Assembly (NCBI RefSeq): GCF_007748035.1
Contig: NZ_CP036278.1
Location: 2,666,001-2,730,000, forward strand
Direction: 5' to 3'
Origin: Aeoliella mucimassa
Lineage (GTDB): Bacteria > Planctomycetota > Planctomycetia > Pirellulales > Lacipirellulaceae
DNA: 64,000 nucleotides
Made by a program: the position numbers and the translations under genes. Positions 1-64,000 of the stretch are shown one piece after another. The notes under the pieces are model-generated. The model was not told the DNA's origin and did not search any database. It saw only the letters and a program-made list of their open reading frames with translations. Each line of letters begins with the position of its first letter. Within the stretch, counting starts at the first letter, position 1.

Positions 1-1
1 C

Positions 2-688
2 GGAAAAGGAGAGCAGGTTAGCAAAACCTTCACCCGCACCGCGCAAGTAGAACAGCAGCTTGATTACTTGTTTTACTTGCCGAGCGACTACGATGCGAAC
101 CGCACGGAAGGCTGGCCACTGATGCTCTTCCTGCACGGGGCCGGAGAACGTGGTTCCGACGTGTCGAAGGTAAAGGTACATGGCCCACCGAAACTGGTAG
201 CCAACGGGAAAGACCTGCCGTGCATTCTGGTTTCTCCGCAATGCCCGAAAGGCCGCGTGTGGAACGTCGACGAGCTGAATGGCCTGCTCGATTCGATCAT
301 GGAAGAGTACAACGTGGATGCCGATCGTGTGTATCTCACTGGATTGAGCATGGGAGGTTTTGGAACCTGGAATCTGGGAACCTCAAATCCCGAACGTTTT
401 GCAGCCCTCGCGCCCATCTGTGGTGGCGGCGACGAGATTGCCGTGATGCTGGCCGCCGACGAGAAGAAAGAAACGCTTCGCAACTTGCCCGTGTGGGCGT
501 TCCACGGAGAGATTGATCCCGTAGTGCCGCTGGAGGCCTCGCAAAAGATGGTCGACGCGCTCAAGAAGATTGGGTCGGAGAAGGTGAAGTTCACCACCTA
601 TCCCGAAGCGGCTCACGACTCGTGGACCCAAACCTACGACAATCCCGAGTTCTTTAAGTGGATGTTCGAGCAAAAGCGGGGCAAATAG
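2..688 (+). CDS. alpha/beta hydrolase (phospholipase/carboxylesterase type), 5' end cut
   Basis: Secreted-type esterase/peptidase of the alpha/beta hydrolase fold, related to the feruloyl-esterase/prolyl-oligopeptidase-like enzymes found in planctomycete glycan loci. The nucleophile elbow GLSMGGFGTW carries the catalytic Ser, GEIDPVVP fits the acid and EAAHDSW the His, so all three residues are present. The frame is open to the window edge and the upstream residues (VSKTFTRTAQVEQQLDY) continue the fold. The TTG at 68 is therefore not a real start, and the start with any signal peptide lies outside the window. It is followed after about 100 nt by a GH43-like gene on the same strand, which fits removal of ester decorations from a polysaccharide. 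The substrate cannot be read from the sequence. Confidence 0.8.
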   Translation, partial: GKGEQVSKTFTRTAQVEQQLDYLFYLPSDYDANRTEGWPLMLFLHGAGERGSDVSKVKVHGPPKLVANGKDLPCILVSPQCPKGRVWNVDELNGLLDSIMEEYNVDADRVYLTGLSMGGFGTWNLGTSNPERFAALAPICGGGDEIAVMLAADEKKETLRNLPVWAFHGEIDPVVPLEASQKMVDALKKIGSEKVKFTTYPEAAHDSWTQTYDNPEFFKWMFEQKRGK

Positions 689-793
689 CCTCGCGAAGGT
701 TCGGATCGACTCGCATGCTATGCTGTTAGTAGCACGCAGCATCGCGTGTGGTACGAAGTGCAATTGTTGGTTCTCTGGATACGAGGTGTGAAT

Positions 794-1777
794 ATGCGTG
801 CGCTCAAAATCGGCTCGTTGATCGTGGTCGCTATGGCGATACAGTCGGTGGGGGTGGCTCAGCCGCCAGCGACTTCCGGCAATCCGGTGGTCGAAGGTTG
901 GTACGCCGACCCTGAAGGATTGATTTTTGAGAACACTTATTGGATCTACCCGACGTATTCGGCACCGTACGGAGAGCAGACTTTCTTTGATTGCTTCTCG
1001 TCCAAGGATATGGTGCATTGGCAGAAACACTCGCGAGTGTTGAAGGCCGACGACGTTAAGTGGGCGAGCTATGCGATGTGGGCTCCCTCGGTGATCAAGA
1101 AAGAAGACAAGTACTACTTCTTCTTTGGGGCCAACGACATCCAAAACGACGAAGCCCTTGGTGGCATCGGGGTTGCAGTTTCCGACAGCCCGGAAGGACC
1201 CTTTAAGGACCATCTTGGCAAGCCACTGATCGATAAGTTTCATAATCGTGCGCAGCCGATCGACCAGTTTGCCTTCAAGGATGTCGATGGCACCTACTAT
1301 CTGATCTATGGCGGTTGGCGTCATTGCAATATTGCCAAGCTCAACGACGACTTCAGCGGATTCATTCCTTTCGAAGATGGCGAAACGTTTCGCGAGATCA
1401 CTCCGGATCGTTACGTGGAAGGCCCGATCATGTTCGTCCGCAACGACAAGTACTACTTCATGTGGTCGGAGGGGGGATGGACGGGGCCCAACTATAGCGT
1501 GGCGTACGCAATTGCCGACTCACCGTTCGGCCCATTCAAGCGGATTGGCAAGGTGTTAAAGCAAGATCCCGAGGTCGCCACCGGTGCGGGCCACCATTCG
1601 GTGATTCAGATCCCCGGCAAGGACGAATGGTACGCAGTCTACCATCGCCGACCGTTGGGCGAGACCGACGGAAACCATCGGGTGACTTGCATCGATCGCA
1701 TGGAATTCGACGACCAAGGTCTTATCAAGCCGATCAAGATTACTTTCGATGGAGTAGAGCCTCGCCCTCTCGACTAA
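794..1777 (+). CDS. secreted GH43-like glycoside hydrolase
   Basis: Five-bladed beta-propeller glycosidase of the GH43/GH117 type, 327 aa. The N-terminus is a signal peptide (MRALKIGSLIVVAMAIQSV, then GVAQ). Family features are the opening YADPEGLIF with the probable base Asp, 'SSKDMVHWQKH', 'MWAPSVIKKEDKYYFFF', and 'YVEGPIMFVRNDKYYFMWS' with a probable acid Glu. The start at 794 is preferred over the upstream GTG at 746 because it begins the signal peptide and has GAGGTG at 783-788. GH43 members usually release arabinose or xylose. The araBAD genes nearby favour arabinofuranosidase or arabinanase activity, but that is inference from context. Confidence 0.85.
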   Translation: MRALKIGSLIVVAMAIQSVGVAQPPATSGNPVVEGWYADPEGLIFENTYWIYPTYSAPYGEQTFFDCFSSKDMVHWQKHSRVLKADDVKWASYAMWAPSVIKKEDKYYFFFGANDIQNDEALGGIGVAVSDSPEGPFKDHLGKPLIDKFHNRAQPIDQFAFKDVDGTYYLIYGGWRHCNIAKLNDDFSGFIPFEDGETFREITPDRYVEGPIMFVRNDKYYFMWSEGGWTGPNYSVAYAIADSPFGPFKRIGKVLKQDPEVATGAGHHSVIQIPGKDEWYAVYHRRPLGETDGNHRVTCIDRMEFDDQGLIKPIKITFDGVEPRPLD

Positions 1778-1926
1778 CTCGGCAAGGCGAAAGCTCTCCA
1801 CACCTCCAGCCGACGCCGCATGAGGGGAGCGATTCGCTGCATCCAAGTGGCATCCCGATCGACCCGCGTGTCTAATACGGCAAGCGTTTATTGCTCTCTA
1901 CCACCCGACCGGGAGCCCATGCGATT

Positions 1927-3369
1927 GTGAATGCCAAGCAGGCGGTTTCGACGCCAAAGCCTACCGATGTAAAGGTGGTAGGCGCAGAGCTGTATTTCCT
2001 TCCCGTGGAAACGCGGGTGCCATTGAAGTTTGGGCACGAGACCCTCACCTCGGTTACCTGCGCCCGCGCGAGGGTCACGGTCGAGGACCGCCAGGGCCGG
2101 CGTGCATCGGGATGGGGCGAGACTCCGCTCAGCGTACAATGGGTCTGGCCATCGAGTCTCGACTACGCTTTTCGCAGCCAGGCGATTCACTCGTTTACCA
2201 CGCAGATGGCAAAGCGGTGGGCTGAGTTTCGTGAGTTCGGGCATCCTCTGCAAATTGGGCAGCGATTCCAAGACCAGGTGCTCACGCCCGAGATTGCCCG
2301 CTTGCGAACCGAAACTCCCAACGAACAACCGTCGCTTCCCTTGCTCGCAGGGTTGCTCTGCTGCGCAGCATTCGACATAGCAACTTACGACGCGTTCGGC
2401 GCGCTGCATGAACAACCGATCTGGAGTCTGCTTGGTCATGATTATATTAGCTCCGATCTGAGTGAGTTCCTGAAGCCCGACGGGGCTGACGAGTTTAGCT
2501 TTGCTGGGCGTTACGTGGCCGACTTCCTTAAGACGCCCGGCGACCACCAACTCGAGGCATGGCACCTGGTGGGTGGGCTCGACCCCCTTTCGCCCGATGA
2601 GCTTACCGGCACTGAGCCGCAGGATGGCCATCCGGTTTTGCTGCGGGAGTGGATTGAGCGTGATGGTCTGCGGTGTTTAAAAGTGAAACTCCGAGGCAAC
2701 GATCAAGCTTGGGATTACGATCGTTTGGTGCAGGTCGCCAACATTGGTCAAAGCTCTGGCGTGCAGCATCTCACGGCCGACTTCAACTGCACGGTCACCG
2801 ATCCGGCGTACGTGATCGAAGTGCTCGATCGCTTACAAAGCGACGAACCAGCGATTTACGATAGTCTCTTGTACGTGGAACAGCCGTTTCCTTATGATTT
2901 GGAGCGATACGAGATTGATGTCAGTCAGCTGGCCCAACGCAAGCCATTGCTCATGGACGAAAGTGCTCACGACTGGCACTTGGTGCGGTTCGGTCGGCGT
3001 TTAGGGTGGAACGGCGTCGCACTCAAAACCTGCAAAACACTCACTGGAGCATTGCTCTCGATGTGTTGGGCGCAGGCTCATGGCATGTCGCTCATGGTGC
3101 AGGATCTCACGAACCCCATGCTTGCTCAGCTCAGTCATCTGCAACTCGCCGCTCATTGTCATACGTTGCGTGGAGTGGAGACCAACGCCATGCAGTTTTA
3201 CCCCGCTGCGTCGGACATCGAGGCCCGCGTACACCCGGGGGCCTATCGCCGCATCGGTGGACAGGTAGATCTCTCCACCCTCCAGGGCCCAGGTTTTGGG
3301 TACCGACTGGCCGAAAGTGCCCGTCCGCTCCCCGAACCAGTCGTCCGGATTGGCGCTTTAGACGACTGA
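1927..3369 (+). CDS. enolase-superfamily enzyme (mandelate racemase / muconate lactonizing type)
   Basis: Member of the enolase superfamily. Numbering from TTG 1891, the catalytic KxK is K264/K266 (LKVKLRG). The metal ligands fit D297 (ADFN), E330 (YVEQPF) and D356 (MDES), and the opposite-face lysine is K379 (ALKTCK). This KxK plus Lys layout belongs to the muconate-cycloisomerase/dipeptide-epimerase-like subgroup rather than to mandelate racemase proper. The start is uncertain: TTG 1891 or GTG 1927 (a weak GGGAG lies at 1911-1915). No signal peptide is visible, so it is probably cytoplasmic. It lies between a GH43 and a beta-galactosidase gene, so a sugar-acid substrate is possible, but the family is too versatile for the substrate to be named. 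Confidence 0.75.
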   Translation: MNAKQAVSTPKPTDVKVVGAELYFLPVETRVPLKFGHETLTSVTCARARVTVEDRQGRRASGWGETPLSVQWVWPSSLDYAFRSQAIHSFTTQMAKRWAEFREFGHPLQIGQRFQDQVLTPEIARLRTETPNEQPSLPLLAGLLCCAAFDIATYDAFGALHEQPIWSLLGHDYISSDLSEFLKPDGADEFSFAGRYVADFLKTPGDHQLEAWHLVGGLDPLSPDELTGTEPQDGHPVLLREWIERDGLRCLKVKLRGNDQAWDYDRLVQVANIGQSSGVQHLTADFNCTVTDPAYVIEVLDRLQSDEPAIYDSLLYVEQPFPYDLERYEIDVSQLAQRKPLLMDESAHDWHLVRFGRRLGWNGVALKTCKTLTGALLSMCWAQAHGMSLMVQDLTNPMLAQLSHLQLAAHCHTLRGVETNAMQFYPAASDIEARVHPGAYRRIGGQVDLSTLQGPGFGYRLAESARPLPEPVVRIGALDD

Positions 3370-3420
3370 AATGCAACTGTTATTCGGACATTTCGCTCCG
3401 CTATTACATTCATCCGGTGG

Positions 3421-3450
3421 TTACAAGACGCTGGCTCCATAACCTATAAT
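3421..3450 (+). promoter_or_regulatory. candidate sigma-70 promoter of the beta-galactosidase gene
   Basis: An exact TATAAT lies at 3445-3450. A weak -35 (TTACAA, 3421-3426) sits 18 nt upstream. Transcription would start near 3457 and leave a leader of about 105 nt before the ATG at 3562. The -35 is poor, so this is only a candidate. Confidence 0.35.
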
Positions 3451-3540
3451 TTCGAAAGTGCCGACTGTTCTAGCCGACAGTTCTACTCGTCGTGTGAACC
3501 AGCACCGAGTCCCCGGCACCCATCAATCGACTTCCATTGA

Positions 3541-7383
<3,843 letters not shown>

Positions 7384-7480
7384 TCTGGCAGCATCATCGT
7401 CGAGCGAATCGGGTTGTCAGCCAAAGCGCTGGTAGCTCCATGGTGAGTGCTATCCATCAAGGCGATGTCGGCAGAAACGC

Positions 7481-9013
7481 CTATTCGTATTGCCATTTTA
7501 GCAACCATGGATCGTTGGTCTCACGTTGGAATGTCTTAAGTTTCTGCTGTAAGCGAGCGAGTGTCTCGGCATGGACGGGATCGTCGGCCAAATTCCTGGT
7601 TTCGTGAGGATCCGACTCAAGGTCGAATAGCTCGAACTTCGGGCGATGGACGTAGCGATCCACGGTCCACGATCCGTAGTTTGCCTGTGGGCCAAGTTGG
7701 TATTGGTACTGCCAAGTGGGAGCTGCCCACAGATCCGAAGCAAACGGAAACGGCAAATCGGAAGCGATGTTCCAGATCAGCTTGTACTTGCGTTCGCGAA
7801 CCACTCGCATCGGATAGTACATCGTGATCTCATGGAACGTGTGCGAAGCGTATACTTCGTCCCAGCCATCGAAAGAGTCGTTCTTCCAGTACGGCAAAAA
7901 CGACCGCCCATGGAACGTACCAGCTGCCGCATAAGGCTTCTTAAAGCTCTCCGCTTGTTGGGCCTCCTGTTTCATCTCGCGTAGTATTGGTTGCTTGACG
8001 GAATTTGCATTTGTGTCGAATACACCGGCGAAGTCGAGCAGCGTGGGGGTGATATCAACCCAGCTGATCATCGCATCGCACTCCGGCTTGTGAGCATCTG
8101 CATAAGGATTGCGGACCACCAGCGGAGAGTGCATGCCCCCTTCGTAAACAGTGGTCTTCGCCCCGGGCATGGCTACGCCGTGATCCGACAAGTAGACGAT
8201 CAGCGTCTTGTCGTACACACCAGCAGACTTCAAGTGCTCGACCAATCGCCCCACGGCCGCGTCGAGTCGACTCACGGATTGATAGTACTCCGCAAGCTCC
8301 TCGCGACAGGCTGCGGTGTCGGGAAGAAACTCAGGAACCACGACATCGTCTGGAGTGTAGGTCACCGTTGGATTTGCGGCCGAAGCGGCTTCGTTTCCAA
8401 ACCGATTCGGCTGATGCGGCAGATTGCGATTCACTCCCCGCCCTCGGTGCGGATCGTTAAAGCACAGGTAGAGAAAGAATGGCTTCTCGCTCTCTTGCGA
8501 GACGAAGTCCGCACAATGGTCGGCCATTTCCATGTCGTTACGGCCACCGCCGGGGAGAACCTGCTGGAAGTGGTAGACACTCTCGGGAGCGACATGGAAC
8601 TTGCCGCAGCGGGCAGTGCGATAGCCAGCCTTTTCTAAGTAGCGAGGTAAGCTCCCAGCGTTCGCCCAGGTGCTGAACTTATGGTAATCGTGTTCGTGAC
8701 CGTACTGACCATTGGCGTGATTATGCATGCCGGTAAGAATCACCGATCGACTGGCCGAGCAGCTGGCCGTCGTGCAGAACGCTTTGGTGAAGACGGTACC
8801 TTCGCTCGCCAGGGCGTCGATGCTTGGTGTTTGGATCACGCGATTGCCATAACAACCAGCGTCGCAACCATGGTCGTCGGCCACGATGAGCACAATATTT
8901 CGCTCCGCCGCAAACGCCCAGGTGCAGCAGAAAGTCGAAATCACAACTCCGAGCAAAGCACGTGCGATCGTTACCCGCTTCAGGTGTGATTGTTTCGAGA
9001 TGCTAAGAATCAT
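7481..9013 (-). CDS. formylglycine-dependent sulfatase (S1 family, SGSH/heparan-N-sulfatase-like)
   Basis: Type I sulfatase, 510 aa. The N-terminus is a signal peptide ending about residue 36 (WAFAA). Metal-binding D46/D47 are in IVADDHG. The formylglycine site is C85 in C-S-A-S-R, followed by SVILTGMHNHANGQYGH, which resembles the N-sulfoglucosamine sulfohydrolase branch (subfamily S1_8-like). LSDHGVAMPGAKTTVYEGG gives the second metal and substrate site. The position 3 residue is Ala instead of the common Pro (CxPSR), a tolerated variant. It converges with the beta-galactosidase gene. Maturation needs a formylglycine-generating enzyme encoded elsewhere. Presence among galactose/arabinose genes suggests desulfation of a sulfated glycan; the exact linkage is not readable. 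Confidence 0.88.
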   Translation of the reverse strand: MILSISKQSHLKRVTIARALLGVVISTFCCTWAFAAERNIVLIVADDHGCDAGCYGNRVIQTPSIDALASEGTVFTKAFCTTASCSASRSVILTGMHNHANGQYGHEHDYHKFSTWANAGSLPRYLEKAGYRTARCGKFHVAPESVYHFQQVLPGGGRNDMEMADHCADFVSQESEKPFFLYLCFNDPHRGRGVNRNLPHQPNRFGNEAASAANPTVTYTPDDVVVPEFLPDTAACREELAEYYQSVSRLDAAVGRLVEHLKSAGVYDKTLIVYLSDHGVAMPGAKTTVYEGGMHSPLVVRNPYADAHKPECDAMISWVDITPTLLDFAGVFDTNANSVKQPILREMKQEAQQAESFKKPYAAAGTFHGRSFLPYWKNDSFDGWDEVYASHTFHEITMYYPMRVVRERKYKLIWNIASDLPFPFASDLWAAPTWQYQYQLGPQANYGSWTVDRYVHRPKFELFDLESDPHETRNLADDPVHAETLARLQQKLKTFQRETNDPWLLKWQYE

Positions 9014-9246
9014 CGGACCATCGGGGGCTGAAAGTACTGTTGCACGGAGACCGGTTTGTAAGATGCTGTCGACTCAGCCAAACAGGCAGCGTTGCTCTGG
9101 TGATGCGAGTTGTGGGGAGAGTCAGGCATTGGTTACTCGGATAGTATACCCGCGGCGCGATTCGCCCGTGCGAAGGCAACCCGGCAGCTAGCTCTTAAAC
9201 TGCGAACCACCCCAGAGTTCGCCTATCAATGGTACGGCTGGCGATT

Positions 9247-9364
9247 GATTCCCAATTTTCCCACCGATGGGAAAATTGAATCTTACGTAACTCTATATAA
9301 CCAGTGGTTTTCATTCTCGAATAGATTCCCATTTCCCAAAACGCATTCTATGGGAATCTATTAT
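9247..9364 (+). repeat. dispersed repeat, copy A left part
   Basis: This stretch matches, on the other strand, 52274-52392. The shared core runs through AATTTTCCCA-CCGA-TGGGAAAATT (perfect 10-bp arms, 9254-9277). It continues through an inverted repeat with 13-bp arms AATAGATTCCCAT (9320-9332) and ATGGGAATCTATT (9350-9362) around a TTCCCAAAACGC loop. The alignment was made by eye; identity is high over about 120 nt, with a diverged segment at about 9286-9310. Homology stops at about 9364, where the IS200-type element begins, and resumes at about 9957. Confidence 0.8.
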
Positions 9365-9957
9365 CCAACCGATGGGGTTAGAACCCTCGCCTTCAGGCGA
9401 AACCTTCAGGTTCATATACTACTGGGATGGATAGTTACCGGACTGGAGCACATAGCCGCTTTGATTTGAAATACCATTTCGTGTGGGTCACGAAGTACCG
9501 CAAGGCGATCCTGAGAGGTGACGTCGGGGTACGGGTGCGTGAAATCGTGCGTGAGGTGTGTCGGACGAACGATATTGAGATACTGCAGGGGGCGGTCTCG
9601 GCCGATCATGTGCATGTTTTGTTGTCATGCCCTCCGAATCTCTCGCCCAGCAAGATCATGCAGTATCTCAAGGGCAAGAGTTCGCGAAAGCTTCTGATGG
9701 AGTTCCAGCATCTGCAAAAGCAGTACTGGGGGCGTCATTTGTGGGCCCGCGGGTATTTTGTGGCGTCTAGCGGAAGTGTGACTGAGGAAGCGATCACCGC
9801 GTATATCCAGGGGCAGCGGGGAACGGAGCCCAGCGACGGGGAAGATAACTTCCGCGTAACGCCTTCGTGAGTGAAGGACTTCAGTCCGTAGCTCACGAAC
9901 TCTTCCCAAACCTACCGGCTTCCAGCCGGTAGTAGTTCAGTTTCACGCTGCGCACTT
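9365..9957 (+). mobile_element. IS200/IS605-type insertion sequence (tnpA only)
   Basis: An element of about 590 bp containing only tnpA, bounded by hairpins and interrupting the older dispersed repeat. Left-end hairpins are TCGCC-TTCA-GGCGA (9387-9400) and AACC-TTCA-GGTT (9401-9412). The right end has a long stem TTCGTGAG (9864-9871) / CTCACGAA (9892-9899) enclosing GGAC-TTCA-GTCC (9876-9887), then a perfect CTACCGGCT-TCC-AGCCGGTAG (9912-9932). Exact ends are set only by comparison with the uninterrupted repeat copy near 52.26 kb, so they are good to about 10 nt. There are no long terminal inverted repeats and no obvious target duplication, as expected for this family. Confidence 0.75.
9427..9870 (+). 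CDS. tnpA: IS200/IS605 family transposase TnpA (Y1 HUH)
   Basis: Single-strand DNA transposase of 147 aa, a normal family length. The HUH motif is H61-V-H63 (SADHVHVLLSCPP) and the catalytic tyrosine is Y126 (EAITAYIQGQ). The helix motif IMQYLKGKSSRKLL and WARGYFVASSGS are typical of IS200 TnpA. The frame is intact, so the enzyme may be active. No tnpB or iscB partner is present. The stop codon lies inside the left arm of a strong stem (9864-9899), which may be both right-end recognition structure and transcript end. Confidence 0.92.
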   Translation: MDSYRTGAHSRFDLKYHFVWVTKYRKAILRGDVGVRVREIVREVCRTNDIEILQGAVSADHVHVLLSCPPNLSPSKIMQYLKGKSSRKLLMEFQHLQKQYWGRHLWARGYFVASSGSVTEEAITAYIQGQRGTEPSDGEDNFRVTPS

Positions 9958-10284
9958 ATCGCAAGTCGTTGTGTGCGAGTGAGTTACGACAACCCCTCCT
10001 TCAAAGTTGCCCAAAATAGATTCCCACCGGTGGGAAACTATTTTGTGAGGATTCAGGGGTCAGGGGAAGGAGCTTCCTTCGACGCAGCCCCACCACCGCT
10101 TTGGACAACCGCGCAGCAGCGAACCCGGGCACACACGAACCATCGCCTGCGCACCGCTAGTCGTTCGATTTATCAGACAAGCATCACATAACGCAGCCTC
10201 CTCTCACCAAAAAGCCAAAAGCCGATAGCCTCACATTCCTGTCCATTAGAACACCATTGGTGGCCAGTTCCAATCATAAATGGC
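9957..10284 (+). repeat. dispersed repeat, copy A right part
   Basis: Resumes the repeat at ATCGCAAGTCGTT (9958-9970), which matches 52262-52250 inverted, and continues to about 10284. Well-matched blocks are the palindrome CAAAATAG-A-TTCCCACC / GGTGGGAA-A-CTATTTTG (10012-10045), GGAGCTTCC (about 10069-10077), CCCCACCACCGCTTT (about 10089-10103), CGCGCAGCAGC, CGAAC-ATCGCCTGCGC, and TCCATTAGAACACCAT (10242-10257) followed by GGTGGCCA. The short ORF 9973-10191 lies inside it and is not believed to be a gene. Confidence 0.8.
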
Positions 10285-10418
10285 AAAGATTGTTCGGCAA
10301 GATAGCATTGCGGGTGGTGGAGTCGCGGGGCACACCAATCCGTGTGCGTTGGTACTCCCCTGAATAGTGGACCATCGCCTCGAGCGTGGGCTTGGTGGTC
10401 GCGGCCATGGAGACGATT

Positions 10419-10424
10419 TATAAT
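10419..10424 (+). promoter_or_regulatory. candidate -10 box upstream of second GH43 gene
   Basis: An exact TATAAT lies at 10419-10424 in a short AT-rich patch about 66 nt before the ATG at 10490. No convincing -35 is present at the right spacing, so support is weak. Confidence 0.25.
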
Positions 10425-10489
10425 AAATAAATCATTATTCCAAGGGCTTAGCTTGTCGACTCTATCGGATCCCATCGAGAAGGCGAATC

Positions 10490-11515
10490 ATGTTGGTGCT
10501 GTCGCGATTGTTGTTACTGGCTCTCGTTTTGTGCATCGGCGACATGGCGTTCGCCCAAGATACCCCGTCGCCGCAGCGGCCACGGCGATTTGAACCACCT
10601 GCAGGGCCGTTGAGCCTGGCGGATGTTCGCCTGCGAGACGTCTGCATCCTGCCCGACGCCAAATCGAAGACCTACTACATGATTGGGTCGCGCGGGCCGC
10701 GGATCTGGCAATACACGAGCACCGATTTGCGGACGTGGGAAGGCCCTCAGATGATCTACGAAGTGCCCGAGCGGGCGTGGGGCGACGTGGATGTCCGTGG
10801 TATCTGGGCGCCGGAGCTGCACGCCTATCGCGGCAGTTACTACCTATTCTTGACCTACGACACCCGCACGCTGCTCCCTGAGCAATGGCGTAACTGGCGG
10901 CCGCGGGTGATTCGTGGTTCGACCGTGCTGAAATCGGACTCGCCCAGCGGACCATTCACGGCGCTAGCGCCTCGTTCGACTCCGCCGACCGATATGATGA
11001 CGCTCGATGGCACACTGCTGGTGGAAGATGGCAAGCCAGCGATGGTGTTTTGCCATGAATGGGTGCAGATCACGGTCGGCACGATCGAGTACGTGCCGCT
11101 GACCGATGATTTGTCGCGGGCAACTGGTGAGCCAGTGCGGTTGTTCTCAGCCGACCAGGCCCCCTGGCCCCGGCGTGGGAGCGAGGGAGGGTACGTGACC
11201 GATGGCCCGTCGTTCCACCGCTCGAAGTCGGGCAAGTTGTTCATGATCTGGTCGAGTTTCGCTGGGGGTGGGTATACCACTGGGCTGTCGATTTCCGACT
11301 CCGGCAAGCTGGCCGGCCCTTGGCGACATCAGGCCGAGCCTCTCTACACCAAAGATGGCGGCCACGGGTTCTTGTTCACCACGTTCGACGACCAGTTGAT
11401 GATGGTGCTGCACAGCCCCAACGGCCCCGCCAGCGAAACCCGCCCTCGGATGTTTCGCATGATCGACACCGGTGAGACACTTAAGTTGGGCGACGAGTTT
11501 CTGGCCGCGGAGTAA
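10490..11515 (+). CDS. secreted GH43-like glycoside hydrolase
   Basis: Second GH43-like propeller enzyme, 341 aa. A signal peptide covers about residues 1-21 (MLVLSRLLLLALVLC, then MAFAQD). Family features are LADVRLRDVCILPD with a probable base Asp, YTSTDLRTWEG, GIWAPELHAYRGSYYLFLTYD, and SEGGYVTDGPSFHRSKSGKLFMIWSSF with acidic residues in the expected region. The ATG has GAGAAGG a few bases upstream. It is not a close copy of the GH43 at 794; only the fold motifs agree. Together the two suggest stepwise removal of arabinose or related side chains. A bidirectional-looking terminator follows at about 11570. Confidence 0.85.
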   Translation: MLVLSRLLLLALVLCIGDMAFAQDTPSPQRPRRFEPPAGPLSLADVRLRDVCILPDAKSKTYYMIGSRGPRIWQYTSTDLRTWEGPQMIYEVPERAWGDVDVRGIWAPELHAYRGSYYLFLTYDTRTLLPEQWRNWRPRVIRGSTVLKSDSPSGPFTALAPRSTPPTDMMTLDGTLLVEDGKPAMVFCHEWVQITVGTIEYVPLTDDLSRATGEPVRLFSADQAPWPRRGSEGGYVTDGPSFHRSKSGKLFMIWSSFAGGGYTTGLSISDSGKLAGPWRHQAEPLYTKDGGHGFLFTTFDDQLMMVLHSPNGPASETRPRMFRMIDTGETLKLGDEFLAAE

Positions 11516-11560
11516 GGCCGCAGGATCCAGGCAAACTCCCCCCTCAAGCTATTAGGCGGC

Positions 11561-11589
11561 GGAAAAGAAAACCCCGCTCAGGCGGGGTT
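11561..11589 (-). terminator. rho-independent terminator of tRNA-Ser (may also serve the GH43 gene)
   Basis: Perfect stem AACCCCGC (11570-11577) / GCGGGGTT (11582-11589) with loop TCAG. Read leftward it is followed by TTTTCTTTTCC, a good U-tract, so it terminates the tRNA transcript. Read rightward the tail is poor. Confidence 0.8.
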
Positions 11590-11604
11590 ATTCGTTCGAT
11601 GGAG

Positions 11605-11686
11605 CGGAGGGCATGGGACTCGAACCCACAACCGGTTTCCCGGCACCTGAATTCCAATCAGGCCGCTAGCCATTCGCTTACCCTCC
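11605..11686 (-). tRNA. tRNA-Ser(GGA)
   Basis: Complementary-strand tRNA. The acceptor arms are GGAGGGT (5') and GCCCTCC with discriminator G, as usual for serine. The anticodon stem CCTGA/TCAGG encloses loop TTGGAAT, giving anticodon GGA. A long variable arm (TGCCGGGAAACCGGTT) confirms class II. The T-arm is GTGGG-TTCGAGT-CCCAT. CCA is not encoded. The D-arm is short but has the GG pair in the loop. Confidence 0.9.
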
Positions 11687-11861
11687 AAAACCTACCGAGA
11701 ATCGCGGGTAGTGGGCCCTGTTCGGGGGGCCGTGCCTGTGCGGTCTCGTTCGGCGTAAGCCTTTATCATAGCTTGAGTTGGGGAAGATTCAACGGGCGCA
11801 CCGCGTCGGTTGGTGGGCTCTGGGGGCCCAATTTCAAGCGAAAATGGCCGATACCGGACAA

Positions 11862-11891
11862 CCCCACCTCCCTGAGTATCGGAAGGTGGGG
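11862..11891 (-). terminator. stem-loop downstream of the symporter gene
   Basis: Arms CCCCACCTCCC (11862-11872) and GGAAGGTGGGG (11881-11891) pair over 11 bp with one G-T wobble, loop TGAGTATC. It lies just after the leftward stop codon. Read leftward it is followed by TTGT, a weak U-tract, so the terminator role is probable but not strong. Confidence 0.5.
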
Positions 11892-11901
11892 CTGCGGGTG
11901 A

Positions 11902-13815
11902 TTACTTCAACCAGAAACTGAAGTACAGATACATACCGCCGACGCATAGCAAAATCATGCCAACCAGCAGTTTGTTACCCCAGTCCCAGCTGTTGGCGAT
12001 TTCGTCCTCGGCCAGATGGTGGATCGATCCGTAGGTCAGCCCGCGGGTCTTCTCTTCCGTCGGCGGTGGAGTGAGCAGCGACACGCCGATCATCACGATA
12101 ACGCTGATTAACATCAGCACGCCGGTAGCGTACAGGAAGTTGAAGTCGCCGATCGCGGCCAGGATCTGAGGATCGGACCATTTATCGTCCGCGGCCCCGA
12201 AGAGGGCTTGGACCGTGAGTTTGATCATGCCGAGCACAAAGCCGACGGCCAGTGCCCACGTCGCACCTGCGGCGTTCATGCGAGGCCAGAAGAGTCCTAG
12301 CAAGAATACAGCCGTGATCGGCGGAGCGAGGTAGCCCTGCACGCTTTGCAGATATTGATAGAGACCACCGTCGGCGATCTGAGCCATCACGGGAATCCAG
12401 ATGATGCCGGCACCCACCACCACCGCAGTAGCGACCCGCCCGACCGTGAGCAGATGCTGCTCCGACTGCCCGGGATTCATCTTCTCGTAGACGTCGACCG
12501 TAAACAGGGCGGCACTCGAGTTAAAGAGCGACGCCAGCGAACTCATCAAGGCCGACAGCAGGCAGGCGACGATCAAACCGCGGATGCCTTTAGGCAGCAG
12601 TTGCGACACGAGCGTCGGAAACACCTGGTCGCCATCGATCGTGAACGCGAGTTGACCTTCGCTGTTCTTGTCGAGCTTACGAGGAATGTAGAACCCGGTC
12701 TCACCACTCTCCATGGCTTCCAGATTCAAGTCTCGCAGCCGAAGGTTTGCGTCGGCAACGGCCTTCGATTTCTCCTCTTTGGTGATCGACGATTCATATT
12801 GGGCTGCGAGTACCGGATCGTCAGCACCTTGGTTAAATCGTTCGTCGAGCGACCAGCCAATCATGCCTGGGATCAGGAAAATGAGCACCGGCCAGACCTT
12901 GAGCAAACCGCCGAACAGCGCACCGCGGCGAGCGGTCGCCAGGTCCTTGGCAGCGAGCGTACGCTGCACGATGTACTGGTCGGTACACCAGTACCAGATG
13001 CCGATAATTGGCGAGGCAATCAGCACGCCGAGCCAGGGGAACTCGGGGTCAGACAAAGGACGCCATAGCGCGAACTGGTCGGCGTTTTCTTTGCTGATGG
13101 AGATCAATTCGCCCCAACCAGCGGCAACCCCCTGGCCCATGCCGAGTTTATCAAGGCCGATGTACGTAATGACGAACGAACCAAACAGAATGATCACCGC
13201 CTGCGGCGTGGCCGTCGCCATAATGGCTCGCATACCGCCGAACACCGTGTAGAGACCGGTGATGATCACCGTGGAAAACGCACCAATCCAAAACGCGTCG
13301 AGATAGATGCCTCCGATCGTCATGTTGACTTCGGGAAGCAGGGCTTTAAACACGATCGCCCCAGCGTAGACCGTGACGCTCACCTTGGTGAACACGTAGG
13401 CCACCAAAGAGACGATGGAGAGCAGCCAGCGGGTGCGAGAGTTGAAGCGTTTCTCGAGGAACTCAGGAATCGTTTGCACGCCCGACTTATAGTAGAACGG
13501 CACAAACAACCCGGCGAGCATGATGAGCACCCACGCGTGGAGTTCCCAGTGGGCCATCGCCATACCGGTGGAGGCCCCCTGCCCTGCCAAGCCAACGATG
13601 TGCTCGGAGCCGATGTTCGACGTAAAGATCGAGGCCCCGATCACAATCCAGCCAGCGTTGCGGCCGGCCAGGAAGAAGTCGTCGGTATCTTTCTGATTCC
13701 GCCCGTACCACCAGGCGACAAACCCGATGATGCCGAAGTACACACAAATGACGCCCCAGTCGAGCGGTTCCATCGCGGCTAGCGTCAGCCAGTTCAATGA
13801 GTCGAGTTGCAACAT
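11902..13815 (-). CDS. sodium:solute symporter (SSS/SGLT family), probable sugar importer
   Basis: Integral membrane Na+-coupled symporter, 637 aa, with about 13 or more hydrophobic segments. Family motifs include WYGRNQKDTDDFFLAGRNAGW near the N-terminus, IGSEHIVGLAGQG, YKSGVQTIPEFLEKRFN, and the RGLIVACLLSALMSSLASLFNS segment with its Na+-site serines. A hydrophilic insertion of about 80 residues (around 320-400, SITKEEKSKAVADANLR...) is common in planctomycete members. It is last in the galM - isomerase - araB - araD - araA run, about 115 nt after araA, so L-arabinose or an arabinose-containing sugar is the likely substrate (inference). The start may be residue 1 or M15. Confidence 0.88.
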   Translation of the reverse strand: MLQLDSLNWLTLAAMEPLDWGVICVYFGIIGFVAWWYGRNQKDTDDFFLAGRNAGWIVIGASIFTSNIGSEHIVGLAGQGASTGMAMAHWELHAWVLIMLAGLFVPFYYKSGVQTIPEFLEKRFNSRTRWLLSIVSLVAYVFTKVSVTVYAGAIVFKALLPEVNMTIGGIYLDAFWIGAFSTVIITGLYTVFGGMRAIMATATPQAVIILFGSFVITYIGLDKLGMGQGVAAGWGELISISKENADQFALWRPLSDPEFPWLGVLIASPIIGIWYWCTDQYIVQRTLAAKDLATARRGALFGGLLKVWPVLIFLIPGMIGWSLDERFNQGADDPVLAAQYESSITKEEKSKAVADANLRLRDLNLEAMESGETGFYIPRKLDKNSEGQLAFTIDGDQVFPTLVSQLLPKGIRGLIVACLLSALMSSLASLFNSSAALFTVDVYEKMNPGQSEQHLLTVGRVATAVVVGAGIIWIPVMAQIADGGLYQYLQSVQGYLAPPITAVFLLGLFWPRMNAAGATWALAVGFVLGMIKLTVQALFGAADDKWSDPQILAAIGDFNFLYATGVLMLISVIVMIGVSLLTPPPTEEKTRGLTYGSIHHLAEDEIANSWDWGNKLLVGMILLCVGGMYLYFSFWLK

Positions 13816-13929
13816 GGACCAAATTCCATAACGAAGAGTGAGGAGACTATGGAATAGGTGGAAGAGTGAGCTGGCTGCGGAGGTTCATCCTGCGCAGCCT
13901 ACTTCGACTCACCTGCCTGGCCACCTACC

Positions 13930-15432
13930 TTAATCGCGCCGCAGGTCGCCCAGCAGCAATTGTTGTTTGAGGTCGCGAAGTTTCGTATCGGCGTCGATCA
14001 CTACGATTTCGATGCCGGTCATTTCGGCGAAGTCTTCGTAGTGTTCGGTCGACAAAGCCTGGCTGAACACTGGGTGGTGCGAACCACCAGCATAGATCCA
14101 AGCGGCCGCCGCGACCGAGAGTCCTGGTTTGGGAGTCCACAAGGCTCGCGCGACGGGAAGTTTCTCCAGTGGCTCGGGGGGTGTTTCCACATCCACCTCG
14201 TTGAGCACCATGCGGAACCGGTTACCGAGGTCGACCACGGTCGCGTTCACCGCCGGGCCAGCCGGGGCGTCGAACACCAGTCGCACGGGATCTTCCTTGC
14301 CGCCGATGCCGAGCGGATGAATCTCGCAACTCGGGCGAGCCGCGGCGATCGACGGGCAGATCTCCAGCATGTGAGCGCCGAGCACCTGGCCGCCACCGCT
14401 GGGCAAGTGATACGTGTAGTCTTCCATGAACGAAGTACCGCCAGGCAGGCCAGCGGCCATGACCTTCGACGCCCGCACCAAGGCGGCCGCCTTCCAGTCG
14501 CCTTCGGCACCAAAGCCGTAGCCATCGGCCATCAAACGCTGTGAAGCGATGCCAGGCAGTTGCTTGAGGCCATGCAGATTTTCGAACGTGTCGGTGTAGC
14601 CGACGAAGCCTTCGGATTCGAGGAACGAGCGAAGCGCCAGCTCGATGCGGGCCGAGTCGCGAAGCTGGTCGCGGCGGGTTCCGCCTTGGCGAAGCGAGTC
14701 GGCCATCTCGTAGGCTTCGTCGTACTCCAGGCAGAGCTGGTCGACCGACGAGTCGCTGATCGATTGCAGGTGGTTTGCCACGTCGCCGAGGCCGTAGCCA
14801 TTGACGGAGTAGCCGAACACTTCTTGAGCGGCCACTTTGTCGCCTTCGGTCACCGCGACTTCACGCATGTTGTCGCCGATGCGAGCGATACGGGCGGTTT
14901 GCAGGTCGTGACGAGCCGCGGCCGCGCGGGCCCAGGTGCCGATCTGTCGGCGAACCTCGCCATCTTCCCAGTGCCCGACCACCACTTTGCGTTGCATGCG
15001 AAGACGCGAGCAGATGAACCCAAACTCGCGACCACCGTGGGCCGACTGGTTGAGGTTCATGAAGTCCATGTTGATGGTCGACCAAGGCAGGTCGCGATTG
15101 AACTGCGTGTGCAGGTGCAATAGCGGCTTGTTGAGCGACTTAAGCCCGGTGATCCACATCTTCGACGGCGAGAACGTGTGCATCCAAGCAACGAGGCCAA
15201 TGCAGTTCGGCGCGGAGTTCGCGTCGAGCATCAGCTGCCGTATTTCCTCGGGACGGGTCAGCACGGGTTTGAAGACCACCTTCACCGGCAACTGCGGATC
15301 GGCGTCGAGCGCCGCGGCGACCTGTTGCGAGTGCTCGGCGACCTGCTTCAAGGCTTCTTCACCATACAGGTGCTGGCTGCCGGTGATGAACCAAACTTCA
15401 AACTGCTTGAGATCAGGAATTACGCTGGACAT
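13930..15432 (-). CDS. araA: L-arabinose isomerase
   Basis: Converts L-arabinose to L-ribulose in the cytoplasm; 500 aa matches the E. coli length. Recognised by the N-terminal [65 protein letters not shown], and the metal-site region [11 protein letters not shown] followed by [12 protein letters not shown]. The ATG at 15430-15432 is the only good start. It lies about 60 nt after araD in the same leftward run, giving order B-D-A rather than the E. coli B-A-D. Confidence 0.97.
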
Positions 15433-15495
15433 GGACGTTACGCATCAAAGAGTTAAAAGGGTGAAAAGCTTCCCGTGCAGAGAAGTGGGTTACGG

Positions 15496-16197
15496 CTATT
15501 TCTGACCGTAGTAGGCGCCAGCTCCGTGCTTGCGAAAGTAGTGCTTATCGAGCAAATATTGTTCAACAGGTGGCATCGCCGGCTGCAGGGCCAGCGTGCC
15601 GAGTGCCATTTCGGCGACCGCTTCGAGGGCGACTGCGTTCTCGACGCTCTTGGCCGCGGTCGGTCCCCAGGCAAACGGGGCGTGACTCGCAACCAGCACG
15701 CCTGGGACCGCGATGGGGTCGAGATCGGCAAACGTTTCGACGATCACCACCCCGGTGTTCAGTTCGTAGGCTTCGTCGATTTCCTGCTGCGTGAGCGGGC
15801 GGGTGACGGGGACTTCGCCATAGAAGTGATCGGCGTGCGTCGTGCCGAAGCAGGGAATCGCCCGGCGAGCTTGCGACCAGGCGGTCGCCTTGGTGCTGTG
15901 CGTGTGGGTTACGCCGCCGATGCCGGTGAAGTGTTGATACAAGTAGCGGTGGGTCGGAGTATCGCTCGAGGGCTTCAGGTCGCCTTCGACCACCTCGCCC
16001 GTGTCGACACTCACCAGCACGATATGCTCGGGCTGCAGTTTGTCGTAAGCGACCCCGCTCGGCTTGATGGCAAACAGCTCGCCATCGTCGCTCAGTCCGC
16101 TCACGTTGCCCCAAGTCAGTGTTACCAGGCCATGCGCCACCAGGTCGAGGTTGGCTTGCCACACGTGTTGTTTTAGGTCTTCAAGCATGGGAAGCAT
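15496..16197 (-). CDS. araD: L-ribulose-5-phosphate 4-epimerase
   Basis: Class II aldolase-fold epimerase making D-xylulose 5-phosphate from L-ribulose 5-phosphate; 233 aa, normal length. Visible are LTWGNVSG, IKPSGVAYDKL, the zinc-binding THTHSTKATAWSQ, GTTHADHFYG, and the C-terminal HYFRKHGAGAYYGQK. Two in-frame ATGs (16197 and 16188) are possible. Its start lies only 5 nt after the araB stop, so the two genes are almost certainly co-transcribed and probably translationally coupled. Confidence 0.96.
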   Translation of the reverse strand: MLPMLEDLKQHVWQANLDLVAHGLVTLTWGNVSGLSDDGELFAIKPSGVAYDKLQPEHIVLVSVDTGEVVEGDLKPSSDTPTHRYLYQHFTGIGGVTHTHSTKATAWSQARRAIPCFGTTHADHFYGEVPVTRPLTQQEIDEAYELNTGVVIVETFADLDPIAVPGVLVASHAPFAWGPTAAKSVENAVALEAVAEMALGTLALQPAMPPVEQYLLDKHYFRKHGAGAYYGQK

Positions 16198-16202
16198 CGC
16201 GT

Positions 16203-17894
16203 TTACTGCTGGCGAACCTGATGGCGGATGCGAATCAGGTCCTTCATGACTTCGTGGAGCGAGCCGTGGTAGTCGGCCGTGCCGAACGCATCGTGCAGCG
16301 CTCGATAAACTTGATAAAGCTGTTCGTACACAGCGACGTTCTCGGCAATCGGCTCGTAAACCGTTTCTTTAACCCCGGTCATCGCTGCTTGGGCCGCTTT
16401 GACCGTGTCGTGGGCTCCGCCGACCACCGCGCCGAACACCGCGGCACCCAACGCACAAGTTTGGGCCGAGCGGCTGATCTTCATCGGGCGGTTGCAGACA
16501 TCAGCGTAGATCTGCATGACCATGGGATTCTTCTCGGCGATGCCACCGCAGTTGATCACCTGGTTGACTTCAACGCCGTACTCTTCGACGCGACGAATGA
16601 TCGTCAGGGCCCCGAAAGCGGTCGCTTCGACCAACGCGCGGTAAATCTCGGCCGCGGTGGTGTGCAGTGTTTGACCGACCAGCAAACCGGTGAGCAGCGG
16701 ATCGACCAGAATCGTGCGGTTGCCGTTGTTCCAGTCGAGGGCTACAAGGCCCGACTCGCCGGGCTTGAGTTTGGCAGCGGCCTCGGTCAGCTTGGCGTGG
16801 GCCTCGGCGTCGTTGCCGAACGCGGCCGGCGAAAGCTGTTTCACAAACCAGTTGAAGATATCACCAACAGCCGACTGACCGGCTTCCAGCCCGTACATGC
16901 CAGGCAGGATCGACTCGGGAACGATACCGCACAAGCCAGGGATATCGGGCAGCTCGTTCGCCAGCGGAGCCGGCAAGCAGTCGCAGGTGCTGGTGCCCAT
17001 GATCTTGACGAGCGTTCCGGCTTGGGCTCCGGCGCCGACCGCCCCCATGTGGGCGTCGAAAGCTCCGACGGCCACGGGAATGCCGGCTGGCAGCCCGAGC
17101 GAGTCGGCCACTTCGGCGGTAAGGTCGCCCGCCTTTTGATCGGCCGGAACCGCCTTGGAAGTGTATCGCCATTTGACGAGCTGTGGATCGAGGGCGGCCA
17201 GGAACTCTTCGCTCGGCAGCCCCCCCCAAGCTTCGTTGTACATGGCTTTGTGACCGGCTGCGCAGATGCCTCGCACCACTTTATCGGGAGCGGCGTTGCC
17301 GGTGATGTGGGCCGGGATGAAGTCGGCCAGCTCCACCCAACTGGCGGCCGCTGCGGCCACTTCGGGAGCGGTGCGAATGCAATGCAGCATCTTCGACCAG
17401 TACCACTCCGACGAGTAGATTCCACCGCACTTGGCCAGGTAAGGCTCGCCCCGCTCGGTGGCCAGGGCCGAAATCTCTTTGGCTTCGGCATGCGAGGTGT
17501 GATCCTTCCACAGCCAGGCGTAAGCGGCCAGGTTGTCTTTGAACTCCGGCTTCGAGGCCAGCGCCTGCCCTGATTCGTCCACTGGCATCGGCGTCGAGCC
17601 AGTGGTATCGACCCCGATACCAATCACGTTTTCGGCCGAAAAGCCTGGCGTGCTGCTCGCTTGCTGCACTGCGGAACGGACCGACGTCATGAAGCCATCG
17701 ATGTAGTCCATCGGGCTCTGGCGGGCCAGATTGGGATCGCGGGAGTCGAGCAGAATGCCCGCTTCGCCGCTCGGGTAGTCATAAACATGGGTGGCAATTT
17801 CTGCACCCGTACTTACGTTAACCACCAATGCGCGTACGCTGTTGGTGCCGTAGTCTACGCCAATCGCAAATCGATCCGACATCCTATCGTTCAC
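16203..17894 (-). CDS. araB: L-ribulokinase (FGGY kinase)
   Basis: Phosphorylates L-ribulose with ATP; 563 aa, family length. The N-terminal phosphate loop is GVDYGTNSVRALVV. Substrate-side motifs are IGVDTTGSTPMPVD and GAFDAHMGAVGAG. The C-terminal ATP-binding region is INCGGIAEKNPMVMQIYADV. The start is either ATG 17894 or ATG 17882 (MSDRFAIG); the second fits the family N-terminus better. It is the first of the tight araBDA group, with a 165-nt gap upstream that holds an AT-rich candidate control region. Confidence 0.96.
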   Translation of the reverse strand: MNDRMSDRFAIGVDYGTNSVRALVVNVSTGAEIATHVYDYPSGEAGILLDSRDPNLARQSPMDYIDGFMTSVRSAVQQASSTPGFSAENVIGIGVDTTGSTPMPVDESGQALASKPEFKDNLAAYAWLWKDHTSHAEAKEISALATERGEPYLAKCGGIYSSEWYWSKMLHCIRTAPEVAAAAASWVELADFIPAHITGNAAPDKVVRGICAAGHKAMYNEAWGGLPSEEFLAALDPQLVKWRYTSKAVPADQKAGDLTAEVADSLGLPAGIPVAVGAFDAHMGAVGAGAQAGTLVKIMGTSTCDCLPAPLANELPDIPGLCGIVPESILPGMYGLEAGQSAVGDIFNWFVKQLSPAAFGNDAEAHAKLTEAAAKLKPGESGLVALDWNNGNRTILVDPLLTGLLVGQTLHTTAAEIYRALVEATAFGALTIIRRVEEYGVEVNQVINCGGIAEKNPMVMQIYADVCNRPMKISRSAQTCALGAAVFGAVVGGAHDTVKAAQAAMTGVKETVYEPIAENVAVYEQLYQVYRALHDAFGTADYHGSLHEVMKDLIRIRHQVRQQ

Positions 17895-17954
17895 CTGTGT
17901 CTGAACCGTGCCAAGCTGAGGAAAAGATTCGCCATGGGGTTGGCGACTAATTCG

Positions 17955-17986
17955 CTAGTATATAAACAAAATTAAGATATATCTAG
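17955..17986 (-). promoter_or_regulatory. AT-rich imperfect inverted repeat upstream of araB
   Basis: CTAGTATATA (17955-17964) faces ATATATCTAG (17977-17986). The arms match only if one base is looped out (CTAG[A]TATAT). It is 60-70 nt upstream of araB in the only AT-rich patch of this operon. It could be a promoter or operator, but no regulator gene is in the window. Confidence 0.3.
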
Positions 17987-18058
17987 CCGGCAAGTTGCGG
18001 ATTTTCGATCTTCTTTTTCGTTTCTCCACCCTCAGGCGAGGCCTCAGGCAGGCGGAAA

Positions 18059-19726
18059 TCAGCTCCAGCTACCGCCATCTTTGCGTGTTCCGCACAGGGC
18101 GACCTCCATGCCCAAGGCGGCCGCCATCGCGGCTTTGGCCAGCGTCGCCTTGTCGGCCTCTTCGGCCGAGTTGGCGTAGGCCACCTGGATGTGGTTGCTC
18201 TTGTGCCGGGCCATCATCTGGTCGCGGGACACTCCGTAGGTAACCGCGTGCATGATTGGCCATTGCGAGGTCGTGCTTTGCCACCGCCGCTCGGTTTCGG
18301 CCGCGGGAAGCTCAACCACCCCTGCCCGACCGAGATCCATCTTCAGGCGATCGTCTTCCACGTAGATGCGCGACCAGACGATTTCGCCAGGTTTCGAGAT
18401 ACCTTTGATGGTACCGCCGCCGTTGGGGAAGTACATCGCTGGCTGGCGTTCGCTCACCGCGCCGGCCCAGCCATTGATCAAATGGGTGGGGGGAACGCTG
18501 CCGCTGATCTCGAACACCCACACATAATCTTCCACAGTGCCCGACTGATCCCAGTCGCCCCAGCGAAGATCGTGCAGCGTATTCTCGACCGGCTGGCCCA
18601 TGGCGCGATGCACGCGGTAGGTCAACAATCCATCGAGGCCCGCGCACTCGTCCACTTCGTTAAAGTGCGGCAGCGGCTCTCCTTCGTACAGCACGCGACT
18701 GCCGTCGCGGCTTTTTACTGCCGGGCGTTGCGAGTCGTTCAGGGTGCCCTCCACCAGATCGCTGGCCGGCAGCACATCTTTTAAACCTTGTTGGTACTGG
18801 ATACCAATCAGGTCGCAGCCAAAGTCGTCGGCGATGCGGACCGCAGCGATGTACATCTTGCACTGCAACAGGATTTGATCGTCGGTCAGATCGGTTTCGT
18901 GCGTCGGTCCGGTCTGGAACTGAATGCCGAGTTCTTCCATCCGTTGCCGCACCGCCTGGGCTTCGGCATCGGATACCTGGGTGGTCTCGTAGTACAAGGC
19001 CGACTGGCTCAGTCGTTCCTTGAATACCCCGGTGGGGTTCAGCAGATGATCGGGGATGATGGCATTGAACATGCCCATGCAGCCTTCGTCGAACACGCCC
19101 ATGATGGCTTTGTTGTGCTTGAGTTCGTCGGCCAGGGCGGTGGCTAGCTGTTGCTCTTCGGAGCCAATCTGCACCTCGGAGAGCGGCACCACGTGTTCAA
19201 TGACGTGGGTCACCTTGCCGGTGTCGAGCCACTTGGCAAGTTGCTCGCCGAACGCGGGGTCGGCAAAGTCGTCGGCCCACAGAGTGCTGTATTCGACGCC
19301 CGCTTTGGTGAGCGAGCCATTGAGATTCAACATGCCAACCAGGCCGGGCCAGGTGCCCGACCAGTTGGCCAGCGTGAGGATCGGCCCCTCATGGGTCAGT
19401 AAACCATGCAGCAAATGGTGCGAATACTGCCACACAGCTTCGGCCACAATCAGAGGGGCCTTAGGATCCACATCGCGAAATACTTTCATTCCTTCGGCTT
19501 GCGAGCCGATGAAGCCATGTTGCTCGTCGTCTTTGAAGGAATGTGCCCGAACGATCGTCCACCCGGCGCTATTCACTGCCTCGCCGATTGCCTGCTCCAT
19601 CTCGTATTGGGCTGCCCAGCAGTTCTGATTGGCACTCAGGCGAAGGTCGCCGTTGGCCATCAGGTAAACATGCTTTTCGGGCAGTGGTGCAGGCTTCTTG
19701 ATTCGAGGAAGTGAATAGGCCGTCAT
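18059..19726 (-). CDS. L-fucose/arabinose-isomerase-like protein
   Basis: A 555-aa cytoplasmic protein resembling the fucose/arabinose isomerase fold family. The N-terminus has a Rossmann-like segment followed by [19 protein letters not shown] and [19 protein letters not shown]. The middle has [22 protein letters not shown] with a candidate metal-site Glu. The C-terminus has [22 protein letters not shown] and [30 protein letters not shown], the late His region of such isomerases. It lies between galM and araB. A true araA is also present, so this may act on another sugar from the same polymer (for example fucose or a methylated pentose); that is speculation. Family recognition is by pattern only. 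Confidence 0.6.
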
Positions 19727-19788
19727 AGGTATCGCGCTCCATTACGAATTGGGTGGAATCGGGGGGTGACAGCCTTGTCGGCGTCCTT

Positions 19789-20892
19789 TTACTCCGCGGA
19801 GAACTTGAACACGGTGGTCGTGTCGTACTTCTCGCCTGGCTCCAGCAGCGTGGAGGGAAAGTTCGGCTGGTTGGGCGAGTCGGGGTAGTGCTGGGTTTCC
19901 AGGCACAGACCGCTGCGGTGCACGTAAGGCTTGCCCGCTTTGCCCTTCAAGCGACCATCGAGGAAGTTACCGCAATAGAACTGCACGCCAGGCTCGGTGG
20001 TGTAGACCTCGAGCACGCGGCCGGTGGTCGGTTCTTTCACTCGGGCGGCCAAGGTCATTTCGCCTTCTTTGCCCTCTTTGTCGAGAACCCAGTTGTGGTC
20101 GTAACCACCACCAAAGGTGAGCTGTTCGTTCTCTTCTTCAATGTCGCGACCAATCGCCTTGGCCGTGGTGAAGTCGAACGGGGTGCCATCGACGTCGCGA
20201 AGCTCGCCGGTTGGGATGAGCCCTTCGTCGACAGGCGTGAACTTCTTGGCGTTCAGCATCAACTCGTGACCGAGGATGGTGCCTTCCCCTTCGCCCTTCA
20301 GATTGAAGTAGGTGTGGTTGGTCAGGTTCACCGGAGTCGTCGCATCGGTGGTTGCCTGGTAGTGCATCTTCAGTTCATTCTCTTCGGTCAGCGTGTAGGT
20401 GACGCTCACCACGAGGTTGCCGGGATACCCTTCTTCGCCATCCTTCGCCAGATAGGTGAGGGTAAGCGCGTTGTCGCCTACCGGGGTGGCGTCCCACACG
20501 ACCTTGTCGAAACCAATGATGCCGCCGTGCAGGCTGTTCTCGCCATTGTTCACGGCCAGCGTGTACTCCACGTCGTTGATGGAGAACTTGCCTTTGGCAA
20601 TGCGATTGCCATAGCGTCCGACGACCGCGCCGAAGTAAGGCTTGTCGACCGCGTTCATGTAGTCGTCCGCGCTGTTGTAACCCAGCGCGATGTCGCCCAT
20701 GTTGCCGTCGCGGTCGGCGACCACGATCGAGGTGATAATGGCACCGTAGTTGGTCACGGTGACCGTGGTGCCGGAGGAGTTCTTGAGTGTGTAGAGCATG
20801 ATGCTATCGAAGTCTTGCGAGGCAACTTGAGCAAAGCCAGGGCTGCAAAGCAGCAGACCAAGGGCCAAGAGAGTGGGAGTAAACAGTTTCAT
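19789..20892 (-). CDS. galM: secreted aldose 1-epimerase (mutarotase)
   Basis: Interconverts alpha and beta anomers of aldoses. 367 aa from ATG 20890-20892, which begins a signal peptide (MKLFTPTLLALGLLLCSPGF, then AQ); a longer frame upstream is not used, and a GGAG lies about 8 nt before the ATG. Motifs are TNYGAIITSIVVADRDG, GRYGNRIAKGKF, NGENSLHGG, NLTNHTYFNL with the catalytic His, and PGVQFYCGN. The catalytic Glu is expected in the C-terminal LLEPGEKY. Export means anomer conversion occurs before uptake. It starts the leftward arabinose run. Confidence 0.9.
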   Translation of the reverse strand: MKLFTPTLLALGLLLCSPGFAQVASQDFDSIMLYTLKNSSGTTVTVTNYGAIITSIVVADRDGNMGDIALGYNSADDYMNAVDKPYFGAVVGRYGNRIAKGKFSINDVEYTLAVNNGENSLHGGIIGFDKVVWDATPVGDNALTLTYLAKDGEEGYPGNLVVSVTYTLTEENELKMHYQATTDATTPVNLTNHTYFNLKGEGEGTILGHELMLNAKKFTPVDEGLIPTGELRDVDGTPFDFTTAKAIGRDIEEENEQLTFGGGYDHNWVLDKEGKEGEMTLAARVKEPTTGRVLEVYTTEPGVQFYCGNFLDGRLKGKAGKPYVHRSGLCLETQHYPDSPNQPNFPSTLLEPGEKYDTTTVFKFSAE

Positions 20893-21189
20893 GAGGTAAC
20901 TCCAAAGAGGTGGATAAGTGTCGTCGGACATCGCCGCCATCGTCGGCGCGGTCTTCGACTTATCAATCGTGGCTCATGCCAGTAGGCAGACTAGTGCGAA
21001 CGGCACCGCCAAGCAGCCACGACATGCCCGTTGGTAGAGGATACCACCGGGACAAGGGCCACGTGAAAGTGAAATTGAAACTAGACGCCTGGGCGATGCA
21101 CACCATTGCGAGAAGACAACGCCTATACCCTTAAGGATAGTTCAGGCGACAGCCGGTTGGCAACGGTGCCCGACATTTCGGGTAAAGGC

Positions 21190-21233
21190 AAAAAAAGAGC
21201 CGAGCCTCCACTTTTACGTGGTCGGCTCGGCTC
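21190..21233 (-). terminator. rho-independent terminator of the 21266-22168 gene
   Basis: Perfect 10-bp arms GAGCCGAGCC (21197-21206) and GGCTCGGCTC (21224-21233). Read leftward they are followed by TTTTTTT (21196-21190). It sits about 30 nt past the leftward stop codon. The remainder of the gap up to galM (21000-21190) shows no other feature. Confidence 0.88.
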
Positions 21234-21265
21234 GTCGCATCAGAGGAAACACGGGGAAAATGCGG

Positions 21266-22168
21266 TTAATAATGGACGTAACGACGCCCATCGGCGCCGG
21301 TGTACCAGTGGGCCTCGAACCACAGCTCGCCCGGCTCTTCAGGGAGCTCGAAGCAGAGAATCGGGTCGAAACTCACGCGCCATTGCAGCTCCTGCATCGC
21401 GCGGCGGAATCGCCGGGCGTCGCGAGTCAGCCCGAACCCGTGCTCGGTGTCGATCCAGTCGCCGACCACGTCCCTCGGCACCACTCGCCCGAATCGTCCC
21501 TCGCGGCGCGACCTGCGGGGCTCGGTAACCGGTGCCAGGTGTTTGGCCAGTAGTTCAGCCGTGTTAGCCGCAGTGCGCATGGCCAAGGCCGCCAAATCGC
21601 GACGCCGCGCCTGCGACCAGGCTAGCGACCGATACGCCCAGCCGAGGCATTTGGCCAACCGCTGGGAGTCCTGTCGATCGCCATGCGCTTCCTCGCGAAG
21701 CTCGTCGGCGGTGAGCAACCGATAACCATCGTCGGGTGTGAACACCGGTTCGAGCAGGTAAAACTTGGCCAGCGGGTGGGCGGTCATCGCTTCGAGATGA
21801 CGCATCATCACCCCTTGCGGCGGATTGTCCGGTAGCTGAATCGGATTCTCAATCACTTTGAATACCGACTCGCCCGCGGGCAGAAAGAACGACGGGGCAT
21901 CGAGCTCGACCACCTGGTACTCGCAGGTCAGCTCGCGGCGAGTCTGGCAACAATCCTGCCAGAGCTGCTTGTCCGATAACTCCGCACGTTGCGGGTGGTT
22001 GGCCATGGCGTAGGCCATCGGGGCCAGTCCACCATCGCGGATCACGGTGATTCGTTCGCCCCAGCGGCCAAATCGTTCGAACCCGGGAGTGGTCGAAAAC
22101 TTCGCAGGCTGGGGAGCGAGGGGGCGTTGGGGAAGAGATGCGGGGTCGCGAGCAACGGTAACTGCCAT
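21266..22168 (-). CDS. hypothetical protein, unrecognised family
   Basis: A 300-aa soluble-looking protein without signal peptide or membrane segments; I do not recognise a family. The ATG at 22168 (MAVTVARDPASLPQ) is chosen because a strong GGAGGA lies 6 nt upstream. The longer frame to 22255 has no comparable site. Visible traits are FERFGRWGERITVIRDGGLAPMAYAM, an Arg/Ala-rich helix around SLAWSQARRRDLAALAMRTA, and a C-terminal strand-rich WRVSFDPILCFELPEEPGELWFEAHWYTG. It ends in its own terminator and stands as a single transcription unit. No function is proposed. Confidence 0.75.
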   Translation of the reverse strand: MAVTVARDPASLPQRPLAPQPAKFSTTPGFERFGRWGERITVIRDGGLAPMAYAMANHPQRAELSDKQLWQDCCQTRRELTCEYQVVELDAPSFFLPAGESVFKVIENPIQLPDNPPQGVMMRHLEAMTAHPLAKFYLLEPVFTPDDGYRLLTADELREEAHGDRQDSQRLAKCLGWAYRSLAWSQARRRDLAALAMRTAANTAELLAKHLAPVTEPRRSRREGRFGRVVPRDVVGDWIDTEHGFGLTRDARRFRRAMQELQWRVSFDPILCFELPEEPGELWFEAHWYTGADGRRYVHY

Positions 22169-22368
22169 TTGAATTCCTCCATAGGTTCGACTGGCGGCCG
22201 ATCGTTTCGGAGCGGAAAAAGAAGAGGAGAACTCCGTTCTTCCCTGAATACGCACCAGCTCGATCGCTTATTCCCCGAAGAGCAAAAAAGTTACCTCGCT
22301 ATCCAGATTGCTGACGCTCTCCCCCCTCATTCGGGGCGGGGGCAGCGCACGCACCGCGTGCGGCTACG

Positions 22369-22406
22369 AAAAAAGCCGAACTCGCTGGGGGCACAGCGAG
22401 TTCGGC
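22369..22406 (-). terminator. rho-independent terminator of the DUF4252-like gene
   Basis: Perfect 13-bp arms GCCGAACTCGCTG (22375-22387) and CAGCGAGTTCGGC (22394-22406), loop GGGGCA. Read leftward they are followed by TTTTTT (22374-22369). It is the strongest terminator in the window, 30 nt after the stop codon. Confidence 0.93.
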
Positions 22407-22433
22407 CTTGGGGGACTAATACATGAGAGTCAT

Positions 22434-23150
22434 CTAGCGGTTGCGCTTCGACTCGATCTCTTGCTTGAGTTGGCCGATGCCTTTGCTCAGCTCGCTATCG
22501 AGGCCCAGCTGCACGCCGATCCGCGTGGCGGTGCTCACCAGTCGTTGGACGTTGTCGGGCGACAGGTCGCCGACCACGTTCAGGGCGACCATCTCGTCCG
22601 GTCCGTTCGCGGCAACGATCACGATGCCGTTGACCGAATCTTCCTCGCGATGCACGTACAAGCGAACCATCTCTTCACCATCGCGGGCGCGGAGCACTGG
22701 CTCCCATGCTTCGCCTTTCAGGGTGCTATCGAAGTAGGCGACCAGCTGCTCGGCCTGACCTTCGGTCGCTTCGCCATTGGCCCACACGCGGATGTGAACT
22801 TCGCGTACTACTTCGCTCAACACGTCGCCCAGTTCGCGGGCCGAGGTGATTTGCTTGGCGGCGAATTGCAGGTTCTCTTTGGCCGAGGGATCTTCCGAAG
22901 TGGCAAGCCCTTCCAGCAATCCGGCAACTACCGCGTCGCCAGTTCTGAAGAAGTGACGCACCAGACCGGGACCCAAGTCCAACTCCACGCTGGCGGCCGG
23001 CATATCCACCGCATCCAACGACACTCGCGGGCCGGTTTCGACCGGCGCTTCCGATTGCGCGTGGGCCGTGTAAGCCGTGGTGGCGGCAACCACCGCAACG
23101 ACCATTGCCTGCCGCAGGGTTCGCCGAGCGAGCAACTGTAGTGACCTCAT
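22434..23150 (-). CDS. secreted protein, DUF4252-like
   Basis: A 238-aa exported protein: signal peptide at residues 1-31 (AMVVAVVAATTAYTAHAQ). The body resembles DUF4252, a small domain found in Bacteroidetes and Planctomycetes. It has helical repeats, then EMVRLYVHREEDSVNGIVIVAANGPDEMVALNVVGDL, where the VNG-V-V and MVALNVVG strands are typical. A GGGAG lies about 9 nt before the ATG. A perfect palindrome lies 31-54 nt upstream and a strong terminator downstream, so it forms a single unit. Function unknown; the family link is by memory of the strand motif and is moderate. Confidence 0.7.
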   Translation of the reverse strand: MRSLQLLARRTLRQAMVVAVVAATTAYTAHAQSEAPVETGPRVSLDAVDMPAASVELDLGPGLVRHFFRTGDAVVAGLLEGLATSEDPSAKENLQFAAKQITSARELGDVLSEVVREVHIRVWANGEATEGQAEQLVAYFDSTLKGEAWEPVLRARDGEEMVRLYVHREEDSVNGIVIVAANGPDEMVALNVVGDLSPDNVQRLVSTATRIGVQLGLDSELSKGIGQLKQEIESKRNR

Positions 23151-23180
23151 GACAACTATCTCCCTTAAGGTGCGTGAAAG

Positions 23181-23204
23181 TTTAGGCGGTGCACACCGCC
23201 TAAA
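23181..23204. promoter_or_regulatory. perfect 11-bp-arm palindrome in the leader of the DUF4252-like gene
   Basis: TTTAGGCGGTG (23181-23191) and CACCGCCTAAA (23194-23204) are separated by only CA. The two-base gap argues against a stable RNA hairpin and for a dimeric regulator site, though longer-loop folding is possible. It sits 31-54 nt before the ATG of the leftward gene. Confidence 0.55.
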
Positions 23205-23520
23205 GGGTAATTCGCCGCGGCTCCATCCGTCTTGGCAAGTCAGGGCAAAAAAGTTCTGTCTCCCCCACGAATGGGGTGGCCAAAAATCGTTGTTGAATCC
23301 GCTTGGTGATCTGATCTAATGATGTGTAAATGTATAGGTGTTGGAGCCGTAAAGCTCTGCGAAGGAACTCGAAAGGATCAGGTGACATGTGGACCAAACG
23401 CCAACTCAGCCCGATGATAAAGCCCCCACTCGCTTTTGGGGAGCTGGCACTTGCGTTCCGACTCTTCCTTGTAAGTCATGGCTGGGGTGGAAGTTGCGTC
23501 GAGTGGTGATGACGTAAGAA
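23205..23520. other. intergenic stretch without recognisable gene
   Basis: Between the palindrome and the terminator at 23521 I see no coding potential with planctomycete-like codon use and no strong structure. Confidence 0.5.
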
Positions 23521-23558
23521 TTGCCCCCACCAATCGATTTTGTGGCAAATGGGGGCAA
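23521..23558 (-). terminator. stem-loop after the last gene of the long leftward run
   Basis: Perfect arms TTGCCCCCA (23521-23529) and TGGGGGCAA (23550-23558) with a 20-nt loop. Read leftward only TTCTT follows. It lies 9 nt past the leftward stop, the right place for a terminator. Confidence 0.55.
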
Positions 23559-23566
23559 AACAATCG

Positions 23567-24406
23567 TTACGCTGCGCGGCGGTAGGTGTCCTCGGTCGCT
23601 GGTATCAGCTTGGCGAACGCCTCGCGCACCTGCTCTGCCCGCTCGGGCTCGGCCAGGATCTCCCGAACCTGCGCCAGCGCGTAACGACGGCATTCATCAC
23701 GAATCGCCGGCAACCCCAGCGTCGCGAATGCGAGTGTGGTACCGAACAGCGTCATGCCCGACGAGAGCTGACCGCACGCGATGTAGATGAACGACGTTGC
23801 AACGAACACCACCGTGGTCTCGATGCCTACCCAGAACCAGCTCCACATGTCGAGCGCCCGCTCGATGAGCAACTCGTCGATTTGCGGCCGCCGGCCATTC
23901 ACGTACTGGTAGAAGCATCGCTTCATCAGGTCGTAGCGGTGCTTGAGCAGCGTTGCTTCCGAGAACTGGTGGTAGTCGGTTTGAGTACCGCGGGCGAGCG
24001 CCCGCAGGATGACGTCCAGGTCGAAACGTTCACGAATTCCCAACCAATTGGCGATATTGCTATGAATCCGAAACACCCGCGATGCGAGCCCCACGAGCAA
24101 TGCCGGGGCGAGCGAGCCGACCGGCACCAGCAAGCTCTTCTCGCGGTCGATTTTCAACGTGCCATCGATGGCCGACAGAAAGGTGTCGAGTCCCTCGATC
24201 GACGAACGCAGCATGCAGATCGCCAAAAGCGCCGCAGCCGAGGTAAACCAGAATATGCGGGTGAGCATCGACTGGTAATCGGCAACAGGAGTCAGCGGAT
24301 TCAGCGACATGAGAGCACATCCAACAGCGAGAACGAAAAGCGTAACGCGAAGGATGCTTATACCCGAATCCCCGGGGGCAGGCCTACACCGATTCGGCGC
24401 CAGCAT
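23567..24406 (-). CDS. hypothetical inner-membrane protein
   Basis: A 279-aa protein with at least three or four membrane segments: ISILRVTLFVLAVGCALMSL (about 16-35), MLTRIFWFTSAAALLAICML, LLVPVGSLAPALLVGLA, and WFWVGIETTVVFVATSFIYIA plus LFGTTLAFATLGLPAI. Two cytoplasmic helical stretches lie between. No family is recognised. It follows the HtrA-like gene by 27 nt and is probably the last gene of the long operon, so a role beside the protease-like proteins is possible. The start is uncertain, because only ATG 24406 is available before the first membrane helix. Confidence 0.65.
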   Translation of the reverse strand: MLAPNRCRPAPGDSGISILRVTLFVLAVGCALMSLNPLTPVADYQSMLTRIFWFTSAAALLAICMLRSSIEGLDTFLSAIDGTLKIDREKSLLVPVGSLAPALLVGLASRVFRIHSNIANWLGIRERFDLDVILRALARGTQTDYHQFSEATLLKHRYDLMKRCFYQYVNGRRPQIDELLIERALDMWSWFWVGIETTVVFVATSFIYIACGQLSSGMTLFGTTLAFATLGLPAIRDECRRYALAQVREILAEPERAEQVREAFAKLIPATEDTYRRAA

Positions 24407-24433
24407 CGGCAGCAGCTGGCAAGCGTCGAGCGG

Positions 24434-25588
24434 CTATTCTGCTTCGGATTCGGCCGACTCTTCCGGCTCGTCGCTGCTGCTATCATCCGACTCGTCGGCG
24501 TCGGCTTTGTCGGCCTTGGATTCGGCTTTCTCGCCCGCTTCCGGCGATTCGGTCGGCTGGGCCGCTTCGGCGAGTTCCTGCAGCTTAGCGATGTTGGTGA
24601 GCGTGAGTGTCGCCGATTCGGACGACTCGCCTCGTTGGTAGGTGATTTCGACGCTATCACCCGCGTACAGCGGTTTGACCGCGTGCTGCAGCTCGGTTTG
24701 CGTGGTGATCGCCTTGCCAGCTACCGCGGTGATCACGTCGCCTGCAGCGAGTCCTGCTTCGGCGGCCGGCCCACCAGGGGTGACTGTCGCCAGTTCGGCA
24801 GCCGTCTCGCGCGGCAGACCCTTGGCCAGCGAAACGCCCATATAGCCGAGTTGCAGGTCTTCGCCTTGCTTCAAGCGTTCGAAGGCCGGCATCCAATCAG
24901 CCAGCGGCGCGGCAAACCCAATGCCCGAATCGTACCAGTCGAGCCCTGCAATGGAGCGTTCCGACTGGGGCGACATCGGCGCGATGATGCCGAGCACCTG
25001 CCCTTCGATGTTGACCAGAGGTCCACCGTAGTTAGCCGCCGATACGGCTGCATCGGTCTGCAACGCACGACCTTGAATGCGATGCGTGGCACTCAAGACA
25101 CCGACCGACACGTTCGGGCGGTCGACGCGATAGGTGCGCCCCAGGGCGATGGCCCATTGGCCGATGCGATAGCTATCGCTCGGCGCTGGTTCGACCACTG
25201 GCAGATCGCTGGCGTTCACCAGCTTGAGCAACACGAGCTTGCGACTGAAATCGGTCGCGACCACTTCGGTGGCAAACTGCCGACCATCTTCGAGCATCGC
25301 GACCACCGTGGCCGGCATCGGCTCGAAGCGGTAACGGCTGGTAACCACGTAGCCATCGCTCGACAGCAACACGCCGGTCGAGGGGCCGCTGGCCATAGTG
25401 ACCCCGCCGACCTGATCGGCACCGCCGATGATCTGCAGCTGTACGACCGCTGGTTGCACGCGTTCAATCGCTTCGCGAATGGCTTGTTGTTCAAGTTGCT
25501 CGAGCGACTGCCCACGCGAAGCGTCGGCAACCAGCAAGCTGGTTATCAAAGCGATCAGCAACATCGGGAGACGACACGCGAAGCTCAT
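24434..25588 (-). CDS. HtrA/S1C-like pseudoprotease with PDZ domain
   Basis: Exported (signal about 1-27) trypsin-fold protein of 384 aa with one PDZ domain (about 255-340) and a highly acidic Glu/Asp/Ser tail (about 350-384). Aligned to DegP the fold is well kept (STGVLLSSDGYVVTS, LLKL, ALQTDAAVSAANYGGPLVN, GIGFAAPL). All three catalytic residues are replaced: His by Y86 (VVTSRYRF), Asp by K117 (DFSRKLVLLKL) and Ser by Y187 (ANYGGP). It should be proteolytically dead. Its start overlaps the previous gene's stop in ATGA, so it is co-translated with another protease-like protein. A chaperone, scaffold or regulator role is inference. Confidence 0.88.
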   Translation of the reverse strand: MSFACRLPMLLIALITSLLVADASRGQSLEQLEQQAIREAIERVQPAVVQLQIIGGADQVGGVTMASGPSTGVLLSSDGYVVTSRYRFEPMPATVVAMLEDGRQFATEVVATDFSRKLVLLKLVNASDLPVVEPAPSDSYRIGQWAIALGRTYRVDRPNVSVGVLSATHRIQGRALQTDAAVSAANYGGPLVNIEGQVLGIIAPMSPQSERSIAGLDWYDSGIGFAAPLADWMPAFERLKQGEDLQLGYMGVSLAKGLPRETAAELATVTPGGPAAEAGLAAGDVITAVAGKAITTQTELQHAVKPLYAGDSVEITYQRGESSESATLTLTNIAKLQELAEAAQPTESPEAGEKAESKADKADADESDDSSSDEPEESAESEAE

Positions 25589-26613
25589 GGTGTGCCTCCG
25601 GTGGTAAGAACGAGTTCAACGTCGAGTAACATGTTGCCCCGCAGCAAGGTGATTCGCACCGGTTGGTTGTTCGGCACTTGCTGGAGTGCTTGTTCTACGT
25701 CGTCGCGGGTGCCGGTTCGCATGCCGGCGATCGAAATCACCAGGTCGTCTGGCGCCAGGCCAGCCACTGCGGCCGGCGACTCCGGCACGATCGTATCGAC
25801 ATACGGCGGCGTTCTCGGCACCACGTTTGGTACCAGGTGGAACCCGAGCAGCGACAGCGTGGCCGCGTTTTCGAGCGGTTCCAGGTCGTCGGCAATCGAC
25901 TGTCCCAATTCGCCATTCAAGATGCGTTCGACACTATCGGAGACCAGTTCCCATGGCAATGCATAGTTCAACCAGGCGCCGGTTAGCTCGCTCTTTAGCT
26001 CTTTGCCAATCATGCCCAGCGGCTGACCCGATGCATCGAGCAACATACCGCCAGGAGCACCGGGATTGTTGGTCGCCGCGTCGACGATGTACACATCGCC
26101 GCGGTACCGCGAGGCAAACGCTCCCCGGCGAGCTTCAAGCGGTGCGATTACCGACAACACGCCATGCAGCACGCTCACCGGTTCGTCGCCGGTTGCGACG
26201 TTATACAGATTCGAATACGCCAGCACCCGCATGCCCTCGTAAGGAAGCGGGCGGGCGGCCAGATCGAAGTACGGCAGTTCCTGCTCGTCCGATTCCAGCT
26301 TCAGCACCGCAACATCCATCATCGGATCGACTCCGACAACGGTGCCTTCGAGTCGCTCGCCGGTCGCCAGGACGACTGTGGCCGAGTCTTGATCGAGCAC
26401 CACGCTGGCGACGGTCACCACGTGACCCTCGGCCGAAACGATCGCGCCCGACTGATAGGCTTCGAGTTGCTGCAGACCACCTGCACCGTAGATCTTCACG
26501 CTCCGCTGCTGGGCGTAGCGATTCACTTCGGCAAATGTGGTGGGTCGGTCGGGCGACTGGGCCAGTAGCGGACTACTGACCATCACCAGTAACAGCAAAA
26601 GGAATTTATTCAT
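25585..26613 (-). CDS. HtrA/S1C-like pseudoprotease with PDZ domain
   Basis: Exported (signal 1-19, SSPLLAQ) S1C-fold protein, 342 aa, with a C-terminal PDZ (about 250-335, TIVPESPAAVAGLAPDDLVISI). The triad Asp is kept (D100, VDPMMDVAVLKL), but the His position is S70 (VVTVASVV) and the Ser position is P187 (NPGAPGGMLL). Peptidase activity is therefore not expected. It overlaps the upstream active homologue by 8 nt and the downstream pseudoprotease by 4 nt, so the three proteins are probably made in fixed ratio. Confidence 0.87.
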   Translation of the reverse strand: MNKFLLLLLVMVSSPLLAQSPDRPTTFAEVNRYAQQRSVKIYGAGGLQQLEAYQSGAIVSAEGHVVTVASVVLDQDSATVVLATGERLEGTVVGVDPMMDVAVLKLESDEQELPYFDLAARPLPYEGMRVLAYSNLYNVATGDEPVSVLHGVLSVIAPLEARRGAFASRYRGDVYIVDAATNNPGAPGGMLLDASGQPLGMIGKELKSELTGAWLNYALPWELVSDSVERILNGELGQSIADDLEPLENAATLSLLGFHLVPNVVPRTPPYVDTIVPESPAAVAGLAPDDLVISIAGMRTGTRDDVEQALQQVPNNQPVRITLLRGNMLLDVELVLTTGGTP

Positions 26614-28408
26614 CGTTGGTGTCCTCCTCGGCCGGAGCTTCTTCTGCAGAGGACTTATCGACCTGTTGATAGGAGTTCACGTTGAACTCCAGGTAAGCGT
26701 TGTCGCCAAAAGTAACGACCCACGTCATCGGCAACTCGCCTGACTCCCAGGCCTCGAAGCGACTAAAGCGAATCGTACAAGGATCAAAATCGTCGGAGGT
26801 ATGATGTTCCAAACCAATCAGACGCTGCGAACTGGTATCGAAGTAAAAGTGGGTCGGCATGCCTTCTTCCATCGCGACCAGGCAGTCGTACAGCTGCTGG
26901 CGAGGACCGAACGGAAGCTGGCCGAGGTAGTAGCACTCTTCAAAGCCCGCGGGGCCTTCGGCCAGCAGGGTGCGCCATTGATGCACTGCGGCCAGCATGC
27001 CGCCCGAGCCAGGAGGTCCGTTGCCGGCCGCGTCGAGTGTATCGAACTTGGCAAAGAACTGACCGCGAACCGAACGCAAGCTCCCTTCCTCGGCGCTCGA
27101 TTCGATCGCGACCGCTTGTTGCAACAGGTCGGTCGCGTCGACCACCAGCGTTTTGCCAGCGGTCAACACCATCCATTGCGGGCAGGCTTCCGCGATCCGC
27201 TCCTGGTGCATGCGGTTGAAGTGGTAGTTGGCAAACCCAATGCGTTCCTCGAACAGTTTGCTAACGACTTCAGGGATTTCGGGCTTCGGCGGCAGCGCTT
27301 CCAGCGGATTGGGAATCGGCAACCGGCGTGGAGCCTCGCCCTCGCCTTCGGGATCTTCATCCTTCGGGCCGGGGGGCTCAATCGGAGTTGGTTCTTGCTC
27401 TTCTTGTTGCTGAATCAGGCTTTCGAGTTCCCCTTCGCCATGCAGCGATGCGAGTCGCACGTTGGCCTTGAAGAACTCTCCATCCCGCACGTACTCCACC
27501 GGCACGGTCCAGCCGGCGGGGTAGATGCCGAGTACGTTTTTCAGCTCGTTGGCCGTGGTGATGTCACGCCCGGCAAACATGGTGATGTGGTCGCCGAAGC
27601 GGATGCCGCGGCGGTAGGCGTCGCTCCCTTCGAGCAGGTCGTCCACCACCACGCGACCTTCGCCGGCCGAGGCCACGGTTGCCCCGAGCGTCGCATGGTC
27701 GACCACGCGGCCCGACTTCAAATGCGTAAGGAACAGCTTGATCTGGTTGATCGAAATCGCGTAGCCGACACCGACGTTCACGCGCCCACGTTTCTCGAAC
27801 GAGCCGCGGCCGTTGATGCCGATCAAGCGGCCCTGACTATCCCACAGCGGACCACCCGAGTTGCCGGGATTGATCGACGCATCGGTCTGCAGGCAATCGG
27901 CGTACTCGAGCAGTGTGCCGGCTGGGTACTGATAGCGGTGCGTGCCGGAGAGAATGCCGTAGGTGATGGTCGGCGTGTAGTCTTCGGCCAGCAGGAACGG
28001 ATTGCCTGCAACGATCACCGAATCGCCGATTTGCGAAGCGTCGCTATCGCCAAGCTCGGCAGCGGGAAAGTCGTCGCGGCCCAGCAGTTTGATCAATGCG
28101 ACGTCGCCGGGGGGATCGAGTCCCACCAGCACCGCGTCGTACAGCTTGCCATCGTTCAGTCCGCACTTCATGGCAGCACCGCAAGGAGCGGTGACGTGGA
28201 AGTTGGTCAGCGCGTAGCCATCGGCCGAGATCAATACGCCGGAGCCACCCCCCTGCCCTTTGCTGTCGAAGATGGCAATGGTGCTTCTCGATATCTTCTC
28301 GACCACAGCAATACGTTGTGCTTCGGCCTCGAGCACTTCGGGGGCCACCGCGTGAGTGGTCGAAGTCCCTAGCATCCAGGCGAGCGAGAGTAGCAGTAGT
28401 AATCGCAT
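26606..28408 (-). CDS. HtrA/S1C serine protease with PDZ and C-terminal extension
   Basis: Exported trypsin-like protease of 600 aa. The triad is complete: H71 (LTNFHVT), D102 (PPGDVALIKL) and S184 (NPGNSGGPL). One PDZ follows (about 255-320). A linker rich in Gln, Glu and Pro (about 330-375, QQQEEQEPTPIEPPGPK) leads to an extra C-terminal domain of about 200 residues (about 380-585, from PEVVSKLFEERIGFANYHFNR) that is not part of HtrA and that I do not recognise. It ends in an acidic tail. The start codon overlaps the stop of the NPCBM gene as TAATG. It is the only member of the trio able to cut substrates. Confidence 0.9.
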   Translation of the reverse strand: MRLLLLLSLAWMLGTSTTHAVAPEVLEAEAQRIAVVEKISRSTIAIFDSKGQGGGSGVLISADGYALTNFHVTAPCGAAMKCGLNDGKLYDAVLVGLDPPGDVALIKLLGRDDFPAAELGDSDASQIGDSVIVAGNPFLLAEDYTPTITYGILSGTHRYQYPAGTLLEYADCLQTDASINPGNSGGPLWDSQGRLIGINGRGSFEKRGRVNVGVGYAISINQIKLFLTHLKSGRVVDHATLGATVASAGEGRVVVDDLLEGSDAYRRGIRFGDHITMFAGRDITTANELKNVLGIYPAGWTVPVEYVRDGEFFKANVRLASLHGEGELESLIQQQEEQEPTPIEPPGPKDEDPEGEGEAPRRLPIPNPLEALPPKPEIPEVVSKLFEERIGFANYHFNRMHQERIAEACPQWMVLTAGKTLVVDATDLLQQAVAIESSAEEGSLRSVRGQFFAKFDTLDAAGNGPPGSGGMLAAVHQWRTLLAEGPAGFEECYYLGQLPFGPRQQLYDCLVAMEEGMPTHFYFDTSSQRLIGLEHHTSDDFDPCTIRFSRFEAWESGELPMTWVVTFGDNAYLEFNVNSYQQVDKSSAEEAPAEEDTNDE

Positions 28409-29700
28409 TACTTGGTAAACCTCGCCGCGCCTAAGTTCAAGTTGTCGCCGGTGCCGGCCGTGGGGCCGCGGCTTCCGTAATCGACCAGCAATTTCAGCTC
28501 ACGAATGCCCGAGACCTTGCACTCCAGCTCCACGGGAGCCTCGCCGCCGCGAATGGCTTGCTCGAACAGCACTTTGCTATCCCCTTGCACGGTGAGTTGC
28601 ACCTCGCCGGTGGCAGCGGTTTCGGGGTCGATGCCCACGGTAGCGCGAAAGTACGAGAAACCCTTCGGCACGCGAAACGCGAGTTCCGACTTGCTTCGCA
28701 CCGCAAGACCTTTGCTGAACGTGATGCGTTCGGGCAATCCGGACGAACTCACCTCGTCGGCTGGCAGGCTGTCGGTGGGGAACTCAATTTCCAGAGCCGA
28801 GGAGTAGAAACCACGATCACGAACCATTCCCCCCAGCAGTGTCGCTACAGGCGACGTGAGTGCGGTCGGTTGCCAGGCCAGTTGCACTGGTTCCAGGTCG
28901 CTGAGGTACTGCACGCGATCGATCGAGTAATCGATGGTCGAAACACTTTGCAAAGGCAAACGGAGCTCCCCAAGCAAATGAGACTGCACCACCACCTGAT
29001 CGCCTTCGACGCGGGCCGATTTAGCGGAGAGTCGCAAGCCAGGGCCGGTCACCAGCACCCGACTCGGCGCGGCTTCGTCGCTCGCAGGACCGCGATAGTA
29101 CACGAGCCCAAACACCTTGGTGCGGGCGACGTTCAGCGTATCGGCGTCGAGCGTAAACTGCACCGCCTCGGCGGTAACGTCGCCCAGGGTGCCTTCCACG
29201 TAGTTCAGGTTGGTCGCTTCCGGCTTGCGGATCACAATCAGGTCGCCAGCGGCGTCGGATTGTTGCAGATCACGCCATTCCTTGCCGAGGCCTGGCACCG
29301 CTGCGTCGAGCGGCATCAAGCGAATCGAACGAACGGAGCGAAGCGGCAAACTCGTGGTCGACTGGTCGTCGGTCGCCAGCGCCGGAGCGTTTGCGACGCA
29401 CTGGCCGTCGGCGATGGTGAGGTCGCGAACTGCGAGGCTCGAACCGTCGGTCAGGTGAACTGCTCCCAGTGGTTGATCGGTTGCCGATGGAGTACTGCCG
29501 ATGTCGACGCGTAATACCTTATCGAGCGGCAATTCGGTCGACTCTCCGGCCGAGGTGTCGAGCGCAATCGATTGGTCGTCCCACGTTTGCACCGCACCTT
29601 GCACGGTGGTGTCGTCGACGGTCGTAATGCGTACGTCTACCGCAGCAGTCGAAGCGAGTAGGATGCAGGTAAATAGATACAACAAGGCAGGTGGCCTCAA
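28408..29700 (-). CDS. exported protein with C-terminal NPCBM domain
   Basis: A 430-aa protein with signal peptide (about 1-20, LYLFTCILLASTAA). The N-terminal half consists of small beta-strand modules of the type seen in planctomycete surface proteins (VRITTVDDTTVQGAVQTWDDQSIAL). The C-terminal about 150 residues fit an NPCBM/NEW2 carbohydrate-binding-like domain (KGFSYFRATVGIDPETA, GIRELKLLVDYG, NLNLGAARF). The start is a TTG at 29698-29700, weak by itself. It directly precedes the active HtrA gene with a 1-nt overlap, which suggests it is a partner or anchor for the protease set (inference). Confidence 0.75.
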   Translation of the reverse strand: MRPPALLYLFTCILLASTAAVDVRITTVDDTTVQGAVQTWDDQSIALDTSAGESTELPLDKVLRVDIGSTPSATDQPLGAVHLTDGSSLAVRDLTIADGQCVANAPALATDDQSTTSLPLRSVRSIRLMPLDAAVPGLGKEWRDLQQSDAAGDLIVIRKPEATNLNYVEGTLGDVTAEAVQFTLDADTLNVARTKVFGLVYYRGPASDEAAPSRVLVTGPGLRLSAKSARVEGDQVVVQSHLLGELRLPLQSVSTIDYSIDRVQYLSDLEPVQLAWQPTALTSPVATLLGGMVRDRGFYSSALEIEFPTDSLPADEVSSSGLPERITFSKGLAVRSKSELAFRVPKGFSYFRATVGIDPETAATGEVQLTVQGDSKVLFEQAIRGGEAPVELECKVSGIRELKLLVDYGSRGPTAGTGDNLNLGAARFTK

Positions 29701-29722
29701 TCAACGGTGGAGATCAAAGGGG

Positions 29723-30790
29723 TTATTCGTCGGCGTCGTCCCGATTGTCGGTGGCCAGTCGCTTGAGATACTCTTCCATCAAGTCGCGATAGTGGCCCGG
29801 AAAGTCGCGACCGATCTGCTGAATGACCCGTTCGCGCTCACGCGGCGGAAGGTCGCCCCAGCCCGAGTTGTCGCCGATGTCTTTCACATCGACTTTGCCT
29901 TCGCCCTTTTGCTCGGCGATCTTGCTGTCGTCCATCGGTTCGCCCGATGGCTGACTGCCGGCTTGTTGCTGTTGCTGCTGTTGTTGCTGCTGCTTTTCCA
30001 GTTTATCGATCATCTTGTCGAGCGACTCGATAATGCCACGCTCGACCTCCTGCGCCCGATCGTTGGCTTCTCCCAAGCTGAGCCGGCGCTCGACGTCGGA
30101 CATGCGGCGGGCGATGTGATCGAGCGAGTCTTGTTCGACCTCGGCAAGGTCGGCCTGCATCAAGCGAGCGACTTGCGAGAAACGCTCTGGCAGCGGTTGC
30201 TCGGCGTCGAGCAGTGCTTTGAGCGAAGCGCGGGCTTCGTCGATTTGTACCAGTTGGTGCTCGGCGACCGATCGATAGAACAGCAGCGAAGCGGGGGCGA
30301 ACACATCGTCGGGCTGCAACCCTTGCAGCACTGCGAGTGCTGGTTCGTAGTGCTCGGTCTGCACCAACGCACGCCCGACCAGCAAACGCAAGTTGTTACG
30401 CAGCCAGTAAGGAACTTCAGCAGAGTCGAGCCAGTCGAGCTGCTCGACTTCGGTCGGGGCGGTGCGGCACTGCTCGGCGAGCTTCGCCACTTCCGGCGAG
30501 GCAATCGCGGCAGTTCCGGCAATCGCTTCCAGGCGGTCGGCCGAGGTGTAGAGCTGGTCGAGAGTCGGGCGGGCTTCGGCTTGCCATTGGGCCGCTTGCT
30601 CGGGACTTTCGGCCGTGGCCTCGAACCAGGCGACGATGGCCGATTCAACCTGCTCCGGCGGAACCGCGGTCCAGGCCGTCGAGACGGCCTCGGTGGTTTC
30701 CGAACCGCTCTCGGCAGCCGTGGCAACGGTCGTCAAAACCAGAGCCGCAGACAACAAGCATCCAGCATATGTCATGGCTATCTGTTTCAT
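29723..30790 (-). CDS. exported helical-repeat protein with poly-glutamine tract
   Basis: A 355-aa protein with signal peptide (about 1-26). A TPR-like helical region (about 60-215, including LRLLVGRALVQTEHYEPALAVLQGL) is followed by a coiled-coil stretch. Then comes a run of 10 Gln after KLEK (coded mostly by CAG/CAA mixture), and a conserved-looking end WGDLPPRERERVIQQIGRDF. ATG 30790 is preferred to the adjacent GTG 30793. It lies in the MoxR/VWA run, where planctomycetes often carry such Bat-like helper proteins. The precise role is unknown. Confidence 0.75.
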   Translation of the reverse strand: MKQIAMTYAGCLLSAALVLTTVATAAESGSETTEAVSTAWTAVPPEQVESAIVAWFEATAESPEQAAQWQAEARPTLDQLYTSADRLEAIAGTAAIASPEVAKLAEQCRTAPTEVEQLDWLDSAEVPYWLRNNLRLLVGRALVQTEHYEPALAVLQGLQPDDVFAPASLLFYRSVAEHQLVQIDEARASLKALLDAEQPLPERFSQVARLMQADLAEVEQDSLDHIARRMSDVERRLSLGEANDRAQEVERGIIESLDKMIDKLEKQQQQQQQQQQAGSQPSGEPMDDSKIAEQKGEGKVDVKDIGDNSGWGDLPPRERERVIQQIGRDFPGHYRDLMEEYLKRLATDNRDDADE

Positions 30791-30906
30791 CACTCTCTAG
30801 GCCTCGGAAGGGTTAATCGCCTGTCCCCGCCCATTCCAACTAGTATCGACAATTATAGGGACTTGAACAACGCGGAAGCCGCAATCTGGACGAAATGGTC
30901 ATGAAA

Positions 30907-32550
30907 TTAACGATTTGCGTCGCTGTTGAGGTCCCGCGTGGCTTCAAATATACGTTCCTGACGGTCAGCGAGTTTCTCGAGTTCGGCCGCCAATTCCGCA
31001 GGTTTCACCTGAGGATTGTCCGCCAGCCCGCCGAGATCCTGGGTCCGTTTGTAGACCCGCGCCTGCAAAGTACGAATCATCCGCAATTCGGCCAATTTCG
31101 GCACCAGCGGCGACTCGCCCGGCGAGCCACCCCCCCCTTCGCCAGGCGGAGGAGGGCTACCCTGCTGCTGAGCCAACTCGTCGCGAGCTTGCTCGAGGGC
31201 ACCGATCATGTCCTGGATTCCGGCAATGATGTCGAGTTCCACGGTCTGCGTGATCGGGCCAGCGCTTCCGGTGGCCAGGCGAGCGGTGACCGATTGCATG
31301 TCTTCGGCAATCTGCTCAGTGGTTTCGGGGAAGGCAATCGAGGTACCATCCTCACGAAGCAAGGTGAGCGCCTTCTCGGCATCGCGAACCAATTCGGCTT
31401 CGCGACGCGAAAGACGAATTGTCTGCAACATCAGATTTCGCGTACTCGCCTGGGACGACGCTTCGTGGATCGTCACGGTTTCTTCGTAGATGCTTTGCTG
31501 CTTGGCCAGCATCTCTTTGAAGCGGGCGACAAGCTTCGCCAGCAGTCGTTCCATTTCTTCTTCGCGAAGCTGACGCAGGATGCGTTCCAGTTCGGCGCGA
31601 GCTGCTTCCAACTCACGTTGGGCTTCTCGCTGTTCGGCTTCCGCTTCGTTGCGTTTCGCGTCGCGAAGTTTTTTCTCGGCTTGTTCCATTGCGCGACGCG
31701 CTTCGGCAACACGCTGGGCCGCTTTCTGAATCGGATCGTTCGACTCCTGAGGGGGCTGCGCCTGAGACTCTCCGCTTGGGGATTCTCCTTCTTGCGATTC
31801 ACCACCTTGGGACTCCCCACCCTGAGATTCGCCCCCTTGCGACTCGCCACCTTGCGATTCACTCCCCGGGGCCTCTCCGCCCTGCGACTGAGCCCCTTGG
31901 GACTCGCCGCTTTGAGCCTCGGCACCTTGCGACTCGCTGCTCTTCGATTCGGAGCCCCCCTCGCTGTTTTCTTCCAGTGCTTTCTGCACGTCATCTGCCG
32001 ACTCGTTGACATCCGACTGCTTGTCGGCCAAGCGCTTGGCATCGGCACCTTCTTGATTTTGATTGCGCAGCGATCGTTGCTGGCGGATCAGCTTGCCAAG
32101 CTCTTGAATCTGCCCTTTAAGAAAACGCTTCATCGCTTCGCGTTCGCTGTCGTTGGGATCTTCGAGCAGCACTTGCAGCAGCAGTTCCAGCTCGGCCTTC
32201 AGTTCCTCTTGATCGGTGGCCGCGGCCGACAGTCGTTCGGTCTCGAGCAGATTCACAATCGAGCCAAAGCGTTCGGCAAGGCCTTTCTCGCGACTCGCCT
32301 TGATCGCCCGACGCAACTGCTCCGCATGTTCAGGCTCGCTTTTTTCGGCCAATTCGGCCAGCCGGGCGGCCACGGCTTCCAGCCGCTCGAAGCGACTGCC
32401 AAGGCGCTCTTGTTCGAGCGTGAGACCCGTAGGGGCTTTGCTATCCGTGAGAGCTTCGTCCTGCGCCCAGAGCGTGTGCGGCAACGCCAGGAGCAGCGCT
32501 GCCAAAAGCAGCAGTGTACCTGGTCGATGGTGTTCCGAGATTCGCAACAT
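30907..32550 (-). CDS. exported coiled-coil protein with SQGGE tandem repeats
   Basis: A 547-aa protein: signal peptide (about 1-29, ending LWAQ), long Glu/Arg/Ala-rich coiled coil (about 45-180), then a low-complexity tract (about 200-275) of repeated pentapeptides of the form S-Q-G-G-E. A second coiled coil follows (about 280-350) and then a further helical region with a Gly/Pro loop (SPPPPGEGGGGSPGE). GAAAGGGA-type SD bases lie 8 nt before the ATG. It stands between the DUF4175-like and poly-Q genes. It looks like an extended periplasmic structural or tether protein; no enzymatic domain is seen. Confidence 0.78.
   Translation of the reverse strand: MLRISEHHRPGTLLLLAALLLALPHTLWAQDEALTDSKAPTGLTLEQERLGSRFERLEAVAARLAELAEKSEPEHAEQLRRAIKASREKGLAERFGSIVNLLETERLSAAATDQEELKAELELLLQVLLEDPNDSEREAMKRFLKGQIQELGKLIRQQRSLRNQNQEGADAKRLADKQSDVNESADDVQKALEENSEGGSESKSSESQGAEAQSGESQGAQSQGGEAPGSESQGGESQGGESQGGESQGGESQEGESPSGESQAQPPQESNDPIQKAAQRVAEARRAMEQAEKKLRDAKRNEAEAEQREAQRELEAARAELERILRQLREEEMERLLAKLVARFKEMLAKQQSIYEETVTIHEASSQASTRNLMLQTIRLSRREAELVRDAEKALTLLREDGTSIAFPETTEQIAEDMQSVTARLATGSAGPITQTVELDIIAGIQDMIGALEQARDELAQQQGSPPPPGEGGGGSPGESPLVPKLAELRMIRTLQARVYKRTQDLGGLADNPQVKPAELAAELEKLADRQERIFEATRDLNSDANR
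31770..31940 (-). repeat. 15-bp tandem repeats coding SQGGE pentapeptides
   Basis: About ten units of 15 bp inside the coiled-coil gene. Successive units (for example CTTGCGATTCACCAC, CTTGGGACTCCCCAC, CTTGCGACTCGCCAC on the + strand) differ almost only at synonymous positions. This suggests selection on the peptide rather than recent copying. Confidence 0.75.
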
Positions 32551-32631
32551 GGCATGGTCCCTTTCGGGGAGGAGTCCTCAAAGTACGGGGCATCTAGTCG
32601 CAGCGTTCTATGCGCCGGCGAGCAGATGATG

Positions 32632-34881
32632 TTAATCAAGCAACAGGTCCCGGAGGTTACTCTTTTGTTGTTCTTTGGTCTTTTCGTTGATCTCATCCTG
32701 TTGGCGGATGATCTCGCGGAGCATGGCGATCACTTCGTTATAGTTTTCCAAGCCTTGCATCTCCCGCAACAACTGCTCCACTTCGGCAATCGCCTGACGA
32801 GTTTCGTTCTTGGCGATGTCGAGCGTCCCCTCGTTGACCAAGTCGGCGATGCGCTCGGCCACTTGGGGCATCCGCTGCTCGCCGAGCGAACGCAGCGGCG
32901 CGGCAATGCGGTTGCCGATGCGGTCGGACAGTTCCGTGTTTTCAATCCGATTGTTGAACAGCTGGGCGTGGATGTCCTCGAACCCGGCGGCGACGCCGAG
33001 TACTTCGTCGCCAATCTGGCGAGCGGTTTCGGCCTGACGACCCGCCTCGCGGGCGAGCTGCGCATCGGCGTCTTCGGTCAACTCGTTTTCGTCCGGTTCG
33101 TCGGAGGGAACCTCGGTAGCCTCGGCAGTGGCCACCACTACGAGATCGGTACTGGCAACGCCATCCATTTTTTCGAGCGAATCGTAGAGCAGCAGCAGTT
33201 TATCGGCGATCGACTCGAAGGTCTGTCGCAAGTTTTGCTCATTGGCCGCCAGGCGGAGCATCAGATCTTCCTCCGAAACGATCTCGAAGCTCAGTGGGCG
33301 GGCGGTCGACTCGCGGGAGTTTTCGTTCAGATCGTAACGATCGCTGGCTCCTGCGGTGATGGTGATCAGCTGCCCTTCCGAGAACTGATAAAGCGGGTCG
33401 TCGGCATGCTCTTTGGCCAGCTGCGCGAGGTCGACGGTGGCCAGCGTGATGACCTCTCCATTCGCCGCGGCTGGCATGGCCACGTCGACTCGGGGGAGCG
33501 ACTCGCCATCGTGCACCAGATCGACCCAGGCGGAGTTCACCGCGTAGTCATCTTCGATGTTCAGCTGCACTGGCACTTGAGCGTTGTAAGTGATGGCGGT
33601 GCCAATGCCTTGCCGCGAGGCAAGCACCTGCGGCAGTTCGTCCTCACGGGAGACGATGGTCACCCGGAAAGGCTCGGCCGAGGAAATGCCGTTTTCGTCA
33701 ACCAGTTCGACTTCCATCTCCATGTCGTCGGCAGCGACCGTCAGCGGTTTCTCGAAATCGGTCGTCGCTTCGTTGGTAATCACCGGCGTATCGTCGGTCT
33801 GTACGACGCGTCGCCAACGAATCTGCGACAGCGGTTTGTTCGCTTTGCCCTTGGCGACCAGCTTGGTCCCTTCGGGGAGCTCGACCCGCGGCCCGGCAGG
33901 AATCGAGCGATCCGAGCGATCCAAGTAGGCGGGATACTGGCACTCGAAACTGAGCGCGGTGACCTTGGGACGCTCGACCACCTCGAGCCGCAACCGGCGA
34001 AGTCGATCGTCGCCGCCGCGGATTTCGAATTCCACGTCGCTGGCGATCCGTTCGAACAGGTACTCAAATCGTTGGGCTTCGTCGCGTCCCGATTGGGCGT
34101 CGCCGATCCGCACCAGGTCGTCACGACCCCGGCGGCCTTCGCGCCAGCGGTAGCGAATGGTAACTCGCTCAGGAGCCGAAAGCCCCTCGGCCAGCGAGGC
34201 CTTTACCACCAGCGGCACATCGGCATTGCGAGCCACCCGGCGGACAAAACCACCTTGGCCATCGGGTTCGAAGCCATCGATCTCCAGCGACACGGTTCGC
34301 GGCCATTGCTCGGGCGACAACGCCAAACGCTCGGTATAGGCATCCCACACTCTCGGTACACCAAGTGCCAAGGCAATAACCGAGATCGCGAGACCACCTA
34401 CCAGCAAGGCAAAACGGTTGAGTCGCACTTGATTGAGCAGGCCATCGGTATCGATACGCCCGACCGCCTCGGCTGCTTCCTGCAAAGTGCGGCGGGCAAG
34501 TTCGGGATGCATGTCGTCCCGATCTTGATGTTGATGGATATAGACCGCCGACGACAAAGCATCCGCAAGCTCAGGATGTTTGCGTTCGATGATCAGGGCC
34601 AGGCTGTGATCGGAGAGATCGACCAGCCAGCGGCGAAGTCCCCACCAGACGATGATCGACACTACCGCAACGGAAACCACCACGTGGGCGGCCATCCGCC
34701 ATTCGGGCGAGGGCTCGAACATCCAATCGACGAGCAAACCTCCCCAGAACACGACTCCCAGCAGCACCAAGGCCAGCAGTATGGCTTCGGCCCACACATA
34801 GGTGCGTATACGGCCTCGCAGCCGAGCGAGCAACTGGCTCACCGGGGTGTAGGCGTCGTTCATTGGGGAAGTGGATGGCAT
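32632..34881 (-). CDS. DUF4175-like membrane protein
   Basis: A 749-aa protein with two N-terminal membrane helices (IRTYVWAEAILLALVLLGVVFWGGLLV and MAAHVVVSVAVVSIIVWWGL) and a third at about 155-175 (ALLVGGLAISVIALALGV), then a large periplasmic part. The layout fits the DUF4175 family found next to MoxR/VWA genes in planctomycetes and alphaproteobacteria. The last about 150 residues are coiled coil (LSDRIGNRIAAPLRSLG ... REIIRQQDEINEKTKEQQ). Start: ATG 34881 is used; TTG 34887 and ATG 34863 are alternatives. It follows the VWA gene by about 10 nt. Proteins of this family are often mis-named in databases; no enzyme activity is implied. Confidence 0.75.
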   Translation of the reverse strand: MPSTSPMNDAYTPVSQLLARLRGRIRTYVWAEAILLALVLLGVVFWGGLLVDWMFEPSPEWRMAAHVVVSVAVVSIIVWWGLRRWLVDLSDHSLALIIERKHPELADALSSAVYIHQHQDRDDMHPELARRTLQEAAEAVGRIDTDGLLNQVRLNRFALLVGGLAISVIALALGVPRVWDAYTERLALSPEQWPRTVSLEIDGFEPDGQGGFVRRVARNADVPLVVKASLAEGLSAPERVTIRYRWREGRRGRDDLVRIGDAQSGRDEAQRFEYLFERIASDVEFEIRGGDDRLRRLRLEVVERPKVTALSFECQYPAYLDRSDRSIPAGPRVELPEGTKLVAKGKANKPLSQIRWRRVVQTDDTPVITNEATTDFEKPLTVAADDMEMEVELVDENGISSAEPFRVTIVSREDELPQVLASRQGIGTAITYNAQVPVQLNIEDDYAVNSAWVDLVHDGESLPRVDVAMPAAANGEVITLATVDLAQLAKEHADDPLYQFSEGQLITITAGASDRYDLNENSRESTARPLSFEIVSEEDLMLRLAANEQNLRQTFESIADKLLLLYDSLEKMDGVASTDLVVVATAEATEVPSDEPDENELTEDADAQLAREAGRQAETARQIGDEVLGVAAGFEDIHAQLFNNRIENTELSDRIGNRIAAPLRSLGEQRMPQVAERIADLVNEGTLDIAKNETRQAIAEVEQLLREMQGLENYNEVIAMLREIIRQQDEINEKTKEQQKSNLRDLLLD

Positions 34882-34890
34882 AGACAAAAA

Positions 34891-37386
34891 TTAAGCGAGG
34901 TAACTCAAACGACGGATGATCCATTCGATGGCCAAGACACCGGTAACCAGGCCCAGCAGCCAGAACGACTGTTGCCGAGCGAACGACTTGTCGATGGCAC
35001 CGACCACCCGCTTGGATCGCGATTGGCTCGGGAAGGCGGCCGCCAGCGATGGGGTCTGCTCGTTGCCTTCGATGGCCAGCATCGCGGTGGGGTAGTAAAA
35101 GCCTCCCGTTTGGCGAGCGAGGTTTTCGAGGTCGACGGTATTGCGGGTGGTTTGGCCAATTTCAAGCTGTGGAGTTGTGACTCGAATGGTACGCACCAAT
35201 TCGTCGGTCGAATCGGGAACGACCAATCGCAACCGATAGGTGCCTGGAAGAACGACGCGAAACTCGCCGGCAAAGTTCCCTGCCCGAGCGGCATCGGCGG
35301 TAAGCCGAAGACTCTGCCCGCGATTGCCCGGCATTTCGATCTCGAGTTCCACGCTCTCGGCGATCAGTGGTTCCATCTGCAGGTCGGACAGCATCGCCCG
35401 CACGGGAACCGTGGCTCCCAGTTCGTAGCGATCCTGGGCGAGCAGCAACTTGCCGCGCGGCGAACCTTGCAGCAGCCGGCCCTGGCTCGTGTGCCGAAGC
35501 ATCGAGGTCCACAACCGATCGTTGTATTTGGTGTCGAGCTTACGCAAACGCCAAAGCTCGCCGCTACCGATGAACAGCACCTGCCCAGCCCCGTAGTAGT
35601 GTCCCACGATATAAGGCATGCCGTTGTCACCGTCGGAGTTGGCTCCAGCTTCGACATAGACCGTTGCACCTGGCTTGGGGCCGTCGTGAGCGAACGGAGA
35701 ATAAATGCCAAGGAACTCTTCCCAAGCCAACAGACTATCTTCGCTATTGTCGGCCAGCCAGAGAAACTCGGCTTCTTCCCCTTCACGGGTAAAGGTCAGT
35801 GGTTGGGCGACTTCGTTGTTCTCGTCGCTACTGCTAAGTCCCAGCAGTTGCTCTGGCATGCGGACCGGGTACAACCCGCGAATCGTCCGCAAGCGATCAT
35901 CATAGCCCCATTCGGCAGCATGAATCCGCCCTGGCACGACCACCAGACCACCGGCTTGTCGCGCGACCCACTGCTCCAACCAGCGAATCTGCTCGCTGTT
36001 GAGCAAGGTCCAATTCGGATCGAATGCCACGATGGCGTCATACTTCGAAAGCTGTTCAGCCGTGGTGGGGAACTCGGTAAGAATCTCATTCGCGTCTTGC
36101 GAAATGCCTGGCACAGCGGTTTGCAAAAGTACGTCGACCACAAAGCTCTTGTCGCGTTGCAGTTGATTACGAACAAAGCGGTAATCACGCGTGGGACCAC
36201 CGGCAAACAGCAGCACCTTCGTCTGGCGGTCGATCACCGCGACGCGGGCTTGTTGGACGTTGTCGTCTTTCAACACCTCGCGCGAGTTCGGCATCGCGCG
36301 GACTTCATAGATGTATTCGCCCGGCTCGGCCGGGGTGGTCTCGAAGCGAATGGCTTCGATGGAGTCGTCGCCGTCGATCGGCACGTTGCGCGATTCGAGT
36401 ATCTCCCAGTCGGCTGGTGCGGCGGACTCGTCATCGTTGGTCGCGGGGCGACGCGACAACTGCAACTCCACTTGCTGGCCCGACAGGTCCTGGGCCTGCA
36501 GCACCGCTTGCAAGGTGAGTTTGTCGCCGGGGAAGGCTCGCTCGGGAGCGATCAGCTCGCGGACAATCAAGTTTGCGGGAGCGGTGGTTGGCCCAAACGC
36601 AACACTACTGACTGGCACCTTGGCTTCGCCAGCCGCTTCGCCGGCCGAGGGAAGGTTCAGCCCGCGGTTCTGACCACCATCGGTCAGCAGTACGATGCCC
36701 GCCAACGGCAGGCCTTGGTAGCGTTCGATGGTCTCGGCGATCGCATCGCCCAAACGCGATTCGTGCCCCGCCGGCATCAGTTCGGTGGCCAGTTGCGCGG
36801 GATCGACTTCGGTTGCTGCGGTGTCGTCTTCTTCGGTATCGCTTGTTGCCGGCTCTTCGTCTTCGCTTGCAGCGATTTGCGGAAGGTAGGTGAACGGGCG
36901 AGCTTGTTCGCCAACCGCCACCAAGTCGACATCGTGCGTCGCCCGCAGTTCTTTGAGCAGTTCGGTGTCGGCCAGCAACGTAAGCGCCTTGGCCGCCCGG
37001 GTGGCTTTGTCGGTAGAGGTCGCTTCGTCGGCAGGCAGGTCCATACTCAAGCTGGTGTCGACCAGCACCGCCAGTCGCGAAGGCTCCACCACCTGGGTGC
37101 TGCTGCGACGTTCGAGTCCCAAGAAGAACACGACGAGTCCTACGATGGCCACCGAGCGAAGAGTCGCCAAAAGCATTGCCTTGGGGAGCGATACGGTTCG
37201 CGCCTCACGGCGGTACATCCACCACACAAACCCCATCAACGCTATGACCAGAGCCACAAGTGCAGCTACCCAACCACCCGCGTCGCGGAGCGACTCGAGC
37301 CGCGCAAACTCATACACCGCTTCGGCTGCCGATTCAGCGGCTGCGAGCGGGGCGAGGTCGGGCGTGGTAACGAAATCGGGTAGCAC
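34891..37386 (-). CDS. membrane-anchored VWA-domain protein with glutamine-amidotransferase-like domain
   Basis: An 831-aa protein with two N-terminal membrane helices (about 38-57 and 70-90), a VWA domain with MIDAS start DTSLSM (about 109) and GIVLLTDGGQNRG, then a domain resembling the class I glutamine amidotransferase fold used without catalysis in such proteins (VLLFAGGPTRDYRFVRNQL, YDAIVAFDPNW). A last membrane helix lies near the C-terminus (WLLGLVTGVLAIEWIIRRL). The start is a GTG at 37386. It lies between the BatA-like and DUF4175-like genes with short spacing. It probably binds divalent metal and a protein partner in a MoxR-dependent assembly (family knowledge). Confidence 0.82.
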   Translation of the reverse strand: MLPDFVTTPDLAPLAAAESAAEAVYEFARLESLRDAGGWVAALVALVIALMGFVWWMYRREARTVSLPKAMLLATLRSVAIVGLVVFFLGLERRSSTQVVEPSRLAVLVDTSLSMDLPADEATSTDKATRAAKALTLLADTELLKELRATHDVDLVAVGEQARPFTYLPQIAASEDEEPATSDTEEDDTAATEVDPAQLATELMPAGHESRLGDAIAETIERYQGLPLAGIVLLTDGGQNRGLNLPSAGEAAGEAKVPVSSVAFGPTTAPANLIVRELIAPERAFPGDKLTLQAVLQAQDLSGQQVELQLSRRPATNDDESAAPADWEILESRNVPIDGDDSIEAIRFETTPAEPGEYIYEVRAMPNSREVLKDDNVQQARVAVIDRQTKVLLFAGGPTRDYRFVRNQLQRDKSFVVDVLLQTAVPGISQDANEILTEFPTTAEQLSKYDAIVAFDPNWTLLNSEQIRWLEQWVARQAGGLVVVPGRIHAAEWGYDDRLRTIRGLYPVRMPEQLLGLSSSDENNEVAQPLTFTREGEEAEFLWLADNSEDSLLAWEEFLGIYSPFAHDGPKPGATVYVEAGANSDGDNGMPYIVGHYYGAGQVLFIGSGELWRLRKLDTKYNDRLWTSMLRHTSQGRLLQGSPRGKLLLAQDRYELGATVPVRAMLSDLQMEPLIAESVELEIEMPGNRGQSLRLTADAARAGNFAGEFRVVLPGTYRLRLVVPDSTDELVRTIRVTTPQLEIGQTTRNTVDLENLARQTGGFYYPTAMLAIEGNEQTPSLAAAFPSQSRSKRVVGAIDKSFARQQSFWLLGLVTGVLAIEWIIRRLSYLA

Positions 37387-37412
37387 CTGGGCGTTCCTAT
37401 TCGTGGGTTGGG

Positions 37413-39623
37413 TTATTCGTGGAAGCTGCAGGCGTAGGCCATCGCTTGTTCAGCGACCAGGGCCAACACCAGGAGGGTTAGTAGTACTTCGGTCCAGTTC
37501 GATTCGCTGGGGTTTGCTTCCGACGATAGTTCGTCGGCGTAACGCAGCCCAAATTGCTCACTGGCAAACTTTTGTCGTAATGTCGCGTCGGCAATCAGTT
37601 GAAGGTTGCCTTCGCCTGGTTCTGGGTTCAACGCGGCGAGTCTGGTTTCGATCCCGCCAGCCGCCCGGTCGATTTGTAGTTTGTACAGGCCTGCACGGTC
37701 GATCGGTTCGCTGACGATGGCCATTGCTTCGGTCGTCGAGTCGGCCGCCAGGGTAGCCTGGTAGGGAGTTCCTTTGCCCATGCGTGAAATAGTACCGGAG
37801 CCGACATATTGATTGCGATCGAGCGGCATCCGCACCGGCTCGCCGACCGTAAGCACATGGTCGGCATTCGCCCCGTTGGCAAGGTAGCCAAACAGTTCGT
37901 TCGCCAGGACCACAAAGGCCGGATTCATGCCGAAATTAGTCCAACTGCCGAGGTTGCCTTGGTCGGGCGAGACCTTGCTAAGCTGCGCGACTACTTTGCC
38001 TTGACCAAAGTGGTTTTCCACTACCAGCGGGGAGCCGTCGGTGAGCTTCGCAATGGTCTTCACGTCGGTCGTGTTCTCGGTTTGCCAGCCACGTTTGAGC
38101 GAATAGTAGTAGTTGATCCGCATCAGACTGAGCATGCTGTTGCGCTCGCCGCGGAAGATGCCGAATACGGGATGATCGACAACGCGGATGTCGGCCACGG
38201 GGCCTTCGGAGTCGTCGCGCGATGGGAGCCATTGCGTGGGCAAGTCGGGAGGAGCGGGCATCAGTCCCTCGCCAGCGGCAAAGGCTTCGCCCGACCAGAA
38301 TTCGCGATCGATCGACTCGCCAAGCGTGATGAACAAGCCCCCTCCATCGCTCACAAACGTGGTGAGACGCGTGAGGTCGTCGGCCGAGAGTCGCGGAACA
38401 TCCAAAATCGCAATAGCTGCGTAAGGATAAAGCGAGCCGAGTTTGCTGAACTCCTTGGGAGTGACCACTTCGGGCTGCCAGCCGCTTTTGATGCTGCCTG
38501 GAGCCAACGCAGTCGACAGATAATACGATTCCCAGCGCTTCGGCGAGCCATCCACCAGCAGAATCTTCTGGGCTTCCGGAACTTGCGTCGCGTACACTCG
38601 GCGGTTGTCGAGATCCACCGCGTCGGCGTCCAAGTTGCCAGCCAGCCAGTGAGCGCCGGAGCCAACGAAGGTGGCTCGGAACCGACGATCGACCTTGGCA
38701 CCCGCTTGCACGTCGCCGACAGGCACCGCGACAAGTGGGCTGCCATCTTGTTCGAGTTCTACCACCACGTCCCGAGCGAGGGTGCTGCCGTAGTTCTCGA
38801 CCGAGAGTTCCATCCACATCTCCACGCCTGCTGCTCGAATGCCGGAAGCAGGTGCCAGATGGGTAATCGCGAGATTCTCGTGAGCTTGCCGTACGGTGCG
38901 AACGAACTGAACTTCGGTCGCCTGGGCTTCGAGCGAGGCGACCGCCTGCTGGATGGTATCGAGTTCTTCCATCGTGTGTTGACGGAAGTCAGAGACGATA
39001 TGCACTACCAGATCTTGTTCGGCAGGCTGCAAGCTGGCGAGTTCCGCCGCCCGACGCAGTGCGGGCAGGATGCCGCTGGCGGTGTCGGAGGGCTGTGCGG
39101 TTTCGATGCGGGAAATGAGTTCCTGTCGCGACTTGGCGTCCAGCGGTCGACGGAAAATGGCAGGACGCGGATCTTCCGACTCCACTTCGGCTTCGCTGAA
39201 TCGCAGCACGGTGATCATGCTGGCGGTCGATTGGTCGGCCGCAGCGTCGGTGATGTCGCGAACCGCGCCGAGGGATTCCTTCCAGGCGGTCGTTTCCGCC
39301 CAGCGGTCGGTCGTGGAGTAACTATCGTCGAGCACAATCAAATGATGCACCGGACGGTTCAGCAGTCGACCGATCCAGCCGCTCCGAGTGGTGGGTCGGG
39401 CCAGGAGTAGCACCAGCAAGGCGATGGCCGCGGTGCGGAGCAACAGCAGGATCAACTCTTTGAGGTTAATCCAAGTTTTGCTTCGTTCCTGGCTTTCGAG
39501 CAGGAACTCCATGGCTGCCCAAGGAATCCGCTGTTGCCTGCGGAGGTTCAATAGATGGATCACTAGCGGCAATGCCACTAGCGGCAATCCAATCCAGAAC
39601 ACCATGGGAAACAGGAACGACAC
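37413..39623 (-). CDS. BatA-like N-terminal domain / VWA membrane protein
   Basis: A 736-aa protein. The N-terminus is the aerotolerance-regulator (BatA_N) domain with LPLVALPLVIHLLNLRRQQRIPWAAMEFLL and a second helix LILLLLRTAAIALLVLLLARP. A VWA-type domain follows (LIVLDDSYSTTD, a DxSxS-like site). Further on is an amidotransferase-like fold (KILLVDGSPKRWESYYLSTAL, DGGGLFITLGES). One C-terminal membrane helix is present (LLTLLVLALVAEQAMAYA). The start is GTG 39623 with no strong SD. It is part of MoxR - DUF58 - VWA - VWA - DUF4175, a standard arrangement in planctomycetes. Confidence 0.85.
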   Translation of the reverse strand: MSFLFPMVFWIGLPLVALPLVIHLLNLRRQQRIPWAAMEFLLESQERSKTWINLKELILLLLRTAAIALLVLLLARPTTRSGWIGRLLNRPVHHLIVLDDSYSTTDRWAETTAWKESLGAVRDITDAAADQSTASMITVLRFSEAEVESEDPRPAIFRRPLDAKSRQELISRIETAQPSDTASGILPALRRAAELASLQPAEQDLVVHIVSDFRQHTMEELDTIQQAVASLEAQATEVQFVRTVRQAHENLAITHLAPASGIRAAGVEMWMELSVENYGSTLARDVVVELEQDGSPLVAVPVGDVQAGAKVDRRFRATFVGSGAHWLAGNLDADAVDLDNRRVYATQVPEAQKILLVDGSPKRWESYYLSTALAPGSIKSGWQPEVVTPKEFSKLGSLYPYAAIAILDVPRLSADDLTRLTTFVSDGGGLFITLGESIDREFWSGEAFAAGEGLMPAPPDLPTQWLPSRDDSEGPVADIRVVDHPVFGIFRGERNSMLSLMRINYYYSLKRGWQTENTTDVKTIAKLTDGSPLVVENHFGQGKVVAQLSKVSPDQGNLGSWTNFGMNPAFVVLANELFGYLANGANADHVLTVGEPVRMPLDRNQYVGSGTISRMGKGTPYQATLAADSTTEAMAIVSEPIDRAGLYKLQIDRAAGGIETRLAALNPEPGEGNLQLIADATLRQKFASEQFGLRYADELSSEANPSESNWTEVLLTLLVLALVAEQAMAYACSFHE

Positions 39624-40534
39624 GCGAATTACTTCAGTTAGGAGGGATCGATGGGGGGAGTTAAATCTTGGATCGTTGCGATAGGGTGCGACGCGTCAGG
39701 ATGGACATCAAGGCGGCATCCAGCGGGTCGCTGGTACGAATCAGCGAATAGTCGACCGCATTCGATGTGCACGACTTGCGGACTTTGGTCAGGAAGCGTT
39801 CGAGGGCTTCCATGTAGCCCTTGCGAAGCGCGCGTGGGTTGCAGTCGATGATCTCTTCGCCTTCCATGTTCTCGAACCGTACTGGGCCGCGGAACGTGAA
39901 GTCGAGTTCGTTGTCGTCCATCACGTGCAACACGACCACATCATGCCCGATACGCCGCAAGGTGCCGAGACCGGAAATCAGCTGGTCGGTGTTGCAAAGC
40001 AAGTCGGAAATCAGCACGATCATGCCTTTCCGCGGATTGGTCTTGGCCACGTGGGCGAGCACCGCGTCGATGTCGGTCTTGTCACGTGGCTCCACTTGCT
40101 CCAGTGCCCGGGCGATGCGGGCGAGGTGGTTTCGCTGATTCCGCATCGGCACTTCATGGCGGATCGCTTCGTCAAACACCACGCAACCGACCGAGTCGCT
40201 TTGTTTCAGCAGCAGGTAAGCAAACGCGGCCGCTGCCGTGGCGGCGTAGTCCTGCTTAGTCATGGCGTCGGAGCCATAATGCATGCTGGCCGAACCATCG
40301 ACCACCAGCGTGCAACGCAGGTTCGTGTCTTCCTCGTACCGTTTGACGTACAGGCGATCTTGCTTGCCCCAGACTTTCCAGTCGATGTGGCGCAAGTCAT
40401 CGCCAATCGAGTACTCGCGGTGTTCGCGAAACTCGATCGACTGCCCGAAGTACGGGCTGCGGTGCATGCCAGATAGTAAGCCTTCGACGATGTAGCGAGC
40501 CCGGATTTCGAGCCGCCCGATGCGTCGAATGACA

Positions 40535-41575
<1,041 letters not shown>

Positions 41576-41648
41576 GAGAGACTTACAAGGTAGGAAGAAA
41601 CATCTGAACTCACTCGGGCGGCAAAGCCGCGCCGACCGGGCAGGCAGA

Positions 41649-42686
41649 CTATCGTTGATAAATGGGTAAAGCCGCGTTGTCTAATTGCAGGATGATTAAG
41701 TTAAGCGAAGTCGTGTAGACCGCTCCAATGTAGCCTTGGTCCCACACCACTCCTTTTCCGTCAGGCAAGTTCACCGGCTTGGCTTCGCGAACCAGCTTGG
41801 CGTACGTCGCCGCGCGGTAGCTATCCCAGATGTCGCCCGCTTCGCGGTACTGCACCTGAGAATAGTAAAAGTGTGCGTAGTGCCAGTGGCCGTAGTTGTC
41901 TTGTCCTCCGCTACCAAGGTGTTGTTCGCAGTACTTCAACATCCGCGGCACGTAGTCTTCGTCGTACTCTCCGGCATTAAACAAACAAGCAACCGCAGCG
42001 GCAGTGATCGCCGGCCGGCCACCTCCACCCTTGCTGCTGTACTGAACTCCACCGTCCCGAAGTGTACAATCCTTAATGTACTTAACCGCCTTGTCGATCA
42101 CCTCTTTAGGAACCGGAATTCCCGCATTTCGGCAACTACGAAGCCCTTGCACCTGCGTAATCGTGGTGGAACCTTCGTCAAAGCCATTACCATCCTTCGC
42201 ACTGACGTACCCCCACCCTCCGGCATCGGTCTGTGCCATGGCGGTGAATCTTACGGCCCTGGTAAGCACATCGACAAGTTCTTCGCGACGCTGGGCATCT
42301 TCTTCTTCTCCCAGCACCTGCGACAGAAACAGCATCGAAAAGCCATGTCCGTAGGTGTATCGGTCGTCTCGTAGGGGATCGCCGATCAGACCGTTCGGGC
42401 GGCTTTGACTGATCAGGTAATCGACCGCCCGGCTGATGTTCTCGGAGTAGCGACCCTCGGTCGTGGTCGATCCTTCGCACAGCATGGCGAGTCCTGAGAG
42501 AGCCGTCATGGCAGCGGGATAACGACCTTGCGAGGTCCAGTGGCCGAGTCGCTGTTGTCGCGACGCGAGCCAATCGAGGCCCTGAGTGACGACACGATCG
42601 ATCTCTTCGTCATTACCGTAGGCAGCGAGCGGTGCGCACACAGCGATCCAGGCGGCCAGTGCCGTAACGAAACATCGGGCGTTCAT
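41649..42686 (-). CDS. exported alpha/alpha-toroid (prenyltransferase/squalene-oxidase repeat) protein
   Basis: A 345-aa protein from ATG 42684-42686, which begins a signal peptide ([20 protein letters not shown], then AAYG). Longer frames would overlap the upstream gene. The body has repeated toroid motifs ([63 protein letters not shown]) as in terpene cyclases and prenyltransferase beta subunits. The DxDD cyclase motif is not seen and export argues against sterol or hopene chemistry, so it is probably a binding or structural protein. This family is common beside MoxR/VWA genes in planctomycetes. Confidence 0.82.
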
Positions 42687-42744
42687 CGGTAGAAACCTCG
42701 ATCCTGTGATGTTGGGAACCGCGCCTGATGTTTGTTGCATGTTG

Positions 42745-45700
42745 TTAGTCGTCGACATCCACATCCCCCGACGGCGAGTCATTCAACGATCCTCCGAGTG
42801 ACCGCCGCAATAGACCAAATATACCAGCACTAAGGCTTTTTTGGGCTCCTTCCACTTCTGCCAAGGCGACCGGCTCAGGCGCTCGGGGCGCATCGGTAAA
42901 CTCTAGCGTAACTTGCGATTGGCGTAAATCAATTTCTACCGCGGGAACCTTGCCGTGGTTAATACGCATGGCCATCGGCTGATTTTGAACCTCGCGAAGT
43001 CCATTATCACGGAATAAACTGCGGCCGGTTCGCTTATCCAGGCAGAGCAAATGGGTGTTGCCCGATTGATTACTGGTGTTGTCGTCGGCATACCGACTCA
43101 CGAATACCAGCACCGGCGAACCGGTCGGTTGCAGCATCCAGAGCCCCTGCCCTTTGACCGTAGCGGGCTGCGACCAGCGAGGCTCCCCGGTCGTGGGATC
43201 TAATGCGTAGACATGTCCCGTGAGCAATGGGGCGTTATCCATCGGCCGATTGCCGGCGGTGTTGTACTCGGCGGCCGACTTCGAGTTAGTACCGACCACG
43301 AGGAGATCGCCACAGAGCAGCGGATGGATACTCTCGAGTCCCTGTTCAGGTTCCAGGTCTCTTTCGAACAGCACGCTGCCCGACTCGCAGTCGATTACTT
43401 CCAGGTGCCCTTCGGAGTCCATGGCGGCCAGCAGCTTCGAAGCAAACGAAGCAACTTTCGTGGTGCTGGAATACTCACGCTCAACGAGTACTTCGCTCGT
43501 CAGCGTATCGATTACTTGGATCTGACGATGCCCTGACTTGTAAAGGGAGACTACAAGATTGCGACCGACAGTGAGCTGTCGTTTACCTTCGGGGGAACGC
43601 CACTCTCCGATGGTCGAGCCGTCGATCATCGAGATGACTACGCCTTCGATTTCCCCTTCCGCCTGCATGAGTAGGTGGTGCGAGTCGCCAAAGCAGGTGC
43701 CGCCGGTTGGAAGGCCCTGACGCGACCACACCAGCTGGCCATCGGCCGGGTTGTAGCAGGAGACTTGGTCATCCTTGCGAAGCACGACTCCCAAAGGCGA
43801 TGCATGGCAAAGCTCGCCGCTGGGGCTATTGCTCTCGGTGTTCATGTCGGCCTGCGAGGGAATGAAAGCCCCCTGTACCAGACCACGATTTTGCAACTGA
43901 ATCATTCGCAAGGTTTGTGCGCGCATCCGCGGATCGGGATCGGTGGCCCACAGTCGCATGCCTTGCTCACCCGGATTGGGACGCAGGTCGATGGTCGCCA
44001 CCTCGTTGTTGAGACCCAGCACAATGAAGTGCCCAAAACGGATCGAGCGAAGCTCTTCTGTGGAGTTCGAATTCTGCAGTCCAGCCATTGGCAGCGGCAC
44101 GCCATGCGTGAGTTCGCCAAGGGGGTTCCAAGCAAAGAGTTGCGGTACGCCCGCGTGGGCGATCGCCAGCAGGTTGGGGCCCGCCAACTCGACCCCGCAT
44201 GTTTGCGAGCTCACTTCGGTGCGAAGCGTAGGAGTATTTCGGCCGCGGTTGTATGGCACCGAATTCGTGGAGGTGACCGGAGTCGCCCGACCGTTGGTAA
44301 TGTCACTGGTGACCTGCCCATCGGGCCAAGAGTAATAGTCGCGTAGATTGGATCCGAGCCAGTTATGCGGATCGTAGTCGGGCGAGTTATTGCCTGGCAC
44401 CGCGGCGATGGCCAAGGCGTCGGGGGCGCTCCATTGAGCATTTCGCTCCTCTAATTCAGGAGAGAGCATGATCAGCTCAGCCTCGGCAAGACGTCCGACT
44501 TTCGACCATTCGCTCGCCAAGTGGATGCGAATGTCTCGACCCGCGGGAATGGCTCCGAAGTATCGGACCAATCGCGAGCTTTGCTGCATCAATTCATCCG
44601 ACTTCGCTTGCAGGTCGAGACGGTGAATCTCGTCGCTAATGTCTTGTTGCAAGGCTTCGTCGGCAAGATGCCAGACTCGGCTGAGTCGCTCGGCAAACCA
44701 GCGTTCCGACTGCACGGTATGTTCCGGCCCGAGGTCTACCATGTCGTCGAGATCGATGGCATAGATCTCTCGCAAGAAGGCAAACGCCGCGGTTGCGTCG
44801 CCTGCGGCCAGCGCTCCATCAGTGCTAAACCGGTAGAGTTCCAGCCGTTGCCGGGTGTCGGTCGAGAGCTCCTCGAGCAATTGCGTATAGCTGCCGAAGC
44901 GAGTGTAATCGGCTCGCATCGCTTCGACCAACGCTGAGGTTAAGCGATGACGAATCAATGGATCGTTTGGCGTCATTCGATACGATTCTTGCAGCAACTG
45001 AATGGCCTGGTCGAGCTCGTCGTTGGCCCACGCCAGTTCGCCGCCGATGCGGAGGCTTTCGGCGGTTACCTGGTTATCAGCCTCGGCAGCAGCTAGTTGT
45101 TCTTCAAGCAACTCCAGGCGATCAAACTTGGTGAGCGTGGTCGCCGACTGCGATAGGATCGAGCCACGATGGTAGGCCAAGTTGCCTATAGCGTCGCACT
45201 CACGAAGATCCAATGTGTAGGCAATTTCGCGTTTGCTCAGATCGATGACGACCACCTGACTATTCGACAGAGGAGCCACCACTTCGCCCTTCGATAACAA
45301 CGCGGTGCCAGCGATGGCGACTTCTTCGGGGAGTTTAATGTCCGACTCGCCGGATGCTGGTTTGCCGCTCTCTAGTTCGACCAGCGAGAATTGGGTCCCG
45401 CCCGCTAGTACAACAGTTTCGTCGGCGACGCCGACAAGTTGAGTTAGTGACCCACGCTCGAGCGACCATTGCTTCTCGCCGGTATACAGGTCTAGGCAGT
45501 ACAGATCCTCGCACTCCGGTGCAGTGATCAGTACCGAACCGTCGGTCACGAGCACGCGGTTACGTTGCCATCCGGTGGTCAGCCGTGGCTGGTAAACTCC
45601 GAAGGTTTGACGCAGGTTGTTACGATTGGCCACCGACTCGTCGACTTCGAAGCGGAACACCCAGCGGAGACTCCGATCGATCGGATCGACGGCCACAACG

Positions 45701-47463
45701 CTGCCGGCGCCGGTCGGGCAGAGCACGAGCCCACCTGCCAGCGTGGGGGTCGCCCCTGCGAGCCGCCGGCCGACGTCGAGCAACACGCTTCGCTCAAGGT
45801 TCGCGAGCGGCTGCTTCCACTCCAGCTCACCAGTGCGGGCGTTGAGTTGAATGAGATGGATGGAGTTTACGAACTCGGCAATCACGAACAGCGAGTCCCC
45901 TTCGGCCAACGGTGGGCCAAGGAAGAAGCATCCAGTGAGTTCTTTGTTGTTCTCGCCATTGATCTCCCACACCCGCTTCCCTTCGGTGCGCAGATCGAAG
46001 GCGGTGAGCGTGTTGCCTGGCTCTTCGAACTCTTGGCCTGTACGGAACAGCCCCTGCACGCGGTAACGGTTGGCCGACCGCATGTTGATGCTCTCGAGGT
46101 TGCGAATGGCATACACTCGCTGGCCGTCGCTGCTGATGGCCCCGTAAACCGAATCTAACCAGAGTCGTTGATCGGTGGCGTCGAGCGCTACGATCGACTG
46201 GTTGTTGTTCGACTGGTACTGCAGCTGAATCGTGTTTTTGTCGTCTTCCACCGAATCGGGACGAGTTTCCCAAACGCGACGCCCGGTCTGCCAATCGATG
46301 GCAACCAGATTCGTAGGGGTACGAATGACGACATGATTGCCGACCGCGACCGGGCTGGAGACTAAGCCCCACGCAGCGCCATGGCGATGCTGCCAGTCGA
46401 CTCGCGACTGCAGGCGCTCGGCCACGTTGGTTTCTTTCACCGTGCGAGCTTCCCAGGCCGGCCAAAGGTGGGGTACAGGACTTACATTGACCAACGGATT
46501 GCGTGATGCGCTGCGACCATCCACCAACCAGCCAGCCGGCATCGGCAAGCGACTCGGCTGCGCGGCATAGGTTTTCAGTTCGGTGAGCCAGTTCTCCGTG
46601 TTATCGGTGCCGAGCAAGCGAGCCAGTTCTGCTCGTTCGCTGGGAGACTTCATCGCCCGCAGTCGCTCGATGCTTCTGTTGAGTCCCTGCGTATTCCCCA
46701 TCGCGGCATTGCACCATGCCAGTCGGGCTGCGATCAGTGGCGAGTACCGCTGGGCGGCCTTCGACCAACCGAGCAATTGTTCGTACACTCCGGCGGCCGT
46801 ATCGTAATGCCCCTTATCCAGATTCATCTGGGCCAGCATCAATCGAGCTTCGACGGCTGCTTCGGTCATGGGATATCGCCGGGCGATGCGGGCCAGTTCG
46901 GCAATCTCGCCAGCCGACACGGCAGCATCGAGTTCTCGCCGAGCTTTCACCCCTTGATCGAGTTCAAGGGCTGCGACTCCAGCGGGTGGTAATTCGCTGA
47001 GCAGCTTTTGGACATATTGTTTGAGCCCCTGAACCACGTCGTCCGCGCCGCGACTGCTGGCGAGCTCAAAGTTGTCCTCCTCGGCCTCCAGAACGCGGTC
47101 GATCAGTGGCAACGCTTCGCTGTAGCGTCCCGCATCGATCAACTGCTTGGCCTGCCGGAGGTCCTGCGACAGACGACGGTTCGTTGGAAGATGGGCCGAA
47201 TAGTAGAGCGAGTGCAGATCGCTGGCTTCTTCTGGCTCTTCGGCAACTTCGTCGCCGGCGTCTTGGGCTGGCACCACCTGGGCGATAACCGTTACCGGAA
47301 CCCCATTGATGGCAACCATGGCAACGAGCAAATAGTGAAGACTCCGGGACAAAAAGCAGCTCCGAGGCCTGTAGAGAGAGGATCTACCAGAACTCGCACC
47401 GTGAGATGGCGAGAACTTCGAGGGATCCGAAACAAGGCATGAGAACTGGCAGCGGGTCATCAT
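42745..47463 (-). CDS. giant exported PQQ-like beta-propeller / TPR protein
   Basis: A 1572-aa protein. The N-terminal export signal is at about residues 40-62 (HYLLVAMVAINGVPVTVIAQ) with a long positively charged lead. TPR-like helices (about 95-290, including RQAKQLIDAGRYSEALPLIDRVL) precede a first PQQ/WD-like propeller (about 340-800: VAIDWQTGRRVWETRP, TAFDLRTEGKRVWEI, YCLDLYTGEKQWSLERG). Then come another helical repeat region (about 810-1010) and a second propeller (about 1080-1530: CYNPADGQLVWSRQG, YALDPTTGEPRWSQP, LCLDKRTGRSLFRDNG). GGGGAG lies 6 nt before the ATG pair at 47463/47460. PQQ ligands cannot be confirmed; more likely a protein-interaction scaffold. It is upstream of the toroid gene by 58 nt. 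Confidence 0.85.
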   Translation of the reverse strand: MMTRCQFSCLVSDPSKFSPSHGASSGRSSLYRPRSCFLSRSLHYLLVAMVAINGVPVTVIAQVVPAQDAGDEVAEEPEEASDLHSLYYSAHLPTNRRLSQDLRQAKQLIDAGRYSEALPLIDRVLEAEEDNFELASSRGADDVVQGLKQYVQKLLSELPPAGVAALELDQGVKARRELDAAVSAGEIAELARIARRYPMTEAAVEARLMLAQMNLDKGHYDTAAGVYEQLLGWSKAAQRYSPLIAARLAWCNAAMGNTQGLNRSIERLRAMKSPSERAELARLLGTDNTENWLTELKTYAAQPSRLPMPAGWLVDGRSASRNPLVNVSPVPHLWPAWEARTVKETNVAERLQSRVDWQHRHGAAWGLVSSPVAVGNHVVIRTPTNLVAIDWQTGRRVWETRPDSVEDDKNTIQLQYQSNNNQSIVALDATDQRLWLDSVYGAISSDGQRVYAIRNLESINMRSANRYRVQGLFRTGQEFEEPGNTLTAFDLRTEGKRVWEINGENNKELTGCFFLGPPLAEGDSLFVIAEFVNSIHLIQLNARTGELEWKQPLANLERSVLLDVGRRLAGATPTLAGGLVLCPTGAGSVVAVDPIDRSLRWVFRFEVDESVANRNNLRQTFGVYQPRLTTGWQRNRVLVTDGSVLITAPECEDLYCLDLYTGEKQWSLERGSLTQLVGVADETVVLAGGTQFSLVELESGKPASGESDIKLPEEVAIAGTALLSKGEVVAPLSNSQVVVIDLSKREIAYTLDLRECDAIGNLAYHRGSILSQSATTLTKFDRLELLEEQLAAAEADNQVTAESLRIGGELAWANDELDQAIQLLQESYRMTPNDPLIRHRLTSALVEAMRADYTRFGSYTQLLEELSTDTRQRLELYRFSTDGALAAGDATAAFAFLREIYAIDLDDMVDLGPEHTVQSERWFAERLSRVWHLADEALQQDISDEIHRLDLQAKSDELMQQSSRLVRYFGAIPAGRDIRIHLASEWSKVGRLAEAELIMLSPELEERNAQWSAPDALAIAAVPGNNSPDYDPHNWLGSNLRDYYSWPDGQVTSDITNGRATPVTSTNSVPYNRGRNTPTLRTEVSSQTCGVELAGPNLLAIAHAGVPQLFAWNPLGELTHGVPLPMAGLQNSNSTEELRSIRFGHFIVLGLNNEVATIDLRPNPGEQGMRLWATDPDPRMRAQTLRMIQLQNRGLVQGAFIPSQADMNTESNSPSGELCHASPLGVVLRKDDQVSCYNPADGQLVWSRQGLPTGGTCFGDSHHLLMQAEGEIEGVVISMIDGSTIGEWRSPEGKRQLTVGRNLVVSLYKSGHRQIQVIDTLTSEVLVEREYSSTTKVASFASKLLAAMDSEGHLEVIDCESGSVLFERDLEPEQGLESIHPLLCGDLLVVGTNSKSAAEYNTAGNRPMDNAPLLTGHVYALDPTTGEPRWSQPATVKGQGLWMLQPTGSPVLVFVSRYADDNTSNQSGNTHLLCLDKRTGRSLFRDNGLREVQNQPMAMRINHGKVPAVEIDLRQSQVTLEFTDAPRAPEPVALAEVEGAQKSLSAGIFGLLRRSLGGSLNDSPSGDVDVDD

Positions 47464-48110
47464 CCTTTACTCCCCGTGCGCCTGGTGGGATGGATTGGTG
47501 TGGAGTCTGTGTTGTTATGTCTAATCCTATGATACAGGTGACTGTCGCTCGGGGCGACACTTTCGATTCTTTCCAAGCCGTGAATCCAGCGGTCCAGCTT
47601 ACCTGAATTGTCGTGATTTTGAGGCGCAGGACGCCAGATTGCTTTTCGAGCTTAGGCGAAGTCCCCTATTCAGTGCAATGCGAGAACCCGCTGCTTTGGC
47701 GATTGGACATTCCATGGTGGTCCGGATGAGGCGGTTGCGCTGGATTTTGCGTGCTCGGTTCCGGTCGTATCGGTTGTAGGGAACCCATTGTCATCATAAA
47801 TTGTTTGCTGGTTTGGGTTTACGTTCTATTGTTAGGCAATGAGTTTCCTTGCTGAGGGGGCTCAGATACCCCCTACGTAAGGGGGTGGTTGTTGGTCGAA
47901 TTTGTATTCTGGTGCCACCTGGAGGTTGGCCGTTTGAACGGATCGAAGCATGTCGATTCGGTGTGGTAAGCCAAAAAGTCCTTGTTCTAGAGGGGTTTCA
48001 GGCCATTCCGCACTTGTAATTTTCGTGCTTCAGCGCTCTAATCAGCACGTTCGTTAACGGAGGACGATCCTACTCGACCCTTCCAGGCACCTGTTTTCAA
48101 GTCATTTTTC
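47464..48110. other. long intergenic region between PQQ gene and HU-like gene
   Basis: About 650 nt without a believable ORF between divergent genes, so it must hold both promoters. Two hairpins are visible: TGTCGC-TCGGG-GCGACA (47543-47559) and ACCCCCT-ACGTA-AGGGGGT (47868-47886). I see no tRNA, known riboswitch or good sigma-70 pair. An unrecognised small RNA is possible. Confidence 0.45.
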
Positions 48111-48125
48111 GGAGGAACCAGACCC

Positions 48126-48449
48126 ATGGCGAAAGCCGCTCCCAAGCCACCCACCAAGACGGAAGTCTACGCCAGCATTGCCGAGAAGACCGGTCTGACC
48201 AAGCGTCAAGTTGCAACGGTGTTCGATGCTCTCAACGAGGAGATTGAAAAGGCTCTCACCGGCCGTGGCGCTCCGAAGACTTTCACGCTGCACGGTTTGT
48301 GCAAGATCGTGTTGCAACACAAGAAGGCCACTCCCGAGCGCGAAGGTATTAATCCCTTCACCGGCGAGCCCACCGTATTCAAGGCAAAGCCTGCGAAGAA
48401 CGTGGTGAAGATTCGTCCGCTGAAGAAGCTCAAGGACATGGTTGGCTAA
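48126..48449 (+). CDS. HU/IHF-family DNA-binding protein
   Basis: A 107-aa nucleoid-type DNA-binding protein. It has the HU dimer helices (TKTEVYASIAEKTGLTKRQVATVFDALNEEIEKAL) and the beta-arm region, though the arm NPFTGEPTVFKAKPAKNVVKIRPLKKLK is the longer, Lys-rich planctomycete form rather than the strict HU GRNPATG. GGAGG at 48111-48115 gives a strong SD 10 nt before the ATG. A terminator follows. Probably abundant and DNA-bending. Confidence 0.92.
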   Translation: MAKAAPKPPTKTEVYASIAEKTGLTKRQVATVFDALNEEIEKALTGRGAPKTFTLHGLCKIVLQHKKATPEREGINPFTGEPTVFKAKPAKNVVKIRPLKKLKDMVG

Positions 48450-48500
48450 CAATCGCCAGCACAGCCCGTTGCCAGGCGATGGGCGAATGACTCAACACTA

Positions 48501-48538
48501 AGGGGCCGGTTTGCCATGTTGCTAACCGGCCCTTTGTG
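48501..48538 (+). terminator. rho-independent terminator of the HU-like gene
   Basis: Arms GGGCCGGTT (48503-48511) and AACCGGCCC (48524-48532), 12-nt loop, followed by TTTGTGT. It lies 52 nt after the HU stop and just before the convergent dockerin gene's stop, which it may serve too. Confidence 0.8.
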
Positions 48539-48542
48539 TGCG

Positions 48543-49568
48543 CTAACGCTTTGGTCGCGAAGCAAACAAGAGAGTTGCACCAACCAATAGCAGCGAAAGC
48601 GATCGAAGCTCAGGTACGGCCGCGATGTTGCTCGCCTCGATGGAATTGCCATCTAGCAGGCGGCCATAGTTGTTCCGCCAGATGACGTAGTCGCCGGAGT
48701 CGACACGACCGTTGCCGTTGCCGTCGGCATTGGTTAGGGTTCGCGAGCCGAGTGTGTCGCGCCATACCGTGTAGTCGGCCAGATCGACGGTGCCGTCGCT
48801 ATTGAAATCGCCCTGCTCGGCTGGCGTGGGTATGATCGACATATTCACTTCGCGGTAATTCATCTGCCCTGCCCCGCTAGCCGTGACCGACCCAAAGCGG
48901 AAGATGGTTTCGTGCTGGTCGGCGTACCCAGGCCAGCTAGTAATCCGATGGTCGTCAAAGTAAAAGGACGCTTGCTGATTCGCGGAGTCGTATCGCAGCT
49001 CGTAATCGTGATACTCGTTTCTCTGCTCCGCGCTAGCTAATACGAAGGTGGCTGTTTCGATTGGCGATAAGTAAACGTTGCCACGTAGTTGGCCAGCGGT
49101 GTCGAGATCGATCATCACTTGGTAGAGCTGGTCGTCGAAGTAGGCCGAGAGTCCCTGGTTGGCACTGCCGCTCATGGTGTCGACGAATTGGGCGGTGGTG
49201 CTGAAGCTCCATCCTCGCTCCCGAGCATTCGCTAGATTGGGGCTCCCTTCGAACAGAGTCAGGGAATAGTTAGGGTCGAGGCCGTTGTTCCCCTGGTCGG
49301 TGATCTGCCAGGCGGTGCGGCCCCCGCCGGCATCGCCGGTGACGCTCTGCCCGAGAGCCGGATAGGCAATTTCGTTCCACGAGGGGATCCACCCCCAGTC
49401 TCTAGAAGGCGAAAAAGCAACCGATCCGTCGCCAGCCGAGTAAAGTCCGAGTATCTCGGCCTGCGCCGGTAAAGATAGGGCCAGCAGAATCAGGCTGGCA
49501 GCTAGCCCAGTGAGGCTGGGAATTGCCAAGCAGATAGTTGGTTGCCAGCGGCCGTTGCCAACTTTCAT
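48543..49568 (-). CDS. exported protein with dockerin-type repeats and PEP-CTERM-like tail
   Basis: A 341-aa protein with a signal peptide (about 1-37, LILLALSLPAQA) and a beta-sandwich-like body (about 40-245). It carries dockerin type I repeats (DFNSDGTVDLADYTVWRDTLGS and DGNGNGRVDSGDYVIWRNNYG), each with a calcium-loop pattern. The C-terminal tail is VPELRSLSLLLVGATLLFASRPKR: motif (PEL instead of PEP), hydrophobic helix, basic end, the sorting signal read by an exosortase. The dockerin/PEP-CTERM combination is characteristic of planctomycetes. The exosortase is not in the window. It converges on the HU gene. Confidence 0.88.
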   Translation of the reverse strand: MKVGNGRWQPTICLAIPSLTGLAASLILLALSLPAQAEILGLYSAGDGSVAFSPSRDWGWIPSWNEIAYPALGQSVTGDAGGGRTAWQITDQGNNGLDPNYSLTLFEGSPNLANARERGWSFSTTAQFVDTMSGSANQGLSAYFDDQLYQVMIDLDTAGQLRGNVYLSPIETATFVLASAEQRNEYHDYELRYDSANQQASFYFDDHRITSWPGYADQHETIFRFGSVTASGAGQMNYREVNMSIIPTPAEQGDFNSDGTVDLADYTVWRDTLGSRTLTNADGNGNGRVDSGDYVIWRNNYGRLLDGNSIEASNIAAVPELRSLSLLLVGATLLFASRPKR

Positions 49569-49746
49569 TGGTAGTCTCCACGCACATGTTCCGGAAAAGG
49601 GTGCCCCTGGCGTCGAATACTAGCCAAAATGCGTTGGGCGGAAAATAGTCAATTTCTAAGTAAAATGGCTACACAGTAGCTGGCGAAGCTAACTCGTTCT
49701 CTGCGCAGCGGTTACTGCCAGAAGGGATTTCCGCAACAGGTGTTTG

Positions 49747-50346
49747 CTAGACTGCCGGCGACCTGTCGGCCGGCGTTGGACTGGGGGAGTCGGTTTCCAC
49801 AGGGCTCCAGGTCTTCGGTTTGAGCCAGTGCCTCACATCACGGGCGGCCAGGCGGAAGTCGCTGGCCGACATGGTGACTGTGTCCCATTTGGTTGAGAGC
49901 GTATGAGCCGCTTGCCAGTACTCAGCCAGCGGCACCGCAACAAATGCGTACCGCCGCTCCTCGAATGTCCATAGATCACCGGCGGGTAGCGGAGAACGAT
50001 CGCCCATCACTTGAAACGCAAAGACCAGTAGCGGAGCAAAATCGGGCCCGAAGTACCGTGCCCACTCGGCCAAGCTCCGCAGGTCGTCGCGGGTCGACCA
50101 GTTACGCCAGTACTGTTTGTGGTGCGTGCCGGAGGGGAACTTTCGCCCTTTAATATCGACCAGGTAGCTTGTGGGGCCAGGCGGGGAGACCAAGAAATCG
50201 ACGTTTTTTAGTGACGGCTGCTCCGTTCCATCGGCCAGGGGAGTTACCAGGCTTCGACGTTTTTCGTCGACCGCCACGTAGGGGAGGCGTTCCGCGCGCA
50301 GGAACGCCTCGAACGCCCTCTCGTAGTGGTGATGTCTTCTGGCCAT
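49747..50346 (-). CDS. hypothetical protein, possible PD-(D/E)XK nuclease fold
   Basis: A 199-aa cytoplasmic protein. The ATG at 50344-50346 (MARRHHHYERAFEAFLR) is chosen over the upstream in-frame ATG because the HYExxFEAFLR start looks conserved. The pattern HYE (N-terminal helix), NVDFLVSPPGPTSYLVDIKGRKFP (D then D-I-K on adjacent strands) matches the core of the PD-(D/E)XK fold: helix Glu, Asp, and D-x-K. The rest is helical with WTFEERRYAFVAVPLAEYW. The proline-rich tail is disordered. No methyltransferase or partner gene is beside it. Nuclease function is inference from the motif only. Confidence 0.65.
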   Translation of the reverse strand: MARRHHHYERAFEAFLRAERLPYVAVDEKRRSLVTPLADGTEQPSLKNVDFLVSPPGPTSYLVDIKGRKFPSGTHHKQYWRNWSTRDDLRSLAEWARYFGPDFAPLLVFAFQVMGDRSPLPAGDLWTFEERRYAFVAVPLAEYWQAAHTLSTKWDTVTMSASDFRLAARDVRHWLKPKTWSPVETDSPSPTPADRSPAV

Positions 50347-50479
50347 GCGTTGTGTCTTAACGCACCGCCCTCTCGGCAACAATCAGGGAAAGCTGCCAAC
50401 GCAGCCATTTCTAGATGCGCTTTCCTTGCTTGGCAGGCGGTTAGCCGAATGTCCTGTGCCGTGGTCGTTGCTAGTCGAC

Positions 50480-51547
50480 CTAACGCGTGGTGTTAGTTGC
50501 CCCGATGGCCATCTGGTTGGAGATTCCCGCCTCGTAGATCGAGAACTCGGCCCACACCGGAAAGTGATCCGATACTCTCTTGGCCTGTTCTGGGGTTAGG
50601 TTGAACTGCTTTTCAAAATCAAACACTCCGCCCTGACCGGTGAATTCTGTTGTGCTGGGGCGGTGGAAAAGGATATTGTCGTGCAGTCGGTTTCTGGCGA
50701 CATTCGTCGGCTGGTTCTGGATGACGGGGTAGATGTCGGGAATGCGTCCCAGCGCTGCCAAGTCGTCTTGTGAGATTACTCGGCTTGTGGAATTGGGATC
50801 CATCGGCACCGCGGTGTTGAAGTCCCCCAACATGATGATGTCGTCTTCCCCCAAGCCTTGTCTACGAAGCACCTCGAACACCTGGGCCAAGGCGTCCATT
50901 TCCTCCTTGGCCACGTCGGGGTCGGTATGCACATTCACCAGCATGAAGGTGAACCGATCCTGGTCGGGTACACCACGTACCGTGAATAGTCCAACGTACG
51001 GTTCGCGATGCAGCAGATTCTTGGGGTCCTGGATCGTAAAGACATACTTCGACGAAACCATAATCTTGGCGGTATCGAAGATGAATGCGTATTGCTCTTT
51101 GCTGGTGGTGTTGCCCAGGCGAGGCCCCAGTTTGTAGTCGAAGGTTCGCCCGGTGAATTGGTTCAAATTCTGCACAAACTTGGGGACAAACAACTCGTCC
51201 TTATTTCGTATTTCCTGAACCGCAACGATATCGAAATTGCGAAACACATTGCCGATTACGGTCATGGCTTCTGTGTCGCTCGCTTTTTTCTCTCCAAAGA
51301 CTTGGATATTGAAGCTGGCGATGCGGATGGTCGACTGATTCTGTTGCCCCAAGTTGATTGAGGTTGGAGTGGGTTGCGGCGAACCGCCGCCTGCCGTGTC
51401 CCCATTGTGATGCAATTGGCTGACCGCGGTGCTGCCGGTCACGAGAATCTGCTTGATGTCCTCCAGGTGGAGTCCTTTGTAGAACATCCAGCCGCCACCA
51501 CCGAGGATGGCTACCATCATGGCTGTGGAGAATAAACGCTGCACCGT
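50480..51547 (-). CDS. endonuclease/exonuclease/phosphatase (EEP) family protein
   Basis: DNase I-like fold hydrolase, 355 aa from GTG 51547, preferred because AAGGAAGGG lies 7-8 nt upstream; ATG 51580 and ATG 51598 are alternatives. One N-terminal membrane helix (STAMMVAILGGGGWMFYKG) anchors it. A Gly/Pro/Thr linker precedes the domain. Fold motifs are RIASFNIQVFG, DIVAVQEIRN with the metal Glu, FMLVNVHTDPD, IIMLGDFNTA (catalytic D-x-N) and VSDHFPVWAEF (catalytic DH). All expected residues are present. The substrate (DNA, lipid phosphate or other) is unknown. Confidence 0.88.
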   Translation of the reverse strand, partial: TVQRLFSTAMMVAILGGGGWMFYKGLHLEDIKQILVTGSTAVSQLHHNGDTAGGGSPQPTPTSINLGQQNQSTIRIASFNIQVFGEKKASDTEAMTVIGNVFRNFDIVAVQEIRNKDELFVPKFVQNLNQFTGRTFDYKLGPRLGNTTSKEQYAFIFDTAKIMVSSKYVFTIQDPKNLLHREPYVGLFTVRGVPDQDRFTFMLVNVHTDPDVAKEEMDALAQVFEVLRRQGLGEDDIIMLGDFNTAVPMDPNSTSRVISQDDLAALGRIPDIYPVIQNQPTNVARNRLHDNILFHRPSTTEFTGQGGVFDFEKQFNLTPEQAKRVSDHFPVWAEFSIYEAGISNQMAIGATNTTR

Positions 51548-51842
51548 AGATCCCTTCCTTGGGGGGTACGCTGACCTCATGTCAACATTCAGGCGCATCA
51601 GGATAGGTGAAAGCGAGATTGCAAGCTAGGTCGAATCGTGCGATCGACGGGCGGTGCGCGCGTAACCCTTGAAGGAAGCTTTCACGATTACTTGACTGCA
51701 TTCCCCTCTGGCCAGGTTCAGAGAACCTCAACGCGCTTCGGCGACCTGCAGAGCAAGCTGGCATGCGGAAGAATGCGGGGAATGCATATCGCCTTCGGCT
51801 GCGGGCAGCAATGCGAGCGGTTTCTTGTGAAGCTCCCCCAAT

Positions 51843-52392
51843 AGCCCATTTTTCGCTGGGAATTGGCCACCGATGGTGTTCTAATGGATAGGTGTTGGTG
51901 GCTGTCGGCTCTTCGAGGATTGGAGGTGATTGCGATGTGATGATTGTTTTGAACGCGAACGAGCTAGAGACGCGCAGGCGAATGTTCGGTTGCGCGGGCG
52001 TTTGCTGCTGCGCGCTTTGGTAAAGCGGTGGTGGGGTTGCATCGCTGGAAGCTTTATTGGCTCTAGGATTTAGGCTGTAAGCGGTAGGCTGAGATCTTTC
52101 AGTCGCCGGAAGCTCCTTCAAGATGACATCCCCTACCACCTGTCCCCCGAGTCCTGTTTCCTGACTCCTCCCAAAAATAGTTTCCCACCCATGGGAATCT
52201 ATTTTGGGCACATTCCGTGGAGGTGTTGATGCAACTCATTGCTGACAAACGACTTGCGATAGATTCCCATCGCGAAAATAGATTCCCACTCGATGCGTTT
52301 TGGGAAATGGGAATCTATTCGAGGGCGAAAACTGCTTGTTTTGTAGTGTGGGCGAAGATTCAATTTTCCCATCAGTGGGTAAATTGGTAATC
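51843..52392 (-). repeat. dispersed palindrome-rich repeat, copy B (uninterrupted)
   Basis: About 550 bp that matches copy A (9247-9364 plus 9957-10284) in reverse orientation. Order is preserved along the whole length, with several diverged or gapped segments. Internal structures are AATAGATTCCCA (52277-52288) / TGGGAATCTATT (52308-52319) and the imperfect palindrome around TTTCCCACCCATGGGAA (about 52180-52198, flanked by CCAAAAATAG and CTATTTTGG). It has GATTCCCATCGCGA at the exact place where copy A has the IS200-type element. The 209-codon frame 52211-51582 crossing it is judged spurious. Confidence 0.8.
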
Positions 52393-52733
52393 TATTTGCA
52401 AGCGGTGGGAATCTATCTCGTTGGGGTAGGGAAATCGGACTCCTGCGGGGGGCTGCGCCTAAAGGGGCACCTGGCTAAGCAAGGGATGAGAGTATGGAAT
52501 TCGGATGCGAATCGCCGACTGGATCTCAGTTCACCCTCGTGCGGCTAACACATCCATGGGAGAAGCTTCGCTTCAGGCGAAAAACCTGGCTGGGTAGATT
52601 GAGAGCCTTGGAGGGGGCCGAGGGGAGTGCGGAATACCGATTTCCCCGGAGAATAATGGCAGTTTCTGTCAGTCCCTCAGTTGACAATGGTGACCTTTCT
52701 AGGGGTTGGTCAGAAAAAAAGGGAGATTTTTCC
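52393..52733. other. intergenic stretch between repeat copy B and small ORF
   Basis: No convincing gene, tRNA or strong stem is seen. The TTCCCA/TGGGAA words of the repeat stop at about 52420 (AGCGGTGGGAATCTAT), so the repeat may extend about 30 nt further than the aligned part. Confidence 0.4.
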
Positions 52734-52865
52734 ATGAACAAGCTTGCATTGTCCAAAAGTTTTGCGGAGAATCCTCACTATGGACTGGTTCAGCGGATCA
52801 GTTCTGTCGTACTTATTTTGCTCACATTGATTCCGTTTCGATTGATCTTGCTGCTAGTGAACTAG
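52734..52865 (+). CDS. small hydrophobic protein, 43 aa, hypothetical
   Basis: ATG 52734 has GGGAG at 52721-52725, 8 nt upstream. The product starts polar (MNKLALSKSFAENPHYG) and ends in one membrane helix (SVVLILLTLIPFRLILLLVN). It lies 31 nt before the PEP-CTERM gene on the same strand, so it could be co-transcribed. No family is recognised. It is short and could be chance; the SD and helix are the only support. Confidence 0.4.
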   Translation: MNKLALSKSFAENPHYGLVQRISSVVLILLTLIPFRLILLLVN

Positions 52866-52895
52866 ACAAGACTTAACTTCCGGGGAGTGCTAGTG

Positions 52896-53543
52896 ATGAC
52901 GCGCTACAACCTGCTACGAGCTTTCTCAGTTGCTGCACTGATTGCTTTTTGCCAGACCTCTGATGCTGGTACCATTTCGATTCAAATGAGCGGTGTCGAT
53001 GCCACCTACGATGGCACTAACTACGAAGACGCTGACACGAATGGAAGTGATCCTCTCGATACCGTGACCGTGAAACTGGACGGCGCCAACGTGAGTGGTT
53101 CGCCCTTCACTTCCGACATCGATCTTGATTTCTTCATTCCTAACTTGCTGAACATTCCTGCTGCCGGTGGTACTGCCACCAGCGATGCCAATGGTACTCT
53201 GGACATTGGTCTTCCAGGTTCTGAGTACGTGTCGCTGAGCCTCAGTGCCGTGCAGGTCGAATACGTCAAGCTGTCCAACACCGCTTCGTTCGCTTTCGCA
53301 GCGACCGTCGCCGATGTCGCTGGCCAATCCCTTCCTGGTGGTCTTCAGTTGGGTGATTCGGTAGAAGTGTCGTTCACCTCGATCCTCGACACCTTGTCGA
53401 CCGATGGCACTTACCTGACTTCGTTCACCGCCAGCGGTACTGGTGCCATTAAGGGTGCCAATGTGCCTGAGCCCGCCAGTGTTGTCACTGCCGGCCTGCT
53501 TGGCATGATGCTGATCGGTGGCGTTCGTCGCTTCCGTCGCTAA
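52896..53543 (+). CDS. PEP-CTERM sorting domain protein
   Basis: A 215-aa exported protein: signal peptide (about 1-24, LLRAFSVAALIAFCQTSDA), a Gly/Asp/Ser/Thr-rich beta body of about 160 residues, and a complete C-terminal PEP-CTERM signal (VPEPASVVTAGLLGMMLIGG then RRFRR). The ATG at 52896 is chosen because GGGGAG lies at 52882-52887; GTG 52887 would sit on the SD. PEP-CTERM proteins are processed by an exosortase and usually go with exopolysaccharide loci, one of which starts 1.2 kb to the right. The function of the body is unknown. Confidence 0.87.
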   Translation: MTRYNLLRAFSVAALIAFCQTSDAGTISIQMSGVDATYDGTNYEDADTNGSDPLDTVTVKLDGANVSGSPFTSDIDLDFFIPNLLNIPAAGGTATSDANGTLDIGLPGSEYVSLSLSAVQVEYVKLSNTASFAFAATVADVAGQSLPGGLQLGDSVEVSFTSILDTLSTDGTYLTSFTASGTGAIKGANVPEPASVVTAGLLGMMLIGGVRRFRR

Positions 53544-53586
53544 CACCTGATAGCCCGGGGGGAGTGCGAGTCGCAGCCCTGAAGCC

Positions 53587-54432
53587 CTACAAGTCTTGGT
53601 TTCCTGACCGCTGCTGCTTCGCTTGATACATACGCCGATCGGCTTGATCGATCATCTGCATAGGGGTGGCCCAGTTTTCCCCGGACTGAGCCACCCCTAA
53701 GCTTATTGATAGACGCACTTTTTCGCCGGCTACCATAAAGGGAGCATTGAGCGAATCTTCTAGTCGCCGAACAACTTGCTTCAGTTCATTATTTTCCGCG
53801 ACTCCGACGACGATCGCCACGAACTCGTCACCTCCATAACGGACGATCAAATCGTCTGTTCTTAAGGCGTCAGACAGCCTGCTTGCTACTTCTTGCAGCA
53901 CTTGATCGCCCAGGAGATGACCGTTGGAGTCGTTGATTTGTTTGAAGTCATCGAGATCGAGAAAGATAAGCCCAAACGGTGGGCTTAGGGTGGTTGAGTC
54001 AAAGTAGGTTTCTAACCTTGCCATCAACGTCGCCCGTCCAGGCAAACCTGTGAGGGTATCGCGGTCTTCAGGAGCTTGATCGCCTTGAGTTTGTCCGGTC
54101 GGAGTAAGGATAACCATCCACGACGAACGTTCCTTGCTAGGTGCAGAATGTTGCACGCTTGTTTCATATTCAGCTACGGTGCCGTTGGGGTGAGCGATCT
54201 GGCAAGAGAACGTACCAGTCCCTGTTCCGAAGTTGATGAGTTGATTCGACAGCTGATCGATTAGTGGGGTATCTCCACTACCTTCGTCTTGGAGCTGGAT
54301 ATCAAGGTTTTTCCAGGCATTGTTGCTCCATTCGCATTCAAGTGTGTTTGTCGAAATCTCTGCGCAAGGGCAGCGAAGCAAATCGAATAGCGGGCGGAGC
54401 TGAATGAACGCCGATTCAGGAGAGTTGGACAT
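53587..54432 (-). CDS. GGDEF diguanylate cyclase with N-terminal PAS-like domain
   Basis: Makes cyclic di-GMP from GTP. 281 aa from ATG 54432; an in-frame upstream ATG at 54504 is less likely. The N-terminal about 115 residues look PAS-like (FSCQIAHPNGTVAEYETSV, WMVILTPTG). The GGDEF domain starts DTLTGLPGRATLMARL, with GLIFLDLDDFKQINDSNGHLLGD. The active site GGDEF is intact (G200-F204). The allosteric inhibition site RxxD (R191-T-D-D194) is exactly five residues before it, so product feedback is expected. No membrane segment. It is divergent from the exopolysaccharide cluster, which its product may control. Confidence 0.93.
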   Translation of the reverse strand: MSNSPESAFIQLRPLFDLLRCPCAEISTNTLECEWSNNAWKNLDIQLQDEGSGDTPLIDQLSNQLINFGTGTGTFSCQIAHPNGTVAEYETSVQHSAPSKERSSWMVILTPTGQTQGDQAPEDRDTLTGLPGRATLMARLETYFDSTTLSPPFGLIFLDLDDFKQINDSNGHLLGDQVLQEVASRLSDALRTDDLIVRYGGDEFVAIVVGVAENNELKQVVRRLEDSLNAPFMVAGEKVRLSISLGVAQSGENWATPMQMIDQADRRMYQAKQQRSGNQDL

Positions 54433-54507
54433 GCCAGGATGGGGGGCAGACGAGACTGGAGGATGGGCGGGAGTAGGGAAAACCGCCCGCTGTGCTTTGC
54501 GCATAGT

Positions 54508-54558
54508 AAGGTGTTTTTACTGGTTTCTATTCGACACCTTTCTTCCAATAACTATAAT
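54508..54558 (+). promoter_or_regulatory. sigma-70-like promoter with overlapping inverted repeat
   Basis: TCGACA (54531-54536) and TATAAT (54553-54558) are spaced 16 nt: five of six and six of six consensus bases. AAGGTGT (54508-54514) and ACACCTT (54534-54540) form an inverted repeat whose right arm covers the -35 box, as a repressor site would. Start would be near 54565, giving about 155 nt of leader before ATG 54720. Confidence 0.55.
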
Positions 54559-54719
54559 CGGCACGACTGAGCTACCAAATAGGCTTGAATGGTTGTCGCT
54601 TCCCAAGGGAATGTTGCAATCGATGATTTGCTGAGATATTGACCGCGTGGCGTGTTGGGTATCGGTACCGGCTTGGTTGGACATCTAGTGATATTGCAGG
54701 CAACGAAAGACGAAGCTCG

Positions 54720-55805
54720 ATGGGAATTGCGGCGTTAATAAGTGGTGCAAGCCGGTTGTTGACCCATCGTTCCGCGTACCGTGGTCCCCAGGTACTTACG
54801 GCCGAAGAGTTTCAACATGCGGCGATTTGCGAACGCATGAGAGTCGATCGTAATGGGTCAGTGCTTTCTGTTCTGACCATTGCCCTGCCAGCCCGCCGGG
54901 CTTCGGCCCGCGATTGTAAGCAGTTTCTCGCCATGCTTGCCGAACGCTTGCGACTTACTGATACAGTAGGGGCATTGGCCGACGGGCGCTTCGGCGTATT
55001 GCTTCCCGATACACCTGAATCAGGCGCCTGGAAGGTAGCAGCCGACCTGTGCGATCCCTTCGTACCTGGCAACGATCGCCCGCATTGCGAAGTGGTTGTT
55101 TACCCCGACGATCAACGAGATAACGAAGGGTTTCCTGCTCCCGAGGATTCTGTTTCTGGCATCTCGTTTAGTGAGACCCCGAGCAGCGATGCTTTCTTTG
55201 CCCTGCGGGTTTCTCCTTGGAAAAGACTATTCGACATCGTAGGGGCCAGTGCTGGTTTGGTGCTGACCTCGCCGCTAATTGCCGGTGCTGCCTTGGCGGT
55301 GAAACTCACCTCGCCCGGTGCAGCGTTCTTTCTTCAGGAGCGAGAGGGACTCGGGGGAAAGCGCTTTCAGATTCTCAAACTCCGGACCATGCGTAGCGAT
55401 GCAGAGTCGTTTAAGGACGACCTCCGCATGCACAGCGAACAGGATGGGCCGGCGTTCAAAATGACGAACGACCCAAGAGTAACCTGGGTCGGAAAATGGT
55501 TGCGGAAGACGAGCATCGACGAATTGCCGCAGCTTTGGAACGTGCTGCGGGGAGAAATGTCGCTCGTGGGGCCCCGGCCGCTTCCCACCCAGGAATCGCA
55601 AGAGTGCTGCTCCTGGCAGCGTCAAAGACTGCAGGTTTTGCCCGGATTGACCTGTATTTGGCAAATTCGCGGGCGAAATGTTGTATCGTTCGAAGAATGG
55701 ATCAGAATGGACCTGAGGTACATTCGTCGTCGATCGCTGTGGTACGATTTGCAGCTGGTCCTCGCCACCGTGCCTGCAATCGTCTTTTCCAAGGGGCCTA
55801 GGTAA
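54720..55805 (+). CDS. sugar transferase (WbaP/WcaJ catalytic domain) with degenerate GGDEF-like N-terminus
   Basis: Initiating glycosyl-1-phosphate transferase that puts the first sugar on undecaprenyl phosphate. 361 aa from ATG 54720; the frame is open from TTG 54639. The catalytic part (about 185-361) has WKRLFDIVGASAGLVLTSPL, the re-entrant membrane helix, PGAAFFLQEREGLGGKRFQILKLRTM, KTSIDELPQLWNVLRGEMSLVGPRP and PGLTCIWQIRGR. The N-terminal about 115 residues resemble a GGDEF fold (AERLRLTDTVGALADGRFGVLLPDT), but the GGDEF signature reads ADGRF, so it cannot make c-di-GMP. It starts the exopolysaccharide cluster. A short terminator follows. Confidence 0.9.
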   Translation: MGIAALISGASRLLTHRSAYRGPQVLTAEEFQHAAICERMRVDRNGSVLSVLTIALPARRASARDCKQFLAMLAERLRLTDTVGALADGRFGVLLPDTPESGAWKVAADLCDPFVPGNDRPHCEVVVYPDDQRDNEGFPAPEDSVSGISFSETPSSDAFFALRVSPWKRLFDIVGASAGLVLTSPLIAGAALAVKLTSPGAAFFLQEREGLGGKRFQILKLRTMRSDAESFKDDLRMHSEQDGPAFKMTNDPRVTWVGKWLRKTSIDELPQLWNVLRGEMSLVGPRPLPTQESQECCSWQRQRLQVLPGLTCIWQIRGRNVVSFEEWIRMDLRYIRRRSLWYDLQLVLATVPAIVFSKGPR

Positions 55806-55830
55806 ACGCGATTGCTGTTGAAACCTGCCT

Positions 55831-55854
55831 AAAGCGAAACTCGTTCGCTTTTTT
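55831..55854 (+). terminator. rho-independent terminator after the sugar transferase gene
   Basis: AAAGCGAA (55831-55838) and TTCGCTTT (55844-55851), loop ACTCG, followed by a T-run to 55854. It may only attenuate, because the next gene of the cluster begins 28 nt later on the same strand. Confidence 0.7.
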
Positions 55855-55881
55855 GCCATTCCCTCCTTCAATCGATTCCTG

Positions 55882-57270
55882 ATGGGCGATTCGCTTGCCT
55901 TAAGTCCGAATCCGCATTCGTTGCAACCGCGCTCTGGGCGGGTGTTGGCGGTTGCTTATTCGTGCGATCCCTATAAGTGCATGGAATCGCGCGTGGGGTG
56001 GCAGCGTGTGATGCAAGCGGCACGCAATCATCGAGTCTGGGTGTTGCACGGAGGGCGAACTCCCTCCGACGTGCTTTCACGCTACGCCGCCGAGCAGTTG
56101 CCCGATGCACTGATCGAGTTCATTGCGGTACCGAATTGCCGTTTGGGATCGGCCTATCGCGAGCAAGTCGATCTCTTCTGGCCCAGGTATCGACTCTGGC
56201 AGCGGCAAGCCAAGCGTTATGCGGTGGAACTGCATAAGCAGCATCAGTTTCATCTGATTCATCAAATCAACTTCTGCAGCTTCCGCGAACCAGGATTGAC
56301 TTGGAGGCTGGGGATTCCGTTCGTATGGGGCCCCATCGGTGGCACGCACAATTTGCCACTTCGGTTCTTAACGCAGTGCGACTTTGCGGGAGGTTGCCGC
56401 GAGGTGGTCCGCGCACTGGTGAATGCCTGGCAGCTTCGCATGTCGCGACGCATTCGAGGAGCCGCTCGCACGGCCGATCGTGTGTTCGCAGCTTCGCAGG
56501 CAGCCAAGAACGACTTGGAGCGTTGTCTCGGAGTGAAGGTGCAAGTTCAATTGGAAACAGGTATTGGACCTGCGATTGAGCATCGCCGCGAGCCTCGCAC
56601 GAGTGATCGCCCGTTTCGTTTGCTGTGGGCAGGTCGTCAACGTACGTGGAAGGGGCTTCCGCTGTTGACCAAGGCACTCACGCAGCTTCCCAAGTCGCTG
56701 GACTACGAATTGCGAGTGTTGGGCGTGGGAGCCAGCCATGCTGTTTGGCGACGTCAGGCGGAGCGACTCGGTGTGGCCGATCGCATTCAATGGATCGGAT
56801 GGCCGGAGTACGCCGATACGCTGCCACACTATGAATGGGCGGATGCTTTTGTGTTTACCAGCCTTCGCGACACTTCGGGTACAGGGTTGTTAGAATCGTT
56901 GGCCGCTGGCACACCGATCGTGGGTCTCGACCATCAAGGGGCAGCCGACATCATGACATCTGATTGTGCGGAGCCAATCCGTGTGGATACTCCCCGTCAG
57001 GTGAGTTCCGACATCGCACAAGCCATTTCGCGTTTAGCGGACGATCCGGATCGATGGCAGCAGATGAGCGAAGCGGCGAAGCTACGGTCGAGTCAGTTTC
57101 GCTGGGAAGAGCTTGCCGACGAGATGGAATACACCTATCAGCAGATTCTCGCCGGCGATGTGTGTTGGGAGTCACTACCTTACGACGAGAGTGCACGTGA
57201 GCCAGTAGGATCGAATGCTCGCAGAGCCGCTAACCGATTTGCAAGATCGACCTCTCCAAGTTCTTCCTAG
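55882..57270 (+). CDS. glycosyltransferase family 4 protein
   Basis: GT-B fold glycosyltransferase of 462 aa. N-terminal domain starts RVLAVAYSCDPYKCMESRVGWQ. The acceptor-side IPFVWGPIGGTHNLPLRFL is characteristic of a GT4 subgroup. The C-terminal donor domain has RPFRLLWAGRQRTWKGLPLLTKAL, and the EX7E-like stretch reads FTSLRDTSGTGLLESLAAGTPIVGLDHQGAADI. No SD is evident. It adds a sugar to the lipid-linked repeat unit on the cytoplasmic side; sugar identity is unknown. Confidence 0.88.
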   Translation: MGDSLALSPNPHSLQPRSGRVLAVAYSCDPYKCMESRVGWQRVMQAARNHRVWVLHGGRTPSDVLSRYAAEQLPDALIEFIAVPNCRLGSAYREQVDLFWPRYRLWQRQAKRYAVELHKQHQFHLIHQINFCSFREPGLTWRLGIPFVWGPIGGTHNLPLRFLTQCDFAGGCREVVRALVNAWQLRMSRRIRGAARTADRVFAASQAAKNDLERCLGVKVQVQLETGIGPAIEHRREPRTSDRPFRLLWAGRQRTWKGLPLLTKALTQLPKSLDYELRVLGVGASHAVWRRQAERLGVADRIQWIGWPEYADTLPHYEWADAFVFTSLRDTSGTGLLESLAAGTPIVGLDHQGAADIMTSDCAEPIRVDTPRQVSSDIAQAISRLADDPDRWQQMSEAAKLRSSQFRWEELADEMEYTYQQILAGDVCWESLPYDESAREPVGSNARRAANRFARSTSPSSS

Positions 57271-57332
57271 ACCGCGGAGACTTGGTTCGTTCGAATCCTG
57301 AGACCTAAGCTTTTACCAACGATCGCAATCCC

Positions 57333-58880
57333 ATGATGAAACCCACGAATAGTCCTGTGAGCAACTTGACGGAAATCGCGTTTCGTCATCGTCGCAAGTT
57401 GATTTTGATCCCGCTCTTGAGTTTGTTAGCGGGAGCCGCCGTTATCCTGTTCTTCCCTCGCACCTATCACTCCGAGGCGGTGTTATTCCTGCAGGTCGGT
57501 CGCGAATCGGTTGGTATCGATCCTACTGCAACAACTGGTCAAACCATTGCCCTGCAGCAAAACGGGCGTGACGACGAAGTGAAGTCAGCGGTCAATGTCC
57601 TTCGATCGCGCGGTGTGCTGGCTAAGGTCATCGACCACCTGAGCCCCGAAGTCGTGCTGGGAGAGAGTTCCGAGTACGCGTCGGAGCCGAATGTCGTTTC
57701 CAGCATCGCCGGCGCGACGCTCGGCCGTTTGGCAGGAGCCATCAAGAGTATCGATCCCATTTCGAAGCGTGAAGAAGCGATGAACGAGATCGAAGAGCTG
57801 CTTGTCATTCAATCCGAAAGAGGTTCGACCGCTATCGAGGTGGAAATCGAAGCGGACTCACCCGAGTTAGCACAAACGATTTTGACGACGTTGATCGAAG
57901 AGTTTCAGCAAGAGCATGGGAGAATCCATCGCAACCAGGATTCGCAAGCCTTTTTCCATCAGCAACGCGAAATGCTCCGTGCCCAACTCGACGAAGCCCA
58001 GGAGGCCATACGACAAGCCAAAGACGAAATGGGCATCGCCTCGGTCGAAGGTCGTCGCGCGACGCTTGAAAGCCAGTTGAAAGAGATTGAATCGGAGAAG
58101 TATTCTACCGAGCAAGATCTTTCGACCGCAGAAGCTCGAGTCGCCGACCTGAAGAACCAGCTTTCGAATCTCCCCGAGCGTGTCGCCACCTCGCGGACGA
58201 TGGTGCCGAACGAAGGGGCCGATCTCATGCGGCAAGAACTCTACAGCTTGCAGATCCGCAAGGCCGATCTCGAAGCCCGCTATAACAGCAACCATCCGCT
58301 GGTCATGGCTGTCAGCAATCAGGTGGAGGAAGCTCAGCGGGTGGTCGATTCGCAGCAGTCGGAACGTGAAGAGTCGGTGGACGACGTGAATCCGGTACAT
58401 CAGCAGTTGTCGTTGTCGCTCAAAGAACAACAAAGTGTGGCTGCAGGCTACCGATCGCGGTTGGAAACATTGAACGAGCAGTTGCAGTTGGTGTTGATGG
58501 ATCTCAAAGAGCTAAACGCCAACGAGGTCAAGATTAGCGAGTTGGAACGGGAAGAGCGACTGCACGAAGCCGAGTTCTTTCAATACGCTAAGAATATGGA
58601 GCAAGCTCGCATCGACCAGGAGCTTGAGCGACAGCGCATCTCGAATATCGCGGTCTCGCAGGAACCACTCCTGTTGAGGAAGCCGGTGAGTCCTTCCAAG
58701 GGCTTGGTGCTACTGGCGTCGCTTTTTCTTGCGACAGCCGGAACCTTTGCGGCGGTGTTTACCAGCGAACGATTTAACGACAAGCTACGAGACGAACAGC
58801 AGGCGAGCCAAACTCTCGGAGTGCCAGTATATGCAGAAATACCCGAATCTGCTGAGCCGCTCGCTACAGTATCGCACTGA
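57333..58880 (+). CDS. Wzz/GumC-type polysaccharide chain-length or export protein
   Basis: A 515-aa inner-membrane protein with helices at both ends (KLILIPLLSLLAGAAVILFF about 24-43, and KGLVLLASLFLATAGTFAAVF about 463-483) enclosing a periplasmic coiled coil (about 190-420, QQREMLRAQLDEAQEAIRQAKDEM). The Wzz-type PVSPSKGLVLL motif precedes the second helix. It has the PCP family layout but the C-terminal kinase is a separate gene next door, as in Gram-positive CpsC/CpsD. Two adjacent ATGs at 57333/57336. Confidence 0.9.
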   Translation: MMKPTNSPVSNLTEIAFRHRRKLILIPLLSLLAGAAVILFFPRTYHSEAVLFLQVGRESVGIDPTATTGQTIALQQNGRDDEVKSAVNVLRSRGVLAKVIDHLSPEVVLGESSEYASEPNVVSSIAGATLGRLAGAIKSIDPISKREEAMNEIEELLVIQSERGSTAIEVEIEADSPELAQTILTTLIEEFQQEHGRIHRNQDSQAFFHQQREMLRAQLDEAQEAIRQAKDEMGIASVEGRRATLESQLKEIESEKYSTEQDLSTAEARVADLKNQLSNLPERVATSRTMVPNEGADLMRQELYSLQIRKADLEARYNSNHPLVMAVSNQVEEAQRVVDSQQSEREESVDDVNPVHQQLSLSLKEQQSVAAGYRSRLETLNEQLQLVLMDLKELNANEVKISELEREERLHEAEFFQYAKNMEQARIDQELERQRISNIAVSQEPLLLRKPVSPSKGLVLLASLFLATAGTFAAVFTSERFNDKLRDEQQASQTLGVPVYAEIPESAEPLATVSH

Positions 58881-58914
58881 TAGCACGATTAACCTCCGTC
58901 AAGATCACACTTCC

Positions 58915-59652
58915 ATGCCGACCCCGTTAACGCATGATCCGAGCAACGGCGCGCCCGATGCCGCGGGGGACGATGCGTTTGAACAATTCAATCCAGCAAC
59001 CCATCGCCCCCGGCAGCGACGACGGACCAGCGACGAGTACGACAGCGTACTGTGGAGAATGCGGTCGCAACTCTCGTCGCTCGACGGCGTCGCGGAGATC
59101 CTTGGTGTCGTCGGAGCGGAAGTGGGAGTTGGTGCAACGACCGTTGCGATGAATCTTGCCAATCGATTGGCGGATCATCTTGATGGAAACGTATTGCTAG
59201 TGGACAGCAATTTTAGCCGCCCTCAAGCGGATGCGTTCCTGGGGATCAAACGATGTCCAGGGCTCGCTGAGATGCTCGCTGAAAACCTGCCCTTAGCCGA
59301 GGTGGTGCAGCGAACCAGAGTGCCCGGTCTTGAGGTGTTAGCCGCAGGCCGGGTTGGCATCTTGGAGAGCGTAGCGATCCACAGCGAGGCGGTCGCAATC
59401 GTCGTTCAACAAATGCGGGAAGAGTATGCGGGAGTCGTGTTCGATTTCTCCGATCCATCGAGCATGGGCCAGGGGCTATTGCTGGCAAAGCAATGCGACG
59501 GTGTCTTGCTGGTAGCTCAATGCGAGCGAACTCGACAGGAGTCAGCCCGCCGTGCGGCGGAGCAATTACGAGTAGATGGGGTTCGTTTGACCGGGGCTGT
59601 GCTGAATCGACAGCGGAGCTATGTTCCGAAATGGATCCGGCGGTGGTTGTAA
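58915..59652 (+). CDS. CpsD/CapB-like BY-kinase-family ATPase with defective P-loop
   Basis: A 245-aa P-loop protein of the BY-kinase/ParA-like family, the usual partner of Wzz. Start ATG 58915 (MPTPLTHD) avoids overlap; upstream ATG 58831 is possible and would overlap wzz. The Walker A is GVGATT (G71-T76), with A74 at the position of the essential Lys. The A' box reads VDSN (D97, N99) instead of VDxD. The Walker B region is GVVFDFSD. There is no Tyr cluster at the C-terminus (IRRWL). Kinase activity is thus doubtful; it may bind nucleotide weakly or only scaffold the export complex. Confidence 0.82.
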   Translation: MPTPLTHDPSNGAPDAAGDDAFEQFNPATHRPRQRRRTSDEYDSVLWRMRSQLSSLDGVAEILGVVGAEVGVGATTVAMNLANRLADHLDGNVLLVDSNFSRPQADAFLGIKRCPGLAEMLAENLPLAEVVQRTRVPGLEVLAAGRVGILESVAIHSEAVAIVVQQMREEYAGVVFDFSDPSSMGQGLLLAKQCDGVLLVAQCERTRQESARRAAEQLRVDGVRLTGAVLNRQRSYVPKWIRRWL

Positions 59653-59766
59653 CGAGTTGTTGTTAGCGGGTTTTCAAGAAGCGGGTTAAATTTCGTGCAA
59701 CAATCTAGCCTTGAGTGGGGTTGTTGTGGGGGATGGCTCTCTACCGCGTGAAGTGTACGTAAGGTT

Positions 59767-61125
59767 TTGCTAGACCGCAGCGCGGTCGGTCTCAACGTCA
59801 GTATTTGTATTGTGAGCACGGTCACTACTACCACCTCGAATTCGCACGAATCGACTGCGCGCGCTGAGCAAGCTAAGCAGGTGGTTCGTCCCTGGAAGCA
59901 AGGGGTGTTTACCTTTGCGGATCAGGCGGTGGTGAGTTTGGTGAGTGCGGTGACCACCATCATTGTTGGACGCACTTGCAGTCTCGACGAACTCGGCGTG
60001 TTCGTCTTCGGCGTATCGCTCATGTGGCGGGCTATCGGATTGCCGGTAGCGCTGGTCTGGAGTCCTTACGCTTCTCGGGCGCCGCATCTGACTCCGGCCT
60101 CGTTGCGTCGTTACGCAGGTAGCTCCGCAGCGATCGCCATCCTGCTCTCCCTGATTCAAGCAGTGGTATTGCTGATTGCGTACGGAGTGCTGATGGCACT
60201 CTCCGGTGTGGTAGAAGTGCCGGTATGGATACCTCGACTGGTGCTAGCCATGGCACCTCTGCTGTTGGGAGCAACACTCCGCGAGCACGCACGGCGCACC
60301 TGCATTGCTGATTTTCGTGGGCAACTGTTGTTGGCAATCGATTTGCCAATTGCCTTGGTGCAGGTATCCCTACTCGCTTTGCTATGGCGTTTCGATTGGC
60401 TCGATTCGTCCACCGCGTTGTTGGCCGTGGCTCTGGCTACGATGTTGAGCATTGCGTGGTTTGTCGGTGAGTCACGCCGTGTGACGTTCCGCCGACGCAT
60501 GGCAGTCGCCCATTTGCGTTCGAACTTTGGATTCGGTGTTTGGTTGCTGGCGATCGCCTTGGCCTGGCTTGTATGCGATCTGTTACTGCGGTCGCTGTTA
60601 ACCGGTTTTCATGGCATCGAGGCGATGGGGACTTTCGGAGCCGCGTATACCATTGTTGGGCTCATCAACCCAATCGTGAATGCCGCGACGATCTTCTGCC
60701 GCAGTTGGGCCGCCCGTGTCTATGCCGCGATGGGGCTAGCTGGACTAAGGCGATTCGCCCTGATTGGTACCGCCGTCGCAGCAGCACTCGCATTGCTTGC
60801 CACCGCGCTGTTGACGTTATTTGGCGAGCAGATCGTCGAACTGCTCTTTAAGTCGAACTACGCAAGTCGTTACGTAATGGGGGCGGTGACTCTCGGTTTT
60901 TGCTTGCAGGCGGTCATTGTTCCGGTCGAAGCCGCGCAAATGGCGCTCGAGCGTGGCCGCGAGTTGTTTGTTGCTTCGTTTTTGCGAGTCGCGATGGTCT
61001 TCGTGGCAGGCATTCCACTGGTCTGGTGGCAAGGTGCTGCTGGTATTGGGTGGACCACGGCCGTGCAGTCGATCGCTGTGCTATCTGTCATGTGGTTCTA
61101 CTTTTTGAAGGGGAACGACGCGTAG
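59767..61125 (+). CDS. polysaccharide flippase (MOP superfamily, Wzx-like)
   Basis: A 452-aa integral membrane protein with about 12 helices, such as QGVFTFADQAVVSLVSAVTTIIVGR (first helix, family start), WIPRLVLAMAPLLLGATL, GVWLLAIALAWLVCDLLLRSL, and GAAYTIVGLINPIVNAATIF. It moves lipid-linked repeat units across the membrane. The start is uncertain: TTG 59767 or GTG 59812. Its stop (61123-61125) abuts the ATG of the next gene at 61126. Confidence 0.83.
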   Translation: MLDRSAVGLNVSICIVSTVTTTTSNSHESTARAEQAKQVVRPWKQGVFTFADQAVVSLVSAVTTIIVGRTCSLDELGVFVFGVSLMWRAIGLPVALVWSPYASRAPHLTPASLRRYAGSSAAIAILLSLIQAVVLLIAYGVLMALSGVVEVPVWIPRLVLAMAPLLLGATLREHARRTCIADFRGQLLLAIDLPIALVQVSLLALLWRFDWLDSSTALLAVALATMLSIAWFVGESRRVTFRRRMAVAHLRSNFGFGVWLLAIALAWLVCDLLLRSLLTGFHGIEAMGTFGAAYTIVGLINPIVNAATIFCRSWAARVYAAMGLAGLRRFALIGTAVAAALALLATALLTLFGEQIVELLFKSNYASRYVMGAVTLGFCLQAVIVPVEAAQMALERGRELFVASFLRVAMVFVAGIPLVWWQGAAGIGWTTAVQSIAVLSVMWFYFLKGNDA

Positions 61126-62469
61126 ATGGTGGGCAGCGTACAACGTGTCGATACCCTGATCGTAAGTCGCTCGGTGTCAGAGTGGCCTTACGGACTTGCC
61201 TTGTTGCTGGCAATTACAGTCGTGGGTATCTACCATAATCAAGATGCGGTCGGACTCGACATTTACGATTTCGACGTTACAACGCAGTACCTCGAAGAGC
61301 AGGCCGACAGCGACAACCAGGTACAAGTTGGTACCCAGCAGAAGAAAATCTGTTTTTTAATGCTCGTTGCGATAGCCGGATACCTCTCGTTCGTTCGTCA
61401 GCCAGCGAAAGCTTACCATCCTAACAGGCTGGTGTGGGTAGCGGCCGCCTGTTTGTTGTGGGCAGGCGGAAGCATTCTCTGGTCTACCGAACCTCAGTTG
61501 ACGGTTCGCGAATTGGTGCGGCTTTACGTGATGGTACTCACCGCGTTTGGCTTGGCGCGCTGTTTTTCGGCCAACCAATTGATGTTTGTTGTGCTGGCCA
61601 TCTGTAGCTGTTCAATATTTACCGCGTTGGCGACGGAAGCCGCAGCGGGAGTACTGAAGCCTTGGCAAGGCGACTACCGTCTACAGGGCGGCATGCATGC
61701 CAATATGGTTGCCATTCATGCAGCCATCATGGCGTTAGCAGCGATGGGCATGATGCGAGTTGTCAAGCACAAGTCGTGGTGCTGGGTACTGTTGCTCGTT
61801 GCGTTGGCATCGCTATGGCTCACGAAGTCTCGATCTGCTGCAGGAGTGTTCTTGGTAGCAGCGGCAATTCAGTGGTCGCTCCATCTAGATACTAAGCGTG
61901 CCATCGGCTATTGGGCCTGGATGAGCACCATCGTCGCGTTGATGCTATTCGTACTTGCCGCAGGAGGTTCGCAGTTGCAGCGAGCCTTCGGCGGAGCGGC
62001 TGCCATGGGGCGCAGCGAAGGGCTTGGTTCGCTCACTGGACGTATTCCTCTGTGGCAATCAGTCTCCGACGACATCGCCAAACGTCCTATCACAGGGTAC
62101 GGCTATAAAGCCTTCTGGACCGGTGAGCGACGCATGGACATTTTCGACGAGATCGATTGGTCGCCGACCGATGCCCATTCGATTTACTTTAATTCCATGC
62201 TCGAGCAAGGATTCGTAGGGCTTCTGCTAAATCTTGCACTCGTTGTTGCTGCATTGGTAATCCTCGTACGTGCAAGACACGAAACAGGCGTTGCGGGTTA
62301 CGCACTATTCGCCACACTCATTGCGTTTGCGTTGATGCATGGTCTGACCGAAACCGGCTGTTCCGAAGCTCGCATCGGTGGTTTGTGTATTGGGATGGGA
62401 GTGTTCTTAGCGAGTGGTTACCACAAGCCGCACATTACGGGGGCGCGTGCGAGTAAGGTTAGCGGATAA
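61126..62469 (+). CDS. O-antigen ligase/polymerase family (WaaL/Wzy-like) membrane protein
   Basis: A 447-aa membrane protein with about 11 helices and a long periplasmic loop near the C-terminus. Typical motifs are LTGRIPLWQSVSDDIAKRPITGYGYKAFW and DAHSIYFNSMLEQGFVGLLLN, the conserved R-x3-W...GxG...H region of O-antigen ligases. It joins or polymerises lipid-linked repeat units. The start directly follows the flippase stop (TAG-ATG), indicating coupled translation. Confidence 0.87.
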   Translation: MVGSVQRVDTLIVSRSVSEWPYGLALLLAITVVGIYHNQDAVGLDIYDFDVTTQYLEEQADSDNQVQVGTQQKKICFLMLVAIAGYLSFVRQPAKAYHPNRLVWVAAACLLWAGGSILWSTEPQLTVRELVRLYVMVLTAFGLARCFSANQLMFVVLAICSCSIFTALATEAAAGVLKPWQGDYRLQGGMHANMVAIHAAIMALAAMGMMRVVKHKSWCWVLLLVALASLWLTKSRSAAGVFLVAAAIQWSLHLDTKRAIGYWAWMSTIVALMLFVLAAGGSQLQRAFGGAAAMGRSEGLGSLTGRIPLWQSVSDDIAKRPITGYGYKAFWTGERRMDIFDEIDWSPTDAHSIYFNSMLEQGFVGLLLNLALVVAALVILVRARHETGVAGYALFATLIAFALMHGLTETGCSEARIGGLCIGMGVFLASGYHKPHITGARASKVSG

Positions 62470-62602
62470 CCCTAGCCACATAGTTGCCTGTGTTAGAAAA
62501 AAGTGTGAAAAACACAAGTCAATAGCTTCCATTTCATTTGGTTCTAACGAGAATAAACGTCACTTCTATCCCCCGTTTACACCACACAAGTAGGTGAGCT
62601 TC

Positions 62603-63595
62603 GTGCCTCGTGTTTCCGTCCTGATGACCGTCTTTAACGGGATGCCGTACTTGCCGGCATCGGTTGAGTCGGTGTTGAATCAATCGTTCGACGATTTTGA
62701 ATTCATTATCGTCAACGATGGCTCAACCGATGGTACGGCTGACTATCTAGCCAGTCTCGCTGATCCACGCATTCACGTGATCTATCAGGAGAATGGCGGC
62801 ACTGCTGTTGCGGCGAATCATGGACTGACATGCTGCACCGGTCAGTACACGGCCCGAATGGATTCCGATGATGTCTCGTTGCCGCATCGCCTGGCGACAC
62901 AAGTTGCCTATCTCGATGCTCATCCTGAGGTCGGATTAGTGGGAGCACAAATGGCACCCCTAGGGCAAGCGGGGGTGGGTGCCAGTCTGAATCTGCCGAC
63001 GACCCACGACGAGGTGTTTGCCGCCATGATGGATGGCCGGCACGGCTTGGCCCACGCCTGCATTCTGATGCGTACGGATCTCCTGAAACAGATCGGCGGT
63101 TACTGGAAAGTACCACTGCAAGATGCATGGGACATGATGATTCGCATGGGCGAGGTCTCGAAGCTTGCGAACATCGACGAAGTGCTTCATCACTACCGAG
63201 TGCATATCGGCAGCCTCAATGGTAAAGGGATGCGTCGCATGCGGTTCAGCATCGACTACGCCCGGCACTTGGCGACCCTCCGCCAGCAAGGGCTGCCGCT
63301 GATCACACACGAAGAGTACGCCCAGCAACGGGCGGCCATCGGATGGATGGCAAAGATGCGTGAGTCGATCGATTTGCACTCTCGTTGCCAGTACCGTGTG
63401 GCAATAGCCGAACTATATGGCAACCGCCGAGTGCGGGGCTACTTGCGCATGGCATGGGCCGCCGCTCTGGCGCCGCGACTTACCACGGCGCGGATCGTTC
63501 GCATGATCGAAGAACGCTTTGTGAAGATTCCCCACCGCAACAAGTCGAAGCGATCCGCTTCCACAGGCAACCCACCGATTGCCCGTTCGGCTTAG
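62603..63595 (+). CDS. glycosyltransferase family 2 protein
   Basis: GT-A fold glycosyltransferase of 330 aa. The start GTG 62603 gives MPRVSVLMTVFNGMPYL and has AGGTGAG at 62592-62598; GTG 62594 lies within that SD. Motifs are VESVLNQSFDDFEFIIVNDGSTDGT and the DxD region ARMDSDDVSLPHRL. ED-like acidic and DAWDMMIRM residues follow. The C-terminal lobe is helical. It adds a sugar in the exopolysaccharide pathway. Confidence 0.88.
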   Translation: MPRVSVLMTVFNGMPYLPASVESVLNQSFDDFEFIIVNDGSTDGTADYLASLADPRIHVIYQENGGTAVAANHGLTCCTGQYTARMDSDDVSLPHRLATQVAYLDAHPEVGLVGAQMAPLGQAGVGASLNLPTTHDEVFAAMMDGRHGLAHACILMRTDLLKQIGGYWKVPLQDAWDMMIRMGEVSKLANIDEVLHHYRVHIGSLNGKGMRRMRFSIDYARHLATLRQQGLPLITHEEYAQQRAAIGWMAKMRESIDLHSRCQYRVAIAELYGNRRVRGYLRMAWAAALAPRLTTARIVRMIEERFVKIPHRNKSKRSASTGNPPIARSA

Positions 63596-63686
63596 CCGGC
63601 GAAGTATAAGCGGCAGCGATTCCTGCAAGCGTTGATGCCGTCAAGAGAAACTCCCTCCTTTGATTCCCACCTAAGTAAGAGTACCG

Positions 63687-64000
63687 ATGAGTGTCGCAAT
63701 TATAACTGGCTCGGCCGGATTGATTGGTTCTGAAGCGACCAAGTTCTTTGCTGCCGAAGGTTTCGATGTCGTCGGTGTCGATAACGATATGCGCGCTCGC
63801 TTCTTTGGAGCCGAGGCCTCGACTCAGTGGAATCGTCAGCGACTGCAAGCCCAGCTAGGGGATCGTTACAAGCACGAAGAGATTGACATTCGGGACGAAG
63901 ACGCGGTCGCGTCTCTTTTCGAGCGTTACCAGAACGATATTGCATTGGTGCTGCACACCGCAGCCCAGCCATCGCACGATTGGGCGGCACGCGATCCAAA
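63687..64000 (+). CDS. NAD-dependent epimerase, CDP-paratose 2-epimerase-like (3' end cut)
   Basis: Starts at ATG 63687 and is open to the window end (104 codons). The N-terminus is [16 protein letters not shown] with the Rossmann GxxGxxG (GSAGLIG), then [20 protein letters not shown] and [18 protein letters not shown], wording typical of CDP-paratose 2-epimerase (tyvelose pathway) rather than UDP-glucose epimerase. It likely provides an activated sugar for the cluster upstream. The catalytic YxxxK lies outside the window, so the exact specificity is open. Confidence 0.85.

Follow-up and report, generated by a model that had tools for sequence, protein, structure and literature searches.

An intergenic, non-coding superfamily of hairpin repeats with a promoter-like end in the Aeoliella mucimassa genome

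Introduction

The bcr repeats of the Bacillus cereus group, like other large intergenic repeats, are large, lie between genes and are possibly transcribed. REPs are described as short sequences (20-40 bp) that carry a GTAG or CGTC tag (PMC3733652). In REPINs the REPs are conserved and the spacers less so (PMC3116915), and REP-type repeats are reported as hot spots for the insertion of insertion sequences (IS) (PMC1525189). For class 3 TnpA_Y1, a group known mainly from Planctomycetes, Acidobacteria and Proteobacteria, atypical high-copy structures outside the GTAG type have been described (PMC6006769). Several ISs of the ISKra4 group insert upstream of promoters, 13-17 bp from the -35 (PMC3942029).

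Here we describe a repeat from a window of 64,000 nucleotides, the whole stretch of A. mucimassa DNA that was analysed. It shares its abundance and palindromic character with REP-type repeats and differs from them in layout.

Results

Two copies of the repeat in the window

A sequence-only reading of this DNA had described an old dispersed repeat interrupted by an IS200-type element, with an empty-site copy on the other strand. Reading both stretches confirmed that copy A (9247-9362 and 9943-10284) is collinear with the reverse complement of 51843-52392, within copy B. Because MAFFT on both whole stretches misaligned the left part, the two copies were aligned by eye, and nine IS copies were used to place the IS ends. 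The features of the two copies are:

9247-9282, plus strand: copy A, hairpin 2 (GATTCCCAATTTTCCCACCGATGGGAAAATTGAATC region), left part of the head; read from the sequence, conserved in 84 aligned copies
9299-9311, no strand: copy A, dyad AACCAGTGGTTTT; hairpin 2 is at a constant distance of 48 bp in 83 of 84 aligned copies
9320-9362, plus strand: copy A, hairpin 3, arms AATAGATTCCCA / TGGGAATCTATT; 0 mismatches in 24 arm bases (locus L036)
9363-9942, plus strand: IS200-type insertion sequence, inserted 3' of TCTATT; nine copies compared, Y1_Tnp
9427-9870, plus strand: tnpA of the IS200-type element, 147 aa; PF01797, NF033573
9943-10284, plus strand: copy A, continuation of the repeat 3' of the IS; from the sequence and the IS ends
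10015-10042, plus strand: copy A, hairpin 4; 0 mismatches in 24 arm bases (L036)
10245-10273, minus strand: copy A, promoter-like end reading into the element, -10 TCTAAT at 10245-10250 and -35-like TTGGAA at 10268-10273; from the sequence and the type I profile
51843-52420, minus strand: copy B, uninterrupted type I element; from the sequence and BLAST
52357-52392, minus strand: copy B, hairpin 2; from the sequence
52277-52319, minus strand: copy B, hairpin 3; from the sequence
52176-52203, minus strand: copy B, hairpin 4; from the sequence
51856-51885, plus strand: copy B, promoter-like end reading into the element, CTGGGA-N18-TCTAAT, -10 at 51880-51885; from the sequence and the type I profile

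The nine IS copies set the IS at 9363-9942, correcting the right border of 9956 given earlier. The gap had also been taken as filled exactly, with 16 bp lost from copy A. Instead, TCACGCTGCGCACTTATCGCAAG after the IS aligns in diverged form with TTCGCGATGGGAATCTATCGCAAG of copy B, and the insertion removed no repeat bases. Nor do the two loci form a pair of occupied and empty sites, copy B being a paralogous copy and not an allelic empty site. The proposed order of events does hold: the 84 aligned copies of the repeat are at most 94.7% alike whereas six full IS copies are 98-100% identical to that of the window, indicating that the IS is younger than the repeat.

Similarity between A and B is not confined to short words. 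The TTCCCA words singled out earlier are present, but they are more than stray matches and form the arms of conserved hairpins. Allowing one mismatch, AATAGATTCCCA occurs 11 times in the window against 0.14 expected.

A family of about one hundred copies

BLAST with copy B found at least 40 places in the single-contig host genome (G000; 6.61 Mb), the query included, with E values up to 2.7e-86 and 254 to 550 query bases covered; of 198 first-look candidates, 40 were scored and all 40 matched. The 3' motif CCATTAGAACACCANNGGTGGCCA, with up to three mismatches, occurs at 108 host places (67 forward, 41 reverse), and its reversed control at none. From 109 extracted motif matches, 105 were kept after filters on motif start and flank, and 84 copies were aligned full-length. 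Among the 105, the second match in L089 is due to chance and L085 lies on a type II head. Model R1 revealed further copies, so the family total is above this extracted sample.

We also viewed 25 further rows, four of which were chance motif matches (the second in L089, two in L021 and the second in L035). In 16 of the 21 true left-out copies, those interrupted by an IS included, hairpin 3 or hairpin 4 has 0-1 mismatches in its 24 arm bases. L053 and L098 have an intact hairpin 4 with hairpin 3 different or shifted. Of the other five, L085 and L054 carry type II hairpins, and in L055 an IS110-type element (L206) separates the right end from its head. For the right ends at L088 and L104 a head was absent from the neighbouring 1.9 kb; headless copies thus exist.

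None of the 84 aligned copies overlaps a gene called by simple codon usage. The repeat was also rejected as a coding gene itself: any given frame is open in at most 15 of the 82 heads, and codon periodicity is absent. The left neighbour is co-directional with the promoter-like end in 44 of the 84 copies, opposed in 37 and not called in three. Along the chromosome, the 100 positions listed of the 108 places are spaced at random (CV 0.84; random range 0.83-1.20), which rules out evenly spaced chromosome sites.

The ends of the element were compared between copies. By eye the left end of type I is sharp, except for 0 to at least four AATAGATTCCCA iterons ahead of the head. These iterons are spaced about 20-21 bp apart and number up to at least four (e.g. 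L013, L076 and L115). On the other side, 62 of the 105 copies have further 3' flank in common with another copy, three of them solely via the same nested ISKra4 IS. The full unit of 550 bp suggested earlier is not the whole element, since the 3' flank and the left iterons extend further. Copies A and B are two of about 100 copies of one intergenic, non-coding family, bearing out the claim of an old dispersed repeat.

The head of the element

In the consensus layout, a left head with hairpins 2, 3 and 4, the dyad AAAACCAGTGGTTTT and conserved unpaired blocks is followed by a right half with heptamer-like tracts and then the right end. The head is 225 bp long, and its length and hairpin arms are almost constant across the 84 aligned copies while its spacers have drifted. 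Distances between neighbouring anchors of the head are identical in 80-83 of the 82-84 copies that have both anchors; in the right half they vary (sd 16-31). The tracts of the right half, for example AGCCGAT, GGGATTC and TACAGCC at 51880-52170 of the window, are of variable length, and one of them resembles a simple repeat in the genome of another family (L122).

Head columns fall into two groups across 82 copies, 114 of the 225 being at least 98% conserved and 66 less than 90%. Mean column conservation is 0.978 in the arms and 0.848 in the rest of the head, a contrast that is partly circular because the arm set was taken from the consensus fold; the two-group split is free of this circularity. 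Per copy there are 1.7 changes across the 84 arm columns, compared with 20.4 across the 66 free ones. The copies are not recent: from any of the 82 to its nearest relative the free-column distance is never below 0.152, and the best pair among the 84 is 94.7% alike over the whole element. Almost no compensatory change was seen in the type I arms, a pattern more in keeping with recognition of the sequence than with an RNA fold. The consensus fold also joins an iteron with the third word in a helix that would close the type I head; this helix is poorly kept among copies and we do not believe it. Judged by the criteria for MITEs, the head is dyad-symmetric and the whole element is not, with no target-site duplication or parent element identified.

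The promoter-like end

On the opposite strand and towards the head, the right end reads TTGAAT-N16-TCTAATGG and is promoter-like. It takes the form cgCTgGgAAtTGGCCACCngTGGTGTTCTAATGG in 107 type I right ends, a few of which are probably chance matches, and is like CGCTTGAAT-N16-TGGTCTAATGG in other sub-families and in the same-genus genome G003. At 13 right ends outside type I, found with a pattern of which TCTAAT is itself part, the best-scoring -35 window is placed 16-17 bp away; it agrees with TTGACA in four of six positions in eight cases and in three of six in five. Consensus promoter scans called nothing at the right ends of A or B because TCTAAT has C, not the required A, at position 2 of the -10. 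In the transcript direction no terminator was found except weak matches at hairpin 4, which occur in both directions. Each copy probably has its own predicted promoter, and the constancy of this end suggests that an RNA is made.

An ISKra4-family IS (NF033572, 269.8 bits; cut-off 205) provides a further view of this end. It is 1510 bp long and present in nine host copies (L168-L176), all nine with a 9-bp duplication. In eight of the nine left flanks the best-scoring -10-like hexamer lies 49-50 bp from the left end of the IS (mean score 9.39); the ninth (L174) has a slightly better site elsewhere (9.0, compared with 8.5 at 49-50 bp). None of 400 random and none of 400 intergenic sets reached the mean score of the nine flanks, and the five flanks outside repeats gave the same result; the score was written after the pattern had been seen, and four of the nine flanks are copies of the same end. 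The right flanks have no common offset. Three copies lie at the right ends of type I repeats (L171, L173 and L176) and one at that of a diverged member (L169). Outside the repeats, L168 is just upstream of a tRNA-Pro gene and L172 at TTGACA-N17-TACTAT. ISs of the ISKra4 group are known to choose promoter sites; this IS is thus an independent marker of the promoter-like end.

Related sub-families with other arm words

A further element of the window differs from A and B in its arms:

23268-23566, minus strand: type II element, arms TTTTGCCCCCA / TGGGGGCAA; R2 match at 23449-23561, 99.4 bits, E 3.3e-18, the locus being one of the 10 building rows of R2
23293-23320, plus strand: promoter-like end of the type II element, TTGAAT-N16-TCTAAT; from the right-end profile, window row

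Judged by sequence, type I belongs to a superfamily whose other arm sequences occur in the same genome and in the sister species G003. The arm word is TTTTGCCCCCA in type II (host genome), TTGCCCCAA, TTGACCCAA, GAGTAAATTCAC and others in G003, and TTTTGTCGCAG in G001. The loop AAAACGATYCG and the type II CGTAAGT words vary far less between sub-families than the arms. CTTACG/CGTAAGT were considered as covarying helices and rejected, being mostly constant words. From hairpin A to a hand-picked centre end there are 110-113 bases in 18 of 22 members, the others having 105, 109, 123 and 129.

Model R2, built from 10 superfamily members, gave at least 63 matches in the host genome among 96 candidates scored, second-strand matches of the same head included. 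It often matches both strands of one head; the head is therefore a pseudo-palindrome. In G003 there were nine matches at seven places. One weak match in G001 (E 0.003) was judged real by its hairpins, and one in G013, without hairpins by eye, was judged not to be a full element.

The right end CATTAGACCA-N29-TGGCCA, searched with N20 to N34, occurs six times in the host genome and four times in G003, with a length of 45 bases in every case. A single 36-base match in G051 was judged to be chance, and the reversed control of the pattern matched once each in G001 and G042. Twelve GGGAATCTATT loci outside the copy list are further, mostly diverged versions of the same architecture, one of them (L216) close to type I. 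Hybrid heads were seen at L207, L211 and L217. Their outer hairpin words are those of type I and their inner words those of another type, as though one arm word were giving way to another.

Distribution

R2 was run on 39 genomes, host included, and had no match in 35 of the 38 relatives; at E 0.001 it matched three of 246 genomes of the order (the host, G003 and the one match in G013). Type I is narrower still. BLAST with copy B matched two of 39 genomes, the host and, through a simple repeat, G030, and R1 matched only the host among 43 genomes of the family (72 candidates scored there). Searches of three same-genus genomes gave no type I element. The exact hairpin pattern matched twice in 84,980 species genomes, a set from which the host and very near genomes are possibly absent, both matches being chance palindromes by eye, and did not occur in viral contigs. 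Within the sets searched, type I (arms AATAGATTCCCA) is found only in the host genome.

Rfam gave no match in the window at gathering thresholds and none at E 0.1 for three representative loci (L001, L219 and L231), and a known structured RNA was rejected on this ground. This agrees with the earlier statement that no named family has this layout. A literature search by title, with subscription journals outside its scope, returned nothing recognisable as describing this repeat family.

Nested insertion sequences

The tnpA gene in copy A encodes a Y1 HUH transposase (PF01797, E 5.5e-44; NF033573, 158.3 bits, cut-off 55). Besides the six full copies of this IS, the host genome has three that are internally deleted. 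TCTATT or TCTTTT (TCTWTT) precedes the left end in all nine, and no target duplication was seen by eye in the seven whose right flank was viewed. Five of the nine lie inside type I repeats (copy A, L142, L143, L145 and L147) and a sixth (L148) abuts a type II head: the IS200 has entered the repeat repeatedly. The host genome contains 591 occurrences of GGGAATCTATT (control, 1), so the repeat offers many IS200 targets.

Other ISs were found within the repeats. An IS110-type element, its transposase confirmed as IS110, is nested in L187, L189, L191 and L193. L190 and L206 contain a second element, which was assigned to the IS110 type by eye, and L188, L192 and L205 a further IS that has GGCCTTGTTGA ends. 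The repeats serve as landing pads for several kinds of IS.

The host genome has 13 Y1 matches, nine of which are the IS200 element, and no type I words occur at the four other Y1 loci. A RAYT (TnpA_REP) was considered as mobiliser and rejected, with no consistent link and only one of these four genes near a head. At that locus (L159, about 1322459-1323353 of G000) the Y1 transposase gene is some 0.5 kb from a type II-like head, possibly by coincidence.

Discussion

The reading we prefer, to which we give about an even chance of being right, is that A and B, both of type I, belong to a non-coding, intergenic, non-autonomous mobile superfamily, probably small transcription units whose head is under selection. 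Copy number, intergenic position, the rigid head, arm conservation, the superfamily and the IS positions are observed, and transcription, selection in place, the binding protein and mobility are inferred. One end is promoter-like, of the form T.GA.. - N16-18 - TGn TCTAATGG, and reads into the element; the other is a rigid head of two or three hairpins sharing one arm word per element. Most likely the arms are recognised by a sequence-specific protein, either a recombinase or a host protein that binds DNA or RNA, and this protein would change with the sub-family. The hairpins of an element have the same arm word and switch it as a set between sub-families; a single sequence-specific partner, acting at the DNA or RNA level, accounts for this best. 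No transposase or binding protein has been linked to the repeat, and no target-site duplication of the repeat established. Type I would have multiplied in this lineage, and its copies, now old, may have had their heads kept by selection; ongoing turnover could be an alternative cause of arm conservation. The IS200-type IS enters at TCTATT of the hairpin arms and the ISKra4-family IS upstream of the promoter-like end, and two IS110-type elements and one further IS nest in the elements as well.

Its strongest competitor, which we consider somewhat unlikely, is a dead repeat akin to a MITE or REPIN, copied by some transposase and now functionless, with arms conserved via functional masters. Many of our observations suit it: the high copy number and intergenic position, the patchy presence (35 of the 38 relatives lack an R2 match), the many nested ISs and the headless right ends (L088 and L104). 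REPINs as described also have conserved REPs and less conserved spacers (PMC3116915). However, dead copies should lose their arms as fast as their spacers, and here the 84 copies include no recent ones (best pair 94.7%) yet have nearly unchanged arms, as do 16 of the 21 others. Arm conservation in such old copies counts against a dead repeat.

We regard as doubtful the more elaborate proposal of multi-copy structured RNA genes resembling bacterial SINEs. These would have their own promoter and a rigid multi-hairpin 3' domain and be mobilised in trans, with an arm word swapped wholesale between sub-families and species and co-evolving with a binding protein, and at least 100 of them would be active in one genome.

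A third possibility is that the heads are DNA-level protein-binding sites with a role in the chromosome (nucleoid, segregation or an origin-like array), the right end being a second protein site and not a promoter. Several arm words per head at fixed spacing, the dyad symmetry of the type II-like head, the near-absence of compensatory change within type I and the lack of a fixed gene orientation would all be expected of such sites. We nevertheless find it improbable: the 100 listed positions are random (CV 0.84), absence of type I from the three same-genus genomes searched is odd for a core function, and the ISKra4 IS treats the right end like other promoter-like sites. Least probable is a cis-regulatory cassette that would act on the neighbouring gene as a mobile promoter or attenuator. 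The promoter-like end points through the hairpins towards the left neighbour, but the lack of orientation bias (44 co-directional, 37 opposed and three not called of 84) speaks against a cis-promoter.

If the preferred reading of a mobile superfamily of small transcription units is correct, about 1% of the genome (estimated from some 105 copies of 575 bp in 6.6 Mb) would be a promoter-bearing family with heads under selection. The hairpin words would be replaced from one species to the next, with loop, centre and promoter retained, so that partner and target could be traced across one genus. ISKra4 positions would likewise offer a marking of promoters from sequence alone in a poorly studied group.

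Two of the ISs can be compared with their families. That of copy A resembles the IS200/IS605 family in its Y1 transposase, an inverted repeat near the right end, a fixed motif 5' of the insertion and no duplication seen, and we found no feature in the window IS that departs from it. The ISKra4-family IS has the NF033572 transposase and inserts upstream of promoter-like sites as several ISs of the ISKra4 group do; it lies about 26-27 bp from the -35, roughly one helical turn further than the 13-17 bp described for the group (PMC3942029).

For the repeat itself no described system is a full match. The structures described for class 3 TnpA_Y1 flank a tnpA gene and have a CnGA foot (PMC6006769), whereas no such gene link was found here. 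From the bcr repeats it is set apart, by description and not by sequence, through its swapping arm words and rigid head. Closest are REP, BIME and REPIN repeats with their RAYT, which it resembles in high copy number, intergenic position, palindromic form, conserved arms, looser spacers of set length and attraction of ISs. It works like a REPIN-type population, yet a GTAG/GTGG foot, looked for in the four bases before hairpins 2, 3 and 4 on either strand, is present in 0 of 84 copies, and no RAYT consistently flanks it. In place of a short tagged REP, the repeat has a multi-hairpin head of 225 bp and a promoter-like end.
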